From: Microvirga tunisiensis
Lineage (GTDB): Bacteria; Pseudomonadota; Alphaproteobacteria; Rhizobiales; Beijerinckiaceae
Direction: 5' to 3'
NCBI RefSeq assembly: GCF_009296175.1
Contig: NZ_VOSK01000010.1
Location: 1-64,000, forward strand
DNA: 64,000 bases
Within the stretch, counting starts at the first letter, position 1, and each line of letters begins with the position of its first letter. The notes under the pieces are model-generated. The model searched no databases. It was given only the letters and a program-made list of their open reading frames with translations, and had not been told where the DNA came from. Position numbers and translations under genes: made by a program. This document shows, one piece after another, positions 1 to 64,000 of this stretch.

Positions 1-125
1 CTTCTTCCTGAAAATCAAGCACTTCAGACGCATCGCCACGCGCTACGAACAGACCCCACGGGCGTTTATGTCAATCCTTTGCCTCGTCAGCGCGTTCATC
101 TGGACCAAATGAATGTCAACGCGCT
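1..125 (+). mobile_element. 3' end of an IS5-family transposase gene
   Basis: An open frame enters from the left edge at base 2 and stops at the TGA at 110-112. Its last 36 residues begin FFLKIKHFRRIATRYE, which matches the conserved C-terminal tail of IS5-family (IS427-like) DDE transposases, where this helix carries the last acidic-domain arginines. The element probably ends near base 125, because a truncated oxidoreductase frame starts straight after a CTAG at 126-129, a target favoured by several IS5 groups. The rest of the IS lies outside the window, so whether it is intact cannot be judged. The family call is good; the exact right end is inferred. Confidence 0.75.
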
Positions 126-128
126 CTA

Positions 129-560
129 GTCGAGCTCGACAACGGCGCCTCCGGTGTGATCGCGCTCAACCGCTCAGCCTGGGGCCGCAAGGGTCGCATC
201 TTCGTCCAGCTCTTCGGCTCGAAGGGCTCCATCGTCTATGACCAGGAGCGCATGAACGAGGTCCAGGTCTACACGGCCGACGGAGCAGGAGAGACGCAAG
301 GGTTCCGCACCATCCTGACCTCCCCGCATCACCCGCCTTATGATAAATTCATTCCCGCGCCGGGACATGGGCTCGGCTTCAACGACCTGAAGATCATAGA
401 GTGCCGGGAGCTGATCCGCCGCATCGATGGAGAGGCCGCGCATCTGATCACGTTCGACGACGGCATTCGCATCGAGCGGGTTGTGGATGCGATTGCGAGA
501 AGCGCGCATTCCGGCGTTTGGATAGACATCGCAACGGGAGAGGGCAGACAAGCCGCTTGA
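129..560 (+). pseudogene. Gfo/Idh/MocA-family oxidoreductase, C-terminal fragment cut by the IS
   Basis: About 143 residues resemble the C-terminal alpha/beta domain of Gfo/Idh/MocA NAD(P)-dependent sugar or inositol dehydrogenases: a strand pattern opening VELDNGASGVIALNRSAWG, then GSKGSIVYDQERMNEVQ, then a helix ending IERVVDAIARSA. The N-terminal Rossmann domain that binds NAD(P) is missing, and the frame instead runs into the IS5 end at about 125-129. A GTG at 156 could start a shorter protein, but it would have no cofactor domain. I read this as the 3' remnant of a dehydrogenase gene interrupted by transposition. If the IS is intact, the 5' half should lie on its far side. Confidence 0.75.
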
Positions 561-572
561 GGAGGTTCGATC

Positions 573-1013
573 ATGAAAGTCGGGACAACGGCGGATCGGA
601 TCGTTATCGAATACGATATCGGGAAGGACCCGCAACAGATCTGGGCAGCCTTGACCGCTCCGGAGGCCATCGCATCCTGGTGGGGTGCGCATGTGAGCCT
701 GGACGCGAAAGCCGGCGGCGCCTTCCGCGAAGAGTGGACGGATGAGACCGGGCGGAAGGTGGTCACGTCAGGGACCGTCAACCGATTCGAGCCACCGGAA
801 TTCCTCGAACTGTCCTGGGCCGATGAGGATTGGCCCTATGCGACGCAGGTCTCCATGATTCTCGATCCGGTCGCCGAGACGGGAACGCTTCTGCGGCTGG
901 AACATCGCGGCTGGTCAGGGCTGCCTGCAGAGAAGAGACAGCGGCTCATCGAGCAGCATGCGGCGGAGTGGCATCACCACCTGCGGGATCTGGAGGCGTA
1001 TCTCGAACGGTAA
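573..1013 (+). CDS. SRPBCC / AHSA1-like domain protein
   Basis: A 146-residue protein with the START-like helix-grip fold of the SRPBCC superfamily (Activator of Hsp90 ATPase homologue 1-like branch). Signature segments are IEYDIGKDPQQIWAALT near the N-terminus, then SWWG, a GGAFREEW strand, the WADEDWPY loop, and a C-terminal amphipathic helix (HAAEWHHHLRDLEAYL) that would line the hydrophobic pocket. It starts 12 nt after the truncated oxidoreductase, with a GAGG Shine-Dalgarno at about 561. Members bind small hydrophobic ligands or act as stress-related accessory proteins; the ligand here cannot be told. No signal peptide is present, so it is cytoplasmic. Confidence 0.85.
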   Translation: MKVGTTADRIVIEYDIGKDPQQIWAALTAPEAIASWWGAHVSLDAKAGGAFREEWTDETGRKVVTSGTVNRFEPPEFLELSWADEDWPYATQVSMILDPVAETGTLLRLEHRGWSGLPAEKRQRLIEQHAAEWHHHLRDLEAYLER

Positions 1014-1038
1014 AGCTCCGCTCCCAGCGTACCTCTCA

Positions 1039-1138
1039 CCTCATCCTGAGGAGGCGCGCAGCGCCGTCTCGAAGGAGGATCAAGAGTGCACTGGAGCCTC
1101 CTTCGAGACGCAGACTCCGTCTGCTCCTCAGGATGAGG
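1039..1138. repeat. Intergenic palindromic repeat, family A (copy 1)
   Basis: A 100-base imperfect palindrome whose ends are CCTCATCCTGAG and CTCAGGATGAGG, with an inner inverted pair GTCTCGAAGGAG / CTCCTTCGAGAC. It could form a long hairpin in RNA. A second copy with the same ends and inner pair lies at 34709-34812 in the same orientation. It sits between the convergent SRPBCC gene and recQ. Confidence 0.9.
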
Positions 1139-1177
1139 TTTGTGTAGGTGGAGATGCGATATGCAGCTCAGCTGTCG

Positions 1178-2976
<1,799 letters not shown>

Positions 2977-2980
<4 letters not shown>

Positions 2981-4260
2981 GTCTGCCGTGTGGCCGAGGA
3001 GAGGCTTCCCGTCAATGCGGCATCGGGAATCTCCAAGGGGATCCCGACGTGGGCCAGCACCCCTCGCGCGGCGGCAATGCCTGTGGCGAAGGTTGCCTGG
3101 AGCAGGTAGCCCCCGGTGGGCGCCTCCCAGTCCAGCATCTCGCCGGCCACGAAGACACCTGGCATTCGGCGCAGCATCAGGTGCTCGTCCACCTCGCTGA
3201 ACGGCACGCCGCCGGCGGTGGAGATCGCTCGGTCAAGGGACTTCGTGCCCGTCAGCGTCAGGGGCACCGCCTTGATCAGGCGGGCCAGTGCCCCGGGTTC
3301 CGACGGAAGGGCAGGGGAGGCTTCCCGCAGCAGGGCAATCCCGACTGGACTGAGGCCGGCGCTCTTTCGCAGGAAGGTGGAAGCGGACTGGGCCTTTCGC
3401 GGAGCGCTCAGGCGTTTCGCCAGGACTTCCTCGGAAAGGTCAGGCCGCAGATCCAGGTACAGCGTGGCGTTGCCCATCCGCTCAATGGCATCGCGAAGCC
3501 TGGCCGAGAGGGCATAGACCGCTCCGCCCTCGATCCCGTCCACTGTCACGATGGCCTCGCCCTTCACGGTCGTGCTCTCGAAGGTCAGGGCGATTCGCTT
3601 CAGGGGCTGGCCCTCGAAGCGGCTGCGCACGATGTCGGACCACGAGAGGGTGAAACCCATATTGGCGGGGCGCAGGGGCGAGACCGCGATACCCTGTCGA
3701 GAGAGCAGTTTCACCCAGGTCCCGTCGGAGCCGAGCCGGGGCCAGCTCGCGCCGCCGAGCGCCAGGATGGTGGCAGCAGGCTTGACCCGAACTGACTCGC
3801 CAGCGGCATCGGTGAAGATCAGACGGACGTCCTCGTCCCATCCTTGCCAGCGATGGCGCAGGGCGAAGCGGACGCCAAGGCTCTCCAGCCGCGACAGCCA
3901 GACGCGCAGGAGGGGAGAGGCCTTGAAGGCCGTGGGGAAGACGCGGCCGCTGGAGCCCACGAAGGTCTCCTGTCCCAGCCCCTCGCTCCAGGCACGCAGA
4001 TCCTCGGGGCGAAAGGCCTCGATCAGAGGCCGCAATCGCGGCTGGGCCTCGGCGTAACGGGTGACGAAACGCTCGAACTCTTCCGAATGGGTCAGGTTCA
4101 GACCACCCCGGCCCGCCATGAGGAGTTTTCGCCCGACGGACGGCATCCGGTCGTAGACGATGACCTTAAGGCCCGCATGTCCCAGAACCTCCGCGGCGAT
4201 CAGGCCGGCGGGGCCGCCGCCGACGATGGCGACTTCGGGTGGGGAGGAGCTTGCGGGCAT
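2977..4260 (-). CDS. HI0933/BaiN-type NAD(P)/FAD-dependent oxidoreductase
   Basis: A 427-residue flavoprotein of the HI0933-like family (the TIGR03862 branch fits). The N-terminus has a dinucleotide-binding fold, VAIVGGGPAGLIAAEVLGHAG, then the family-typical VGRKLLMAGRGGLNLTHSE. A second FAD-contacting segment lies at the C-terminus (PGVFVAGEMLDWEAPTGGY). Substrates of this family are poorly defined. The ATG at 4260 is supported by the early start of the Rossmann strand. It is the first gene of a two-gene unit with recQ, joined by a 4-nt overlap; no functional link to the helicase is known to me. Confidence 0.88.
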
Positions 4261-4412
4261 GCGGTCAGCTGACGCGGGAGGGTGTGGAATCTGGACCCTT
4301 ACGCTTCAACATGGCATGGAGCGTCATCGGGTTCATGGCTTTTGCACATGAACGCCACAGGCACTTTTTGCAAGGGGAGCGGCGCTTGAATGCCGCCCGA
4401 AGGGGATATTTC

Positions 4413-4877
4413 ATGCGTTCTCTTTTCATCCTGGGCTTGGTTGCCCTGGGACTGGCCGGCTGCGCGGGCGAATCGGCCCTGACACCCAAGGATGCCGTCC
4501 TGGCGAGCTCCACGAGCGATGCTGCCGAAGCCGCTCGACTGATCTCGGCCTATCGCGTCTCGCGAGGCCTGAGCCCGGTGTCGGTGGATTCCACGCTCAA
4601 CAAGACCGCGGAGCATCAGGCGCGGGCGGTGGCGGCGGCAGGCCGGCTCAGTCATGGCAGCTTCGCCGGCCGCATGGGTGAATACGGCATCATCGGCTAC
4701 TCGGCCGAGAATCTCTCGGCCGGTTCGGATTCGGTCGATGGCGCCATTGGGCGCTGGAAGGCCTCTCCGGGCCATAACAGCAATCTCCTGATGCCTCAGG
4801 CCCGCAAGATCGGCCTCGCCCGCGCCGATGCGAACAATCGCTACGGACGGTATTGGGCGCTCGTTCTCGGTCAGTAA
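4413..4877 (+). CDS. CAP-domain (SCP-like) lipoprotein
   Basis: A 154-residue exported protein. The start at 4413 follows an AGGGG Shine-Dalgarno and gives a lipoprotein signal MRSLFILGLVALGLAGC with the lipobox Cys at 17; an upstream in-frame extension to 4239 overlaps the divergent flavoprotein gene and is unlikely. The rest is a CAP/SCP domain: RLISAYRVSRGLSPV, then LNKTAEHQARAVAAAGRLSHG with the conserved His, then YSAENLSAG and a WKASPGHNSNLLMP box, matching the family pattern HxxxxG...GENI...W..SPGH. Bacterial CAP proteins are envelope-associated and mostly uncharacterised. The membrane face is inferred from the lipobox. Confidence 0.88.
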   Translation: MRSLFILGLVALGLAGCAGESALTPKDAVLASSTSDAAEAARLISAYRVSRGLSPVSVDSTLNKTAEHQARAVAAAGRLSHGSFAGRMGEYGIIGYSAENLSAGSDSVDGAIGRWKASPGHNSNLLMPQARKIGLARADANNRYGRYWALVLGQ

Positions 4878-4938
4878 GTCCGGGCACTAACGGAAGCGTG
4901 AAGCGTTAGGATCTCAGTTCCTCTCTTTTGCGCTTCGC

Positions 4939-6717
4939 ATGACCCACCAACAAATGCTTGCCTTCGCCGTCATCGCCGGGATGATGGCGCTCTTCGTCTG
5001 GGGACGTTTCCGCTACGATCTTGTCGCTGTTCTGTCGCTGCTGGTCGCCGTGCTGATTGGCATCGTGCCCGCCGACAAGGCCTTCGAGGGCTTCAGCGAC
5101 GACATCGTCATCATCGTGGCGAGCGCGCTTCTGGTCAGCGCCGCCATGGCGAAGTCCGGTATCCTCGAGGCAGGATTGAACCGGGTCGGGCCTTATTTGC
5201 GCACCACGCAGATCCAGGTCGTTGTGCTGGTGACCGTGGTGACGGTGCTCTCCGCTTTCGTGAAGAACATCGGCGCGCTGGCGATGATGATTCCCGTGGC
5301 GTTTCAGATCGCCCGGCGGACGAACACGCCGCCTTCGAGCTTTCTCATGCCGATGGCCTTCGGCTCCCTTCTCGGCGGCATCGTCACCCTGGTCGGCACC
5401 TCGCCGAACATCATCGTGTCTCGGGTCAGGCAAGAGCTTCTGGGCGAGCCGTTCGGCATGTTCGACTTCACGCCGGTCGGGCTCGGTATAGCGCTGGCGG
5501 GCGTCGCCTTCCTGGCCTTCGGCTACCGTCTGCTGCCGCAGGGCCGCAAGGGCTCCGCCTCCCTCTATGATGCTCTCGATATCAAGGATTATGTCACTGA
5601 GGCGCGGGTGACCCCCGAATCTGAGGTGATCGGGCAAACGGTGGCGGATTTGCACAAACTCGCCAATGGCGAGGTGAAGGTCGCGGCCATCATCCGCAAC
5701 GAGACCCGCAGCTCCAGTCCCCTGCCGGATGCAAGGATCCGCGAGAACGACGTTCTCATGCTGGAGGGTGAATCGGATGCGCTCGAGAGCGCCGTTGTTC
5801 GGGCCGGGCTGAAACTGAGCCGAGAGCATCGCCAACCGGAGATGGAGGAAGCAACCGACGAGATCGGTGTCATCGAGGCGATCGTCGGGCCGAATTCCCG
5901 CTTGACCGGCCTCTCGGCGGAGCAGATCGGTCTCTATGAGCGCTTCGGGGTCAACCTCATTGCGGTCAGTCGCAGCGGCGTGCGCTTCAAGGAACGGCTG
6001 CGCACCATCACTCTGCGCTCCGGGGATGTCATTGTGCTGCAAGGCAACCTCAAGCGGCTGCCCGACACCTTGCGCGATCTCGGCTGTCTGCCCTTGGCCG
6101 AACGGGAGATCCGGCTCGGCAGCGCGCGGCGCAGCTTCATGCCGGCCGCGATCCTCGTGGGTGCCATGGTGCTCGTCGCCTTCAACATCCTGCCGGTGGC
6201 GATCGCCTTCTTCGGGGCGGGCGTCCTCCTCGTCCTGTTCGGCTCCCTCACCTTGCGCGAGGCCTACGAGACGATCGAGTGGCCGATCATCGTCATGCTC
6301 GGAGCCCTGATTCCGGTCAGCGAATCGATCCGGACGACCGGCGGCACGGACCTGATCGCGGGATGGCTCTCAATGGCCGCCAACATGTTGCCGCCCACCG
6401 GTGCTCTCGTGCTCATCATGGTGGCCGCCATGGCGGTGACGCCGTTCCTCAACAATGCGGCCACCGTGCTGGTGATGGCCCCCATCGCGGCGAGTTTCGC
6501 CACCCAACTCGGCTTCAAGCCCGACGCGTTTCTCATGGCGGTGGCCATCGGGGCAGCCTGCGATTTCCTCACCCCCATCGGCCATCAGTGCAACACCCTG
6601 GTGATGGGGCCGGGCGGGTACCGATTCGGCGATTACTGGCGGCTCGGGCTGCCGCTTTCGATCCTGGTGGTGGTGATCGGCGTACCGCTCATCATGCTGG
6701 TCTGGCCGCTGCAGTAA
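4939..6717 (+). CDS. SLC13-family (DASS) permease with two RCK_C domains
   Basis: A 592-residue inner-membrane transporter. N-terminal hydrophobic segments (about 1-200) and C-terminal segments (about 395-590) belong to the CitMHS/SLC13 divalent-anion symporter fold, with paired motifs TLVGTSPNIIVSR and TPIGHQCNTLVMG holding the substrate/Na+ loops. Between them (about 205-375) are two TrkA-C/RCK_C regulatory domains, each with the pattern GxTVADLH...NGEVKVAAIIR or LTGLSAEQIGLYERFGVNLIAVSR. This layout is common in sulfate- or dicarboxylate-type DASS carriers; the substrate is not resolved. Start ATG at 4939; an internal ATG at 4954 is an alternative. No clear Shine-Dalgarno is visible. Confidence 0.9.
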   Translation: MTHQQMLAFAVIAGMMALFVWGRFRYDLVAVLSLLVAVLIGIVPADKAFEGFSDDIVIIVASALLVSAAMAKSGILEAGLNRVGPYLRTTQIQVVVLVTVVTVLSAFVKNIGALAMMIPVAFQIARRTNTPPSSFLMPMAFGSLLGGIVTLVGTSPNIIVSRVRQELLGEPFGMFDFTPVGLGIALAGVAFLAFGYRLLPQGRKGSASLYDALDIKDYVTEARVTPESEVIGQTVADLHKLANGEVKVAAIIRNETRSSSPLPDARIRENDVLMLEGESDALESAVVRAGLKLSREHRQPEMEEATDEIGVIEAIVGPNSRLTGLSAEQIGLYERFGVNLIAVSRSGVRFKERLRTITLRSGDVIVLQGNLKRLPDTLRDLGCLPLAEREIRLGSARRSFMPAAILVGAMVLVAFNILPVAIAFFGAGVLLVLFGSLTLREAYETIEWPIIVMLGALIPVSESIRTTGGTDLIAGWLSMAANMLPPTGALVLIMVAAMAVTPFLNNAATVLVMAPIAASFATQLGFKPDAFLMAVAIGAACDFLTPIGHQCNTLVMGPGGYRFGDYWRLGLPLSILVVVIGVPLIMLVWPLQ

Positions 6718-6723
6718 TATTAA

Positions 6724-6975
6724 TCAGCGAAAGATCGCCGTGAGGAGCAGGGTGGTGCCGGCCACCGACGACGAGAGCGCGACGATCATGGCCCAGATGT
6801 GCAGCCGGTCCCGCTCCTCCTGATTGAGCAGGGGGCGATAACGCGAATCCGAGCGACCGAAGATGAAGCTGGTATTCCGCGCCGGCCGAGGATCGTGAGG
6901 CAGCACGCAGAAGCTCGACCGCACCGCGTGATGGCGGACGCTGTAGGACGGTTCGCGGGAGAGCGGCGGGGTCAT
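6724..6975 (-). CDS. Small single-span membrane protein, unknown function
   Basis: An 83-residue reading frame ends 6 nt from the convergent permease. The first 55 residues are polar and basic (MTPPLSREPSYSVRHHAVR); the last 25 form one hydrophobic span, IWAMIVALSSSVAGTTLLLTA, ending IFR. This suggests a C-tail-anchored inner-membrane protein. I do not recognise the family, and the ribosome-binding site is weak. It could be spurious, but the neat hydrophobic block and the lack of a better frame in this gap support it. Confidence 0.5.
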   Translation of the reverse strand: MTPPLSREPSYSVRHHAVRSSFCVLPHDPRPARNTSFIFGRSDSRYRPLLNQEERDRLHIWAMIVALSSSVAGTTLLLTAIFR

Positions 6976-7192
6976 GGCGGGGCGCTACATGGGACAAGAT
7001 TACGGGCGAGAGGTTCGCCCTAAAGCCGTGAACGAGTGGTAAAGGCGCGGAGCCACTTTCCATCGTCGTAAACCAAACCTTGATAGCCCTTCGATCTTCC
7101 CTGTGGATCGTCCGGACCATTCAGGGCTGTTATTTCATTTTCCAACGTTTTATGGTTATATTATGTCGTAACTTCAGCGGAAGAGGCGAATC

Positions 7193-8020
7193 ATGATCAA
7201 GATCGCAACCGGGGCAGGCGCTCTAGCGGGGGTAGGCGCTCTTGCGATGGTGCTCCTTCTGGCCGCCTGTAATCAGAATGGAGCCGGATCGGTTGCGCTT
7301 GGAGCGGCCACGGGCCTGGATCCGACCGGCCTGTCCGGAACCGCGGTCAGTATGGTCCAGAGCGCTCAGCCCGAGCGGGATCCGGACTCGCAGAGCGTGG
7401 ATTTCAGCCGATTCGCCTCACGTCTCTCCGATGTGGCTGCCGGCAACACGGCGCGACCAAATTATCTGGGTGAACTCGATCGCCAGTCGAGCCTGATGAT
7501 GGCCAGGCACGCGGCTGGGATGGCCAGTACGGTTGCATCGGCTGCCATCGGCGGAGCCATGACCGGCGGTGTCGGCTTGGCGGCCGCGGCTCCTTCTCTC
7601 GCCATGCAGGCTGCAGCAGCAGGCATGACGACAAGCCAGCTGGCCGCCGCGAGAGGTCAGGCCAGCGCCGCCATCGCACAGGCGGAGGCTCAGCGGGCTG
7701 CCGAACAACTCGTTTCCGATGCGGATCGCCCTGCGGAGGCACAGGTCGTTCTCTCCATCCTCAATGGTGCCGGCGCAGCCAGCGCCACTTGGCAAAATCC
7801 GTCGACCGGGGCTTCCGGCAAGGTGAGCTTGAAACCGATGAACAAGAAGGCGTTCGGCGCGCTCGATTGCCGCCTCGTCCGGCGAGAAATGCGAAGCCGT
7901 GGCGCCACGCGGACCGGCGAGATGCTCGCGTGCCGAAGCCAACGGGGAATGGTACGACCTCTCCTGACCGCAGAAAACGGGTCGTGCGGCGGTCGGCTTT
8001 GTGTCATTTCCGATCGGTAA
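7193..8020 (+). CDS. Lipoprotein with surface-antigen-like C-terminal domain
   Basis: A 275-residue exported protein. Residues 1-26 form a lipoprotein signal ending LLLAAC (lipid Cys 26). A low-complexity Ala/Gly-rich middle (MASTVASAAIGGAMTGGVG, then long Ala helices) is followed by a C-terminal region around SATWQNPSTGASGKVSL and DCRLVRREM...MLACRSQRG. This resembles the small beta-rich domain of 17-kDa surface-antigen lipoproteins (W-x-N-x-x-T-G...C-R). Cys pairs near the end could form disulfides in the periplasm. A GAAGAGG ribosome-binding site precedes the ATG. It is probably an outer-membrane or periplasmic lipoprotein of unknown role; the domain assignment is moderate. Confidence 0.75.
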   Translation: MIKIATGAGALAGVGALAMVLLLAACNQNGAGSVALGAATGLDPTGLSGTAVSMVQSAQPERDPDSQSVDFSRFASRLSDVAAGNTARPNYLGELDRQSSLMMARHAAGMASTVASAAIGGAMTGGVGLAAAAPSLAMQAAAAGMTTSQLAAARGQASAAIAQAEAQRAAEQLVSDADRPAEAQVVLSILNGAGAASATWQNPSTGASGKVSLKPMNKKAFGALDCRLVRREMRSRGATRTGEMLACRSQRGMVRPLLTAENGSCGGRLCVISDR

Positions 8021-8037
8021 GATCCGGAATCGACCCT

Positions 8038-8997
8038 ATGACGCAAGCCTCCATCCAAAAAACCATGACCGCGTCCGATTGGGCGCTGTTGGCCATTCTC
8101 TCGATCGTCTGGGGTGGCTCCTTCCTCTTCGTGGGCGTGGCCGTCCGCGAATTGCCGCCCCTGACGATCGTGGCGCTGCGGGTGGTGACGGCGGCCTCGG
8201 CGCTGCTTCTCACCTTAAGACTCATGGGGGTGGATCTGCCGCGTACCCGTCAGGTCTGGTCTGCCTTTCTCGGCATGTCGATCCTCAACAACGTCATCCC
8301 CTTCACCCTGATCGTCTGGGGGCAGAGCCATATCGCCAGCGGCCTCGCGTCCATTCTCAATGCGACGACGCCGCTCTTCACGGTGATCGTGGCCCATTAC
8401 CTGACCGAGGACGAGCGCCTGACGGGACAGCGCTTCGCCGGCGTGATCGTGGGTTTTGCCGGCGTTGCGGTGATGATCGGGGCCGCGGCCTTCGCTTCGT
8501 TGGATGCGAGCATCCTGGCGCAGCTGGCGGTCCTGGGAGCGGCCCTCTCCTATGGCTTTTCCGGCGTGTTCGGGCGACGTTTCAAGACCATGGGCATTCC
8601 ACCTCTTGCGACCGCAGCCGGACAGGTCACGGTCTCAAGCGCGATCCTTCTGCCCACTGCGCTGATCGTCGATCGGCCCTGGACGCTGGCGATGCCGAGC
8701 ACCGGGGCGATCGTGTCCCTGGCGGCCCTCGGCCTGGTCTCGACGGCTTTCGCCTATCTGATCTTCTTCCGCCTGCTCGCGCGGGCGGGCGCCACCAATG
8801 TGGGCCTTGTGACCTTCCTCATCCCGGTCAGCGCCATCCTGCTCGGCGTGCTCGTCCTCGGCGAGACCTTGGCGATGCGGCATATGGCCGGCATGGCTCT
8901 GATCGGCGGAGGCCTCATCCTGATCGATGGCCGCCTCCTCTCGGCTTTGAAAGCGCGGTTCAGCGTTAAGGAGCCGGCGCCGCACGGAAACGGTTGA
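8038..8997 (+). CDS. DMT-superfamily EamA-type transporter
   Basis: A 319-residue polytopic membrane protein with two EamA repeats of five spans each. The first repeat begins DWALLAILSIVWGGSFLFVGVAV, with the typical WG-S-F motif and then R-x-x-x-A at LRVVTAASALLL; the second starts LAVLGAALSYGFSGVFGRR. Such proteins export metabolites or amino acids. I chose the ATG at 8038 rather than an upstream in-frame extension that overlaps the preceding lipoprotein gene. Its 3' end overlaps the convergent gene below by 32 bp. The substrate is unknown. Confidence 0.9.
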   Translation: MTQASIQKTMTASDWALLAILSIVWGGSFLFVGVAVRELPPLTIVALRVVTAASALLLTLRLMGVDLPRTRQVWSAFLGMSILNNVIPFTLIVWGQSHIASGLASILNATTPLFTVIVAHYLTEDERLTGQRFAGVIVGFAGVAVMIGAAAFASLDASILAQLAVLGAALSYGFSGVFGRRFKTMGIPPLATAAGQVTVSSAILLPTALIVDRPWTLAMPSTGAIVSLAALGLVSTAFAYLIFFRLLARAGATNVGLVTFLIPVSAILLGVLVLGETLAMRHMAGMALIGGGLILIDGRLLSALKARFSVKEPAPHGNG

Positions 8998-9919
8998 ACA
9001 TCATGTCGGGCGCGCTGGTATTGTGGCGCGAGGGAACGAGCCTGCCCATCCACGCATCGGTCACCTTGGCGCCCGGAAAATTCATGATCGGCTCTTCGCG
9101 CCAGGAGCGGGCCCCAGCCTCCCGTACGGCGATGCGCGCCACGTCGGCGTTGAACTCGGTCACGTACATGGAACGCAGCCCTGCGAAGGGCAGGCCGGAG
9201 ACACCCAGATCGAAGGCGACATCCAAGGTCATGCGCTCCTCATTGAGGGCCTTGACGGCAACGGTTGATTTGCCGCCCTTCGCCAGGGTCAGCGTGAAGG
9301 TCATGGTCTTCGGGTCGAAGGCCACGTCCTTGAGATTCACCACGGGCCGCTGGTCGAATTCCACCGGGCCGACGAGGAAAGAGGAGCCGTAGGAGGTCCA
9401 GTCCAGATGCTCGGGCGGGAGCGGCTTGATGCGCCAATAGCCGTCGCCCGGATAGATCACGAGCACTTCCACCGCCTTGTCGCCGCGCTTCTTGAGCAGC
9501 TGAAGGAGATGGATCCTGTGCGTGACCTTGTCGCCGATGGTCACCGTGACGTCGCTCGGGCGCCAGAACTCGGTGAAGGACAGGCCCATGATCCGGAGAT
9601 TTCCATCCTCGTAGAGGGTGTTCATGGTGGGATGCGGCTTGGCCGAGGTTTCCTGCGTGATGTCCTCACAGGCGGTCCAGTCCGGCTCCCAGCGGTCCTG
9701 GCGCAGGGACCCCATATAGGCCGGATGCACGGCCTCGATCTGGAAATGCTTGACCTCGGGCGAGGCGAAGTTGATCGCCACGTTGTCCTTCTCCGCGCAC
9801 AGCACCGGTTCGCTGGTATTCGTCACGTCCACGGCCAGCCCGTCGAGGGTGGCGGCACCCGCCGTCGAGGCAAGACCGAGGAATCCGAGGGCGATGAGCC
9901 GGGGAAGGAGCATGGGCAT
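8966..9919 (-). CDS. Secreted protein of unknown function
   Basis: A 317-residue protein with a clean Sec signal, MPMLLPRLIALGFLGLASTAGA, cleaved near residue 22; this supports a start at 9919 instead of the longer frame to 10042. The mature part is soluble, with several Trp and Tyr residues, two early Cys (VLCAEKD and WTACED), and a beta-rich look, for example RVVNLKDVAF-like strand repeats. I do not recognise a named domain. It overlaps the DMT gene by 32 bp tail to tail, so both 3' ends encode protein on opposite strands. Location is periplasmic or extracellular by inference. Confidence 0.75.
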   Translation of the reverse strand: MPMLLPRLIALGFLGLASTAGAATLDGLAVDVTNTSEPVLCAEKDNVAINFASPEVKHFQIEAVHPAYMGSLRQDRWEPDWTACEDITQETSAKPHPTMNTLYEDGNLRIMGLSFTEFWRPSDVTVTIGDKVTHRIHLLQLLKKRGDKAVEVLVIYPGDGYWRIKPLPPEHLDWTSYGSSFLVGPVEFDQRPVVNLKDVAFDPKTMTFTLTLAKGGKSTVAVKALNEERMTLDVAFDLGVSGLPFAGLRSMYVTEFNADVARIAVREAGARSWREEPIMNFPGAKVTDAWMGRLVPSRHNTSAPDMMFNRFRAAPAP

Positions 9920-10170
9920 CGTGAATGTCTTTGCGGAAGCTGAAGCGGAGGGACGCGCCAGAGATAGCGCGGTCCGATTATGCAGTCGAGCCAAGAGCGC
10001 TTTGCAGCCGAGCCTGTTGATGAGGCATGGCTGCCATCGCATCTATGGGGTTAGGGATCGGGGGTGGCCTGTGATAGGGTGAAGCCCGTCCTGAAGCGTG
10101 GCTTTGGGGGGTGAAAGGCCCAAAAGCCCCCTGATCTGCCCGATTTGAGGCCGCTTTTCTTGAGTTTTCG

Positions 10171-11286
10171 ATGATGCGCCTGACCTTGAGCCTGTCCGAC
10201 AATCCCGCCACGACCTCGGTCGAGCGGGCGATCATGGAATTTCGCAGCGCCCGTCCCGTGGTGATCGACGGGACTGAGGGCAGCGCGCTCGTGGTCGGCG
10301 TCGAGACCCTGGACGAGGCCATGGCCCTCGAGATCGAGGCCGTTGCAGGCGGCCACGCCCATCTCGTCCTGCCGGCAGCAAGGCTCCGTCGCCTCGGCCT
10401 CGAGCGTGAGGTTCCCGGCCGGGTGGCCCTGCCGGTGGTGGATCGGAACCGCGTGGAAACCTTAGCCCTCAAGGTCGATGGTCGCATCGACGCGCCGGTT
10501 CGCCCCGCCGACGAGCTGGACGGCGAGGCGCTGGAATTGGCCCGCCTGTCGCTCGTTCTGCCGGCCGTGATCGTGGTGCCGCTGGCGAAGGGTATCGAGA
10601 TCGCCCCGTCACTCGTGCGCGTGTCGGGCGAAGCCGTTCGCGGCTATCGTCGGGCCAAGGCCGCCGACCTGAAGATCGTCAGCAGGGCGCCGGTGCCGCT
10701 GGAAGACGCTCCCACCAGTGAGTTCGTGGTGTTCCGCGGCGGCGAGGGCCTGCGCGATCAGGTGGCGATCGTCGTCGGCAGGCCGGATGTCTCGAAGCCG
10801 GTGACCGTGCGGCTGCATTCGGCTTGTCTCACGGGCGATCTCTTCGGCAGCCTCAAATGCGATTGCGGCGACCAGCTACGCGAGACCGTACGCTTCATGG
10901 CGGAGCATGAGGGCGGCATCCTGCTCTATCTCGACCAGGAGGGACGCGGGAACGGCATCGCCAACAAGATCCGCGCCTACAAGCTCCAGTCGCAGGGCTA
11001 CGACACCTACGACGCCGACGAGGTTCTGGGCTTCGAGGCCGATCAGCGCCGCTTCGATTTCGCCGCCGCGATGCTGCAGGGGCTCGGTGTCGGCAAGGTC
11101 CGCCTGATGACCAACAATCCCGAGAAGATCGCGGCGCTGACCAAGGCCGGCCTCGCGGTGATTTCCGACCACCGCGTGCTGGGGCGTCCGACGGCGGAGA
11201 ATGTCAGCTATCTTGCCGCCAAGCGCGACCGCGCCGGCCATTACATCGACCTCGAGGGCATGCTCGCCTGCTCGAACAAGGATTAG
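10171..11286 (+). CDS. ribA: GTP cyclohydrolase II with degenerate RibB-like N-terminal half
   Basis: A 371-residue protein. Residues about 190-365 are a complete GTP cyclohydrolase II: RLHSACLTGD with zinc ligands Cys219, Cys230 and Cys232, then LDQEGRGNGIANKIRAY holding the catalytic and GTP-binding residues, and MTNNPEKIAAL. It opens GTP in the first committed step of riboflavin synthesis. Residues about 15-165 have the secondary-structure pattern of DHBP synthase (RAIMEFRSARPVVIDG...HAHLVLPAARLRRLGL), but the acidic DDEDRENEGD metal site is replaced by DGTEGSA, so RibB activity is not expected. ATGATG at 10171 gives two adjacent starts. No other rib gene is nearby. Confidence 0.93.
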   Translation: MMRLTLSLSDNPATTSVERAIMEFRSARPVVIDGTEGSALVVGVETLDEAMALEIEAVAGGHAHLVLPAARLRRLGLEREVPGRVALPVVDRNRVETLALKVDGRIDAPVRPADELDGEALELARLSLVLPAVIVVPLAKGIEIAPSLVRVSGEAVRGYRRAKAADLKIVSRAPVPLEDAPTSEFVVFRGGEGLRDQVAIVVGRPDVSKPVTVRLHSACLTGDLFGSLKCDCGDQLRETVRFMAEHEGGILLYLDQEGRGNGIANKIRAYKLQSQGYDTYDADEVLGFEADQRRFDFAAAMLQGLGVGKVRLMTNNPEKIAALTKAGLAVISDHRVLGRPTAENVSYLAAKRDRAGHYIDLEGMLACSNKD

Positions 11287-11433
11287 CGGTTAGCGCCGCA
11301 ATATTCCTGTCAAGCTTGTATTGTCACTGTAAAACAATGTTCTAGCTTCTCCTTAAGGCGGAAAGGACCGCTCCGGCCCGACCGCTACGCCATGCATGCC
11401 AGCTTCCGCTGGCAGGTTGAGGGGGGAAAGCCC

Positions 11434-13116
11434 ATGTGGAGCCAAGTCTATAATCCGTTCAACAATGCGACGTTGTCGACCATAGCGGCCGCCATTCCGG
11501 TCGTTCTGCTCTTGGTGATGATCGCCTCCGGCAAGGTGAAGGCACACATTGCCGCCGTCATCGCTCTTCTCGCGGCGATCGCCGTCTCCGTCTTCCTGTT
11601 CACCATGCCCACCGGGCTTGCCACACGCGCCGCCTTGTTCGGCGTCGCAACCGGCATGTTCCCGATCGGCTGGATCATTCTGAACGTTATTTTCCTCTAT
11701 CGGCTGACGGTGGAGAGGGGGTATTTCGCCACGCTTCAGCAGTCGGTCGGCAACATTACGACCGACCGACGCCTTCAATTGCTGCTCGTCGCCTTTGCCT
11801 TTGGGGCTTTCTTTGAAGGCGCAGGCGGCTTCGGCACGCCGGTTGCCGTGACGGGCGCCATCCTCATCGGTCTTGGCTTCTCGCCGCTGGCGGCCTCCGG
11901 TCTCTCGCTGATCGCCAACACCGCTCCGGTCGCCTTCGGCGCCCTCGGCGCGCCGATCCAGGGCCTTGCTTCCGTCACCGGCTTCGATCCTTACGTTCTC
12001 GGTGCCATGGTCGGCCGTCAGCTGCCCTTCTTCTCGCTCATCGTGCCGTTCTGGCTTATCGCGGTGTTTGCGGGGTTGCGCGGCATGATGCAGATCTGGC
12101 CTGCGATCCTGGTGTGCGGCGTCTCGTTCGCGATCCCACAGTTCCTGATCTCGAATTACATCAATCCCTGGATCGTCGACATCGGTGCATCTCTGATCTG
12201 CATGGCGTGCCTCGTCGGCTTCATGCGAATCTGGCACCCGAAGGAGATCTGGACCTCGCCGGCCCTGCGCACGCGCGACGATTCGGTGGGAACCCTGACC
12301 CGGCCTGCTCCCCTGAGCGCCGCCACACCCACCATGACCCCTCAGGTGGACCGGGGAGAGGTTTTTCGTGCCTGGGTACCGTGGATCATCCTCTCCGTCA
12401 TCGTCGCGATCTGGGGCACGGGCTGGTTCAAGGCGCTCGTCAACCCAATCTTTACCTGGAGCTATCCCGTCCCAGGCCTGCACAACATGGTGCAGAAGGT
12501 TGCGCCCATCGTGGCCAATCCGACGGCGGAGCCTGCCGTCTTCGCCTTCACCTACCTGTCCTATACGGGCACGGGCGTGCTGATCGCAGCCATCATCGCC
12601 GGTTTCGTCATGGGTTTCTCCCCCTTGCGGCTCATCACCGCCTGGTTCGAGACGATCTGGGTGCTGCGCTATTCTCTCATCACCATCGCGGCGATGCTGG
12701 CCATCGGGACGCTCACCCGCTTTTCAGGTGTCGACGCAACGCTCGGATTGGCTTTCGCCGGGACGGGAATCCTATATCCGTTCTTCGGCACCTTGCTCGG
12801 CTGGCTCGGCGTGGCGCTGACGGGCTCTGACACCGCGTCCAACGTCCTGTTCGGTGGCTTGCAGAAGATCACGTCCAACCAGCTTGGGCTGTCACCCATC
12901 CTCATGGCGGCGGCGAATTCGTCCGGCGGCGTCATGGGTAAGATGATCGACGCGCAATCCATCGTCGTGGCGTCGACGGCGACGAACTGGTTCGGGCATG
13001 AGGGAAGCATCCTGCGCTTCGTGTTCTGGCACTCCATCGTGCTCGCCTGCCTCGTCGGCGGGCTCGTGATGCTGCAGGCCTATGTCCATCCGTTCACGGA
13101 AATGGTCCTGCACTGA
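11434..13116 (+). CDS. lctP: L-lactate permease (LctP family)
   Basis: A 560-residue membrane protein of the lactate/glycolate permease family (LctP/GlcA), which imports lactate or glycolate with protons. Features are about 12 or more hydrophobic spans, the family motif FFEGAGGFGTPVAVTGAIL, then SLIANTAPVAFGALGAPI, and near the end GSDTASNVLFGGLQ and NSSGGVMGKMIDAQSI, all diagnostic. The ATG at 11434 has a strong GAGGGGGG ribosome-binding site and replaces an in-frame ATG at 11392. The gene stands alone and ends at a bidirectional hairpin terminator shared with the facing amidohydrolase gene. The symbol is by family; glycolate versus lactate preference is not decidable. Confidence 0.9.
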   Translation: MWSQVYNPFNNATLSTIAAAIPVVLLLVMIASGKVKAHIAAVIALLAAIAVSVFLFTMPTGLATRAALFGVATGMFPIGWIILNVIFLYRLTVERGYFATLQQSVGNITTDRRLQLLLVAFAFGAFFEGAGGFGTPVAVTGAILIGLGFSPLAASGLSLIANTAPVAFGALGAPIQGLASVTGFDPYVLGAMVGRQLPFFSLIVPFWLIAVFAGLRGMMQIWPAILVCGVSFAIPQFLISNYINPWIVDIGASLICMACLVGFMRIWHPKEIWTSPALRTRDDSVGTLTRPAPLSAATPTMTPQVDRGEVFRAWVPWIILSVIVAIWGTGWFKALVNPIFTWSYPVPGLHNMVQKVAPIVANPTAEPAVFAFTYLSYTGTGVLIAAIIAGFVMGFSPLRLITAWFETIWVLRYSLITIAAMLAIGTLTRFSGVDATLGLAFAGTGILYPFFGTLLGWLGVALTGSDTASNVLFGGLQKITSNQLGLSPILMAAANSSGGVMGKMIDAQSIVVASTATNWFGHEGSILRFVFWHSIVLACLVGGLVMLQAYVHPFTEMVLH

Positions 13117-13136
13117 CGGAAGACGTGGGATAAAAG

Positions 13137-13172
13137 AAAGCCGCCGCCGGAGAGATCCGGCGGCGGCTTTTG
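13137..13172. terminator. Bidirectional intrinsic terminator
   Basis: A perfect 15-bp stem (13137-13151 with 13156-13170) around a GAGA loop, flanked by T-runs on both strands. It lies between the convergent lctP-type permease and M20 amidohydrolase genes and should stop transcripts from both sides. Confidence 0.92.
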
Positions 13173-13182
13173 TCAAAGAAAA

Positions 13183-14349
13183 CTACCGGGCCGGCATGCC
13201 GGTTTCGACGATCTTCGCCCAGAGCGAGACGCCGTAGGGGCTCGCCTCGTCGTTGAAGTCATAGGCCGGGTGGTGGACGCCGGCCGTGTCGCCGTTGCCG
13301 AGGAAGATATAGGCGCCCGGGCGCTGCTCCAGCATGTAGGAGAAATCCTCCGCGCCCATGAGGGGGAGCACGGTCGTGTCGACGGCATTCTCACCGCTGA
13401 CGGCACGCGCGACGTTTGCCATGAACTCGGTCTTGTCGGGATCGTTCATGGTGACCGGATAGCCGCGGTCATAGTCGATTTCGGCCTTGGCCCCGAAGGC
13501 GGCGCAGACATTCTCGACGATGGCGCGGATGCGGGTCTCGGCGAGATCGCGCACGTCCGGAGAGAGGGTGCGCACGGTGCCGAGAAGCATCGCGGTCTGC
13601 GGAATGACGTTGAAGGCATCGCCCGCCTTCACGGTGCAGACGGAAACCACCACGGAATCGAGTGGATCGACGCTGCGCGAAGCGACGGTCTGAAGGGCCG
13701 TGATCACGTGAGCCGACACGACCACCGGATCGATGCAGTCGTGCGGGCGCGCCGCGTGGCCGCCCTTGCCTTCGATGTTGATGGTAAAGCGGTCCGCTGC
13801 CGCCATCATCGCGCCGGGCCGGATGGCGAACTGGCCCACGGGAATGCCCGGCATGTTGTGCATGCCATAGACCTCGTTCACGCCGAAGCGCTCCATCAGG
13901 CCGTCCTTCAGCATTTCGTTGCCGCCGCCGCCTTCCTCGGCCGGCTGGAAGATCACCACGGCCGTGCCGTCGAAATTTCGCGTCTCGGCCAGGTACTTCG
14001 CAGCCCCGAGCAGCATCGCCGTGTGGCCGTCATGGCCGCAGGCGTGCATCTTGCCGGGCACCTTGGACTTGTGCGGAACGTTCGTCGCCTCCTCGATGGG
14101 CAGCGCGTCCATGTCGGCGCGAAGACCGATCACCTTGCCCGAATTGTTCGAGCGGCCCTTGATCACGCCGACGACGCCGGTCCGCCCGAGCCCGGTCACG
14201 ACCTCGTCGCAGCCGAAGCTCTTCAGCTTCTCCGCCACGATGCCGGCTGTGCGATGCACGTCGAACAGGAGCTCCGGGTTTTCATGAAAGTCGCGACGCC
14301 AGGCGGCGACTTCATCGGCAAGGTCGGCGACGCGGTTGATGATCGGCAT
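13183..14349 (-). CDS. M20-family amidohydrolase (hippurate hydrolase-like)
   Basis: A 388-residue M20D metallopeptidase/amidohydrolase, close in length to hippurate and N-acyl-amino-acid hydrolases. Metal-site motifs are present in order: GLRADMDALPIEE, MHACGHDGHTAM, QPAEEGGGG, a central dimerisation or lid domain starting FTINIEGKGGHAARPH, and the C-terminal GAEDFSYML. It would hydrolyse N-acyl amino acids to acid plus amino acid in the cytoplasm. It is a single gene on the minus strand; the ATG at 14349 fits the family N-terminus. The substrate cannot be assigned. Confidence 0.92.
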   Translation of the reverse strand: MPIINRVADLADEVAAWRRDFHENPELLFDVHRTAGIVAEKLKSFGCDEVVTGLGRTGVVGVIKGRSNNSGKVIGLRADMDALPIEEATNVPHKSKVPGKMHACGHDGHTAMLLGAAKYLAETRNFDGTAVVIFQPAEEGGGGNEMLKDGLMERFGVNEVYGMHNMPGIPVGQFAIRPGAMMAAADRFTINIEGKGGHAARPHDCIDPVVVSAHVITALQTVASRSVDPLDSVVVSVCTVKAGDAFNVIPQTAMLLGTVRTLSPDVRDLAETRIRAIVENVCAAFGAKAEIDYDRGYPVTMNDPDKTEFMANVARAVSGENAVDTTVLPLMGAEDFSYMLEQRPGAYIFLGNGDTAGVHHPAYDFNDEASPYGVSLWAKIVETGMPAR

Positions 14350-14442
14350 GAACGTTCCTCGGGTTAACGAATCCGCAAGCCGTCAGCCAAGCAGAGGCAG
14401 GGCCTCTCCGTCAATCCTTCTTCACGAGGGAGAAGGAGGTCG

Positions 14443-15654
14443 TTACACTGTGCGGCGCAGAGCGGCCTTGGGACGCTTCGTGCGGAATTGCCCGCGCTCG
14501 ATGGCGACGAAGATCAGCACCAGAACCACGAGCGCCGTGAACCACCAGACCTGCGCGGTGCCAATGCCGAGACAGCCGAGAGTGAAGGCGCACGCGAACG
14601 CGGCCATGATGCCGGGCGCCACGGTGGCACGATGGCTCTTCGCGCCGACGACGGCCTGATACAAAAGAACGCTGCCGGCCGCCGCGCCCACCAGTCCGAG
14701 TTCATACCAGATCTCGAACAGCAGCGTGGATGGCGCGCTCGGTGGAACCAGTCCGAAGAAGCGGCCGCGCAGGGCGGTCTCCAGGCCGTGTCCTGTCAAG
14801 AGCCGCAGCGGCTCGTCCAGAATGATCCGGCGCCACACCTCGAGGCCAAGGGTCGTCGGGGAGTTTGCACCGAGCAGGCTGGCCGCCACGGGCTTCAGGA
14901 TGAAGGGCAGGACCGGTGCAAACAGCAGAAGGCCTGCCATGACGAAGCCGATCAAGCGAGAGCCGAAGACCGGATTCCATGCCGTGACGACGAAGACAAC
15001 GGCGCCTGCAGCCAGACCGTAGAGGGGCAGGCCGTCACGCGTGAGGAGGGAGCAGATGGCAACGGCGAGCGCAAGGCCGATGGCTTCCAGGTTGCGTCCG
15101 CGGGAGTGGAGCCAGGCGATGGCAGGCCAGAGCAGCAGAACGAGCATGAGCATGCCGCGCTCCAGGCTCAGGCCCTCCGGGTCGAAGTGGCTGCCGCCGG
15201 TGATCGTCAGGGAAATGGCGATCAGGGCCGCGAGGCCGACGCCGACGGGGAGAAGATAGAGGTTGGCCGAGCGCATGCGCTCGGGAATGGCGAGATACCC
15301 GCCGAGCCCCATGAGGGCCATGCCGATGATGTTGAGAAGCCGCTCGGAGGCCTGGGGCAGAAAGGGAGTCCAGACCAGGGACAGCCCTGCCCAGAACAGC
15401 AGGACCAGCCCGGCCACTCCGCCCGGAGAGGCGGCAAGCGCGGTGAGCTTATCCCATGCATGCCTCGCGCCTCCGTCGAGCACCGAGGCGAGGACGAGGA
15501 GAATGACCGCGAGAGGCGCCATCACCACCAGCGCGCGCCGCGTGAAAAGGGCCGCCAGGGGTACGGCAAAGAACAGGATCGCAAAGCCGAGGCGTCGCAG
15601 CATGGCGGCGGCATCGGCTGAAGGATTGGCCGTTTGGGAAACGGAGCGGATCAT
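14443..15654 (-). CDS. O-antigen ligase/polymerase-like membrane protein
   Basis: A 403-residue protein with about 11-12 hydrophobic spans. The layout is like the Wzy_C/O-antigen ligase superfamily: many short spans, then a larger polar loop (about residues 270-325) holding LLTGHGLETALRGRFFG and STLLFEIWYELGLVG, which matches the G-H-G and N/T-x-x-L-x-x-W-x-E-x-G-x-x-G pattern of that family. Such proteins join or polymerise surface glycans at the periplasmic side. The ATG at 15654 is preferred over a TTG four codons upstream. No glycan cluster surrounds it, so the glycan substrate is unknown. Confidence 0.7.
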   Translation of the reverse strand: MIRSVSQTANPSADAAAMLRRLGFAILFFAVPLAALFTRRALVVMAPLAVILLVLASVLDGGARHAWDKLTALAASPGGVAGLVLLFWAGLSLVWTPFLPQASERLLNIIGMALMGLGGYLAIPERMRSANLYLLPVGVGLAALIAISLTITGGSHFDPEGLSLERGMLMLVLLLWPAIAWLHSRGRNLEAIGLALAVAICSLLTRDGLPLYGLAAGAVVFVVTAWNPVFGSRLIGFVMAGLLLFAPVLPFILKPVAASLLGANSPTTLGLEVWRRIILDEPLRLLTGHGLETALRGRFFGLVPPSAPSTLLFEIWYELGLVGAAAGSVLLYQAVVGAKSHRATVAPGIMAAFACAFTLGCLGIGTAQVWWFTALVVLVLIFVAIERGQFRTKRPKAALRRTV

Positions 15655-15779
15655 GGAGGTGGACAATCGGCGGTTGAGTATTCAGGAGCGCAAAGCGTAA
15701 TGGACGGGAGCGCCAAAAGCTGTAGGTGCGATGCAACACATCCCAGCCCTTGTGTCTTTTGGGAGAGCATGCCCTCCTT

Positions 15780-15868
15780 CGTCATCACCGGCCGTGTGCC
15801 GGTGATCCCGATCCGAAAGGCGCGGCGCTCTTCCAATCGAGATGGCCGGCGCAAGGTCGGCCATGACG
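15780..15868 (-). repeat. Intergenic palindromic repeat, family B (copy 1, inverted)
   Basis: Two adjacent palindromes: GTCATCACCGG with CCGGTGAT, then GATGGCCGGC with GGCCATGAC. The reverse complement matches the copies at 22498-22588 and 34855-34944. It lies in the 225-bp gap between the divergently arranged ends of the ligase-like and mmsB genes. The other part of the gap (15667-15779) shows nothing recognisable. Confidence 0.88.
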
Positions 15869-15879
15869 TGGGAAGGTTC

Positions 15880-16770
15880 CTAGCCCTTTTGTCCCCGGAT
15901 GAAGTTGATGATGCCGGAAAAGTCGTCGCCCTCGTGTCCGGCATTGTTGAACAGGGCATAGAGCTGGGCCGCCTCGGCACCCAACGGCGTCGAAGCTCCC
16001 GAGCCGAGGGCCGCCTCCTGCGCCAGCTTCAGGTCCTTGAGCATCAGCGCCGCCGCGAAGCCCGGCTTGTAGCCGTTATTGGCGGGCGAGGCCGGCACAG
16101 GGCCGGGCACCGGGCAATAGGTGGTGAGCGACCAGCACTGGCCCGAGGACGTGGAGGCGACATCGAACAGCGCCTGATGCGACAGTCCGAGCTTTTCGCC
16201 GAGTACGAAGGCTTCCGCCACGCCGATCATCGAGATTCCGAGGATCATGTTGTTGCAGATCTTCGCCGCCTGACCCGCGCCCGCCTCGCCGCAATGCACG
16301 ACCTTCTTGCCCATCTTGGAGAGGATCGGCTCGGCCCGGTCGAACGCTGGCTTGGCGCCACCCGCCATGAAGGTGAGCGTGGCACCCCTCGCGCCGCCGA
16401 CGCCCCCGGACACCGGCGCATCGAGGCTCAGCAGGTTGCGGCCCTGCTCGCGGGTCATGACATGCGCCTTGAGCGCGCTCTCCACATCGATCGTGGAGCA
16501 GTCGATGAGCAGCGTGCCTTCCTTTACCGAGGGCAGGATGTCGGTCCAGACCGAGAGCACATGCTTGCCGGCCGGCAACATGGTGACGACCACCTCAGCG
16601 TCTCGCACGGCGTCCGCCGTGGATCCCGCAATGCTCGCTCCGTCGTTCCGCGCCTGATCGCAGGAGGCGGGTGAGAGATCGAAGCCGGTGACGCTGTGCC
16701 CGGCCCTGATGAGATTGGCGGCCATCGGCCCGCCCATGTTGCCGAGGCCGATGAAGGCGATGCTGGTCAT
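15880..16770 (-). CDS. mmsB: 3-hydroxyisobutyrate dehydrogenase
   Basis: A 296-residue beta-hydroxyacid dehydrogenase. It oxidises 3-hydroxyisobutyrate to methylmalonate semialdehyde with NAD+ in valine breakdown. Visible features are the N-terminal Rossmann motif IAFIGLGNMGGPMAANL, the substrate motif LDAPVSGGVGGARGATLTF, and the catalytic Lys segment GAGQAAKICNNMILG. The ATG at 16770 has a strong GGGAGGAG ribosome-binding site and overlaps the preceding gene by 4 nt (ATGA), so the long frame to 17151 is not real. It is the last gene of a four-gene unit with an acyl-CoA dehydrogenase, and mmsA lies just upstream, confirming the pathway. Confidence 0.95.
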   Translation of the reverse strand: MTSIAFIGLGNMGGPMAANLIRAGHSVTGFDLSPASCDQARNDGASIAGSTADAVRDAEVVVTMLPAGKHVLSVWTDILPSVKEGTLLIDCSTIDVESALKAHVMTREQGRNLLSLDAPVSGGVGGARGATLTFMAGGAKPAFDRAEPILSKMGKKVVHCGEAGAGQAAKICNNMILGISMIGVAEAFVLGEKLGLSHQALFDVASTSSGQCWSLTTYCPVPGPVPASPANNGYKPGFAAALMLKDLKLAQEAALGSGASTPLGAEAAQLYALFNNAGHEGDDFSGIINFIRGQKG

Positions 16771-17201
16771 GAGACTCCTCCCGGATTGTAATGTGACGTT
16801 CGGCTGAGCAGCCAGAATGCGCCCGCTGCCATGACGATACCGCTGCCGGCATGCAGCAAGAGATGTTTCGGGCTCTCGAAGCCCCGCTCCAGAAAGACGA
16901 GGATGACGTCGCCGGCAGGAATGAGAATTGTGAGCCCGAGCACTGTGCCTACGATGCGACGGGTCGACAGACGCGACAGGGCAGCGAGATATGCCCCGAA
17001 GGCGAGGTCGCGCAGGCCGATGGCCGGGACATAGGACAGGCCCAGCCCCTCGGGCGCCGCGATTCCGAAAAGCGCTGCCCCGGCGCGCGGCGCGAAGATG
17101 AACAGCAGCCCCAAGAGTACGAACACGCCCGACAAGGCGAACACGAACCAAGTGCTCGGCTCGTGCAAAGGCAATCCCGATGGTTCGCTCCTGGCCGTCA
17201 T
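16767..17201 (-). CDS. DUF4267-like small membrane protein
   Basis: A 144-residue protein with four hydrophobic spans: FVFALSGVFVLLGLLFIFAP, LSYVPAIGLRDLAFGAYLAAL, RIVGTVLGLTILIPAGDVILV, and LHAGSGIVMAAGAFWLL. The G-L-R-D-L-A/x-F-G motif in span 2 fits the DUF4267 family, whose function is unknown. It overlaps both neighbours by 4 nt (ATGA at each junction), so it is co-translated with the valine genes. The start at 17201 is fixed by that overlap. Whether it takes part in valine use or is only carried in the operon cannot be told. Confidence 0.75.
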   Translation of the reverse strand: MTARSEPSGLPLHEPSTWFVFALSGVFVLLGLLFIFAPRAGAALFGIAAPEGLGLSYVPAIGLRDLAFGAYLAALSRLSTRRIVGTVLGLTILIPAGDVILVFLERGFESPKHLLLHAGSGIVMAAGAFWLLSRTSHYNPGGVS

Positions 17202-17569
17202 GCGCGTCGCGCCACCCACAGGGCTCCGCAAAACGCGAAGCCGTAGAACCACAGCATCAGCGATCCGAAGACCTTGTCGAGGGCAGGATCGAGCTGCGGG
17301 AAAAAGACTGCGAAATGCGAACCCACGGCGGCCATGATCAGCATGCCCGGAACGGCCGCCAGACCCATGACATGGATGGCAGCTTTTCGCGGCACGCGCA
17401 GGATGCGGTCGATCGACAGACCAAATCCTAAGCCGAGCACCGCTCCTGCCGTGAAGTTGAGCTGGAACGGTCGGCGTCCCTCCAGGAAGAACCACGGCCC
17501 TGCCCACGAGAACAGCGCGAAGATCGCCGCGGCGATGCCGAAGCCGAGGCCGAGCGATCTCACCATCAT
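17198..17569 (-). CDS. Small four-span membrane protein, unknown function
   Basis: A 123-residue hydrophobic protein starting at tandem ATGs (17569 and 17566) that overlap the stop of the acyl-CoA dehydrogenase gene. Spans: SLGLGFGIAAAIFALFSWAG, FTAGAVLGLGFGLSIDRIL, VMGLAAVPGMLIMAAVGSHF, and MLWFYGFAFCGALWVA. I do not recognise the family. It overlaps the next gene by 4 nt. With the following DUF4267-like protein it forms a pair of tiny membrane proteins between two valine catabolic enzymes. Confidence 0.72.
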   Translation of the reverse strand: MMVRSLGLGFGIAAAIFALFSWAGPWFFLEGRRPFQLNFTAGAVLGLGFGLSIDRILRVPRKAAIHVMGLAAVPGMLIMAAVGSHFAVFFPQLDPALDKVFGSLMLWFYGFAFCGALWVARRA

Positions 17570-18717
17570 CGGTTGCCGCGTCCCACCAGGTCGCGCGCCA
17601 CGATCAGGCGCATGATCTCGTTGGTGCCCTCCAGGATCTGGTGCACGCGCAGGTCCCGCACGATCTTCTCGACGCCGTAATCGGCGAGATAGCCGTAGCC
17701 GCCATGGAGCTGCAGGGCATCGTTCGCCACCTGGAAGCCCACATCGGTCGCCATGCGCTTGGCCATGGCGCAGAGCTTCGTGGCATCGAGCGCCTTCGCA
17801 TCGAGGGCGGAGGCCGCACGCCACAGGAAGGTGCGCGCGCATTCGAGCTCGGTGGCCATGTCGGCGAGCTTGAACTGCAGCGCCTGGAAATCCGCGATGC
17901 GCTTGCCGAAGGCCTTGCGGTCGCCCGTATAGGCGAGTGCCTTGTCCAGCGCCGCCTGAGCGCCGCCCAGCGAGCAGGCGCCGATATTGATACGCCCGCC
18001 GTCGAGGCCCGACATGGCGATCTTGAAGCCCATGCCCTCATCCGAGAGCCGATTGGCCACGGGCACGCGCACGTCCTCGAAGATCACGGCGGCGGTGGGC
18101 TGCGCATTCCAGCCCATCTTCTTCTCCTGTGCGCCGAAGGAGACGCCCGGCATGTCCTTCTCGATCACGAGGGTCGAGATGCCGGACGGGCCGTCCTCGC
18201 CCGTGCGCACCATGGTCACGTAGATGTCGGATGTGCCGGCGCCCGAGATGAACTGCTTGACGCCGTTGACGATGTAATGATCGCCATCGCGCACGGCCTT
18301 CGTCTTGAGCGCGGCCGCATCCGAGCCCGAGCCCGGTTCGGTCAGGCAATAGCTCGCGATCAGTTCCATGGTGACCAAGCGCGGGATGTAGCGGCTCCGC
18401 TGCTCCTCGGAGCCGTAGCGGTCGATCATCCACGTCGCCATGTTGTGAATGGAGAGATACGCCGAGATGGCCGGGCAGCCGGTGGCGAGCGCCTCGAAGA
18501 TCAGCGCCGCGTCGAGCCGCGTCATGCCCGATCCGCCCACATCGTCGCGGGTGTAGATCGCCGCCATGCCGAGGCTTGCGGCCTCGCGCATCACATCCAC
18601 GGGAAAATGCTTCTTCTCGTCCCATTCGAGGGCGTGAGGGGCGAGGTTGTCCGCCGCGAAGGCGAGCGCCATGTCGCGGACGGCGATTTGATCGTCGGTG
18701 AGTGAGAACTGGGTCAT
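17566..18717 (-). CDS. Isobutyryl-CoA dehydrogenase (acyl-CoA dehydrogenase family)
   Basis: A 383-residue FAD acyl-CoA dehydrogenase, usual length. Signatures: CLTEPGSGSDAAALKTKA (FAD/acyl-CoA loop), FGKRIADFQALQFKLADMA, and the catalytic-base region QILEGTNEIMRLIVAR, with Glu in EGTNE. Neighbours mmsB and mmsA make isobutyryl-CoA, the valine-derived substrate, the best guess; it would yield methacrylyl-CoA and pass electrons to ETF. It is first in a unit coupled by 4-nt overlaps with three downstream genes. The enoyl-CoA hydratase and 3-hydroxyisobutyryl-CoA hydrolase that complete the route are not in the window. Confidence 0.9.
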   Translation of the reverse strand: MTQFSLTDDQIAVRDMALAFAADNLAPHALEWDEKKHFPVDVMREAASLGMAAIYTRDDVGGSGMTRLDAALIFEALATGCPAISAYLSIHNMATWMIDRYGSEEQRSRYIPRLVTMELIASYCLTEPGSGSDAAALKTKAVRDGDHYIVNGVKQFISGAGTSDIYVTMVRTGEDGPSGISTLVIEKDMPGVSFGAQEKKMGWNAQPTAAVIFEDVRVPVANRLSDEGMGFKIAMSGLDGGRINIGACSLGGAQAALDKALAYTGDRKAFGKRIADFQALQFKLADMATELECARTFLWRAASALDAKALDATKLCAMAKRMATDVGFQVANDALQLHGGYGYLADYGVEKIVRDLRVHQILEGTNEIMRLIVARDLVGRGNR

Positions 18718-18821
18718 GGGCCTAAATCGTCACGACAGAGGCGCTTCGTGCACCCCGACTTTGGATCTAGAGCATCCTTCGGCGAAGTGGCCTGAGGTCA
18801 CGCAAAAAGATGCGGCCTCGA

Positions 18822-18854
18822 AAAACAAATGGCCGGGATCTATGTCCCGGCCAT
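18822..18854 (-). terminator. Intrinsic terminator after mmsA
   Basis: A 10-bp perfect stem (18829-18838 with 18845-18854, loop TCTATG) followed on the minus strand by TTGTTTTT. It begins 12 nt past the mmsA stop, which separates mmsA from the downstream acyl-CoA dehydrogenase unit. Confidence 0.85.
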
Positions 18855-18865
18855 CATGATCGTGC

Positions 18866-20362
18866 CTACTTCATCGTCGGAATGGAAAATTCCGCGCCTT
18901 CCTTGATGCCGGAGGGCCAGCGGGACGTGACGGTTTTGGTCTTGGTGTAGAAGCGCACCGCGTCCGGGCCATGCTGGTTGAGGTCGCCGAAGCCCGAGGC
19001 CTTCCAGCCGCCGAAGGTGTAATAGGCCAGCGGCACCGGGATCGGCACGTTGATGCCGACCATGCCCACATTCACCTTGGAGGCGAAGTCGCGGGCAGCG
19101 TCGCCGTCGCGGGTGTAGATCGCGACGCCGTTGCCGTATTCGTGGTCGGAGGGGAGGCGCAGCGCCTCGTCGTAGTTCTTGGCCCGCACAACCGAAAGCA
19201 CGGGCCCGAAGATCTCTTCCTTGTAGATGCGCATATCGGGGCGCACATCGTCGAAGAGGCAGCCGCCCATGTAGAAGCCGTCCTCGTAGCCCTGCATCTT
19301 GAAGTCGCGGCCGTCGACCACGAGCTTGGCGCCTTCCTGGACGCCGAGATCGACGTAGGAGCGCACCTTCTCCATGTGCGCCCTGGTGATCATCGGGCCA
19401 AAATCAGCGGAGGGATCGGTGGAAGGGCCGACCTTCAGGCTCTCGACGCGCGGGATCAGCTTGTCCATGAGCGCGTCGGCCGTGGCCTTTCCGACTGGCA
19501 CCGCCACCGAGACCGCCATGCAGCGCTCGCCGGCCGAGCCGTAGCCGGCGCCGATCAGCGCATCCGCCGCCTGGTCGAGATCGGCGTCGGGCATGATAAT
19601 CATGTGGTTCTTCGCGCCGCCGAAGCACTGGGCGCGCTTTCCATGCGCGGTGGCGCGGGAATAGACGTACTGGGCGATCGGCGAGGAGCCGACGAAGCCC
19701 ACCGCCTTGATGTCCGGATCGTCGAGGATCGCGTCCACCGCTTCCTTGTCCCCGTTGACCACGTTGAGGATGCCGGCTGGAAGGCCCGCCTCGATCATCA
19801 GCTCGGCGAGGCGCATCGGCACGCCCGGATCGCGCTCGGAGGGCTTGAGGATGAAGGCATTGCCGCAGGCAATGGCGGGCGAGAGCTTCCACAGCGGGAT
19901 CATGGCCGGGAAGTTGAACGGCGTGATCCCGGCGACGACGCCGAGCGGCTGACGGATCGAGTACATGTCGATGCCGGGGCCGGCGCCTTCGGTGAACTCG
20001 CCCTTCAGGAGGTGCGGAATCCCGGTGCAGAACTCCGCTACCTCGACGCCGCGCTGGATGTCGCCCTTCGCGTCGGGAATGGTCTTGCCATGTTCGCGGG
20101 CGAGCATTTCGGCGAGCGTGTCGGTTTCCTTCGCGATGAGCTCGAGGAACTTCATCATCACGCGGGCGCGGCGCTGCGGATTGGTGGCGGCCCAGGCCGG
20201 CTGCGCGGCCTTGGCGTTCTCCACCGCCTGGTGCAGCTCGTCCTTGGAGGCGAGCGCGACCCGGCCGAGGACCTCGCCGGTCATGGGCTGGAAGAATTCG
20301 GTGGTGCGACCCGATTTGCCGGGAACCTGCTTGCCGCCGATGAAATGTCCGACCTCGCGCAT
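18866..20362 (-). CDS. mmsA: CoA-acylating methylmalonate-semialdehyde dehydrogenase
   Basis: A 498-residue aldehyde dehydrogenase of the MmsA type, which turns methylmalonate semialdehyde (valine) or malonate semialdehyde into propionyl- or acetyl-CoA with NAD+ and CoA. Features: N-terminal HFIGGKQVPGKSGRT, the NAD-binding GITPFNFPAMIPLW, VGSSPIAQYVYSRATAHGKR, the catalytic Cys in GAGYGSAGERCMAVS, and the C-terminal family tag TVTSRWP. The start at 20362 has a very strong GAGGAGGAGA ribosome-binding site; a start six codons upstream is less likely. A divergent LysR gene shares its promoter region. Confidence 0.95.
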   Translation of the reverse strand: MREVGHFIGGKQVPGKSGRTTEFFQPMTGEVLGRVALASKDELHQAVENAKAAQPAWAATNPQRRARVMMKFLELIAKETDTLAEMLAREHGKTIPDAKGDIQRGVEVAEFCTGIPHLLKGEFTEGAGPGIDMYSIRQPLGVVAGITPFNFPAMIPLWKLSPAIACGNAFILKPSERDPGVPMRLAELMIEAGLPAGILNVVNGDKEAVDAILDDPDIKAVGFVGSSPIAQYVYSRATAHGKRAQCFGGAKNHMIIMPDADLDQAADALIGAGYGSAGERCMAVSVAVPVGKATADALMDKLIPRVESLKVGPSTDPSADFGPMITRAHMEKVRSYVDLGVQEGAKLVVDGRDFKMQGYEDGFYMGGCLFDDVRPDMRIYKEEIFGPVLSVVRAKNYDEALRLPSDHEYGNGVAIYTRDGDAARDFASKVNVGMVGINVPIPVPLAYYTFGGWKASGFGDLNQHGPDAVRFYTKTKTVTSRWPSGIKEGAEFSIPTMK

Positions 20363-20483
20363 GGCGTCTCTCCTCCTCAAGGGTGTTTTTCGTGGTCTTC
20401 TTCTATCATTGTTGAAATCGCACGACTATGGGTGAAACCAAAGCACCGTTGTGCGAAAACACCAATACGGCAAGGGCACGGGC
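20363..20483. promoter_or_regulatory. Shared mmsA / LysR divergent promoter region
   Basis: A 121-bp gap between divergent starts, the usual place for a LysR operator. The AT-richer core around 20400-20450 (TATCATTGTTGAAATCG, then ACTATGGGTGAAACC) is the likely binding zone. I cannot fix a T-N11-A box with certainty. Confidence 0.45.
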
Positions 20484-21374
20484 ATGAGCGCATTCGATTG
20501 GGACGATCTCCGCTTCTTCCTGGCCGTCGCCCGGGCCGGGCGCCTCACCGCCGCCGCTCGCCAACTCGAGGCGGACCACACCACCGTGTCCCGCCGCATC
20601 TCGGCCCTGGAGGCGGCGCTCAAGGCCAAGCTGTTCGAGCGCAGCCCTCAGGGCTACACCCTGACCGAACAGGGGGAACGACTGCTCAAGCACGCGGAGA
20701 CCATGGAGACCCAGGCTCTTGCGGTGGCGAGCGAACTCGGGGGCGCCGATCTCGCGCTCTCGGGGACCGTGCGTATCGGCGCGCCTGACGGGATCGGCAC
20801 CTATTTCCTCGCGCCGGAACTCGGCGCCCTCGCCGAGCGGCATCCGGGCCTCACCCTGCAGCTCGTGGCGTTGCCGCGGACCTTTTCGCTCTCCAAGCGA
20901 GAGGCCGACATCGCCGTGACCCTGGAACAGCCGACGGAAGGGCGCCTCGTCTCACGCAAGCTCACCGATTATCGCCTCAGGCTCTATGCCTCGCAGGATT
21001 ATCTCATGCGGCACGGGCCAGTGACGGAACTGTCGGATCTGACGGGCAAGACCCTCGTCACCTATGTGGCCGACCTGCTCTACAGCCCCGTGCTCGATTA
21101 CTTCTCGGCGCTCGAAAAATACACTGCCCGCCGGTTCGAGTGCGCCAGCGTGGTGGCGCAGGCGGAGGCCGTGCGGGCAGGCGTCGGCATCGGTGTCCTG
21201 CACGATTACGCGGTGCGCCAGTTCCCGGAGCTCCAGGTCGTGCTGCCCGATGTGTCCTACCTGCGCACCTACTGGCTCGTCACCCATGCCGATGTGCGGT
21301 CCTTACGCCGGGTGGAGGAGGTCTATTCTTTCATTTTGAGCCGGGTGCGAGCCAATCGCGGGTTATTTGTCTGA
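20484..21374 (+). CDS. LysR-family transcriptional regulator
   Basis: A 296-residue LysR-type regulator. The winged helix-turn-helix covers about residues 5-62 ([20 protein letters not shown], then [21 protein letters not shown]), followed by the effector-binding domain from about 90 ([21 protein letters not shown]). The ATG at 20484 has an AAGGGC site. It is divergent from mmsA, so it probably controls mmsA in response to a valine-pathway intermediate; that link is inferred from position only. Confidence 0.92.
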
Positions 21375-21444
21375 GGCTTCGCCCTTCACGCGGGCTTCTT
21401 ATGGGACTAAGTCAGAGGTCAAAGGACAACCCATGGAGATCCCA

Positions 21445-22416
21445 ATGCCCTCCAAGCTCGACCAATTGCGCGCCATGACGGTCGTCGTTGCCGATACCGG
21501 CGACCTCGACGCGGTGCGCCGCCTGAAGCCTCAGGACTGCACCACCAACCCGACCCTGTTGCTGAAGGCGGCCGAGACCCCCGCCTATGTCCACATCATC
21601 GAGGAGGCCCTGGCCTGGGGCCGGTCCCAGGGCGGTAGCCGCGAAGGCGTAGTAACGGCGATCTGCGACCGGCTGGCGGTGGCCTTCGGTACCGAGCTTG
21701 CGAACATCGTGCCCGGCCGCGTCTCGACGGAGGTGGATGCTGATCTCTCCTTCGACACCGAGGCGACGCTCGCCAAGGCGCGCGCCATCATCAAGGCTTA
21801 CGAGGAGCGCGGCATCGGACGCGAGAAGATCCTGATCAAGATCGCCTCCACCTGGGAGGGCATCCGCGCCGCCGAGATCCTCGAGAAGGAAGGCATCGAC
21901 TGCAATCTCACGCTCCTGTTCAGCCAGACGCAGGCTCAGGCCTGTGCGGAAGCGGGCGTGTTCCTGATCTCGCCTTTCGTCGGCCGCATCCTCGACTGGC
22001 ACGTGAAGGCCGGCGGCGGCCCCTACACGGGCGAGACCGATCCGGGCGTGCTCTCCGTGCGCAAGATCTACGCTGCTTACAAGGCTCAAGGCATCAAGAC
22101 CGTGGTGATGGGCGCCTCCTTCCGCAACATCGGCGAGATCGAAGCGCTCGCCGGCTGCGACCGCCTCACCATCTCGCCCGCGTTGCTCGACGAACTGGCG
22201 AAGGCCGAGGGCGAGCTGCCGCGTAAGCTCTCGCCGGACGCCATCGAGACAATCCAGCCCCTGCCGCGCCTCGACGAGAAGAGCTTCCGCTTCGCATTGA
22301 ACGAAGACGCGATGGCAACCGAGAAGCTTTCCGAGGGTATCCGCTCCTTCGTGAAGGATCTGCGCGGCCTGCGCACGCTCGTGGCGCAGCGGTTGGACGA
22401 GGCGAAGGCGGCTTGA
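21445..22416 (+). CDS. tal: Transaldolase (TalB type)
   Basis: A 323-residue transaldolase. It moves a dihydroxyacetone unit between sugar phosphates in the non-oxidative pentose phosphate pathway. The sequence follows E. coli TalB through [39 protein letters not shown], the Schiff-base Lys segment [36 protein letters not shown], and [19 protein letters not shown]. Two starts are plausible: 21433 (AAAGGA site) or 21445 (GGAGA site); alignment to TalB favours 21445. It is a single gene, followed by a repeat-rich gap. Confidence 0.95.
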
Positions 22417-22429
22417 GATCGAAAGAAAC

Positions 22430-22651
22430 GTCATCCCGGACAGCATAAGCCGATCCGGGATTGCAAGACGAGAAAAGCGCTGACTAGGACTTTTCACGTC
22501 ATGGCCGGGCTTGTCCCGGCCATCTCGATAATGTGAAACGCCGCGCCTTGCGTAGTCGAGATCACCGGCACAAGACCGGTGATGACGGAAAGCAAGCGCC
22601 TCATTCTGCACACGATCCCGGATCTTCGCTTACGCTCTGTCCGGGACGACG
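22430..22651. repeat. Composite repeat array: family E, family B, inverted family E
   Basis: The gap holds three palindromic units. Bases 22431-22471 read GTCATCCCGGACAGCATAAG and continue to GATCCGGGAT. Bases 22498-22588 are family B copy 2 (ATGGCCGGGCTTGTCCCGGC, then ATCACCGG...CCGGTGAT). Bases 22605-22651 are the reverse complement of the first unit (GATCCCGGATCTTCGC then TGTCCGGGACGAC). The array lies between the convergent ends of the transaldolase and ThDP-enzyme genes. Confidence 0.85.
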
Positions 22652-22667
22652 CATCGTCAGAGCCTCG

Positions 22668-24347
22668 TTACTTCTTTCCCGCCAGCGCCTTCTCGCGGAT
22701 CGCCGTGAGCGACATGGTCGGCGTGATGACTTCCGGATCGATGATGCAGTGGAGGATCGCCGGCTTGCTGGAGGTCAGGGCCCGCTGCAGGGCAGGGCCG
22801 AACTCTTCCGTATTCGCCACACGCTCGCCATAGCCGCCGAAGGCCTTGGCATAGGCTGCGAAGTCCGGGTTCTTGAGCATGGTTGCCGAGACGCGGCCGG
22901 GATAATCGCGCTCCTGGTGCATGCGGATCGTGCCGTACATGCCGTTGTCGAGCAGGATCACCAGGATCGGCAGGTCGTATTGCACGGCAGTGGCGAATTC
23001 CTGCCCGTTCATGAGGAAGTCGCCGTCGCCGGCGAACACCACCACAGGGCTGTCGGGCTGGATGCGCTTGGCGCCGATGGCAGCGGGCACGCCATAGCCC
23101 ATGGAGCCGGAGGTCGGAGCGAGCTGCGTGCCGTATTCGCGGAAGGGCCAGAAGCGGTGGACCCAGGTGGCGAAATTGCCTGCGCCGTTGCAGAAGATCG
23201 TATCGGACGGCATCACCTTGCGAAGATGCGCCATCACCTCGCCCATCTGCAGGCCGCCGGCGGTGCGGATGGCGCTCGGATCGCTCCAAGCGAGATAATC
23301 AGCATGCGCCGTCTTCGTGCCTTCGCTCCACGGCAGTGAAGCCGGCGGATGTACGCCTTCGAGCGCCGCCGTGAAGGCGATCGGCGAGGCGTTGACGGCA
23401 AGGTGCGGGGAATAGACCCGGCCGAGCTCGCTCGGATCGGGATGGATATGCACCAGCGTCTGCTGGGGTGCCGGAATGTCGAGGAGTGAGTAGGCCTGGC
23501 TCGGGATCTCGGAGAGGCGGCCGCCGACGAGCAGGACGAGATCAGCTTCCTTGATGCGCGCCAGAAGCTTCGGGTTCACGCCGAGCCCGAGATCCCCGAT
23601 ATAGGAGGCGTGATCGGCAGGAAACAGCATCTGGCGGCGGAAGGTGCAGGCGACCGGCAGCTCGAAGCGCTCGGCAAAGCGCACGAAACGCTGCACGGCT
23701 GTTTCCGACCAGCGGCTGCCACCGAGGAGTGCAATCGGGTTCTTCGCGCCGTGCAGAAGCTTCTGCAGCTCCGCCATCTGCGTGAGACCCGGATGCGTCT
23801 CGATGATCTGGTAGCGCGGCGCATCGGCCACCGCTGCCATCTCGGTCAGCACGTCTTCCGGCAGCGCGATCACGACCGGGCCGGGACGGCCTGAGGTCGC
23901 CACATGGAAGGCGCGGGAGACGATCTCGGGGAAGCGCGCCGGATCGTCCACCTCCGTCGCCCATTTGGCGAGCGGGCCGAAGGCGGCGCGGTAATCGAGC
24001 TCCTGGAACGCTTCGCGCTCGCGCATGCCGCGCTCGATCTGGCCGACGAACAGGATCATCGGCGTGGAATCCTGCTTGGCGATGTGAATGCCGGGTGAGG
24101 CGTTGGTCGCGCCGGGGCCGCGGGTGACAAAGCAGATGCCGGGCCGGCCGGTGAGCTTGCCATAAGCCTCCGCCATCATGGCCGCGCCGCCTTCCTGGCG
24201 GCAGACCGTGACGTTGATGCTCGCATCATGCAGCGCATCGAGAGCCGCCAGATAACTCTCGCCCGGAACGCAGAAGATGTGATCGACTCCGTGGATGAGA
24301 AGCTGATCGACGAGGATCTGGCCGCCGGTGCGGGAGGGCTCGGTCAT
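22668..24347 (-). CDS. Thiamine-diphosphate-dependent enzyme, acetolactate synthase-like
   Basis: A 559-residue ThDP enzyme of the POX/AHAS fold. Domains: Pyr domain with the catalytic Glu in VCRQEGGAAMMAEAYGKL, a middle FAD/nucleotide-like domain (about 190-330), and a PP domain with the cofactor motif GDGDFLMNGQEFATAVQ...LDNGMYG. No AHAS small subunit (ilvH) is nearby, so a biosynthetic acetolactate synthase is doubtful; a 2-oxoacid decarboxylase or related lyase is likelier. It lies downstream of the lysine genes on the same strand, separated by a repeat, so it may or may not be co-transcribed. The ribosome-binding site at 24347 is weak. Confidence 0.85.
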   Translation of the reverse strand: MTEPSRTGGQILVDQLLIHGVDHIFCVPGESYLAALDALHDASINVTVCRQEGGAAMMAEAYGKLTGRPGICFVTRGPGATNASPGIHIAKQDSTPMILFVGQIERGMREREAFQELDYRAAFGPLAKWATEVDDPARFPEIVSRAFHVATSGRPGPVVIALPEDVLTEMAAVADAPRYQIIETHPGLTQMAELQKLLHGAKNPIALLGGSRWSETAVQRFVRFAERFELPVACTFRRQMLFPADHASYIGDLGLGVNPKLLARIKEADLVLLVGGRLSEIPSQAYSLLDIPAPQQTLVHIHPDPSELGRVYSPHLAVNASPIAFTAALEGVHPPASLPWSEGTKTAHADYLAWSDPSAIRTAGGLQMGEVMAHLRKVMPSDTIFCNGAGNFATWVHRFWPFREYGTQLAPTSGSMGYGVPAAIGAKRIQPDSPVVVFAGDGDFLMNGQEFATAVQYDLPILVILLDNGMYGTIRMHQERDYPGRVSATMLKNPDFAAYAKAFGGYGERVANTEEFGPALQRALTSSKPAILHCIIDPEVITPTMSLTAIREKALAGKK

Positions 24348-24393
24348 GGAAGGCTCGCATTGTTGAGAGGGCAGATAACAAAACGGAGGGCTA

Positions 24394-24508
24394 AAGCATC
24401 GGACCCAAAAGTGGACGCCACTTTTGGGATCCAATCCGATGCCTTCTTTTTGATGAGAGCATCGTTGTGCGCGGAAACCCGGATCCACTTTTCCGCACGA
24501 TGCTCTAA
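24394..24508. repeat. Intergenic palindromic repeat, family C (copy 1)
   Basis: Two nested hairpins: GCATCGGACCCAAAAGTGG with CCACTTTTGGGATCCAATCC, then GAGCATCGTTGTGCG with CGCACGATGCTC. This is the well-known rhizobial-type palindrome. The reverse complement occurs at 47405-47513. Confidence 0.88.
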
Positions 24509-24534
24509 CACCCTCCGCCGGATTGTTGAAGCGA

Positions 24535-26085
24535 TCAGGCGTCGACGTCAAACTTCACGCCCTGGGCGAGCGGAAGCGTCGAGCCGTAATTGATCGTGTT
24601 GGTGGCGCGGCGCATATAGGCCTTCCAGGCATCCGAGCCCGATTCACGGCCGCCGCCCGTTTCCTTTTCGCCGCCGAAGGCTCCGCCGATCTCGGCGCCC
24701 GAGGGTCCGATGTTGACGTTGGCGATGCCGCAATCGGAGCCGGCTGCCGACACGAAGGCTTCGGCCTCGCGCAGGTTGAGCGTGAAGATCGACGAGGAGA
24801 GACCGGCGCCGACAGCGTTGTGCAGCGCGATCACCTCGTCGAAATCCGAATAGCGCATCACGTAGAGGATCGGCGCGAAGGTCTCGCGCGTCACCGGGCC
24901 GGTCTGGCTCGGCATCTCGACGAGCGCCGGACGCGCATAGATACCGTCATTCGCCACATCCGTGGTGCGTCCGCCGCCATGCACCTTGCCGCCGGCCGCG
25001 TGAGCCTCGTCGAGCGCGCGCTCCATGCCGTCGAACGCCGCCTTGTCGATCAGCGGGCCGACGAGCGTGCCCTCAGTGCGCGGGTCGCCGATCTTCACGC
25101 TGCCGTAGACTTTCACGAGGCGCGGCACGAGCTGGTCGTAGACGCTCTCGTGCACGAACAGACGGCGCAGCGTCGTGCAGCGCTGACCCGCCGTGCCCAT
25201 GGCCGCGAAGGCGATGCCGCGGAGCGCGAGATCGAGGTCAGCGGAGGGCGCCACGATGGCCGCATTGTTGCCGCCGAGCTCCAGGATCGCACGGGCGAAG
25301 CGGGCGGCGAGCTTCGGGCCGACCTGACGGCCCATCGCGGTGGAGCCGGTGGCGGAGAGAATCGGCACGCGGTGATCTTCCACAAGGATCTCACCCACTT
25401 CACGACCGCCCAGCAGCACCTCGCAGAGGCCTTCCGGCACGCCGCCGAAGCGCTTGGCGGCACGTGCGACGATGGCCTGCGTGGCAAGCGCCGTCAGGAG
25501 GGTCTTTTCAGAAGGCTTCCATACCACGCTGTCGCCGCAGACGAGGGCGAGCGCCGCGTTCCAGGACCAGACCGCAACGGGGAAGTTGAAGGCGGAGATC
25601 ACGCCGCAGACGCCAAGCGGATGCCAGGTTTCCATCATGCGGTGATCGGCGCGCTCGGTCGCGATGGTCAGCCCGTAGAGCTGGCGGGAGAGGCCGACGG
25701 CGAAATCGCAGATGTCGATCATCTCCTGCACCTCGCCGAGGCCCTCGGAGACGATCTTGCCGGCTTCCAGGGTCACGAGACGGCCGAGATCGTCCTTGGC
25801 GGCGCGCAGTTCCTCGCCGAGAAGGCGGATGAACTCGCCGCGCTTCGGCGCCGGGATCTTGCGCCAGGTCTTGAAGGCGGCGTCGGCCCGGCCGATCGCC
25901 GCCCTGGCCTCGTCCGGCGTGGTCTCGCGCACATGGGCGATCACCTCGCCGGTGATCGGCGACATGGCCGGCCGGCCGGTCGAGGCGAAGGCGCTCTCCG
26001 GCACGCCGAGGCGCGCGAGAATGGCGCGGGCCTCATCCGCAACGGAAGCGGGCGCGGAGGATACGGGTTTCAGGCTCGCGGTCAT
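24535..26085 (-). CDS. amaB: L-aminoadipate-semialdehyde / piperideine-6-carboxylate dehydrogenase (ALDH7 type)
   Basis: A 516-residue aldehyde dehydrogenase of the antiquitin (ALDH7) type. Catalytic Glu269 (ILELGGNNAAIV) and Cys303 (GTAGQRCTTLRRLF) are present, with the ALDH7 hallmark PSGAEIGGAFGGEKETGGGRESGSDAWK near the C-terminus. ALDH7 members oxidise alpha-aminoadipate semialdehyde, in equilibrium with piperideine-6-carboxylate, to aminoadipate in lysine breakdown. The gene 209 bp upstream on the same strand encodes a saccharopine/lysine dehydrogenase-like enzyme that would make this substrate. A hairpin (26155-26182) lies between them. The symbol is by family and context. Confidence 0.9.
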   Translation of the reverse strand: MTASLKPVSSAPASVADEARAILARLGVPESAFASTGRPAMSPITGEVIAHVRETTPDEARAAIGRADAAFKTWRKIPAPKRGEFIRLLGEELRAAKDDLGRLVTLEAGKIVSEGLGEVQEMIDICDFAVGLSRQLYGLTIATERADHRMMETWHPLGVCGVISAFNFPVAVWSWNAALALVCGDSVVWKPSEKTLLTALATQAIVARAAKRFGGVPEGLCEVLLGGREVGEILVEDHRVPILSATGSTAMGRQVGPKLAARFARAILELGGNNAAIVAPSADLDLALRGIAFAAMGTAGQRCTTLRRLFVHESVYDQLVPRLVKVYGSVKIGDPRTEGTLVGPLIDKAAFDGMERALDEAHAAGGKVHGGGRTTDVANDGIYARPALVEMPSQTGPVTRETFAPILYVMRYSDFDEVIALHNAVGAGLSSSIFTLNLREAEAFVSAAGSDCGIANVNIGPSGAEIGGAFGGEKETGGGRESGSDAWKAYMRRATNTINYGSTLPLAQGVKFDVDA

Positions 26086-26154
26086 GTCGGGTCTCCCTGG
26101 ATGCGGGCTGAAGGCTCATAAAGGCCTACCACCCTCGCTTGTCTTGAGAACAAG

Positions 26155-26182
26155 AAGACGGCGGCTTTCATGCCACCGTCTT
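26155..26182 (-). terminator. Hairpin between the two lysine-catabolism genes
   Basis: Stem 26155-26165 with 26172-26182, 11 positions with one mismatch, loop TTTCAT. There is no clear U-run, so it may slow or protect transcripts instead of ending them. Confidence 0.45.
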
Positions 26183-26293
26183 AATGCATGACCGGATGAG
26201 CTGGGAACTGCTTTTCCCGAATAGGGTCATGCCATTTTGTAAAGAACTTGGACCGCTCCCGCTTCAGCGGCAGCGGTCACATAGTCCAGCCTA

Positions 26294-27427
26294 TCATGCC
26301 ACTGCGTCGAGGTGGATGCGCTTCACCGCCGGCTCATGGCCCTCGTCCAGGCGCTCGCCGGCATAGACGCGGCCGAAGCGGTTGGCGAGGAAGGTCTCGA
26401 GGCCGATCTCCTCCTGGCGCACGAAACCCTGTTTCGGGAGCTCGCCCGCGACCAGCAGGTCGAGCATGGCGCAGATGCCGGCCGCGGTGGTCACCTGGAT
26501 CGCCGTGCGCTGGATGCCGGCGACCTTCTGGCCATAGACGCTGCGGGCGTAGGTTTCCTGAACGAAGCGGCCGCCGCGCTCGCCGGTCACGGTGACGAAG
26601 ACGATGACCATGTCCTGCATGGTGGCCGGAACGGCGTTCTCCAGGATATCCTTCAGGACCTCGCGGCGGTTGCGCAGCTGAAGGTCGTTGAGCAGGACGC
26701 GCATCAGAGCGCAATGGCCCGGATAGCGGATGGTCTTGTAGTTCAGGTTTCGCACCTTGCCCTCCAGCGTCTCGCACAGGGTGCCGAGGCCGCCGGAGGT
26801 GTTGAAGGCTTCGTAGCGCGTGCCGTCGAGAGAGAATTCCTCCAGCTCTTCCATGGCCGGAACCTCGCGCAGCTTGCCGTCAACGACGGCTTCGCAGCGC
26901 TCGATATATTCGTTGATGACGCCGTCCGTGCTCCAGGTGAGATTGTAGGACAGGGCGTTCGACGGATATTGCGGCAGGGCGCCGACGCGCAGGCGCACGG
27001 TATCGAGCCTGTCGAAGCGGCTCGCGATGTCGTGAGCCACGATGGAGATGAAGCCTGGAGCAAGCCCGCATTGCGGGATGAAGGCCGTGGTGGCGCCTTC
27101 CGCCAGTTCCTTCACCATTCGGGTGGTGGCGACATCCTCGGTCAGGTCGAAATAGTTGACGTCCGCAAGGCGCGCGGCCTTCGCCACGTGACTGGTCAGG
27201 TGATAGGGCGCAGCGCTGAGCACCGCGTAATGGCCTTTGAGAGCATTCTGCAGGGCGACCGCGTCACTGAAATCGAGCTGGATCGTCTTGATGCCATCTT
27301 TGGCGACCGCTTCGAGGGCGGCGGTGGACGCGTCCGCGACGGTGACGTCGTAGTCGCCGGCCTCGTTGAGCATGTCGACAATGGTGGAACCGATCTTGCC
27401 GGCGCCGATGACGAGGATCGAATGCAT
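26294..27427 (-). CDS. Saccharopine dehydrogenase-family / lysine 6-dehydrogenase-like protein
   Basis: A 377-residue protein of the saccharopine dehydrogenase family. The N-terminal Rossmann motif is ILVIGAGKIGSTIVDMLN; later segments LAPGFISIVAHDIASRF, FNTSGGLGTLCETLEGKV and YKTIRYPGHCALMRVLL match both lysine 6-dehydrogenases and saccharopine dehydrogenases. It would produce alpha-aminoadipate semialdehyde, the substrate of the ALDH7 enzyme encoded next. The ATG at 27427 has a GGGAGA site. Its divergent neighbour is an Lrp regulator 114 bp away. Which of the two reactions it performs is unresolved; its length, without an LKR domain, leans to lysine dehydrogenase. Confidence 0.85.
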   Translation of the reverse strand: MHSILVIGAGKIGSTIVDMLNEAGDYDVTVADASTAALEAVAKDGIKTIQLDFSDAVALQNALKGHYAVLSAAPYHLTSHVAKAARLADVNYFDLTEDVATTRMVKELAEGATTAFIPQCGLAPGFISIVAHDIASRFDRLDTVRLRVGALPQYPSNALSYNLTWSTDGVINEYIERCEAVVDGKLREVPAMEELEEFSLDGTRYEAFNTSGGLGTLCETLEGKVRNLNYKTIRYPGHCALMRVLLNDLQLRNRREVLKDILENAVPATMQDMVIVFVTVTGERGGRFVQETYARSVYGQKVAGIQRTAIQVTTAAGICAMLDLLVAGELPKQGFVRQEEIGLETFLANRFGRVYAGERLDEGHEPAVKRIHLDAVA

Positions 27428-27541
27428 GAAAATCTCCCTGTGGTCCCTCAAGAAAACGGCAAAGCCATGCAAAACGCCATAGACAAGCTGACGGAAAGCC
27501 GATTAGTTCTCGGCGTATTGCCGTTATGGTTGGTCATAGTG

Positions 27542-27970
27542 ATGCTCGACGCCACAGATCGTGCCTTGATTGCCCTCCTGCGGGAGAATGCCCGGATCGG
27601 TCATGCGGAGGCGGCCCGGCGGCTCAGGCTCTCCCGCACGACGGTGCAGGCCCGAGTCGAGAGCCTGGAGCGCCGGGGCGTGATCGCCGGCTATACCCTG
27701 CGCCTTGCCGAGGAGGTCGCAAGTCGCATGGTGCGGGCGCATGTGACCATCGTGGTGGCGCCCAAGGCTTCGGGCGGCGTCGTCTCGGCGCTCCAGCGCA
27801 TGCCAGAATTGCGCGCGCTTCATTCGGTCGCGGGTGTCTTCGATCTGCTGGCGGTGGTAGAGGCTGAGGACGTTCCCTCCCTCGATGCCGCCATCGACAA
27901 GATCGGCGCGCTCGAAGGGGTGGAGCGCACGCAATCCTCCATCATCCTCTCAACGAAATTCGAACGATGA
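27542..27970 (+). CDS. Lrp/AsnC-family transcriptional regulator
   Basis: A 142-residue Lrp-type regulator. The N-terminal helix-turn-helix is LDATDRALIALLRENARIGH...RLRLSRTTVQARVESLERRGVI; the C-terminal RAM effector-binding domain runs from about 65 (RAHVTIVVAPKASGG) to the end. The start at 27542 agrees with the family N-terminus; an in-frame ATG at 27467 would add a stretch with no Lrp match. It overlaps the following FAD oxidoreductase by 4 nt (ATGA). Its divergent placement next to the lysine genes suggests it senses lysine or a product and controls both sides. Confidence 0.9.
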   Translation: MLDATDRALIALLRENARIGHAEAARRLRLSRTTVQARVESLERRGVIAGYTLRLAEEVASRMVRAHVTIVVAPKASGGVVSALQRMPELRALHSVAGVFDLLAVVEAEDVPSLDAAIDKIGALEGVERTQSSIILSTKFER

Positions 27971-29175
27971 CCTCCTCAGCCTCTCCTTCAGCCGACGTCG
28001 TGATCGTCGGCGGCGCCGTCATGGGCTCCTCCGCGGCCTATCACCTGCTCGCCGATTCCGGCTTCAAGGGGCGCGTCATCGTCATCGAGAAGGATCCGAC
28101 CTACCAACTCTCGGCTTCCGCTCTGTCGGCGGCCTCGATTCGTCAGCAATATTCGAGCGCGGTGAACATCCGCATCTCGCTTTATGGCATCGATTTCCTG
28201 CGCAGCATCGGTGACCGTCTTGGCGTCGATGGCGAGCGGCCGGAGATCGGGCTGAGGGAAGGCGGCTATCTCTATTGTGCGTCGGAGGCCGGTGCGTCGA
28301 TCCTGGCGGAGAACCACGCGCTTCAAGCGGCCGAGGGCGCCGACATTCTTTGTATGGATCCGGCTGCGCTCAAGGATCGCTTCCCCTGGCTCAACGTGGA
28401 CGATCTCGCCGCCGGCACCTGGGGCCACTCGGGCGAGGGCTGGTTCGACGGCTGGGGTCTGCTCCAGGCCTTCCGCAAGAAGGCTCGCTCCCTCGGCGCC
28501 GAATATGTGAAGGGCGAGGTGGCCGAGATCGAGCGGGACGGCAGCACCATCGTCGCCGTGCGCCTCAAGGACGGCACGCGGATTGCCTGCGGCACGCTCA
28601 TCAACTGCGCCGGCTCCGGCGGACGGGCGATCGCCGCCATGGCCGGGCTCGAGATCCCGGTCCAGGCCAAGCGCCGCTACGTCTTCACCTTCTCGTGCAA
28701 GGGACCAGTCGAGAATTGCCCGCTGCTCATCGATACCTCGGGCGCTTATGTACGGCCTGAAGGGGAGGGACACTTCATCTGCGGTGCCTCGCCGGAAGCG
28801 GATCTCGATCCCGACTGGTTCGACGAGGATCCCGCGTCCCAGGAGATTGATCACTCGTTCTTTGAGGAGTTCATCTGGCCGTCGCTCGCCCATCGCGTGC
28901 CGGCTTTCGAGGCGATCAAGCCGGGCCGTGCCTGGTCAGGGCCCTACGACATGAGCCTGCTCGATCACAATGCCATTATCGGCCAGGCCGGCGCGTTCAA
29001 CAATTTCTACCTCTGCAACGGCTTCTCGGGCCACGGCCTGCAACAGGCTCCGGCGGTGGGCCGGGGCTTGGCCGAGTTGATCGTCCATGGCGGCTACCGA
29101 ACGCTCGATCTGTCCGAGCTCGGCTACGAGCGCGTTCTCGCCAACCGGCCGCTGCTCGAACGGAACGTGATCTAG
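27967..29175 (+). CDS. DAO-family FAD-dependent oxidoreductase
   Basis: A 402-residue flavoenzyme of the D-amino-acid-oxidase/sarcosine-oxidase superfamily. N-terminal FAD motif VVIVGGAVMGSSAAYHLL with the following acidic VIVIEKDP; second FAD element at CGTLINCAGSGGRAIAAMAGL; C-terminal PFAD-like block NNFYLCNGFSGHGLQQAP. It is coupled by a 4-nt overlap to the Lrp regulator, and the regulator faces the lysine genes, so an amine or amino acid from that pathway is a reasonable substrate, but this is inference. Its stop overlaps the convergent downstream gene by 4 nt. Confidence 0.88.
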   Translation: MTSSASPSADVVIVGGAVMGSSAAYHLLADSGFKGRVIVIEKDPTYQLSASALSAASIRQQYSSAVNIRISLYGIDFLRSIGDRLGVDGERPEIGLREGGYLYCASEAGASILAENHALQAAEGADILCMDPAALKDRFPWLNVDDLAAGTWGHSGEGWFDGWGLLQAFRKKARSLGAEYVKGEVAEIERDGSTIVAVRLKDGTRIACGTLINCAGSGGRAIAAMAGLEIPVQAKRRYVFTFSCKGPVENCPLLIDTSGAYVRPEGEGHFICGASPEADLDPDWFDEDPASQEIDHSFFEEFIWPSLAHRVPAFEAIKPGRAWSGPYDMSLLDHNAIIGQAGAFNNFYLCNGFSGHGLQQAPAVGRGLAELIVHGGYRTLDLSELGYERVLANRPLLERNVI

Positions 29176-29894
29176 AGGCCTGTCTCCTCGGAGGTGCGGT
29201 AGGCCCAGACCCGACCGCCCCGGTTCATGTGGCGCTGCATCAAGCCGGGCTGGTCCGGATCGGGCCGGGTGTCGACGGCAAGCTCGTTGACGCCCTCCCG
29301 GTCGGCCCGTTCGTCGTCGCGGCGCGAGCCGGTGCCGACCGTCGTGTTCGAGCCCTGGTTCGCCTGGGAGAACTCGTCCGTCCTCAGGTCTGCGGTGCCG
29401 AGATCGTCCGCCCCTTCCGCCATGAGGCCCATGCCGGGCAGGATGCTCGTGGTGGTCGTTCCGCCACCCGAGCCGCCGGTGATCCCGGCTGCCAGTGGAG
29501 CGCCCGCATCGGCTCCAGCCTGGTCGGAACCGCTCTCTTTCAGCCATTCCCGGCTGCCGCTGTCGAGATCGACCGGCTCGAACATCTCCAGCACGCGCGC
29601 GGCCTCCTCGGCATTGTCCCGGTCGACCTGGGCGGCGATCAGGGTGAGATGCCTGTGAAGTCCCTGCTCGAAGATCCGCTTGTCGGATTCCGGCAGGTTC
29701 AGGTCGTGCAGGGCGTCAAGCGCGTCATCCCGCACCGAGAGGCTGCGGAAGCCGGAGATCGACGAGATCTCACGGGCATCGGCGTTGCCGACCGCGACGA
29801 TTCGGTTCTGGGCGATGCCCATCTCGAGCAGGGATTGAAGCGCCTGACGGGCCTGGGCGGGATCCCTGAACAGGGCAGTGATCATCTGGGGCAT
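29172..29894 (-). CDS. YflT/GspM-like general stress protein with disordered tail
   Basis: A 240-residue protein. The first 110 residues resemble the general stress protein 17M (YflT) ferredoxin-like domain: MITALFRDPAQARQALQSLLEMGIAQNRI, then LTLIAAQVDRDNAEEAARVLEMF. From about 120 the sequence is low-complexity, acidic and Gly/Thr/Ser-rich (ITGGSGGGTTTT, ADDLGTADLRTDEFSQAN), predicted disordered, ending RVWAYRTSEETGL. Similar proteins in Methylobacteriaceae are linked to stress genes, but its own role is unknown. It ends convergent to the FAD oxidoreductase with a 4-nt overlap, facing away from ugp. Confidence 0.7.
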   Translation of the reverse strand: MPQMITALFRDPAQARQALQSLLEMGIAQNRIVAVGNADAREISSISGFRSLSVRDDALDALHDLNLPESDKRIFEQGLHRHLTLIAAQVDRDNAEEAARVLEMFEPVDLDSGSREWLKESGSDQAGADAGAPLAAGITGGSGGGTTTTSILPGMGLMAEGADDLGTADLRTDEFSQANQGSNTTVGTGSRRDDERADREGVNELAVDTRPDPDQPGLMQRHMNRGGRVWAYRTSEETGL

Positions 29895-30005
29895 GGGGTT
29901 CTTCCGTTAGGACACTCCCTCAACGAAGAGGTGTTCCGGCCTGTTCCCAGGGGGTGCCATTAAGCCTTTTGGATGAAAGGGCTTCCATTTTGGAGCCGGC
30001 TATGA

Positions 30006-30034
30006 TTGTCATGTTTTCGTCATAGAAACGTCAT
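30006..30034 (+). promoter_or_regulatory. Pho box: three 11-bp-spaced PhoB half-sites
   Basis: TTGTCAT (30006-30012), TCGTCAT (30017-30023) and ACGTCAT (30028-30034) repeat with 4-nt spacers, giving exact 11-bp periodicity. This matches the PhoB consensus of CTGTCAT direct repeats. It lies 68 bp upstream of the ugpB start, so the operon should be induced by phosphate starvation. Confidence 0.85.
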
Positions 30035-30101
30035 CCGGCCTTAACGCAGGGGTGATGAACGACAAGAACGTCCCCAACGGGATGACATGGGAGAGATTAC
30101 T

Positions 30102-31412
30102 ATGATGAAGAAGTCTCTCCTCGGCGCTCTGGCCCTCGGCCTGGCGACGAGCACCTCCGCCTTTGCCCAGACCGAGATCCAGTGGTGGCACGCCATGACC
30201 GGCGCCAACAATGAGGTCGTCAACAGGCTGGCCGAAGAGTTCAACAATTCGCAGAAGGACTATAAGGTCGTCGTCAGCTACAAGGGCCAGTACGCCGATA
30301 CGCTGAACGCCGGCATCGCCGCCTTCCGCGCGGGCAACGCGCCCCACATCCTGCAGGTGTTCGAAGTCGGCACGGCGACCATGATGGGCGCCCGCGGCGC
30401 GATCAAGCCTGTCTACCAGATGATGGCCGATGCGGGCGAGAATTTCGATCCCAAGGCTTACCTGCCCGCGATCACCGGCTACTACTCCACGGCGAAGGGC
30501 GAGATGCTCTCCTTCCCGTTCAACTCCTCCTCCATGGTCATGTGGGTCAACAAGGACGAGCTGAAGAAGGCCGGCGTCTCCGAGATTCCGAAGACCTGGC
30601 CTCAGGTGTTCGATGCCGCCAAGAAGCTCAAGGCTGCCGGCCATGAGACCTGCGGGTTCTCCTCGGCGTGGACCACCTGGGCGATGATCGAGCAGTTCTC
30701 GGCTTGGCACAATGTGCCGATGGCCACCAAGGCCAACGGTCTCGACGGCTTCGACACGGAGATGAAGTTCAACTCTCCGCTGCACGTGAAGCACCTGCAG
30801 AGCCTCATCGACCTGCAGAAGGACAAGACCTACGACTACTCGGGCCGCGATTCGAAGAGCGAAGGCCGCTTCACCTCCGGCGAATGCGCGATCTTCCTGA
30901 ACTCCTCGGGCTTCTACGGCAACGTGAAGGCCAACGCGAAGTTCGACTATACCTCGGTGCCGATGCCGTATTATTCGGATGTCCAGGGCGCTCCGCAGAA
31001 CTCCATCATCGGCGGCGCTTCGCTGTGGGTCATGGGCGGCAAGAAGGCTGAAGAGTACAAGGGCGTGGCCAAGTTCTTCACCTTCCTGTCCGACACGGAC
31101 CGTCAGGCGAAGCTGCACCAGGAATCGGGCTATCTCCCGATCACCAAGGCGGCCTACGAGAAGACCAAGGCCTCGGGCTTCTACGAGAAGAACCCCGTCC
31201 TGCAGACTCCGCTGCTGGAGCTGACCAACAAGGAGCCGACCGAGAATTCCCGCGGTCTGCGCTTCGGCAACATGGTTCAGATCCGTGACGTGGTCTCCGA
31301 GGAGATCGAGGCTGCCCTCGCCGGTCAGAAGCCCGCCAAGGATGCCCTCGATGCAGGCGTGACCCGTTCGAACCAGATCCTGCGCCAGTTCGAGCGCTCC
31401 GTCAGCCGCTAA
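30102..31412 (+). CDS. ugpB: sn-Glycerol-3-phosphate ABC transporter, periplasmic binding protein
   Basis: A 436-residue extracellular solute-binding protein, family 1. Sec signal MMKKSLLGALALGLATSTSAFA; mature start TEIQWWHAMTG is typical of UgpB, as are FNNSQKDYKVVVSYKGQYADT, FPFNSSSMVMWVNKDELKKAG and WTTWAMIEQFSAWHNVP. It captures glycerol-3-phosphate and glycerophosphodiesters in the periplasm. The start at 30102 has GGGAGAG; an ATG at 30087 adds four unlikely residues. First gene of ugpBAEC, behind a Pho box. A hairpin after it may raise its level over the membrane subunits. Confidence 0.95.
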   Translation: MMKKSLLGALALGLATSTSAFAQTEIQWWHAMTGANNEVVNRLAEEFNNSQKDYKVVVSYKGQYADTLNAGIAAFRAGNAPHILQVFEVGTATMMGARGAIKPVYQMMADAGENFDPKAYLPAITGYYSTAKGEMLSFPFNSSSMVMWVNKDELKKAGVSEIPKTWPQVFDAAKKLKAAGHETCGFSSAWTTWAMIEQFSAWHNVPMATKANGLDGFDTEMKFNSPLHVKHLQSLIDLQKDKTYDYSGRDSKSEGRFTSGECAIFLNSSGFYGNVKANAKFDYTSVPMPYYSDVQGAPQNSIIGGASLWVMGGKKAEEYKGVAKFFTFLSDTDRQAKLHQESGYLPITKAAYEKTKASGFYEKNPVLQTPLLELTNKEPTENSRGLRFGNMVQIRDVVSEEIEAALAGQKPAKDALDAGVTRSNQILRQFERSVSR

Positions 31413-31435
31413 GACGATCTGACATCACGACCTTT

Positions 31436-31464
31436 CATCCCGGGCGGCCCCGCTGCCCGGGATG
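31436..31464 (+). terminator. Hairpin between ugpB and ugpA
   Basis: A 10-bp perfect stem (31436-31445 with 31455-31464), 9-nt loop, no long T-tract after it. Likely a partial terminator or mRNA-stabilising stem that lets ugpB be expressed above the permease genes. Confidence 0.6.
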
Positions 31465-31535
31465 ATCTTATAGATCACCTTCGCAGACCGGTTGCCGCCG
31501 TCATCTGCCCCATCATTCGGACAGCCGTAAACGCG

Positions 31536-32417
31536 ATGGAAAAACGAGCTCATTTTTCAGGTTGGACGCTGCCGCTTCTGTTGATCGTTCCGCAGATGGC
31601 GGTCACCGTCATTTTCTTCTACTGGCCGGCCTCTCAGGCCATCTGGCAATCCTTCCTGCGCGAAGACGCGTTCGGCCTCTCCTCGGAATTCGTCGGTTTC
31701 GAAAATTACATCGCGTTGTTCGAGCAGCCCGAATATTACCGGGCCATGGTCACGACGGCGATCTTCTCGTCCCTCGTCGCCTTCTTCTCCCTGGCCTGCT
31801 CGCTGCTGCTGGCGACACAGGCCGACAAGAACCTGCGCGGCGGACAGGCCTTTAAGACGCTGCTGATCTGGCCCTATGCGGTGGCCCCCGCCATCGCGGG
31901 CGTGCTCTGGATCTTCATGTTCCATCCGACACTCGGCACCCTCTCGAAGCCGATCAAGGCGGTCGGCATCGACTGGAACCCGATGCTCAATGCCAACCAC
32001 GCCATGACGCTGCTCGTGCTCTCCGCCACCTGGAAGCAGATCAGCTATAACTTCCTGTTCTTCCTGGCCGGTCTTCAGGCCATCCCGAAGAGCGTGATCG
32101 AGGCTGCGGCGATCGATGGCGCCGGCCCTCTGCGCCGCTTCTGGACGGTGATCTTCCCGCTTCTGTCGCCGACCACGTTCTTCCTTCTCGTGGTCAATAT
32201 CGTCTACGTGTTCTTCGACACCTTCGGCATCATCGATGCGGTGACGGGCGGCGGTCCTGCCGGGCGGACCACGACCCTCGTTTACAAGGTCTATGCGGAT
32301 GGGCGCCTCGGCGGCGATCTCGGCGGCTCGGCCGCGCAGTCGGTGATCCTGATGATCATCGTGATCGCGCTCACCGCCGTCCAGTTCCGTTATGTCGAGC
32401 GCAAGGTGCAGTACTGA
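31536..32417 (+). CDS. ugpA: sn-Glycerol-3-phosphate ABC transporter permease UgpA
   Basis: A 293-residue inner-membrane permease (MalF-type). Six spans begin [21 protein letters not shown]; the EAA loop that docks the ATPase is [21 protein letters not shown], near residues 190-210. PDGFGI-like end segment [18 protein letters not shown] is the family's conserved loop. Its TGA shares bases with the ATG of ugpE (TGATG), so the two permease subunits are translationally coupled. With UgpE it forms the transmembrane pore. Confidence 0.94.
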
Positions 32418-33262
32418 TGGTCGAGAATCGTCCGTTCACCCAATTCATGGCCTATCTGACGCTCGCCCTCGGCATCGTCATCGTGGTCTTCCCCGTCTAT
32501 CTCGCGATCATGGCATCGACCTTCGACGCCGCCACGATCATCAACGGCAACATGCCGCTCACGCCGGGCAATCGGGCAGGCGAGAACTATACGCGTGCGC
32601 TGTTCTACGGCGGCGTGTCTGCTCGCGAACCCGTCGGCGGTATGATGCTCAACTCCATGATCATGGCGCTGGGCATCGCGATCGGTAAAATCCTGATCTC
32701 GGTCCTGTCGGCCTATGCGGTGGTGTACTTCAAGTTCCCGTTCCGCAGGACCGCCTTCTGGATCATCTTCATCACGCTGATGCTGCCCGTCGAAGTGCGT
32801 ATATATCCGACCTACAAGATTGTCGCCGATCTCGGTCTTCTGGATACCTATACGGGCTTGATCATGCCGCTGATCGCGTCGGCCACCGGCACGCTGCTCT
32901 TCCGCCAGTTCTTCATGACGATCCCGGACGAGCTGTTGGAGGCGTCGAAGATCGACGGCGCGGGCGCCTTCCGGTTCTTCAAGGATACACTCCTGCCGCT
33001 CTCCATGACGACGATCGCGGCACTCTTCGTGATCCAGTTCATCTACGGCTGGAACCAGTATCTCTGGCCGTTGCTGATCACGACCAAGAGCTCGATGCAG
33101 ACCATTGTCATCGGCATCAAGAAGATGATCACGACGACTGATGCGCTGACGGAATGGCAGATCGCGATGACCACGGCCGTGCTCGCCATGCTGCCGCCGG
33201 TGCTCGTGGTGGTCTTCATGCAGAGGCTCTTCGTGAAGGGTCTCGTCGAAACGGAGAAGTGA
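32417..33262 (+). CDS. ugpE: sn-Glycerol-3-phosphate ABC transporter permease UgpE
   Basis: A 281-residue permease (MalG-type) with six spans. N-terminal span YLTLALGIVIVVFPVYLAIMAS; EAA loop LLEASKIDGAGAFRFFKDTLLP; C-terminal span LPPVLVVVFMQRLFVKGLVE with the typical VKGLVETEK ending. It follows ugpA with a one-base start/stop overlap. A 10-bp hairpin lies in the gap before ugpC. Confidence 0.94.
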   Translation: MVENRPFTQFMAYLTLALGIVIVVFPVYLAIMASTFDAATIINGNMPLTPGNRAGENYTRALFYGGVSAREPVGGMMLNSMIMALGIAIGKILISVLSAYAVVYFKFPFRRTAFWIIFITLMLPVEVRIYPTYKIVADLGLLDTYTGLIMPLIASATGTLLFRQFFMTIPDELLEASKIDGAGAFRFFKDTLLPLSMTTIAALFVIQFIYGWNQYLWPLLITTKSSMQTIVIGIKKMITTTDALTEWQIAMTTAVLAMLPPVLVVVFMQRLFVKGLVETEK

Positions 33263-33278
33263 CGCGAGGGATCGCGCA

Positions 33279-33307
33279 GAGCCCTCCCTGCAAGGGCGGG
33301 AGGGCTC
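33279..33307 (+). terminator. Hairpin between ugpE and ugpC
   Basis: A 10-bp stem, GAGCCCTCCC (33279-33288) with GGGAGGGCTC (33298-33307). No U-run follows, so probably an mRNA-processing or stabilising stem, not a full stop. Confidence 0.5.
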
Positions 33308-33377
33308 GCTCTCACATCATTGAAATTTTCGCCCGGTACCCATGGCGGCGCGGGCAGTGGTCAAAAGGAACAGAACG

Positions 33378-34454
33378 ATGGCAGGGGTCACCCTCGATAC
33401 GGTCAGGAAGATCTATGCGGGCAACGTGGAAGCCGTGAAGGGCGTCTCTCTCGGCATCGAGGACGGCTCCTTCTGCGTGTTGGTCGGCCCGTCCGGCTGC
33501 GGCAAGTCCACGCTTCTTCGCATGATCGCAGGCCTTGAGACGATTTCCGGCGGCGAGGTGAAGATCGGCGACCGGGTCGTGAACCAGATCGAGCCGGCCG
33601 ACCGCGACATCGCGATGGTGTTCCAGAACTACGCGCTCTATCCGCATATGAGCGTCTACGACAACATGGCCTACGGCCTGAAGAATCGCGGCACGCCGAA
33701 GGACGAGATCGAGAAGCGCGTGAAGGAGGCGGCTCGCATCCTCGCCATCGAGCCCTTCCTCACCCGCAAGCCGCGTGCGCTTTCCGGCGGTCAGCGCCAG
33801 CGCGTCGCCATGGGCCGCGCCATCGTCCGCAAGCCGCAGGTGTTCCTCTTCGACGAACCACTCTCCAACCTCGACGCCAAGCTGCGCGTGCAGATGCGCG
33901 TCGAGATCAAGCGCCTGCAAAGGGCTCTCGGCGTGACATCGATCTACGTGACCCACGATCAGGTCGAGGCGATGACGCTCTCCGACAAGCTGGTGGTGAT
34001 GTCCGGCGGCCAGATCGAGCAGGTCGGTAGCCCGTCCGATGTCTACCGCCGTCCCGAGACCCGGTTCGTCGCCACCTTCATCGGCTCGCCGCCCATGAAC
34101 ATCCTGCCCGGAACGGTGGAAGGCCCCGGCCGCGTGTCGGTCGGTGGACAATCCATTGCCGTCACGGACATGCGTGAAGGCCTTACCCCCGGCTCCGCCA
34201 TCGAGGTGGGCTTACGTCCCGAGGACGTGCAGGCGGGCGGCGCCGGTTCCAGCTCGCTCTCCATGGATGTGGATTTCGTCGAGGAGCTCGGCGCCACCCA
34301 GCTCTTCCACGGCAAGGTTGCGGGCGCCGAATTCGTCGTGCAGGCCTCCACCGGCCAGCTCCCGGCCGACACCCGCAAGCTGACCCTCGCCGTCGAACCG
34401 GCCAACGTCCACCTCTTCGACCCCCAGACCACGAAGCGCCTCGGTCGGGTGTGA
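33378..34454 (+). CDS. ugpC: sn-Glycerol-3-phosphate ABC transporter ATP-binding protein UgpC
   Basis: A 358-residue CUT1-type ATPase. Walker [13 protein letters not shown]-loop [19 protein letters not shown], signature [16 protein letters not shown], Walker [18 protein letters not shown]-loop VTHDQVEAM, then a C-terminal TOBE/OB domain from about 235 ([14 protein letters not shown]). It powers UgpAE. The start at 33378 has an AAGGA site; 33342 would add 12 residues. It ends the operon, with a terminator 32 bp downstream. No ugpQ phosphodiesterase gene is present here. Confidence 0.95.
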
Positions 34455-34486
34455 TTCTGTCAGCCGACATATGGGCATGAGTCCTG

Positions 34487-34513
34487 AGGCCTCGGCATAG
34501 CCGGGGCCTTTTT
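34487..34513 (+). terminator. Intrinsic terminator of the ugp operon
   Basis: Stem AGGCCTCGGC (34487-34496) with GCCGGGGCCT (34500-34509), one T-G wobble, ATA loop, followed by TTTTT. Confidence 0.88.
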
Positions 34514-34564
34514 GTTGCAGGTGGGGAGCGGGGCGCCGTGTCATCCCCGGCGGTCGCAGGTGGG

Positions 34565-34608
34565 GACGGGATCCATGCCAGCTCTCGGCGCTGCCGATGG
34601 ATGCCGTC
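34565..34608. repeat. Imperfect inverted repeat in the ugp-HAL gap
   Basis: GACGGGATCCAT (34565-34576) pairs with ATGGATGCCGTC (34597-34608) with one mismatch. A short direct repeat GCAGGTGGGGA occurs nearby twice. Likely a degenerate member of another palindromic family. Confidence 0.5.
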
Positions 34609-34708
34609 TCCTCCGTTGCACTCTGTCGGGAATGACACCCTCCCCTCCTGGCCGTCCCCGGGCTCGATCTGGGCTCGGTCCGGGCCATCCCGCTTTCAGA
34701 CCCATGGC

Positions 34709-34812
34709 CCTCATCCTGAGGAGCCGCCGTGAGGCTGCGTCTCGAAGGAGTGTCCAGAGACCACTGAACGCCTCCTTCGAGACGCCGCTTGCAGCGGCTC
34801 CTCAGGATGAGG
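34709..34812. repeat. Intergenic palindromic repeat, family A (copy 2)
   Basis: Ends CCTCATCCTGAG and CTCAGGATGAGG and inner arms GTCTCGAAGGAG / CTCCTTCGAGAC match the copy at 1039-1138, in the same orientation. Confidence 0.9.
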
Positions 34813-34854
34813 CCGCGCGAGACGATCGGGATCACGGCCCGTGACACCCTCTGC

Positions 34855-34944
34855 CGTCAGGGCCGGGCTTGTCCCGGCCATCCCGATAAGGTGAGGCTCG
34901 GCGCTTCCTGGACTGGGATCACCGGGACGAGCCCGGTGATGACG
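34855..34944 (+). repeat. Intergenic palindromic repeat, family B (copy 3)
   Basis: GGCCGGGCTTGTCCCGGCC stem followed by ATCACCGGGACGAGCCCGG stem; same order as 22498-22588 and inverted relative to 15780-15868. Confidence 0.9.
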
Positions 34945-35454
34945 AGGAGGTAATGACACGGTGAGATGGTATGTTCTCACTTTGTTCTTGACACTGTGTA
35001 TCATCTGGGCTCGACCCGTGTGCATCCCGGCCCGACGACGGGCGCGCTCGCGAGGCGTCGCAGATGTGGGGCGGGGAGCGGTCCTGCAGCAGGCCTCGCA
35101 CGCCGGTTGGCGGGAGGCCCTTGGCAGCCCTGTGCTGGTCCAAGTCGAAACGCCTAACAGTCCCGCGTGCGAGGCATCCTGGCTCTTCCCATTCCACCAT
35201 ACCCATCGAGCCGGGCTGCCCAGCCACCCTCGATCATCCCCACGGCTCAGGGCTCCCAAGCCCTGGGCCTACGGGTGCTGGCTGTTTGAAGCCTGACCGC
35301 GAACGGCTGTTGCGCCCCGATGAGACGCCTTTTATCCCTTGTCCACTCAAGCATTTTCGGCGAAGCGGATCCGGTTCGCCGTCAAAGGTACGGCGCGGCA
35401 GAGAGAAGAGATGATTCCATGCAAGTGGAAACAGCTCTGACATGAGGAACAGCA
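34945..35454. other. Gene-free stretch before the ammonia-lyase gene
   Basis: About 500 bp with no convincing gene. Short frames on both strands have unnatural compositions and no ribosome-binding site. Visible items are a small hairpin (GTGAGA...TCTCAC, about 34961-34980), a GTCAAGAACAAAG segment, a GC-rich unstructured middle, and a partial family-D repeat at about 35350-35390 (GCATTTTCGGCGAAGCGGAT). The promoter of the ammonia-lyase gene should lie near its end. Confidence 0.5.
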
Positions 35455-37086
35455 ATGACGGTCAAGCTCGACGGGGCCACTCTCGGCATTCAGGACGTGG
35501 TGCGCGTGGCGCGCGCCGATACCGAAGGAGCATTTGCCCAAGCCGCCCTGGCGCCGGAGGCGCACGAGCGCATTGCCGCGACGCGGGATTACATCGACCG
35601 CACCTGGATGCATGACGATGCGCCGCTCATGTATGCCTTCAACACCGGCGTCGGATTGTTCAAGGATCAGCGCGTCCTCATCAGTGACATGGCCGCCTAT
35701 CAGCGCAAGACGGTCTATGCCCACGCCACCGGAGTAGGCGAGCCGTTTGCCGAGGACGTGACGCGCGCCATGATGCTGCTGCGTGCCAATGCCTTCGCGT
35801 CGAACTATTCCGGACCGCGCGTCGAGCTGGTCGAGCGGCTCATCGCGTTCCTCAATGCGGGCCTGCATCCGGTCATTCCCCAGAAGGGCTCCGTCGGCGC
35901 TTCGGGCGATCTCGCGCCGCTGGCGCATATGGCCGGTGCCGTCTGCGGCTTCGAGGAAGCCGAAATGGTTCATCGCGGCCGCCGGATGCCGGCGCGCGAA
36001 GCCATCAAGGCTGCCGGCTTCGATCCCGATTTCGATCTCGGCGCGAAGGATGCCTCGGCCCTCATCAACGGCTCGACCACGTCGCTCGCGCTCGGTGCTC
36101 TCGCCACCCACGATGCGCGCCGTCTGCTGAAGCAGGCCGACATCGCCATGAGCCTGTCGCTCGAGGCCATGCGCGGCGAGCTCGCAGCCTTCGATCCGCG
36201 CGTGCACAAGGCGCGCCCGCATCCGGGCCAGGCGCGCGTCGCGCGCAACCTGCTACGGATCCTGGACGGCACGAGACGCTGCTCTCAAGCTGCGCGCGAC
36301 GTCGTCTTCCCCGACGAGCCGCGTCAGCCGGGTACGCCTGCCGCTCCTCGCGTGCAGGACGTCTATTCCCTGCGCTGCACGCCCCAGGTTCACGGACCCG
36401 CCGTCGAGGCGGTGGAATATGTCGAGCGCATCATCGGCACGGAGATGAACTCCGCCACCGACAACCCGCTGATCTTCGACGACGGACAGGGCGGCTACGT
36501 GTCGATCTCGGGCGGCCATTTCCACGGGCAGTACATGGCGCAGGCCATGGATTTTCTCGCCATCGCCATGGCCGATCTCGGGGCGATCTCCGAGCGGCGC
36601 CTCGCGCGCCTCATCGATCCCACCATGTCCTACGGGTTGCCGCGCAATCTTCTGGCGGGCAAGCGCGGCCTCAATACGGGCTTTGCCACCGTGCAGTGCT
36701 CCCTATCGGCGCTGGTGATGGAAAACCGCGGACTGGCGACGCCGGGTTCGGTCGATTCCATCCCCGGCAAATCCAACGCCGAGGATCACGTCTCCAATTC
36801 GACCTGGTGCGGGCGCAAGGCGCGCATCATCGTGGAGAACGTGGAGCAGATCGTGGCGGGCGAATTGCTGATGGCCGCGCAGGCCCTCACGCTCGTGGAG
36901 CCGCTCGCCAAGGATTACCCGCTGGGCAAGGGCTCGCAGGCCGCGATGGAGGCGATCCGCGGGGTCATTCCACCGGCGCTCGAAGGCGACCGATGGTATG
37001 CCACCGAGATGCGTCAGGCGCTCGACCTCGTGCGCTCGGGCGCCGTGATCGAAGCGGTCGAGAGCGTCGTCGGCGAACTGGAATAA
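35455..37086 (+). CDS. Histidine ammonia-lyase-type aromatic amino acid lyase
   Basis: A 543-residue MIO-dependent lyase, somewhat longer than usual HutH (about 510). The MIO-forming triad Ala149-Ser150-Gly151 sits in GSVGASGDLAPLAHMAG. Other family marks: YAFNTGVGLFKDQR with the catalytic Tyr, QDVYSLRCTPQVHGP, and EMNSATDNPL. Selectivity region AHATGVGEP keeps the His of histidine ammonia-lyases rather than the HL or FL of tyrosine or phenylalanine lyases, and Glu is present in AEDHVS, also histidine-like. No hut genes surround it, so it may act outside standard histidine breakdown. It removes ammonia non-oxidatively to give a trans-acrylate such as urocanate. Confidence 0.85.
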   Translation: MTVKLDGATLGIQDVVRVARADTEGAFAQAALAPEAHERIAATRDYIDRTWMHDDAPLMYAFNTGVGLFKDQRVLISDMAAYQRKTVYAHATGVGEPFAEDVTRAMMLLRANAFASNYSGPRVELVERLIAFLNAGLHPVIPQKGSVGASGDLAPLAHMAGAVCGFEEAEMVHRGRRMPAREAIKAAGFDPDFDLGAKDASALINGSTTSLALGALATHDARRLLKQADIAMSLSLEAMRGELAAFDPRVHKARPHPGQARVARNLLRILDGTRRCSQAARDVVFPDEPRQPGTPAAPRVQDVYSLRCTPQVHGPAVEAVEYVERIIGTEMNSATDNPLIFDDGQGGYVSISGGHFHGQYMAQAMDFLAIAMADLGAISERRLARLIDPTMSYGLPRNLLAGKRGLNTGFATVQCSLSALVMENRGLATPGSVDSIPGKSNAEDHVSNSTWCGRKARIIVENVEQIVAGELLMAAQALTLVEPLAKDYPLGKGSQAAMEAIRGVIPPALEGDRWYATEMRQALDLVRSGAVIEAVESVVGELE

Positions 37087-37091
37087 TGGAA

Positions 37092-37114
37092 AGGGCCCGG
37101 AGTCACCGGGCCCT
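37092..37114. terminator. Hairpin after the ammonia-lyase gene
   Basis: Stem AGGGCCCGG (37092-37100) with CCGGGCCCT (37106-37114), loop AGTCA, no strong T-tract. It lies between convergent genes and may serve both. Confidence 0.6.
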
Positions 37115-37137
37115 GAACTGTCGAGTACCGAGCTTGA

Positions 37138-37443
37138 TCAGCGGCAGCGGCGGATGTCGCGATAGACCACGCGCCCGTTGGGACGCACCACGCGCTCACG
37201 CACTGTGCGGCAGCGATCGACGCGTCCCCATCCCGGCCGTACGCCGCAATCCCGCACGGTCCGATAGACTACGCGGCCGTTCGGGCGCACGGTGCGGATC
37301 CGGCGGGTGACGCATTGCACGTTGTCGACAAGCGTGGGCGCCTGCAGCTGCTCGGCGCCGAAACGGGCCTGAGCCTCTTGCGGTGCAGCAAGGAAGCCGG
37401 CGCCGAGAGCAAGAGCGAAAGCGTGGAGAATGATGGCTCGCAT
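37138..37443 (-). CDS. Small secreted protein with duplicated Cys-Arg-rich motif
   Basis: A 101-residue protein. Start 37443 has an AAGGAATGG site and gives a Sec signal, MRAIILHAFALALGAGFLA, cut near AQA. The mature part holds two similar units: CVTRRIRTVRPNGRVVYRTV...C and CRTVRERVVRPNGRVVYRDI..C, each with RPNGRVVYR between two Cys. Each unit could close with one disulfide. The net charge is strongly positive. I know similar short secreted Arg-rich proteins in related bacteria but not their function. Confidence 0.75.
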   Translation of the reverse strand: MRAIILHAFALALGAGFLAAPQEAQARFGAEQLQAPTLVDNVQCVTRRIRTVRPNGRVVYRTVRDCGVRPGWGRVDRCRTVRERVVRPNGRVVYRDIRRCR

Positions 37444-37523
37444 GGTCCATTCCTTATGCTTTGAGGAGGGGCTGACGACAACGGCATGTCTATGCCATGG
37501 TTCCTGAAGCAGGAATGAACCCC

Positions 37524-38039
37524 ATGTTGTCACGCGTTGTCATTCGTCCCGTTCAAGCCTCGGACGCCTCCGAGCTGGTTGCCGCCAACCTCGCGAGCAT
37601 CGACCTGCACGAGCCCTGGGTGTCCCCCTGCCGCGACCATGCGAGCTTTCTCGGCTATCTCGCCCGCTGCGACGGCGATCGATCCATCGGCTTTATCGCC
37701 CGCGAGCGGGAGAGCGGGCGGGTCGTCGGCGTCGTCAATTTGAGCGAGATCGTGCGCGGCTTCTTCCAGAGCGCCTATATGGGCTATTACGGCATGGCCG
37801 GCATGAACGGGCGCGGCCTGATGGGCGAAACCGTGAGTCTCGTCGTGGCGCATGCCTTCCGCGAACTCGGCCTGCATCGGCTGGAGGCGAATATCCAGCC
37901 GACCAACGAGCCTTCCCGCGCACTCGTCAAGCGACTGGGCTTTCGCCAGGAGGGCTATTCGCCGCGCTATCTCAAGATCGACGGCGAATGGCGCGATCAC
38001 GAACGCTGGGCCGTGCTCGCAGATGAGTGGCGCCGCTGA
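37524..38039 (+). CDS. GNAT N-acetyltransferase, RimJ/RimL type
   Basis: A 171-residue acetyltransferase of the RimJ/RimL/SpeG type. It begins VVIRPVQASDASELVAANLAS; the acetyl-CoA site is near GMAGMNGRGLMGETVSLVVAHAF, and the C-terminal part LHRLEANIQPTNEPSRALVKRLGFRQEGY is the characteristic RimJ motif. Likely substrate: the N-terminal amine of a ribosomal protein or a small molecule. Three ATGs are in frame (37497, 37515, 37524); the last has an AGGA at suitable spacing. It ends 6 nt from the convergent second GNAT. Confidence 0.85.
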   Translation: MLSRVVIRPVQASDASELVAANLASIDLHEPWVSPCRDHASFLGYLARCDGDRSIGFIARERESGRVVGVVNLSEIVRGFFQSAYMGYYGMAGMNGRGLMGETVSLVVAHAFRELGLHRLEANIQPTNEPSRALVKRLGFRQEGYSPRYLKIDGEWRDHERWAVLADEWRR

Positions 38040-38045
38040 CTTGCG

Positions 38046-38489
38046 TCAGGCGATGGGCCCGAGCTTCTTCTGTAGAAAGAAGCGGCTTCCGCCGACAGGA
38101 TAGTCCTTGAGTTCGCCGAAGATCTCATATCCCAGGCGCTGGTAGAGTCGGAGCGCCTCGGGATTGAGCGTGTCGATCCAGACCGAGTGGCAGCCTCTGT
38201 TTCGGGCTTCGTCCTCGGCCAGCGCGATCAGCTGCGTGGCAAGCCCCATGCCACGAAAGGCTTCGGGCACGAAGAGGAGCTCGATGCCGAGCCAGCCGCC
38301 ATTCGTGCGTCCCAGAAGTCCCCTGACAGGCTCGTTGCTGTCCGGATTGCGAATGGCGATGGCGAGATCCTGGCCCGGCGGATGATTGGCGAAGAGCGTT
38401 TTGTTGAAGTCCCGCACGCCCTCCAGCACGATCGGATGAAGCGCGGAAGCATCCTCGACGAACGTGATCGTGGGCAACTGTGTCATCAT
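38046..38489 (-). CDS. GNAT N-acetyltransferase
   Basis: A 147-residue GNAT of the compact type. The acetyl-CoA loop is LLFVPEAFRGMGLATQLIALAEDEARNRG, followed by the family strand CHSVWIDTLNPEALRLYQRLGYEIFGEL. Such proteins acetylate small amines or antibiotics. It lies 8 bp downstream-adjacent of the M20 hydrolase gene on the same strand (38497), so the two may be co-transcribed. The target is unknown. Confidence 0.88.
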   Translation of the reverse strand: MMTQLPTITFVEDASALHPIVLEGVRDFNKTLFANHPPGQDLAIAIRNPDSNEPVRGLLGRTNGGWLGIELLFVPEAFRGMGLATQLIALAEDEARNRGCHSVWIDTLNPEALRLYQRLGYEIFGELKDYPVGGSRFFLQKKLGPIA

Positions 38490-38496
38490 GCAAATC

Positions 38497-39735
38497 CTAT
38501 GCCGCGATCCGCTTGACGGCGTCGATCAGCACACGGGCCGCCACGTCCACATCCTCGGTGGTGATCGATTCCGCCGGATTGTGGCTGATGCCGTCCTTGC
38601 AGCGCACGAAGAGCATGGCGGAGGGGCAGAGATTGGCCATCGCGACCGCATCGTGACCCGCCCCGGAGGAGAGATGCAGGGGTTCGATGCCGAGACTCCT
38701 CACGGCCTCTTCGAGCCACGCGATCAGATCCTTGTCCATGGGCGTCGCGGGCGATTCCATGAACGGCTCGATGGTGAAGCTCACATTGCGTCGTTGAGCG
38801 GCAGCCTGGCACTCGGTCACGATGTCCTGCACCATGGCGAGACGCACCGCATCGTCCGGCGAGCGGGCGTCGAGGGTGAAATCGACGCGCGCTGGAATGA
38901 CGTTGATCGCGCCGGGCTGCACCTGCGCCGCGCCGACGGTTGCCACCGTGTCGGTGCGCGTCGAGCCTGCGCGCTCCACGATGCCGATCATCTCGGCGAC
39001 GGCCGCGAGCGCATCGCGGCGCATGTTCATCGGCACGGTGCCCGCATGGCCCGCTTCGCCGATTACGCTGGCGCGGGCACGGGTGATGCCGTTGATGGCG
39101 GACACGATGCCGACGGGCAGGCGCTTCGCCTCCAGAAGCGGACCTTGCTCGATATGCACCTCGAGGTAGCCGCGATAGCGCGCCGGATCGCGGGCCAATG
39201 CAGCCGCGCCTCCCGGATCGCCACCGAAGCGGATCAGCGCGTCGCGGAAAGAAACTCCGTCCTGATCCCTGCCGTCGAGCCAAGCCGGGTTGAAGCGACC
39301 GGCCAGGGCTTGGGACGTGGAGAGGTTCGTGGGGAAGCGCACATTCTCCTCGTCCCCGAAGGCCACGATCTCGATGGGGCAGGCCGGCGCGATGCCCTGC
39401 TGCTTCAGCGCCTCGACTACGACGATGCCGAGCACGACGCCGAGATTGCCGTCATAGCGGCCGGCATCGACGACGGAATCGATATGGGAGCCGATGAGGA
39501 GCGCGGATGCTTCGGGATTGGCGCCCTCAACGCGGCCGATCACGGAGCCGAGCGCGTCGATATGCGCATTAAGGCCCGCCTCCTGCATCAGCCGGAGCGT
39601 GGCATCCGCGGCCCTGCGGTGCGCATCGGAGAGATAGAGGCGTGTGAGGCGGCCGGGCTCGTCCGTATGCTGGGCCAACTCCTCGATCATCGCCATCACG
39701 CGGCGGCCGAGGGTGAGATCTGTCGCGTTTGTCAT
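38497..39735 (-). CDS. Allantoate amidohydrolase-type M20 Zn hydrolase
   Basis: A 412-residue M20C hydrolase of the allantoate amidohydrolase / N-carbamoyl-L-amino-acid hydrolase group. Metal-ligand motifs: GSHIDSVVDAGRYDGNLGV, GDEENVRFPTN, EVHIEQGPLLEA, and SGAGHDAVAMA; the dimer domain has VGAAQVQPGAINVIPARVDFTLD. It would hydrolyse allantoate or an N-carbamoyl amino acid to release ammonia and CO2 in purine or pyrimidine nitrogen recovery. Without neighbouring purine genes the exact substrate stays open. The start at 39735 fits; 39771 adds 12 residues. Confidence 0.88.
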   Translation of the reverse strand: MTNATDLTLGRRVMAMIEELAQHTDEPGRLTRLYLSDAHRRAADATLRLMQEAGLNAHIDALGSVIGRVEGANPEASALLIGSHIDSVVDAGRYDGNLGVVLGIVVVEALKQQGIAPACPIEIVAFGDEENVRFPTNLSTSQALAGRFNPAWLDGRDQDGVSFRDALIRFGGDPGGAAALARDPARYRGYLEVHIEQGPLLEAKRLPVGIVSAINGITRARASVIGEAGHAGTVPMNMRRDALAAVAEMIGIVERAGSTRTDTVATVGAAQVQPGAINVIPARVDFTLDARSPDDAVRLAMVQDIVTECQAAAQRRNVSFTIEPFMESPATPMDKDLIAWLEEAVRSLGIEPLHLSSGAGHDAVAMANLCPSAMLFVRCKDGISHNPAESITTEDVDVAARVLIDAVKRIAA

Positions 39736-39808
39736 GGGCCGGAGAGTTTCAGGAACCGGCCTGCTTCGCAAGGGGAGGACGGTCCGGTTCCCAAACGCTT
39801 TTCTGCCG

Positions 39809-41021
<1,213 letters not shown>

Positions 41022-41336
41022 CTACCCTCCGGTCGGTGCCAGGGTGACCTCAAGGCCGTCGAGTTCGGGGGTCCAGAGGATCTGGCAGGACAGGCGGGAG
41101 TTAGGCTGCGTCATCACGGTGTCGAGCTGGTCCTCCTCCTCGCCGGTGGGAGGATAGAGCTTGTCCAGCCAGTCCTCGGCGACGAAGACATGGCAGGTCG
41201 CGCATTCGCAGGCTCCGCCGCACAGGCCCTCGATGGGCAGGCCCCAGTCCCGGATGATCTCCATCACCCGCCAGCCCTCGATGGCCTCAAGGATATGGCG
41301 CTGGCCGGCCCGGTCGGTCACATGGATTACGCCCAT
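41022..41336 (-). CDS. Adrenodoxin-type [2Fe-2S] ferredoxin
   Basis: A 104-residue vertebrate/bacterial-type (adrenodoxin class) ferredoxin. Cluster ligands: GLCGGACECATCHVFV supplies three Cys, and SRLSCQILWTPELDGLEVTL the fourth; acidic EEEDQLD follows, the usual partner-binding helix. The start at 41336 removes a 26-residue basic lead. It is an electron carrier for cytochromes P450 or Fe-S assembly; the reductase gene downstream is its likely partner. Confidence 0.92.
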   Translation of the reverse strand: MGVIHVTDRAGQRHILEAIEGWRVMEIIRDWGLPIEGLCGGACECATCHVFVAEDWLDKLYPPTGEEEDQLDTVMTQPNSRLSCQILWTPELDGLEVTLAPTGG

Positions 41337-41440
41337 GAAGCGGGAATTCCTCTTTCGTGCATTCTGGGATGTGGCGCGGAACGGGCGCCGGATGGGCTGC
41401 ATATCGCCCTTCAAGCCTCTTCCGTCAACGCTTTAGCGCA

Positions 41441-42157
41441 TCAAACACCGAGGGTTTCCGCCCGCAAGGCCTCATCGGCCATAAGCTCGGCCATGGAGCC
41501 CTGGAAGCGGATCTCACCGCGCTCGATGACGCAGGCCCGGTCGCTGATGCCGGCGGCAAAGGCCCAGTTCTGCTCGGAGAGGAGCACCGCTACGCCTTCG
41601 GCCTTCATGGCCCGGATCGCCTCGGCCATCATCTGGACAATGACCGGGGCGATGCCCTCGGAGGGCTCGTCGAGCAGGATCGCATCCGGGTTGCCCATGA
41701 GGGTGCGGGCGATGGAGAGCATTTGCTGCTCGCCGCCGGACATCTGGTTGCCGCGCCGCCCACGCATCTCGGCGAGGTTCGGGAAGAGCCGGACGAGTCG
41801 CTCGGGCGTCCAGGGCGAGCGGCCGGCGCCGGCCGGCCGGCGCCCCGTCTCCAAATTCTCCTCGACGGTGAGATCGGTGAAGATGCGCCGGTCTTCGGGC
41901 ACGTAGCCGAGCCCCAGGCGGGCGACCTTGTAGGTCGGAAGCTTGCCGAGGGAGTGCCCCTTGAAGGTCGCATGGGTGGCGGACGCCGAAATCAACCCCA
42001 TGATGGCCTTCAAGGTCGTGGTCTTGCCGGCGCCGTTGCGGCCGACGAGCGCCACCACCTCGCCCGGATAGAGATGAATCGACAGGCCGAACAGCACCTG
42101 CGCCCGGCCATAGAAGGCGCTGAGGTTCCGGACATCGAGCAGCGCGTCTCGTCTCAT
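41441..42157 (-). CDS. livF: Branched-chain amino acid-type ABC transporter ATPase LivF
   Basis: A 238-residue ATPase. Walker A GRNGAGKTTTLKAIMGL, signature MSGGEQQMLSIARTLMG, Walker B AILLDEPSEGIAPVIV, H-loop LLSEQNWAF. LivF-specific LGYVPEDRRIFTDLTVEENL is clear. It overlaps livG by 4 nt (ATGA). Last gene of livK-HM-G-F on the minus strand. The transported solute may be amino acids, amides or urea; it cannot be fixed. Confidence 0.93.
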   Translation of the reverse strand: MRRDALLDVRNLSAFYGRAQVLFGLSIHLYPGEVVALVGRNGAGKTTTLKAIMGLISASATHATFKGHSLGKLPTYKVARLGLGYVPEDRRIFTDLTVEENLETGRRPAGAGRSPWTPERLVRLFPNLAEMRGRRGNQMSGGEQQMLSIARTLMGNPDAILLDEPSEGIAPVIVQMMAEAIRAMKAEGVAVLLSEQNWAFAAGISDRACVIERGEIRFQGSMAELMADEALRAETLGV

Positions 42158-42930
42158 GCGGGGCTCAATCCTTTCGGCCGCTCCAGGGCATGCTCGTCGC
42201 CAAGGTAGGCCCGCCTGACTTGGGGATCCTGGCGGATCTCGTCCGGCGTTCCGGCGGCGATGATCTGGCCGCGCAGGAGCACGAGCACCCGGGCCGCGTG
42301 GCCGAAGACCACATCCATGTCATGTTCGGTGAAGAGCACGCCGATCCCTTGCGAGGCGGTGATGGACGCGGTGAGATCCATCAGTTCCGCCCGCTCGCGC
42401 GGCGCCATGCCGGCCGTGGGCTCGTCCATGAGAAGGAGCTTGGGCTCTCCGGCCAGCGCGATGGCCAGTTCCACCCGCTTCACGTCGCCATAGGCCAGCG
42501 CGGAGCAGGGGATATCCGCCGCCTCCACCATGCCCACCTGAGAGAGCAGCGCGACCGCTTTCTCGCGATGGCGCTCCCGGGCCGGGGTCCAGAGACCGTT
42601 GCTTTGACGATGGCAGCTGATCAGCGCCATCTGCACGTTCTCCACCGCGCTCATGGAGAGAAAGGTCTGCGCCACCTGGAAGGTGCGTCCCACGCCGCGG
42701 CGAAAGCGCTTCTGCGGCGAGGCATGGGTAATATCCTGATCGTCGAGCAGAACCTGGCCGCGATCAGGTCTCAACTGGCCGCCGACCATGTTGAACACGG
42801 TGGACTTGCCGGCTCCGTTGGGGCCGATGATGGCGAGCATCTCGCCACGCTCGACGGTGAACTCCACGTCCCGGGCCGCCATCACGCCGCCGAAGGATTT
42901 GTGCAGGCCGGTCACGGCAAGAAGCGTCAT
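42154..42930 (-). CDS. livG: Branched-chain amino acid-type ABC transporter ATPase LivG
   Basis: A 258-residue ATPase. Walker A GPNGAGKSTVFNMVGG, LivG-typical RRGVGRTFQVAQTFLSMSAVENV, signature-site LAYGDVKRVELAIALAG, Walker B LLLMDEPTAGMAPRERAEL, and C-terminal tail ending DEHALERPKGLSPA. The start at 42930 follows from a 4-nt overlap with livHM; the long in-frame extension to 44283 runs inside the permease gene and is a shadow. Confidence 0.93.
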   Translation of the reverse strand: MTLLAVTGLHKSFGGVMAARDVEFTVERGEMLAIIGPNGAGKSTVFNMVGGQLRPDRGQVLLDDQDITHASPQKRFRRGVGRTFQVAQTFLSMSAVENVQMALISCHRQSNGLWTPARERHREKAVALLSQVGMVEAADIPCSALAYGDVKRVELAIALAGEPKLLLMDEPTAGMAPRERAELMDLTASITASQGIGVLFTEHDMDVVFGHAARVLVLLRGQIIAAGTPDEIRQDPQVRRAYLGDEHALERPKGLSPA

Positions 42931-44783
42931 GCGCGCTCCTCTCGCCAATGTTGCACAGTGCCCACAAGGCCGCGCGGAAAGATCAGCACCATGGCGATGA
43001 TGCTCAGGCCCAGCAGAAGCCGCCAGAGGGGCGTGAGCGGCATGATCAGATCGCGCAGGAAGTGCAGGACGGCGGCACCGACGAGCGGACCCGTCACCGT
43101 CTGAATGCCGCCGAGGAGCAGCATGGTGAGCGCATCGACGGAGGTCGAGATGCCGAGCAGACTCGGATCCACCGAGCCGCGGGAGAAGGCATAGAGGCCA
43201 CCCGCAAGTCCGGCTGCAGCCCCGGAGATCACGAAGGCGAGCCAGCGGTGTTGGCGGACCTTCAGGCCGATCGCTTCCGCGCGGGCTTCCGAGTCGCGGG
43301 CGGCCCGCAAGGCATAGCCGAACGGTGCGTCGATGATCCACTTCAAAAGCAGCACCGTGACGAGCGTCAGTGCGGCGGTCAGCAGATAATAGGGCATCGG
43401 CCCGCTGGCCCAGCTCGACGGCCATACGCCAACGATGCCGTTGTCGCCGCCGGTCACGTTGACCCATTGGAAGGCAACCGCGTAGAGGATCTGGGCGGCA
43501 GCAAGCGTCATCATGGCGAGATAGATGCCTGACAGGCGGACCACGAAGGCGCCGATCAGTGCCGCGCCCAAAGCTGCCAATGCGAGTCCGAGGGGGAGAG
43601 CCGCCACCATCGACGTGCCGAGCCACTTTACGGCAAGGGCCGATCCATAAGCCCCTAGGCCGAAGAACGCTGCATGGCCGAAGCTCACGAGCCCACCGAC
43701 CCCGATGAGAAGCTGCAGGCTGAAGGCGAAGAGCGCGAAGATCAGGATCTCGGTCGCGACCTTCAGCAAGTACGCATCGGCCAGCAGCGGGAAGCAGGCG
43801 AGCGCCGCGATGACGGCGAGCAGGATGAACGGACGGCCGGGCAGGGGCTTGTGGCTGGCGATGCCCACCGCATGGGTTCCCCCGATGACCTCGGCACGCC
43901 CGAAGAGACCGTAGGGTCGGATCGCCAGCACCACGGCCATGAGCAGGAACACCACGACGAGGGTGCTCTTCGGAAAGACCAGGATTCCGAACGCCTGCAG
44001 CTGCCCGATGATGAGTGCTGCAAGGAACGCGCCGGGCACGCTGCCCATACCGCCGACCACCGTGACAACGAAGGCCTCGACGATGATGGAGAGATCCATG
44101 CCGGCATTGGCCGAGACGCGCGGGATCTGAAGCGCGCCGCCGAGTCCGGCCAGGAATGCGCCGAGAAACAGCGTGCCCGTGAACAGCATGGCCTGATTGA
44201 CACCCAGCGACGCCACCATGTCGCGATCCTGCGTCGCCGCGCGCACCAGCACGCCGAACCGCGTCTTGCGCAGGAGAAGCCACACGAGCCCCAGCACGAT
44301 GGGACCGGCCGCGATCAGCACGAGTTCGTAGGAAGGAAAGCGCCGTCCGAGAATTTCCACGGGTGCGCGCAATCCCGGTGCGCGCGGCCCCAGAATATCC
44401 TCCGGCCCGAACACCTGCACAACGAGATCCTGCACCACCAGCACGACACCGAAGGTGGCAAGCAACTGGAACAGTTCCGGTGCGCCGTAGATGCGCCGCA
44501 GGAGCAGGACTTCGATGATCACGCCGATGATGCCGACGATGAGCGCCGAGGCCAGGATGCCGGCCCAGAAGGTAACCGGCCCGAACGAGAGTTCGAGCAG
44601 GCGCGGCACCAGGGTCGCGGCCGTATAGGCGCCGATCATGTAGAGCGAGCCGTGCGCGAAATTCACGATCCGCGTGACGCCGAAGACGATGGTCAGTCCG
44701 CAGGCAGTGATGAAAAGCGATGAAGCGCTGGAGAGGCCGCTGAGGGCCTGAACGGCGAGGAAGGAGGGATCCAGCGCCAGCAA
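42927..44783 (-). CDS. livHM: Fused LivH-LivM permease
   Basis: A 618-residue single polypeptide containing both permease subunits. The LivH half (about 1-290) has GLTIVFGVTRIVNFAHGSLYMIGAY, and the LivM half (about 310-610) has LLIGVGGLVSFGHAAFFGLGAYGSAL. Each carries the ABC-docking loop RAATQDRDMVASLGVN and RAARDSEARAEAIGLK. Fusions of this kind occur naturally in alphaproteobacteria. It starts 4 nt after livK and overlaps livG by 4 nt. Confidence 0.93.
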   Translation of the reverse strand: MLALDPSFLAVQALSGLSSASSLFITACGLTIVFGVTRIVNFAHGSLYMIGAYTAATLVPRLLELSFGPVTFWAGILASALIVGIIGVIIEVLLLRRIYGAPELFQLLATFGVVLVVQDLVVQVFGPEDILGPRAPGLRAPVEILGRRFPSYELVLIAAGPIVLGLVWLLLRKTRFGVLVRAATQDRDMVASLGVNQAMLFTGTLFLGAFLAGLGGALQIPRVSANAGMDLSIIVEAFVVTVVGGMGSVPGAFLAALIIGQLQAFGILVFPKSTLVVVFLLMAVVLAIRPYGLFGRAEVIGGTHAVGIASHKPLPGRPFILLAVIAALACFPLLADAYLLKVATEILIFALFAFSLQLLIGVGGLVSFGHAAFFGLGAYGSALAVKWLGTSMVAALPLGLALAALGAALIGAFVVRLSGIYLAMMTLAAAQILYAVAFQWVNVTGGDNGIVGVWPSSWASGPMPYYLLTAALTLVTVLLLKWIIDAPFGYALRAARDSEARAEAIGLKVRQHRWLAFVISGAAAGLAGGLYAFSRGSVDPSLLGISTSVDALTMLLLGGIQTVTGPLVGAAVLHFLRDLIMPLTPLWRLLLGLSIIAMVLIFPRGLVGTVQHWREERA

Positions 44784-44787
44784 TCCG

Positions 44788-45993
44788 CTAATCCTTCCGT
44801 ACTGCCTTCACCTCGGCCTCGGTCGGCATGAACGACGTGCCGTCCTTGTAGGTCCAGTCCGTCATGCCGCCGGCGGCGCCCTTGAGCACGAGTTTGCCGA
44901 CCCAGGCCCCCATGGTGGACTGGTTGTCGATGCCGCGCATGGTGACGGGACCGATGACGGTGTCGAACTTCGCATCCTCGAGCGCCTTGATGATCGCCTC
45001 GGTCTCCGTGGAGCCCGCGCGGTCGATGGCGTCGCGGATCATGTTGACGACCATATAGCCGAGGAGCGAGCCGAGACGCGGCGTCTCGTTGTACTTGGCG
45101 CGATAGGCATCGACGAAGGCCTTGTGCGTCGGTTCCTTGACCTCGTCCCAGGGATAGCCGGTCACGGTCCAGCCCGCGGGCACCTCGTCCTTCAGGGGCA
45201 GGAGCCATTCGGGCTCGCCGGTGAGGAGCGAGAGGACCGTCGCGCCCTCGAAGAGGCCGCGGGTGTTGCCCTCGCGCACGAACTGGGTGAGGTCGGGTCC
45301 GAAGAGCACGTTGAAGATGCCGTCTGGCTTGGCCTGTTCGAGCGCCGAGGCGGTGGCGCCCGCCTCGATCTTGCCGAGCGCCGGATATTGCTCTGCGACG
45401 ATCTGGGCTCCAGGCACCCGCTCCTGGATCAGGCGCTTGAAGACGGCCGCCGCCGATTGGCCGTATTCGTAGTTCGGCGCGACGATGGCCCAGCGCTTCG
45501 CGCCCGAGGCCTTGGCCTGATCCACCAGCATGCCGACCTGCATGAAGTTGTTGGGCCGGATGCGGAAGGTGTAGCGGTTGCCCTGTGCCATGGTGACGGC
45601 ATCGGTCAGGGGTTCGGCGGCGATGTAGACGATCTTCTTCTGGTTGGCGAAATCCGCCATGGCGACGCCGACATTCGACAGGAACGAGCCGAAGAGCAGC
45701 GATACGCCCTCGCGGCTCACGAGCTCGTCCGCCACGCGGGTGGCGCTGCCTGTGGTCGCGCCGTCGTCGCGCGAGACGATCTCGAGCTTGCGGCCCAGCA
45801 CTCCGCCCTTGGCGTTGATCTCGTCGAGGGCCATCTGCCAGCCGTTGCGATAGGGCACGGTGAAGGCCGCCCATTGCGCATAGGAATTCAGTTCGCCGAT
45901 CTTGATCGGGGCCTGCTGCGCGTGAACCGCCGGCGCTCCGAGCGCGAGCGCTGCTCCAAGAGCCAGCCAGCGGATCGTCGAAATCTTCGCCAT
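44788..45993 (-). CDS. livK: Branched-chain amino acid-type ABC transporter substrate-binding protein
   Basis: A 401-residue periplasmic binding protein of the LivJ/AmiC type. Sec signal MAKISTIRWLALGAALALGAPAVHA; two-lobe fold marks IKIGELNSYAQWAAF, GVLGRKLEIVSRDDGATTGS, and APNYEYGQSAAAVF. The start at 45993 has an AAGGAACG site. It heads the liv unit. The partner amidase gene lies divergently 155 bp away, which hints that the ligand is an amide, but that is inference. Confidence 0.92.
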   Translation of the reverse strand: MAKISTIRWLALGAALALGAPAVHAQQAPIKIGELNSYAQWAAFTVPYRNGWQMALDEINAKGGVLGRKLEIVSRDDGATTGSATRVADELVSREGVSLLFGSFLSNVGVAMADFANQKKIVYIAAEPLTDAVTMAQGNRYTFRIRPNNFMQVGMLVDQAKASGAKRWAIVAPNYEYGQSAAAVFKRLIQERVPGAQIVAEQYPALGKIEAGATASALEQAKPDGIFNVLFGPDLTQFVREGNTRGLFEGATVLSLLTGEPEWLLPLKDEVPAGWTVTGYPWDEVKEPTHKAFVDAYRAKYNETPRLGSLLGYMVVNMIRDAIDRAGSTETEAIIKALEDAKFDTVIGPVTMRGIDNQSTMGAWVGKLVLKGAAGGMTDWTYKDGTSFMPTEAEVKAVRKD

Positions 45994-46148
45994 TGCACGT
46001 TCCTTGCAAACGAGAACCTGCGTGGATTTAGGGCCAATCCCGGTTCGAAGAAAGCCCAAACTGCCGAGCTTCGTGAATTCCTGCCTTGCTTGAGCCAGGG
46101 AGGCAATGACACATTCGCCGCCTTCGTTCCCTGAACCCGGACAGGCCC

Positions 46149-47342
46149 ATGCTCCTCGATCGAGACCCCGCCCATGCTTTCATGCCTTACCCGGCCATTC
46201 CAGTCCCCCATGCATCGAGCGGCCCGCTGTCGGGTCTGACCTTCGCCGCCAAGGATCTGTTCGATGTGGCCGGCTACCCGACGAGTGCGGGATCGCCCCA
46301 CATGCTTGCCATGTCTGGCACCAAGACCCGGACGGCACCCACGGTGCAGAGGCTTCTCGATTCGGGCGCCCGTCTCGTCGGCAAGACGATCACCGACGAG
46401 CTGGCCTTTTCCATGAGCGGCAAGAACGCCCATTTCGGCGCGCCGGTGAACGGCGGTGCGCCGGATCGCATTCCGGGCGGCTCGTCCTCGGGCTCGGCGT
46501 CTGCCGTCTCGAACGGGCTGTGCGATTTCGCGCTCGGCACCGATACGGGCGGGTCCGTGCGGGCGCCGGCCAACCATTGCGGCCTCTTCGGCATTCGTCC
46601 GACCCATGGCCGGGTGAGCCTCGAAGGGTGCCACGATCTTGCGCCCTCCTTCGACACCTGCGGATATTTCACCCGCGACGGCGCCACTTTCGCCCGGGTC
46701 GGCGAGGTGCTGCTCGGGAAGGATCCCCAGCCGCTGCAGCCGAGCCCACGGGTACTCCTGGCGCGCGACGCCTTTGCCCTTCTCCACAAAGAGGTGCGAG
46801 AGGCGCTTGCCCCGGCGCTGCGTCAAGCGGAAGGAGTGCTCGGCCAGCCGGAGCAGACCGAGGCGGCGCCGGACGGCTTCACGGCCCTTTACTGGGCGAT
46901 GCGCTATATCCAGAGCCGCGAGGCCTGGACGGTCGATGGACCGATGATCGAGCGCTACCATCCGCCTCTCGGCCCCGGCGTAGCCGACCGGTTCGAGTTC
47001 TCGAGGGCCGTGACGGATGCGCAAGTGGCGGAAGCTCAGGTGATTCGGGCGGCTTTCCGTAAGCGGTTCGGCGCGCTCCTCGCCGATGACGCAGTGCTGA
47101 TCCTGCCGACCATGCCCGACATCGCGCCGCTGCTCTCGGAGAGTGACGAGGCCCTGAACGATTATCGCAACAACGCCCTGAACCTGCTCTGCCTGTCGGT
47201 TCTGTCGGGCCTGCCGCAGGTCTCGATCCCGCTCGCGTCCCGATCCGGCGCGCCCCTGGGGCTGTCGCTCATGGGACCGGCCGGGTCCGATATGAGTCTT
47301 GTTGCACTGGCACACCGAATCGCCGACAGCGCATCCGAATGA
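46149..47342 (+). CDS. Amidase-signature hydrolase
   Basis: A 397-residue amidase-signature (AS) enzyme, shorter than usual (about 450-500). The Ser-cisSer-Lys triad is visible: Lys in LTFAAKDLFDVAGY, cis-Ser in IPGGSSSGSASAVSNGL, and the nucleophile in ALGTDTGGSVRAPANHCGL. The C-terminal part NALNLLCLSVLSGLPQVSIPL fits the fold. It hydrolyses a carboxamide to acid and ammonia in the cytoplasm. It is divergent from the liv operon and so may act on its imported substrate. Followed by a family C repeat. Confidence 0.88.
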   Translation: MLLDRDPAHAFMPYPAIPVPHASSGPLSGLTFAAKDLFDVAGYPTSAGSPHMLAMSGTKTRTAPTVQRLLDSGARLVGKTITDELAFSMSGKNAHFGAPVNGGAPDRIPGGSSSGSASAVSNGLCDFALGTDTGGSVRAPANHCGLFGIRPTHGRVSLEGCHDLAPSFDTCGYFTRDGATFARVGEVLLGKDPQPLQPSPRVLLARDAFALLHKEVREALAPALRQAEGVLGQPEQTEAAPDGFTALYWAMRYIQSREAWTVDGPMIERYHPPLGPGVADRFEFSRAVTDAQVAEAQVIRAAFRKRFGALLADDAVLILPTMPDIAPLLSESDEALNDYRNNALNLLCLSVLSGLPQVSIPLASRSGAPLGLSLMGPAGSDMSLVALAHRIADSASE

Positions 47343-47404
47343 CGGGACCCATCCCGCCTGGCCGGAGTTACCGGCAGGAGCGAGGGAGCACACAAACCGC
47401 CTCG

Positions 47405-47513
47405 AGCGCATCGTGCGAAAACGTGGACACGGTTTCCCGGACCGAACGATGCGCCATTTAAGGGATTGAGCATCGGACCCAGAAGTGGGGTCACTTCTGG
47501 GTCCGATGCCCTA
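47405..47513. repeat. Intergenic palindromic repeat, family C (copy 2, inverted)
   Basis: GAGCGCATCGTGCG hairpin, then GAGCATCGGACCCAGAAGTG with its mate CACTTCTGGGTCCGATGCCC. Reverse complement of the layout at 24394-24508. Confidence 0.88.
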
Positions 47514-47525
47514 AGGGGAAGAAAC

Positions 47526-48404
47526 ATGACACATCCAGCCGTTCATCCGGAAACACCTCATGTGGCGGTGGCGAGTGCCTGCATCGTGGGCGAAGGACCC
47601 GTCTGGGACCATCGCTCGAACACGCTCTTCTGGGTCGACATCAAGAACCCGGGCATCTGGCGTTACCATCCGGAGACGACGGAGCATTTTCGCGTCGACG
47701 CGCCGGAACGGGTGGGCTTCATCGCCCTGACGCCCGACCAGGATGTGGTCGTCGCCGGCTTCAAGTCGGGGCTTGCCCGCTTCAATCTCAGGACCGGCGA
47801 AGTGCAGCCCATCGTGTCTCCCGACAAGGACAAGCCGAACAACCGCATCAACGACGGCCATGTGGGACCGGACGGCGCCATCTATTTCGGCACCATGGAC
47901 GATGAGGAGAAAGAGGGCTCGGGTGCCTTCTGGCGCTGGGACGGCAAGGAGCTGACCCAGTTCCATTCCGGCATCGTCGTCACCAACGGACCGGCCTTCA
48001 GCCCGGACGGGCAGATGCTTTACGCAACCGACACGATGGATGGAACGGTCTATGTTCTGGATGCTCAAGGAGGCCAGATCGGCAAGCCGCGCCCATTCGT
48101 CCGCTTCGAAGAAGGGTGGGCCCATCCGGATGGCATGGCGGTCGATGCGGAGGGTTATGTCTGGGTCTGCCACTGGGGCGCTTCGCGCATCACCCGCTTC
48201 GCGCCGGACGGTTCGGTCGAACGCATCGTGCCCGTTCCCACGGCGCAGGTGACGAAATGCGCCTTCGGCGGGCCCGATCTCACCACGCTCTACATCACCA
48301 CGGCGGCCATCGGCCGCGATCCGCATATCGACGTGATGGCAGGCCATCTCTTCAAGGTCGAGACAGACGTTCGTGGCCTTCAGGCCCACATTTTCGAGGG
48401 GTAG
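47526..48404 (+). CDS. SMP-30/gluconolactonase-family lactonase
   Basis: A 292-residue six-bladed beta-propeller of the SMP-30/Gluconolactonase/LRE family. Metal-site Glu in IVGEGPVWDHRSNTLFWVD; Asn in NNRINDGHVGPDGAIYFGTM; Asn/Asp in TNGPAFSPDGQMLYATDT; and HPDGMAVDAEGYVWVCHWG. It hydrolyses sugar lactones to aldonates. The start at 47526 has AAGGGGAAG. The galM-like gene begins 5 bp after it, so they form a sugar-handling pair. The specific lactone is unknown. Confidence 0.92.
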   Translation: MTHPAVHPETPHVAVASACIVGEGPVWDHRSNTLFWVDIKNPGIWRYHPETTEHFRVDAPERVGFIALTPDQDVVVAGFKSGLARFNLRTGEVQPIVSPDKDKPNNRINDGHVGPDGAIYFGTMDDEEKEGSGAFWRWDGKELTQFHSGIVVTNGPAFSPDGQMLYATDTMDGTVYVLDAQGGQIGKPRPFVRFEEGWAHPDGMAVDAEGYVWVCHWGASRITRFAPDGSVERIVPVPTAQVTKCAFGGPDLTTLYITTAAIGRDPHIDVMAGHLFKVETDVRGLQAHIFEG

Positions 48405-48409
48405 GGATC

Positions 48410-49411
48410 ATGACTATCGAGCGTTTCGGCACCTTGAACGGGCAGGATGTGCTGCAGGTCTCGCTGACGGGACCGGACGGCATCGCGATGCAGGTCCTCA
48501 CCTGGGGCGCCGTGGTGCGGGATCTCGCCGTGCCACTGGCCGGGAGCTCGCAGCGGGTGGTGCTGGGTCTGAATTCCATTGAGGATTACGTCGCCCATTC
48601 CCCTTATTTCGGTGCCATCGTCGGGCGCTACGGCAACCGTATCGGGAAGGCACAATTCATTCTGAACGGCGAGACCTACGGGCTCGATGCCAACGAGGGC
48701 GAGAACCAGCTTCACGGAGGCAGCAAGGGCTTCGGCACGCGCCTGTGGAGCATCGTCGACCACACGTCTTCCAGCGTAACCCTGAGCTTGGTGTCCGAAG
48801 ACGGCGACATGGGCTATCCGGGCCGCCTCGTGGCGACCTGCACCTATACCCTCCTGCCGTCGCTTCGCCTTCGGATCGAGCTTGAGGCGACGACCGACAT
48901 GCCGACGCCGGTCAACCTCACCACCCATGGCTATTTCAACCTTGACGGCGGCCCCGACATTTCCTCCCATGAGCTGACGATCGCAGGCGACTTCATCACG
49001 CCGACCCGGCCCGATCTCATTCCGACGGGCGAGATCGTGTCGGTTGCAGGCACCGACTACGATTTCACAGCGCCGAGGCCGATCCATGGGGCGCAGCCCA
49101 CCCTCTACGACATCAACTACGTGCTGCGCGGGCCCTATGGCGAGCTTCGCCGCGCGGCGACACTGGAGTCACGCCAGAATGGTCTCTCTATGGAATTGTG
49201 GACCACGGAGCCCGGCGTTCAGTTCTATGACGGTCATCTGATCGACATGCCGGTCCAGGGCTTGGGCGGCACCCAGTACGGCCGCCATGGCGGGCTTTGC
49301 CTGGAGCCGCAGCGCTTCCCCGACAGCCCCAATAAAGCCCATTTTCCATCGTCTATCCTGCCGCGCGGGCAGGTTTCCCGACAGGTCAGCGAGCTCCGGT
49401 TCTCTCGTTGA
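48410..49411 (+). CDS. galM: Aldose 1-epimerase
   Basis: A 333-residue mutarotase. It interconverts alpha and beta aldoses. Marks: GRYGNRIGKAQFILNGETY, LHGGSKGFGTRLW with the first active-site His, VNLTTHGYFNLDGG with the second His, and the base-Glu region HGGLCLEPQRFPDSPN. It has a GAGGGGTAGGGA site overlapping the previous stop. Operon with the SMP-30 lactonase. Confidence 0.93.
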   Translation: MTIERFGTLNGQDVLQVSLTGPDGIAMQVLTWGAVVRDLAVPLAGSSQRVVLGLNSIEDYVAHSPYFGAIVGRYGNRIGKAQFILNGETYGLDANEGENQLHGGSKGFGTRLWSIVDHTSSSVTLSLVSEDGDMGYPGRLVATCTYTLLPSLRLRIELEATTDMPTPVNLTTHGYFNLDGGPDISSHELTIAGDFITPTRPDLIPTGEIVSVAGTDYDFTAPRPIHGAQPTLYDINYVLRGPYGELRRAATLESRQNGLSMELWTTEPGVQFYDGHLIDMPVQGLGGTQYGRHGGLCLEPQRFPDSPNKAHFPSSILPRGQVSRQVSELRFSR

Positions 49412-49498
49412 GCGAGGGAACTTTGCTTTTGTGGAATTGTTCTTCTTTGTAGGCGTTGCGTTTCCGGTCAAACACGAACCAAGAAGGGATAGTTCCCC

Positions 49499-49675
49499 AT
49501 GCCGGTGCTCGATGCGAAAGCCTTGGAGATCGACCCAAAGGGAGCGGCCTTCCTGAAGAGTGTTTTGCGTCCTATGCCCGTGCCGCAGGCGCCCCCCAAG
49601 GAAGCATCCCGGATCGTCAAGATCCGGTTCTACGCGCTGAAGCGGTCAAGGGAGTTCGCGACCGGCGCGGCGTGA
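49499..49675 (+). CDS. Short open reading frame, unknown function
   Basis: A 58-residue frame, below common ORF cut-offs, in the 293-bp gap between galM and the M3 peptidase. It reads MPVLDAKALEIDPKGAAF, then LRPMPVPQAPPKEASRI, then KIRFYALKRSREFATGAA. An AAGGGA site lies 8-13 nt upstream. The composition looks protein-like, with a helical N-terminus, Pro-rich middle and basic tail. I do not recognise it; it may be spurious. Confidence 0.4.
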   Translation: MPVLDAKALEIDPKGAAFLKSVLRPMPVPQAPPKEASRIVKIRFYALKRSREFATGAA

Positions 49676-49704
49676 CGGGCCATTTTCAGGCCCGCCAGCT
49701 TTTC

Positions 49705-51783
49705 TCACGCATCTTCAACCACGGCCGCCAATCCGCGCTTGGCAAGAAGCGCGTCTGCGGTCGGCAGGCGCCCGCGGAAGGCCGTATAGGCCTCGGCCGG
49801 GTCGCGCAGATTGCCGGCTGAGTAGATGAAGCGCTTCAGCTTGTCCGCCATGTCCTTGTTGAAGGCATCGCCCGTCTCTTTGAAAGCCGTGAAGGCGTCT
49901 GCATCCAGCACCTCCGACCAGAGATAGCTGTAATAGCCCGACGAATAGCCATCGCCGGAAAATACATGCGTGAAATGCGGCGTGCGATGCCGCATGATGA
50001 TCTCGCGCGGCATGCCGATCGTCCGCAGGGTTTCCGCCTCGAAAGCCGACACGTCGAGATTGCCTAGATCCTTGCGGCGGTGAAGCGCCAGATCGACGAA
50101 GGCGGAGGACAGATATTCGACCGTGGCGAAGCCCTGGTTGAAATTGCGCGCGGCCATCAGACGTTCGAGCAGTTCTTCCGGAATCGGTTCGCCGGTCCGG
50201 TAATGGGTTGCATACCAACGCAGGATGTCAGGCTGCGACAGCCAGTGCTCGTAGAGCTGCGAGGGAAGCTCCACGAAATCCGTCGACACGGCCGTGCCGG
50301 CAAGAAGCGGATAGGTTACGTTCGAGAGCAGGCCGTGCAGGCCATGGCCGAACTCATGGAACAGCGTGCGCGCATCATCAAAACTCAGGAGCGACGGCTC
50401 ACCCGCGGCACCCTTGGCGAAGTTCATCACGTTGACGATGATCGGCCGGATATCGCCGGTAAGCTTTTCCTGCGAGCGGAAGGCGCTCATCCAGGCGCCG
50501 CTGCGCTTGGACGAGCGCGCGAAATAATCCCCGATGAAGGTACCGATGTGATTGCCGCCTGCATCCAACACCTGCCAAGCGCGGATGTCAGGGTGATAGC
50601 GCGGGAAGTCCTTCAGCTCCTCGAAGCTGAGACCGAAGAGCCGGTGCGCCGTCTCGAACGAAGCCTCGATGATCCGGTCGAGCTGGAAATAGGGCTTGAT
50701 GGTCGCTTCATCGAGATTGTGACGCGCCATGCGGACCTGATCGGCATAATAGCGCCAGTCCCACGGCTCGATGACGATATTGTCGCCGATCGATTGTGCC
50801 TGGGCCTGCAGATCGTCGCGCTCCCTTTTCGCGCGGGCGATGGCCGGCGTCCAGACGTCGTTCAGGAGCTTCTGCACGTTGTCGGGTGTCTTTGCCATCG
50901 TGTCGGCGAGCTTGAAATCGGAGAACGTCTCGTAGCCGAGAAGTTTCGCCCGCTCCGCACGCAAGGCCGCCGTCTCGGCGATGATCGCCTTGTTGTCGGT
51001 AGCATTGCCATTGTCGCCGCGCGCTGCCCAGGCTTTGAAAGCCTGCTCGCGTAGATCGCGCCGCTTGGAGAATTGCAGGAAAGGCTCAATGCTGGAGCGG
51101 GAGAGGGTGATCACATACTTGCCCTTCAGCCCGCGCTCCTCGGCAGCCTGAGCCGCTGCTTCGCGTAGGAAAGACGGCAGACCTTCGAGATCGGCTTCGC
51201 CCTCGAGAACGAGCTGATAGGATTTCTCGTCCGCCAGCACGTTCTGCGAGAAATGAGTGCCAAGACTCGCCAGCCTCTCGGTAATGGCGGCGAGGCGCTT
51301 CTTCTCGTCCAGTCCGAGCTTCGCACCGGCGCGCACGAAAATGGTGTGGTAACGGTCGAGGACGCGGGCCTGCTCAGAGGAAAGACCGAGGCTGTCGCGC
51401 TTCTCGTAGAGCGCCGCCACGCGCTTGTAGAGCGCCTCGTTCATGAAGATGCTGTTGCGGTGCTTGGCAAGGATCGGAGCCATCTCGCGCTCGACGGCCT
51501 GGATCGCATCATTGGTGTGCGAACCGGCAAGATTGAAGAACACACCACCGACCTTCTTCAGCGTCTGTCCGCTCATCTCCAGCGCTTCGATGGTGTTGGC
51601 GAAGGTCGGCACCTCCGCATTGTCGGCAATGGCCGCGATCTGCGCCTGCTGCTCGGCGAGCGCCGTGTCGAAGGCAGGTTTGTAATGCTCCGGTGCGATG
51701 CTCTCGAAGGGCGGAAGACCGAAAGGGGTGGTCCAGGATGCAAGGAGAGGATTGCCTGAAAGAGCTGTGTCTGAAGCCGTCAT
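49705..51783 (-). CDS. M3-family metallopeptidase (oligopeptidase A / Dcp-like)
   Basis: A 692-residue M3A zinc peptidase, close in length to oligopeptidase A (about 680) and Dcp. The zinc motif His476-Glu-Phe-Gly-His480 lies in ARTLFHEFGHGLHGLLSN, with the third ligand in EYLSSAF-type helix and the substrate loop FSGDGYSSGYYSYLWSEV. It degrades short peptides in the cytoplasm. The start at 51783 has a GGCAGGA site. It is single, not linked to prlC-type neighbours. Confidence 0.93.
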   Translation of the reverse strand: MTASDTALSGNPLLASWTTPFGLPPFESIAPEHYKPAFDTALAEQQAQIAAIADNAEVPTFANTIEALEMSGQTLKKVGGVFFNLAGSHTNDAIQAVEREMAPILAKHRNSIFMNEALYKRVAALYEKRDSLGLSSEQARVLDRYHTIFVRAGAKLGLDEKKRLAAITERLASLGTHFSQNVLADEKSYQLVLEGEADLEGLPSFLREAAAQAAEERGLKGKYVITLSRSSIEPFLQFSKRRDLREQAFKAWAARGDNGNATDNKAIIAETAALRAERAKLLGYETFSDFKLADTMAKTPDNVQKLLNDVWTPAIARAKRERDDLQAQAQSIGDNIVIEPWDWRYYADQVRMARHNLDEATIKPYFQLDRIIEASFETAHRLFGLSFEELKDFPRYHPDIRAWQVLDAGGNHIGTFIGDYFARSSKRSGAWMSAFRSQEKLTGDIRPIIVNVMNFAKGAAGEPSLLSFDDARTLFHEFGHGLHGLLSNVTYPLLAGTAVSTDFVELPSQLYEHWLSQPDILRWYATHYRTGEPIPEELLERLMAARNFNQGFATVEYLSSAFVDLALHRRKDLGNLDVSAFEAETLRTIGMPREIIMRHRTPHFTHVFSGDGYSSGYYSYLWSEVLDADAFTAFKETGDAFNKDMADKLKRFIYSAGNLRDPAEAYTAFRGRLPTADALLAKRGLAAVVEDA

Positions 51784-51826
51784 GATCGGTCCTGCCTCTG
51801 AATGAAAGGGCTTAGTCTTAATCATC

Positions 51827-52618
51827 TCATCCGTTCGCGGAAAGGGGGCCGGCGTTCGCCGGAGCCGCCGTGCCCGCGAGATGACGCTGCAGGAACTCCA
51901 GGGACCGGGCGGTCGCATCGTCTTCCGCCGCCCCCCTGAAGCCGTGGCCCTGTCCGGGATAGACCTTGATTTCATGCGGCACGCTCTGTTGGCGCAGCAG
52001 CGCCTCGATCGCATAGGCGTTCGCCACCGGCACGATGGGATCGGCCGAGCCGTGCAGGACCAGGGTTGGCGGCAGCTTGGACGTGGTGGCGATTGCACCC
52101 TGCGGCAGCGGCCCGAAATAGTTCACCAGCGCCCTCACGCGCGGATCCGTGCTCGCCACGGCAAGTCCCAGTGCCGCTCCGAGCGAGATCCCGATGATGC
52201 CGATGCGATGTTGGTCGGCTCCCGGATGATCCGACGCGAAGGCGAGCGCATCCTGTACCGTGCCCATCCAGGGCATGAAGTTCTGGAACAGGGTGCTGAA
52301 AGAGGCCCGCTTCTCGCCCGTGCGGTCGAGATAGTGAACGAGGTGAACTTGGTAGCCGGCCGCCGCGACATCGCGGGCGCCCTCGCGGTACTGCGTATTA
52401 TAGTTCAGGCCATCAGCGCCATGGAGCATGAGAACCGTGGGACGGGGCGAGGAGCCGGCCGTCTGGAAGGTTTCGACGGCAATGGCCTTGCCTCCACTTT
52501 TGAAGCTGCTTCGTTGGGTGGTGACTGGCATTGCGTTCGGCTTGTCCTGTTGGGCATGAGCGGTCGAAGAGGCAGCAAGGGCTGCACCGATCAGGATACT
52601 GCGTCTGGTGATCGACAT
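51827..52618 (-). CDS. Exported dienelactone-hydrolase-like alpha/beta hydrolase
   Basis: A 263-residue hydrolase. MSITRRSILIGAALAASSTAHA suggests a twin-arginine (RR) export signal. The nucleophile elbow is GIIGISLGAALGLAV with Ser where typical dienelactone hydrolases have Cys; Asp is in VLHGSADPIVPVANA and His in GQGHGFRGAAEDDA. It would act in the periplasm on an ester or lactone. The start at 52618 is chosen for the signal; a start at 52693 is possible. Confidence 0.82.
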   Translation of the reverse strand: MSITRRSILIGAALAASSTAHAQQDKPNAMPVTTQRSSFKSGGKAIAVETFQTAGSSPRPTVLMLHGADGLNYNTQYREGARDVAAAGYQVHLVHYLDRTGEKRASFSTLFQNFMPWMGTVQDALAFASDHPGADQHRIGIIGISLGAALGLAVASTDPRVRALVNYFGPLPQGAIATTSKLPPTLVLHGSADPIVPVANAYAIEALLRQQSVPHEIKVYPGQGHGFRGAAEDDATARSLEFLQRHLAGTAAPANAGPLSANG

Positions 52619-52812
52619 GGGGCTGGGCGTTAAGGCGGGACTATCGGGATCTTTGGGAGATGGGATCGGCTTTCCCGTGCTTGCAGATGGCAAAAGGTCC
52701 CAGCTTTTCTCGAACAGACAAGCTTCCTGCTCTGCTCAAGGATCGTTTGGCCCTTGGAGGCGTTGTTTGCAGGTCGGCGAGATCGTCTCGCGGCTCAGCA
52801 GAGATTGACCGT

Positions 52813-54831
52813 ATGCGCCCCACACCAGCTCCCGTGCCTCCCCCGGAGACGGAAATTCAGCCTCCCGGCGTTCCGGGCCTCTCTGGACTGCTGACCCTGG
52901 CCGTGGCTGTCGTCGTGCTGGCTGCCCTCTATGTGGGTCAGGACGTGTTCCTGCCAGTGGTGCTCGCCATCCTCCTGGCTTTCGTGCTCGCGCCTTTCGT
53001 CGACATGATGCGCAAGTGGCACATGGGCCGCGTGCCGGCCGTCATCATTGCGGTGCTCGTCGCCTTGGGCATCATCCTGTCTCTCGGTACCACTATCGGC
53101 TTCCAGGTCGCCGGCCTCGCCTCTGACATCCCCCGCTATCAAACCACGATCGAGAGCAAGGTCGGCTCATTAAGGGAGGGGACGCTCGGAAAGCTGCCGG
53201 CTCTCCTGAAGGATTTCGGCCGCCGCTTCGATAAAGCCGTCGCCGAACCGCCGCCGGAGCAGCAGGCGCCGGCCTCTTCCAGCGCCCCCGCGCCTCCGGC
53301 CGCCGAGGAGTCGGGCCCACTGCCTGTGGAGGTCCATGAGCCGGAACCGACCCCGGCCCAGATGGCCAGAGACCTCCTTCTGCCCCTGCTTGAGCCGCTG
53401 GCAACCACAGGCATCGTATTCGTGGTCCTGGTCTTCATCCTCATGCAGCGGGAGGATCTGCGCGATCGCATGATCCGCCTGTTCGGCGCCAGCGACCTTC
53501 ATCGGACCACGGCTGCCATGGACGATGCGGCGCGCCGGCTCAGCCGGTATTTTCTGACCCAGCTCGCGCTGAATGCCGCTTTCGGCGTCGTGGCTGCCAT
53601 TGGCTTATGGCTGATCGGGGTGCCAAGCCCCATCCTGTGGGGGGTGTTCGCCGCGCTGATGCGCTTCGTGCCCTATATCGGCTCCTTCGTTGCAGCTCTG
53701 CCGCCGATCCTGCTCGCCGCCGCTGTCGATCCGGGTTGGTCGATGGCGCTCATGACACTGGCACTGTTCCTCATCGGCGAGCCGCTGATGGGGCACGTGG
53801 TCGAGCCGATCGTGTATGGACAGAGCACGGGCCTCTCGCCCTTCGCCGTCGTCATCTCGGCGATCTTCTGGACCTGGCTTTGGGGGCCTGTGGGCCTGCT
53901 CATCGCAACCCCCCTGACGCTCTGCCTGGTGGTGCTGGGCCGACACGTGGAGCGGCTTGAATTTTTGGATGTGTTGCTCGGCGACCGGCCTGCGCTGACG
54001 CCGGCCGAGAACCTCTACCAGCGCATGCTCGCCGGCGATCCGGACGAGGCATTGGAATCGGCGGAACTCCTGCTGAAGGAACGCTCGCTCACATCCTATT
54101 ACGACGAGGTTGCTCTGAGGGGGCTTCAGCTTGCCGCCAACGATGCCACCCGTGGGGTCCTCACCAAGCTCCAGCTCGAACAGGTCAAGGATGTGATCCG
54201 GGCATTGGTGCAGGACCTCGGCAGCCACGACGATGTGGAACCTCACCCGCACGAGACCAAGGACGAGCCCGTCGCGGCACCCGCGAGCGAAAAGCCTGCC
54301 AACAAAGAACCGGCGGTGACGCAGCCGATGCCGCCGGAAAGCAATATTCCCGAAGCCTGGAGAGCGGAAGGAGCGATTCTGTGCGTCGCCGGACGCGGCC
54401 CGCTAGATGAGGCCGCATCGGAGATGCTGGCGCAGCTTCTGAGCAAGCATGGGCTGGGCACCCGCGTTATCCCGCATTCGGCCGTGTCGCGCCGGGAGAT
54501 CTTCAATCTCGACATGTCCGGCGTGCAGATGGTGTGCATCAGCTACCTGGAGATCAGCGGCACGCCGGCGCATCTGCGATATCTGCTGCGCCGGCTGAAG
54601 CAGAAGGCGAAGGCTCCGACCCTGGTCGGTCTCTGGCCTGCGGAAGATGCGATTCTGAAAAGCGAGACGATGCGCGCCACCCTGGGCGCCAATTACTATG
54701 TCTCGTCCTTAAGGGAAGCAGTGGTGCAGGGCCTGAAAGTGGCAACGGGCGAGGAAAAGCTGCCGGAACCGGCCAATACGTCCGCGGCCGAAGAGGCAAC
54801 GGCAGCCAAGCGACTGCCGTTGCCGGCTTGA
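52813..54831 (+). CDS. AI-2E-family transporter with C-terminal Rossmann-like domain
   Basis: A 672-residue protein. The N-terminal region (about 25-390) is an AI-2E/PerM-type permease with eight spans: GLLTLAVAVVVLAALYVGQDVFLPVVLAILLAFVLAPFVD, then LLEPLATTGIVFVVLVFILMQREDLRDR, and MRFVPYIGSFVAALPPILLAA, the family's P-Y-x-G motif. A Pro/Ala-rich insertion (EPPPEQQAPASSSAPAPP) follows span 3. Residues 390-672 are cytosolic: a helical region, a disordered linker and a compact alpha/beta domain (AILCVAGRGPLDEAASEML...VQMVCISYLEISGTPAHLRYLLRRL). Standard members stop near 350-400. Confidence 0.85.
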   Translation: MRPTPAPVPPPETEIQPPGVPGLSGLLTLAVAVVVLAALYVGQDVFLPVVLAILLAFVLAPFVDMMRKWHMGRVPAVIIAVLVALGIILSLGTTIGFQVAGLASDIPRYQTTIESKVGSLREGTLGKLPALLKDFGRRFDKAVAEPPPEQQAPASSSAPAPPAAEESGPLPVEVHEPEPTPAQMARDLLLPLLEPLATTGIVFVVLVFILMQREDLRDRMIRLFGASDLHRTTAAMDDAARRLSRYFLTQLALNAAFGVVAAIGLWLIGVPSPILWGVFAALMRFVPYIGSFVAALPPILLAAAVDPGWSMALMTLALFLIGEPLMGHVVEPIVYGQSTGLSPFAVVISAIFWTWLWGPVGLLIATPLTLCLVVLGRHVERLEFLDVLLGDRPALTPAENLYQRMLAGDPDEALESAELLLKERSLTSYYDEVALRGLQLAANDATRGVLTKLQLEQVKDVIRALVQDLGSHDDVEPHPHETKDEPVAAPASEKPANKEPAVTQPMPPESNIPEAWRAEGAILCVAGRGPLDEAASEMLAQLLSKHGLGTRVIPHSAVSRREIFNLDMSGVQMVCISYLEISGTPAHLRYLLRRLKQKAKAPTLVGLWPAEDAILKSETMRATLGANYYVSSLREAVVQGLKVATGEEKLPEPANTSAAEEATAAKRLPLPA

Positions 54832-54837
54832 CTCGGT

Positions 54838-55821
54838 TTAAGCTGCGGCTTCCTTGAGAAAGTTCTCGGCGTAGTGGCAGGCGACCTGACGGCCGTCGAG
54901 TTCGCGCAATTGCGGACGCTCCACCTTGCAGCGCTCGGTCACATAGGGGCAGCGGGTCGAGAACACGCAGCCTTTCGGCGGGTTAAGCGGCGAGGGCAGT
55001 TCGCCTTTGAGCACGATGCGCTTGCGCTTCACGCCGGTGATGCCGGGCGTGGAGGAGAGAAGCGCCTGCGTATAGGGGTGCAGCGGACGGGCGTAGATCC
55101 TGTCCTTCGGACCGTGCTCGACCGCGTGGCCGAGATACATGACGAGCACGTCATGGGCGATGTGCCGGACGACGCCGAGATCGTGCGAGATGAAGAGATA
55201 GGCAAGGCCCATCTCCTGTTGCAGATCGGCGAGAAGGTTGAGCACCTGAGCCTGAATCGACACATCGAGGGCCGATACTGGCTCGTCCGCGACCACGAGC
55301 TTCGGCGAGAGCATGAGTGCGCGAGCAATTGCGATGCGCTGGCGCTGTCCGCCTGAGAACATGTGCGGATAGCGATTGTAGTGCTCCGGCCGCAAACCCA
55401 CCTTCGCCATCATTGCCCGCGCTCGCTCGGTGCGCTCCGAAGAGGACAGCTTGGTGTTGATGGCGAGCGGCTCTTCCAGGATCGTACCCACTTTCTTGCG
55501 CGGGTTGAGCGAGCCGTAAGGGTTCTGGAACACCAGCTGCACCATGCGGCGCAGCTCCCTGGCATAATTCGACGGCGGATGGACCGCATCGATGCCGTCG
55601 AGAGAGAGCGAACCTTCCGTCGGCTTCTCGATGAGCGTCACCATGCGCGCGAGCGTGGACTTGCCGCAGCCGGATTCACCCACGACGGCGAGCGTCTTGC
55701 CGGGCTCGATGGCAAAGGAAATGCCGCCGACGGCCTGCAGATGGCCTGGCTCCTTGAACAGGCCGCGTTTGACCTTGTAGACCTGCTTCAGGCCTTTGGC
55801 TTCGACAACGGGAGTGCTCAC
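54838..55821 (-). CDS. dppF: Dipeptide ABC transporter ATP-binding protein DppF
   Basis: A 327-residue ATPase. Walker [19 protein letters not shown]-loop [20 protein letters not shown], signature [17 protein letters not shown], Walker [17 protein letters not shown], then the oligopeptide-ABC C-terminal extension with Cys motif [18 protein letters not shown] that marks the oppD/oppF class. It overlaps dppD by 4 nt and ends the operon, 6 bp from the convergent AI-2E gene. Confidence 0.94.
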
Positions 55822-56834
55822 GACGCAGCCTCCGTCCCAATGGGGTGATCGTGTTTGATTTCGGCATTCCGGTTCGGATCGCCGAGCGGATAATGGCAGC
55901 GGATATGGCCGCCGGCCCAGGGGCGCAGGTCAGGGCGCACGCTGCGCGAATGCTCCGTGGCATAGGCGCAGCGCGGGCTGAACAGGCAGCCCCTCGGGCG
56001 GTCGTAGAGGCCGGGAACCACACCAGGGATCGTCGCAAGGCGCCCGCCTTCGCTGCGCTCCGGGAGAGCGGCAAGCAGAGCCGCCGTGTAAGGGTGCTGC
56101 GGCGAGGCGAAGAGATCCACCGCGGAACGCTCCTCCATGATCTGGCCCGCGTACATCACCATCACGCGCTTGGCGGTGTCGGCGACAACGCCCATGTTGT
56201 GGGTGATCATGACGAGTCCCATGTTGCGCTCCTTCTGGAGCGTCATGAGCAGGTCGAGGATCTGCGCCTGGATCGTCACGTCGAGAGCGGTGGTGGGCTC
56301 GTCCGCAATCAGCAACTTCGGATTGCAGGCGATCGCCATGGCGATCATCACGCGCTGGTTCATGCCGCCCGAGAGCTGATGCGGATAGGCGGAGAGGCGG
56401 CTTTCCGGCGAGGGAATGCCGACCTGTTCCAGGAGTTCGATGACCCGGCGGCGCGCTGCCTTGCGGTCCATACCCTCGTGCAGACGCAGGGTCTCGGTGA
56501 GCTGGAAACCGATGGTGAAGGACGGGTTCAAACTCGTCATCGGCTCCTGAAAGATCATCGCGACGTCCTTGCCCGTAAGCTTGCGCCGCTCCTTGTCGGA
56601 GATCGTCAGGAGGTCGCGGCCGTTGAAGGTGAGCTTGTCAGCTCTCACGCGGCCGGGAAAGGGAATGAGCCCCATGAGGGCCAGCATCGTGACGCTTTTG
56701 CCGGAGCCGGATTCGCCCACGACGCCGAGAACCTCGCCCTCCTCGAGCTTGAGGCTCACGCCATCAACGGCACGCATGATGCCGCCTTGGGTCGGGAATT
56801 CGACCGACAGATTTTCAATTTCGACTAGAGCCAT
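55818..56834 (-). CDS. dppD: Dipeptide ABC transporter ATP-binding protein DppD
   Basis: A 338-residue ATPase. Walker [19 protein letters not shown]-loop [20 protein letters not shown], signature [17 protein letters not shown], Walker [17 protein letters not shown], and the C-terminal Cys motif [16 protein letters not shown]. The ATG at 56834 lies 2 nt after the dppC stop; the longer frame to 56990 runs inside dppC and is a shadow. Confidence 0.94.
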
Positions 56835-56836
56835 GA

Positions 56837-57748
56837 TCAGCGCTTCAGTTTTGGATCGAGGGCGTCGCGAAGACCGTCGCCCAGAAGATTGAAGGCAAGC
56901 ACCGTGACGAGGATGGCGAGACCCGGGAAGGTCACGACCCACCAGGCGCGAAGCACGAATTCGCGGGCATCGGCCAGCATGGTGCCCCATTCAGGAGAAG
57001 GAGGCTGCGCGCCGAGGCCGAGGAAGCCGAGCGCGGCAGCATCCAGGATCGCGGTCGAGATGCCGAGGGATGCCTGCACGATCAGGGGGGCGGTGCAGTT
57101 CGGCAGCACTTCCTTGAACATCAATCGCGTCGTGCCGGCGCCGCTCACGCGGGCCGCCGTCACATAATCCTTTGAGGTTTCGGTGATCACCGCCGCGCGG
57201 GCAAGGCGCACGTAATGCGGCAGGATCACGAGGGCAACCGCCAGCATCGCATTCATCAGGCCAGGGCCGAGCACCGCTACGATCACGATGGCGAGCAGGA
57301 GGCTTGGCAGCGTGAGGACGATATCCATCAGGCGCATGATGAAGATCTCGGTCAGGCCACGGAAGAAGCCTGCCACGAGTCCGAGCACGGTGCCGATCGC
57401 GATCGAGATGGACACCACCACGATGCCGATGAGCAAGGACAGCCGCGCGCCGTAGATCAGACGGGACAGGATATCGCGCCCGATGGGGTCCGTGCCGAGC
57501 GGATAAGCTATCGAGCCGCCTTCCTGCCAGAACGGAGGCTTGAGCGCGATGGCAGTGTTCGTGACATTGGGGTCATGAGGGGCGATCACGTTCGCCAGCA
57601 ATGCGACGAGCACCACGGTGACAATGATCACGAGCCCGGCAACAGCGCCATGGTTGGCGCTGAAATAGCCCCAGAACTCGCGGAGGGGATGGGGCGGGGT
57701 GGCCGTCGGCACTGCGACGGCCGGGGCTTCCATGGTTTCAGTGGTCAT
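56837..57748 (-). CDS. dppC: Dipeptide ABC transporter permease DppC
   Basis: A 303-residue permease. Long N-terminal cytosolic tail then span [20 protein letters not shown]; signature [28 protein letters not shown] loop [26 protein letters not shown]-terminal [19 protein letters not shown], all of the OppC/DppC type. It overlaps dppB by 4 nt. Confidence 0.94.
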
Positions 57749-58755
57749 CGCGTATGCCTGATGCGAGGATTGATGAGCCCGTAGGCAAGATCGACGAGAA
57801 GGTTCACGCCCATCACGACGACGCCGAGCAGAAGGGCGCCGCCCTGCAGTACGGGATAATCGCGGCGGAAGATGGCATCGATGAGCCATTTGCCGACGCC
57901 CGGCCAGGAAAAGATGGTTTCCGTGAGGATCGCGCCGGTGAACAGCACGCCTACCTGCAGGCCGATCACCGTTACGACGGGAATGAGGGCATTGCGCAGG
58001 GCATGCAGGGCGACGATGCGGAACCGGGAGAGTCCCTTGGCCTTGGCGGTGCGGATGTAATCCTCACCGAGCACTTCCAGCATCGCCGAGCGCGTCATGC
58101 GGGCGATGACGGCGAGCGGAACGGTGCCGAGCACGATGGTGGGCAGGATCAGGTGGTTCACCGCCGACCAGAAGGCTTCAGGCTCATCGGAGAGCAACGT
58201 GTCGATCAGCAGGAAACCGGTGATCGGCTCGATGTAGTACAGCACGTCGATCCGGCCGGAGACCGGGGTCAGGTCGAACTGCACCGAAAACAGCAGGATG
58301 AGGATCAAGCCCCACCAGAAGATCGGCATGGAATAACCGGCGAGCGAGATGCCCATGACTCCATGGTCGAAGATCGAGTTTCGCTTGATCGCAGCGATGA
58401 TGCCGGCCGGAAGACCGAGAACAAGCGCAAAGATGATGGCACAAAGTGCCAGCTCAATGGTGGCCGGGAACAGCGCCGAGAACTCGTTCAGCACTGGCTC
58501 CTGCGTGATCATCGACTTGCCCAGATCGCCTTGAAGGACGCGGGCCAGGTAGATTCCATATTGGACGATGATCGGCTTATCGAAGCCGTATTCCTTGCGG
58601 AGCTGCTCGTGGCGGGCAGGGTCGATGCCGCGCTCGCCGGCAAGCGTTTCGATGGGATCGCCTGGCACCAGGCGGATCAGGAAGAAGGCCAGCAACGTGA
58701 TTCCGATGAAGGTCGGAATGATCAGGCTGACGCGAGTTAAGATGAATCTGAGCAT
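57745..58755 (-). CDS. dppB: Dipeptide ABC transporter permease DppB
   Basis: A 336-residue permease with six spans. N-terminal RVSLIIPTFIGITLLAFFLIRLVPGDP is the classic OppB/DppB opening; EAA loop EDYIRTAKAKGLSRFRIVALHALRNAL. It forms the pore with DppC. A strong intrinsic hairpin lies between dppA and this gene. Confidence 0.94.
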   Translation of the reverse strand: MLRFILTRVSLIIPTFIGITLLAFFLIRLVPGDPIETLAGERGIDPARHEQLRKEYGFDKPIIVQYGIYLARVLQGDLGKSMITQEPVLNEFSALFPATIELALCAIIFALVLGLPAGIIAAIKRNSIFDHGVMGISLAGYSMPIFWWGLILILLFSVQFDLTPVSGRIDVLYYIEPITGFLLIDTLLSDEPEAFWSAVNHLILPTIVLGTVPLAVIARMTRSAMLEVLGEDYIRTAKAKGLSRFRIVALHALRNALIPVVTVIGLQVGVLFTGAILTETIFSWPGVGKWLIDAIFRRDYPVLQGGALLLGVVVMGVNLLVDLAYGLINPRIRHTR

Positions 58756-58766
58756 CGTCTGAACGT

Positions 58767-58801
58767 AAAAAGGCGGAGCGGCTTTTTTGAGCCGCTCCGC
58801 C
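58767..58801 (-). terminator. Intrinsic terminator/attenuator between dppA and dppB
   Basis: A perfect 12-bp stem (58772-58783 with 58790-58801), 6-nt loop, followed on the minus strand by TTTTTA. It lies 19 bp past the dppA stop. It should end most transcripts there, so dppA is made in excess and the rest of the operon depends on read-through. Confidence 0.92.
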
Positions 58802-58820
58802 GCAGGTTGATGGGATTAGC

Positions 58821-60422
58821 TTACTTGCCCTTAAGGTCCACGCCGTAGAAGGTGTGGCGGCCGAACGGCGAGAGCTTGAAATCCACGACTTCCTTGCGGA
58901 CCGGCTTCAGCTGCACGGCGTGAGCGATCGTGAACCAGGGAGCCTGCTCTTTGAAGATCTTCTGAGCTTCTTGATAGAGCTTGGTGCGCTCGGCCTGGTT
59001 GGTCACGACCTTCGCCTTCGTCACGAGATCGTCGAACGGCTTGTAGCACCACTTGGCGATGTTCGAGCCGGAAGCGCTCTGCGCCGAGGCGCAGCCCAGC
59101 AGGGTATGCAGGAAGTTGTCCGGATCGCCGTTATCGCCGGTCCAGCCGAGCTGAGCCATCTGGTGCTCGCCGGCCTGGGCCCGCTTGCGGTACTCACCCC
59201 ACTCGAAGCTCTTGATTTCAGCCTTCACGCCAATCTTGGCGAGATCGGCCTGCATGAGCTCGGCGATGCGGCGCGCATTCGGGTTGTAGGGACGCTGAAC
59301 CGGCATGGCCCAGAGGTCGGTCTCGAGGCCATTCGGGTAGCCAGCTTCCGCCAGAAGCTTCTTGGCCGCTTCGGGGTTGTACTCGTCTTCCTTCACGGAG
59401 TCGTTGTACGACCACATGGACGGCGGGATCGGGTTCTTGGCCGGAACGCCGGAGCCGAGGAAGACGGCATCGACGATGGCCTTCTTGTTCATGGCCATGT
59501 TGACGGCCTTGCGGACGCGCACGTCGTCGAAGGGCTTCTTCGTGGTCTGGTAGGCAAGGTAGCCGATGTTCAGGCCGGCCTGCTCCATAAGCGTGACGTT
59601 CGGGTCCTTCTTGATGGCCTCGATGTCAGCCGGGTTCGGATACGGCATCACATGGCATTCGCCCTTCTGAAGCTTAGCCCAGCGGACGGAGGCATCCGGG
59701 GTGATGGCGAACACGAGATCGTCGATCTTCGCCTTGCCGCCCCAATATTCAGGGAAGGCCTTGAAGCGGACGATTGCGTCCTTCTGGTAGTTGACGAGGG
59801 TGAACGGGCCCGAGCCGATCGGATCCTGGTCGATCTTCTCCGGCGTGCCGGCCTTCAGCATGGCGTCGGCATATTCCTTCGACTGGACGCCGGCCCACTG
59901 CATGGCGAGGTTCGACAGGAAGGGAGCTTCAGGCTGATTGAGGGTGATGCGGACAGTGTAGTCGTCGACCTTTTCCACCGACTTCAGCAGCTTGGGCATG
60001 CCCATGTCCGTGAAGTAGGAGTGGTTCGGGCTCGTGACCTTGAAGTAAGGATTGTCTTCCTTCCACTGACGCTCAAGCATGAACACAATGTCGTCGGCGT
60101 TCAGGTTGCGGGTCGGCTTGAAAGCCTTATTGGAGTGGAACTTCGCGTTCTTGCGGATATGGAAGGTATAGACCGTGCCATCAGCCGAGATGTCCCATTT
60201 CTCGGCGAGGCCGGGAACAACCTGCGTGCCACCGCGCTCGAAATCCACGATGTTGTCGTAGATGTGCTCGTTCACGTCGAATGAAGTGCCGGTGGTGTTG
60301 ATGCCGGGATAGAAGTTTTCTGGGCTGCCCTCGGAGCAGTAGACGAGGGTTTTGGCGGCCAGCGGAGCGGCGGCCAGAAAGGCCGGAACGCAGATGGCTG
60401 CGAAAAGGGCTGATTTTTTCAT
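58821..60422 (-). CDS. dppA: Dipeptide ABC transporter periplasmic binding protein
   Basis: A 533-residue family-5 solute-binding protein. Sec signal MKKSALFAAICVPAFLAAAPLAA; mature KTLVYCSEGSPENFYPGINT is typical of DppA, with DIVFMLERQWKEDNPYFKV and GSGPFTLVNYQKDAIVRF. It binds dipeptides or delta-aminolevulinate in the periplasm. The start at 60422 has an AGAGGACC site. It is the first gene of dppABCDF. Confidence 0.94.
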   Translation of the reverse strand: MKKSALFAAICVPAFLAAAPLAAKTLVYCSEGSPENFYPGINTTGTSFDVNEHIYDNIVDFERGGTQVVPGLAEKWDISADGTVYTFHIRKNAKFHSNKAFKPTRNLNADDIVFMLERQWKEDNPYFKVTSPNHSYFTDMGMPKLLKSVEKVDDYTVRITLNQPEAPFLSNLAMQWAGVQSKEYADAMLKAGTPEKIDQDPIGSGPFTLVNYQKDAIVRFKAFPEYWGGKAKIDDLVFAITPDASVRWAKLQKGECHVMPYPNPADIEAIKKDPNVTLMEQAGLNIGYLAYQTTKKPFDDVRVRKAVNMAMNKKAIVDAVFLGSGVPAKNPIPPSMWSYNDSVKEDEYNPEAAKKLLAEAGYPNGLETDLWAMPVQRPYNPNARRIAELMQADLAKIGVKAEIKSFEWGEYRKRAQAGEHQMAQLGWTGDNGDPDNFLHTLLGCASAQSASGSNIAKWCYKPFDDLVTKAKVVTNQAERTKLYQEAQKIFKEQAPWFTIAHAVQLKPVRKEVVDFKLSPFGRHTFYGVDLKGK

Positions 60423-60470
60423 TACCTAGGTCCTCTGAGACGGCTCTACTCGTGGCCGTTCTGTGACGGA

Positions 60471-60499
60471 GTTAAGGTGCGAAGCCCCGATAATGTCAA
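60471..60499 (-). promoter_or_regulatory. Candidate dppA promoter
   Basis: On the minus strand TTGACA (60499-60494), a 17-bp spacer, and CTTAAC (60476-60471), 48 bp upstream of the dppA ATG. The -35 box is perfect; the -10 is weak. The rest of the 60423-60665 gap is AT-rich around 60515-60550 with no gene. Confidence 0.5.
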
Positions 60500-60665
60500 T
60501 CTGTCCATGCAACAATGGATAATTTTTAAAAGAAATTTACCATTTTCTGCCTCTGCGGCAGTCCAAATCAGCACCCTCAGGGGTCAATTTTCCGCGATTC
60601 TGGGTGCTTTTCGGCCAAAGTCGCCCAAAAGCCCTTGCCCACAATTGGCAGCCCGGGAGGCATCG

Positions 60666-62582
60666 TCAGATGGACGAGCTTCGATCCTGTTCCCAGCGGG
60701 TCGCTGCGGTAACCTTCGCAGCCAGATCGGCGCGGCTGAAGGGCTTGTGGAGCATCAGATAACCGTTCGGCAGCCGCTTCGGATCGGCATATCCCGTCAC
60801 GAGCAGGATGCTGAGGTCGGACCGTATCTCTCTTGCCTTGTCGGCCAAGTCGGTTCCTGTCATGCCGGGCATCGCAAAATCGGCAATGAGGACATCAATC
60901 TGATCGTCCGCCTTCAGGATATCGAGGGCTGACAATCCGTCTGCAGCCTCCACAACCCGATGTCCCATCTCGTTGAGATAGGCCGCCGTCACAGTTCTCA
61001 CTTCCGCATCGTCATCGACGAGAAGAATGCGCATCTTGGGCGCGTTAGGTGCAATCGCCGGCTCCTCCTGCGGACCGTCCTCCCGCTCAACGGCCGCACG
61101 GGACAGGTAAAGCTCGACAGTCGTGCCTGCCCCGATCGTGCTGTGAATGGTCACGGTGCCGCCGGATTGCTGCGCCAGCCCATAGACCATGGGCAACCCG
61201 AGCCCTGTTCCCTTGCCAACCTCCTTCGTGGTGAAGAAGGGCTCGAGTACCCTCGCCAGAACCTCCGGTGGAATGCCGCTGCCCGTATCTTTGACAGAGA
61301 TCACCACGTACTCACCACCGCTCAACTCCGTAATCCTTCCCTCGTCCACCGTCTCGTTGCGGGTCGAGAGAGTGAGGACCCCGTTCTCGGTCATGGCGTC
61401 GCGGGCATTGATGCACAGGTTGAGGATCGCGAGTTCGAGCTGATCCGGGTCGACCATGGCTGTCCACAAGCCATCATGAAGATGCCGCTCGATCCGGATG
61501 ACGCCGCCAAGAGTCCGCGTCAGCAGATCGTTCATGCCGGTGATAACCTGGTTCACGTCCACGGCCTGCAGCCGCAGGTCGCGTTGGCGGCTGAAGCTCA
61601 GGAGCCGCTGGGTCAGGGAGGCGCCGCGCTCCGCCGCATAGGTGGCGTTCTGCAGCAGCCGTGTCAGCCTGGGATCGTCAGGCGCCCGGCGCGAGGCGAG
61701 GTCCAGGCTGCCGAGGACAGCCATCAGCAGGTTGTTGAAGTCGTGGGCGACACCGCCAGCGAGAGTCCCGAGGGCCTGCATCTTGTCCGCCTGCCGCAGG
61801 CGCATCTCCATCAGCTTGCGCTCGGTGATGTCGCGCTCGATAGTGGCGAGGTTCGTGACGGTTCCTGCCTCATCCAGGATCGGAATATGGTTGATGAGGA
61901 CCCACTGTGTCGTACCGTCGGGCGAGGTTCGCTCTTCGATCACGTCATCGGGCGCGCGCGCCGCAATGGCCCGGCGCTCCGCCTCTTCGATCATCGTAGC
62001 CCGTTCCGGCGAGACATAGTCCCTTTCCTTGCGGCCCAGGCAATCTTCCGAGTTGCAGCCAAGGCTTCGCGCCTTGCTGGCGTTCAGGCGGACGAAGCGG
62101 CCGTCCAGATCCTTGAACGAGATCAGATCGCCCGTGCTTTCCATCAGCCCGTGCAATAGCGCGCGCTCCGTGTCGAGCTTGCGGGCCAGCATGCGCCGCT
62201 GATAGGCCGTGGCCACCATGTTGGAGAGGGCGGCCGGATCCCAGGGTTTCGGAACGTAGGCCATGATGCGGCCCTTGTTGACCGCACCGATTACTGCCTT
62301 GAGATCCGCATAGCCGGTGAGAAGGATCGCATCGGCATCGGTCTCGTGGCGGGCCTTGGCCAGGAACTCGTCGCCCTGCATCTCAGGCATGCGCTGATCC
62401 GAGATGATGATGGCGATGTCAGGTTCCTGCCGAATGATGTCGAGCGCTTGGATTGGAGACGAGGCCGTCAGAACCCGGTAGTCGTTCTCGAACAGATCCT
62501 CGAGCGCAATCAGGATGTCCGGTTCGTCATCGACGACCAGGATCGTGCCACTGGTTGAAGTCATCTCGCTCGACAAGGTCAT
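60666..62582 (-). CDS. Hybrid sensor kinase REC-PAS-HisKA-HATPase-REC
   Basis: A 638-residue hybrid histidine kinase without membrane spans. Order: receiver (about 12-130, phospho-Asp62 in IISDQRMPEMQG), PAS (about 140-255, LLHGLMESTGDLISFKDLDGRF), HisKA with His280 in LAGGVAHDFNNLLM, HATPase with N box NLCINARDAM and G1 DTGSGIPPEV, G2 GKGTGLGLPMVYG, and a C-terminal receiver with Asp568 in LIADFAMPGM. It is soluble, so its signal is cytoplasmic or comes through a partner. Its ATG overlaps the previous gene by 4 nt, so the two kinases are coupled. Confidence 0.93.
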   Translation of the reverse strand: MTLSSEMTSTSGTILVVDDEPDILIALEDLFENDYRVLTASSPIQALDIIRQEPDIAIIISDQRMPEMQGDEFLAKARHETDADAILLTGYADLKAVIGAVNKGRIMAYVPKPWDPAALSNMVATAYQRRMLARKLDTERALLHGLMESTGDLISFKDLDGRFVRLNASKARSLGCNSEDCLGRKERDYVSPERATMIEEAERRAIAARAPDDVIEERTSPDGTTQWVLINHIPILDEAGTVTNLATIERDITERKLMEMRLRQADKMQALGTLAGGVAHDFNNLLMAVLGSLDLASRRAPDDPRLTRLLQNATYAAERGASLTQRLLSFSRQRDLRLQAVDVNQVITGMNDLLTRTLGGVIRIERHLHDGLWTAMVDPDQLELAILNLCINARDAMTENGVLTLSTRNETVDEGRITELSGGEYVVISVKDTGSGIPPEVLARVLEPFFTTKEVGKGTGLGLPMVYGLAQQSGGTVTIHSTIGAGTTVELYLSRAAVEREDGPQEEPAIAPNAPKMRILLVDDDAEVRTVTAAYLNEMGHRVVEAADGLSALDILKADDQIDVLIADFAMPGMTGTDLADKAREIRSDLSILLVTGYADPKRLPNGYLMLHKPFSRADLAAKVTAATRWEQDRSSSI

Positions 62583-64000
62583 GAAACAATATGCCTCGGG
62601 ATCGTGATGGTGAAGCTGGCGCCCCCCAAGGCACCTGAATCCACCGCAATCGATCCTTTATGGGCCTGGACGACGCTATAAGCGATAGCCAGACCAAGTC
62701 CAGTTCCAGACCCGACGGGCTTGGTGGTAAAGAACGGTTCGAAGATGCGTTCCCGCAATTCCCCTGGAATTCCCGGACCTGTATCGCTGATCTTGATGGT
62801 ATAGGTTGCCTCGTTGTTTGCAGTTTCAATGTCTATGCCACCGGTGCCCTTGATCGCATCGGCGGCATTTCCGACGATGTTCATGACCACCTGGTTCAAA
62901 AGGGCCGGGGAGCAATAGAGGTCTGGGACGGCGTTGTAATGGCGGCGCACGTCGATCCGGGTGCCGAGCTTATGGCCAAGGAGCGCCAGCACGGTCTCAA
63001 TGGATTCCGGCACGTTGATCGTCTGAAAATCGCCTTCGTCGAGCCGTGAAAAGCGCCTTAGGTTGAGAACAAGTTCCTGAATTCGCGCGAGGCCAAGCTT
63101 CATCGCACCGACGCGATCGCGCGATTTCTGCACCTGCCGCTCAAGACCTCCCTCCGGTGGGAGTTTCGCGGCAATCTCGGTGAGCAATTTCTCCACAGTC
63201 CCCTGGTGCGCCTGGATAAAGGCGAGGGGGTTGTTGATTTCATGGGCGATACCGGCCACCAATTCGCCAAGCGACGCCATCTTGGCCGCCTGAACGAGTT
63301 GGGCCTGCGTGCCCTTCAAGAGGTCGTTGGCCTCTGCCAGTTCGTTGTTGGCTTTGGCCAACGCGTCCGCCGAGGCAGCCTCTGCCCGGGCCTTGGCGAG
63401 GGCCAGCTCCTGCTCGCGCAGCTCAGCCTCGATGCGCCAGTTCTCATCCTGCATGAGCTTACGCCGGACGAGCGCGCGAATGCGCACGCGCATCACATCG
63501 GCCTCGATTGTGGAGGGAACGATATCGTCCACGCCCGCGGCAAAGGCGCGTGCGAGCATGTTGCCGCCCTCCTCGTTGCCCAGACCGACAATGGCAAAGC
63601 TTGGGGCATCCGTGCCTGGCAGGGGCGCGAGCCCGCGATAGAGATTCAGCTGTCGGCACAGCTCGATGCCGTCGAAGTCCGGGCTGAGCAGGTTGATCAG
63701 AATGCAGTCCCATTTGGCATCTGGCGAGCGGACCTGCCGGAGAGCTTCGGTCGGCTCCGAGACCGGCGTCACCGCATATCCTTCATGGGCCAGCAGGTTC
63801 TGGAGATAGGTGCGGCGTGTCGGGCTGTCGTCCACGATCAGGACACAGGCCCGGCGGAAGGTGCCGAAGCTGGGGGATTGCCGCTCTTCCTTGGGATCGC
63901 CAATGGGGGATGAGCGACGGCGTAGCAGCGCCTGGATCCGCAGAACGATCAGTTCCTGCTCGGCGGATTTGGAGATGTAGGCATCCGCGCCGCTCTCCAG
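62579..64000 (-). CDS. Tandem-receiver histidine kinase, 5' part off the window
   Basis: The frame is open to the right edge, so the N-terminus is missing; at least 473 residues are seen. First is the tail of a receiver ([20 protein letters not shown]), then a second receiver ([18 protein letters not shown]) in which the usual phospho-Asp position reads [12 protein letters not shown], Asn instead of Asp. After a coiled-coil linker (about [21 protein letters not shown]) come HisKA with [16 protein letters not shown], and HATPase with N box [18 protein letters not shown] and [15 protein letters not shown]. It is soluble and coupled by 4 nt to the downstream hybrid kinase. Confidence 0.92.

Follow-up and report, generated by a model that had tools for sequence, protein, structure and literature searches.

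Valine breakdown is textbook soluble enzymology, and the enzymes considered here, an acyl-CoA dehydrogenase (ACAD) and the 3-hydroxyisobutyrate dehydrogenase mmsB, are cytoplasmic. The leak-prone free acid of the pathway is 3-hydroxyisobutyrate, which is released by HIBCH and oxidised by mmsB, and which is the sole intermediate between isobutyryl-CoA and the semialdehyde that is not bound to CoA.

Among the closest known systems is the mms valine/3-hydroxyisobutyrate operon. The Microvirga tunisiensis locus is like it in having mmsA and mmsB, both scoring above curated cut-offs, with an ACAD gene between them, but differs by two inserted membrane genes, here named P1 and P2, and by the missing HIBCH. 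A tblastn search with the HIBCH of genome G449 (E <= 1e-5) found no match in the window, meaning the whole stretch of 64,000 nucleotides that was analysed, or in loci L053 to L083. A second arrangement for comparison is the ACAD-HIBCH-DUF6163-mmsB-MarR operon of other Hyphomicrobiales, which likewise has a small membrane gene before mmsB (19 of 59 loci, and G449). Three of these 20 DUF6163 loci (G048, G503, and G449) also carry a DUF5367 gene behind ACAD. Compared with this operon, the Microvirga site is without HIBCH and DUF6163 and has DUF4267 in some species.

P1 resembles the DUF5367 family (Pfam ID PF17329) by a score above the curated cut-off, but covers only positions 45 to 93 of the 98 profile positions; its relative in Salinarimonas, described below, covers 13 to 97. 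P2 is alike to DUF4267 (Pfam ID PF14087) over positions 3 to 110 of 110. Both are families of unknown function, DUF5367 being listed as such by Pfam. A search of open papers found none naming DUF5367, DUF4267, or DUF6163, and LdtR was not found together with 3-hydroxyisobutyrate. Judged by title and the start of the abstract, nothing on point appeared among the matches listed for the valine operon, 3-hydroxyisobutyrate transport, and gene-neighbourhood literature.

Layout of the locus and coupling of its genes

On the minus strand, the gene order is mmsA, ACAD, P1, P2, and mmsB. The features are as follows.

20451..21374, plus strand: LysR-type regulator, divergent from the operon (PF03466, PF00126)
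18866..20380, minus strand: mmsA, CoA-acylating methylmalonate-semialdehyde dehydrogenase, ORF from the first TTG (gene caller start at 20362)
18828..18855, minus strand: terminator-like hairpin in the mmsA/ACAD interval, from a pattern scan alone (11 pairs, T-rich tail)
17566..18717, minus strand: ACAD, acyl-CoA dehydrogenase, 383 aa (PF00441, PF02771, PF02770)
17566..17569, minus strand: 4-nt ATGA overlap of ACAD and P1, read from the sequence
17198..17569, minus strand: P1, 123-aa four-helix membrane protein, DUF5367 (PF17329, 32.7 bits, cut-off 25)
17198..17201, minus strand: 4-nt ATGA overlap of P1 and P2, read from the sequence
16767..17201, minus strand: P2, 144-aa four-helix membrane protein, DUF4267 (PF14087, 63.1 bits, cut-off 27.8)
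16767..16770, minus strand: 4-nt ATGA overlap of P2 and mmsB, read from the sequence
15880..16770, minus strand: mmsB, 3-hydroxyisobutyrate dehydrogenase, 296 aa (TIGR01692, 436.9 bits, cut-off 291.6)

The initial annotation described two tiny membrane proteins inside a valine catabolic operon, and the gene identities agree with this. Besides mmsB, mmsA also passes its NCBI curated cut-off (TIGR01722, 661.7 versus 448.5 bits) and matches PF00171. The score of P2 bears out its description as DUF4267-like. For ACAD, no NCBIfam equivalog was found above cut-off; judged by its place, the gene probably encodes the isobutyryl-CoA step. No NCBIfam model matched P1 or P2. The hairpin may separate the transcript of ACAD-P1-P2-mmsB from that of mmsA; the scan gave 6 sites in the region against 4.7 expected from shuffles. 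From its position, the divergent LysR-type regulator is a possible regulator of the operon. A transporter of the lactate/glycolate permease family (TIGR00795, above cut-off) lies near the operon on the opposite strand, at window positions 11392 to 13116. Statements of absence for the M. tunisiensis genome are weak, since the assembly is listed with 8.78% contamination and has 1022 contigs.

The serial overlap of ACAD, P1, P2, and mmsB by ATGA was confirmed at all three junctions, and P1 has a second ATG right behind the first, so that a 1-nt overlap with ACAD is equally possible. We surveyed the junctions in 30 named Microvirga loci, choosing start codons near the query's start, which leans the counts towards 4-nt overlaps. 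The ACAD-P1 overlap of 4 nt was found in 15 of the 30 (one with GTG), the remaining 15 having gaps of 12 to 408 nt. Where P2 is present, P1 and P2 overlap by 4 nt in all 19 loci (one with GTG) and P2 and mmsB in 16, and in the 11 loci without P2 the gap between P1 and mmsB is always 39 to 69 nt. In 20 stretches of 20 kb from one sampled Microvirga genome, 4-nt overlaps join 28 of 216 same-strand pairs and once form a run of four; the window has 9 such overlaps among 34 pairs, the operon's three counted in. This background comes from a crude codon-usage gene caller, which puts the start of P2 at 17144. Taken alone, the tight overlaps are unremarkable against chance; it is the gene neighbourhood whose conservation goes beyond it. 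Tight coupling is conserved between P1 and P2 but not between ACAD and P1. The proposal that the ATGA junctions imply selection for equal expression was therefore rejected, 4-nt overlaps being ordinary in the genus and the ACAD-P1 overlap unconserved.

Distribution within Microvirga and beyond

P1 is present in 26 of 37 same-genus genomes, M. tunisiensis included, and a search with its sequence gave no match in 24 other genomes of the order. In every one of the 26 its place is between ACAD and mmsB, as it is in the 30 named Microvirga loci, which are largely the same genomes. P2 is present in 15 of the 37 genomes and absent from 22; in 14 it stands directly before mmsB, with 13 of these between P1 and mmsB. 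Genome G031 has P2 alone between ACAD and mmsB, without P1, and in G007 P2 is on another contig, on a 3.4-kb locus with none of the operon genes.

mmsB is present in each of the 11 genomes that lack P1. ACAD is directly upstream of it in 10, and the contig of the eleventh (locus L049) ends within mmsB. The gap between ACAD and mmsB holds an unrelated 88-aa membrane ORF with no Pfam match in G016 (locus L044), and in G036 (locus L043, 1406 to 1495) a 30-residue C-terminal remnant of P2 precedes mmsB. On a DNA tree of ACAD and mmsB with 43 rows, parsimony counted at least 8 presence changes for P1 and at least 10 for P2, with L049 scored as lacking both. Given these absences and repeated changes, P1 and P2 are both accessory genes in the genus. 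The description of the pair as locked inside the operon thus goes too far: 11 of the 37 genomes have no P1 and 22 no P2, and half of the surveyed loci are without the ACAD-P1 overlap. The tie to the valine operon itself holds in the same-genus genomes that carry the genes, for P1 in all of them and for P2 in all except G007, and DUF5367 is also seen in valine operons of other families, but many relatives do without P1. At locus L062 (6369 to 6800), P1 is 84% identical to the copy in the window and P2 only 51%, which suggests that P2 may have been exchanged between Microvirga lineages.

Outside the genus, a Salinarimonas metagenome contig (NCBI family Salinarimonadaceae) carries a P1 relative, 50% identical, directly before mmsB; no ACAD or mmsA match was found on this 9.5-kb locus at E <= 1e-5. 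G449 has the gene order ACAD, DUF5367, HIBCH, DUF6163, mmsB, and MarR, its DUF5367 protein matching the P1 profile at E 2.3e-11 (hhalign probability 97.4). The same order is found in G048 and G503, and the three genomes represent three other families of the order. Relics of DUF5367 remain between ACAD and HIBCH in G478 and G514, which are of the same genus as G048 with its intact gene (locus L185 near 3287 to 3412, and L188 near 4966 to 5109).

The P1 profile matched 2 of 297 genomes in the order (M. tunisiensis and G449) and 1 of 385 in the class, M. tunisiensis alone, as did the P2 profile class-wide (1 of 385). The P1 query is narrow: G048 was sampled yet went unmatched, though it carries DUF5367, and its copy and that of G503 surfaced by reading mmsB and DUF6163 loci, so counts obtained with the P1 sequence or profile are lower bounds. 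The DUF5367 family itself scored above its cut-off in just 3 of 289 class genomes, which makes chance insertion an unlikely source of its association with valine genes in five lineages. It also occurs outside valine operons, beside other small genes, in G069 and G203. Among the controls, DUF5367 matched Bacillus subtilis, Caulobacter, and Haloferax, two of the three above cut-off, with Caulobacter vibrioides being matched by DUF5367, DUF4267, and HIBADH. Loci L089 and L090 score below the DUF5367 cut-off and have other gene contexts. A match in Desulfonema (locus L084, 35% over 60 residues) was discarded as due to chance, its ORF being unlike a membrane protein of this kind. A plasmid search gave no match for P1, P2, or the DUF5367 of G449.

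The order survey covered 59 further neighbourhoods of HIBADH matches (from a total of 61, spread over 59 of 106 genomes, with M. tunisiensis and G449 set apart). The nearest sought gene upstream of mmsB was HIBCH in 20 loci, DUF6163 in 19, ACAD in 4, and mmsA in 2; the other 14 had no sought gene upstream on the mmsB strand, a few being cut by contig ends. All 19 DUF6163 loci have HIBCH before DUF6163. Intact DUF5367, between ACAD and HIBCH, was seen in only two of the 59 (G048 and G503). Conservation beside mmsB, which had been put forward as a check, is found among the same-genus carriers of P1 (26 of 26) and P2 (14 of 15). In two genomes (G522 and G487; loci L146 and L147), the interval between ACAD and mmsB is taken up by a 122-aa ORF for which no membrane span is predicted and which may resemble 23S rRNA intervening-sequence proteins.

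In the mmsB protein tree, Microvirga and Salinarimonas fall in one part and G449, G048, and G503 in another, and the presence of DUF5367 needs at least 4 changes on this quick tree with many weak forks. We read DUF5367 as an apparently old operon member that was lost many times, the alternative being repeated gain.

DUF6163, the third small membrane family, occupies the position preceding mmsB in many families. Of 111 genomes of the order, 52 have a match at E <= 0.001, 46 of them above cut-off, and the M. tunisiensis genome has none. Within 1.5-kb flanks of its best 30 loci (L115 to L144), a MarR gene is present in 24, HIBCH in 20, and mmsB in 12, making the MarR gene its strongest partner. 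The MarR gene is near DUF6163 even at loci without any sought valine gene nearby, and DUF6163 would lend weak support to a role in valine breakdown. Neither the window nor the 31 loci around P1 gave a relative of this MarR gene. A placement of P2 or P1 in DUF6163 was rejected, with hhalign probabilities of 10.6 and 0.2, and profile comparison detected no mutual homology among DUF5367, DUF4267, and DUF6163.

Constraint, topology, and predicted structures

The dN/dS ratios are 0.14 to 0.31 for P1 (8 pairs with relatives) and 0.16 to 0.51 for P2 (the 6 of these relatives having it), compared with 0.04 to 0.18 for ACAD and 0.09 to 0.18 for mmsB (8 pairs each). By these ratios, P1 and P2 look like real genes and are under purifying selection.

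AlphaFold2 predicts four long helices for P1 with high confidence (pLDDT 92.5), in line with its initial description as a four-span protein, and four long helices, the third broken, for P2 with moderate confidence (pLDDT 79.6). P1 carries 7 lysines and arginines on the N-terminal side and 3 on the far side, which suggests that both ends are cytoplasmic. Across 32 sequences, invariant residues number 8 of 15 in one far-side loop and 15 of 20 in the other, compared with 0 of 20 in the N-side loops; the predicted topology would thus place two near-invariant loops, around residues 22 to 36 and 84 to 103, in the periplasm. G449, G048, and G503 do not share residues R32, R33, H85, D98, and K99, which are invariant in Microvirga, so a shared mechanism, if there is one, would not depend on them. 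All 32 aligned P1 relatives match the DUF5367 profile at E <= 0.1, and all other Pfam matches fall below cut-off, such as a Na+/H+ antiporter subunit (16 of 32, best E 0.0029).

Neither model had a Foldseek match at E <= 0.001, the best value for P2 being 0.19, and a sequence search of the PDB gave none at E <= 1. The fold comparison for P1 returned photosystem I chains L and a designed bundle (Z 9.0), nothing being diagnostic. With VIA-align, the P2 model aligns over 115 positions to NACHO/TMEM35A (Z 7.5, rmsd 4.0), further to VKOR entries (Z 6.0 to 6.7), and also to tetraspanins (Z 8.6 to 9.2) and a designed bundle (Z 8.9). As for a DoxX-like/TMEM35A or a VKOR fold, the likeness of the P2 model is within the range of common four-helix bundles.

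Possible roles of P1 and P2

The company of DUF5367 with valine genes across families argues for a valine link beyond local accident, and we consider it highly probable that DUF5367 truly belongs to the valine operon. Our preferred reading, held tentatively and somewhat short of an even chance, is that P1 would be an accessory protein of the inner membrane that has long belonged to the Hyphomicrobiales valine operon, and P2 a later addition in Microvirga, neither being essential to the core. Its observed basis is the operon position, kept across rearranged operons, the purifying selection, and the absence from many relatives with ACAD and mmsB. P1 would then be made together with the valine-degradation enzymes and would most likely have its target on the outer side of the inner membrane, as suggested by the conserved loops in the predicted periplasmic part. 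Its likeliest job would be the passage or recapture of a free pathway acid, 3-hydroxyisobutyrate or isobutyrate, in the direction of import, recapture, or export. Such acid handling would fit with the P1 gene staying with mmsB where ACAD is gone, as in Salinarimonas.

That DUF5367 is a solute carrier or part of a channel is judged less likely than not. Improbable as a whole is the fuller proposal, in which DUF5367 would be a new type of inner-membrane carrier, very small and probably oligomeric, that moves 3-hydroxyisobutyrate or isobutyrate and is an old operon member with DUF6163 or DUF4267 as interchangeable helpers. A four-helix protein of 123 aa is small for a transporter, and the empty Foldseek result also speaks against transport. 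The preferred reading as a whole has further counterevidence, namely the 11 of 37 same-genus genomes without P1, 10 of which keep ACAD and mmsB adjacent, the at least 8 and 10 presence changes, the copies of DUF5367 outside valine operons, its rarity near mmsB in the order survey, the nearly empty P1 profile searches of class and order, and the five Microvirga-invariant residues that G449, G048, and G503 do not share.

Nearly as likely as the preferred reading is that P1 and P2 are passengers, the gap between ACAD and mmsB tolerating small membrane genes that are kept by descent and co-expression and have no valine job, for example as general envelope proteins. The variable content of the gap favours this, being empty, P1, P1 with P2, P2 alone, the 88-aa membrane ORF, or the P2 remnant, together with the ORF without predicted span in G522 and G487 and the lack of detectable homology among the three small membrane families. 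Passengers would not be expected to persist as P1 or DUF5367 does: in five lineages whose operons are rearranged, it still accompanies ACAD or mmsB.

A response to stress or solvents is a slim prospect: the proteins would adjust the membrane upon build-up of branched acids or aldehydes, and regulation would link them to the operon, much as DUF6163 seems linked to MarR. It would draw on DUF6163 being the small membrane gene before mmsB elsewhere, and on its preference for MarR over mmsB, but neither P1 nor P2 shows a detectable relationship to DUF6163, and the window and the 31 P1 loci gave no relative of that MarR gene. We give slightly less weight to membrane docking, by which P1 and P2 would keep soluble enzymes (ACAD with its ETF partner, and mmsB) near the membrane. 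The neighbouring genes with overlapping ends are consistent with docking, as is the position of P1 directly behind ACAD in Microvirga, with DUF5367 likewise placed in three other families. The conserved loops of P1, however, are predicted to be periplasmic and the cytoplasmic ones are variable, and the Salinarimonas locus is without ACAD. Towards quinone coupling, which the initial annotation had listed among possible membrane roles, no pointer was found for P1 or P2.

The observation is better founded than the sequence alone showed, as one gene has a link to valine genes across families. The conserved company of P1 hints at a possible membrane step in valine breakdown, a pathway that many relatives run without P1. 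If a membrane protein family accompanies the valine genes in several bacterial families, the known pathway would appear to lack a membrane step, and DUF5367 and DUF4267 gain a concrete hypothesis for their function. If the carrier reading were true, cells could exchange a free intermediate with their neighbours or with a plant host.
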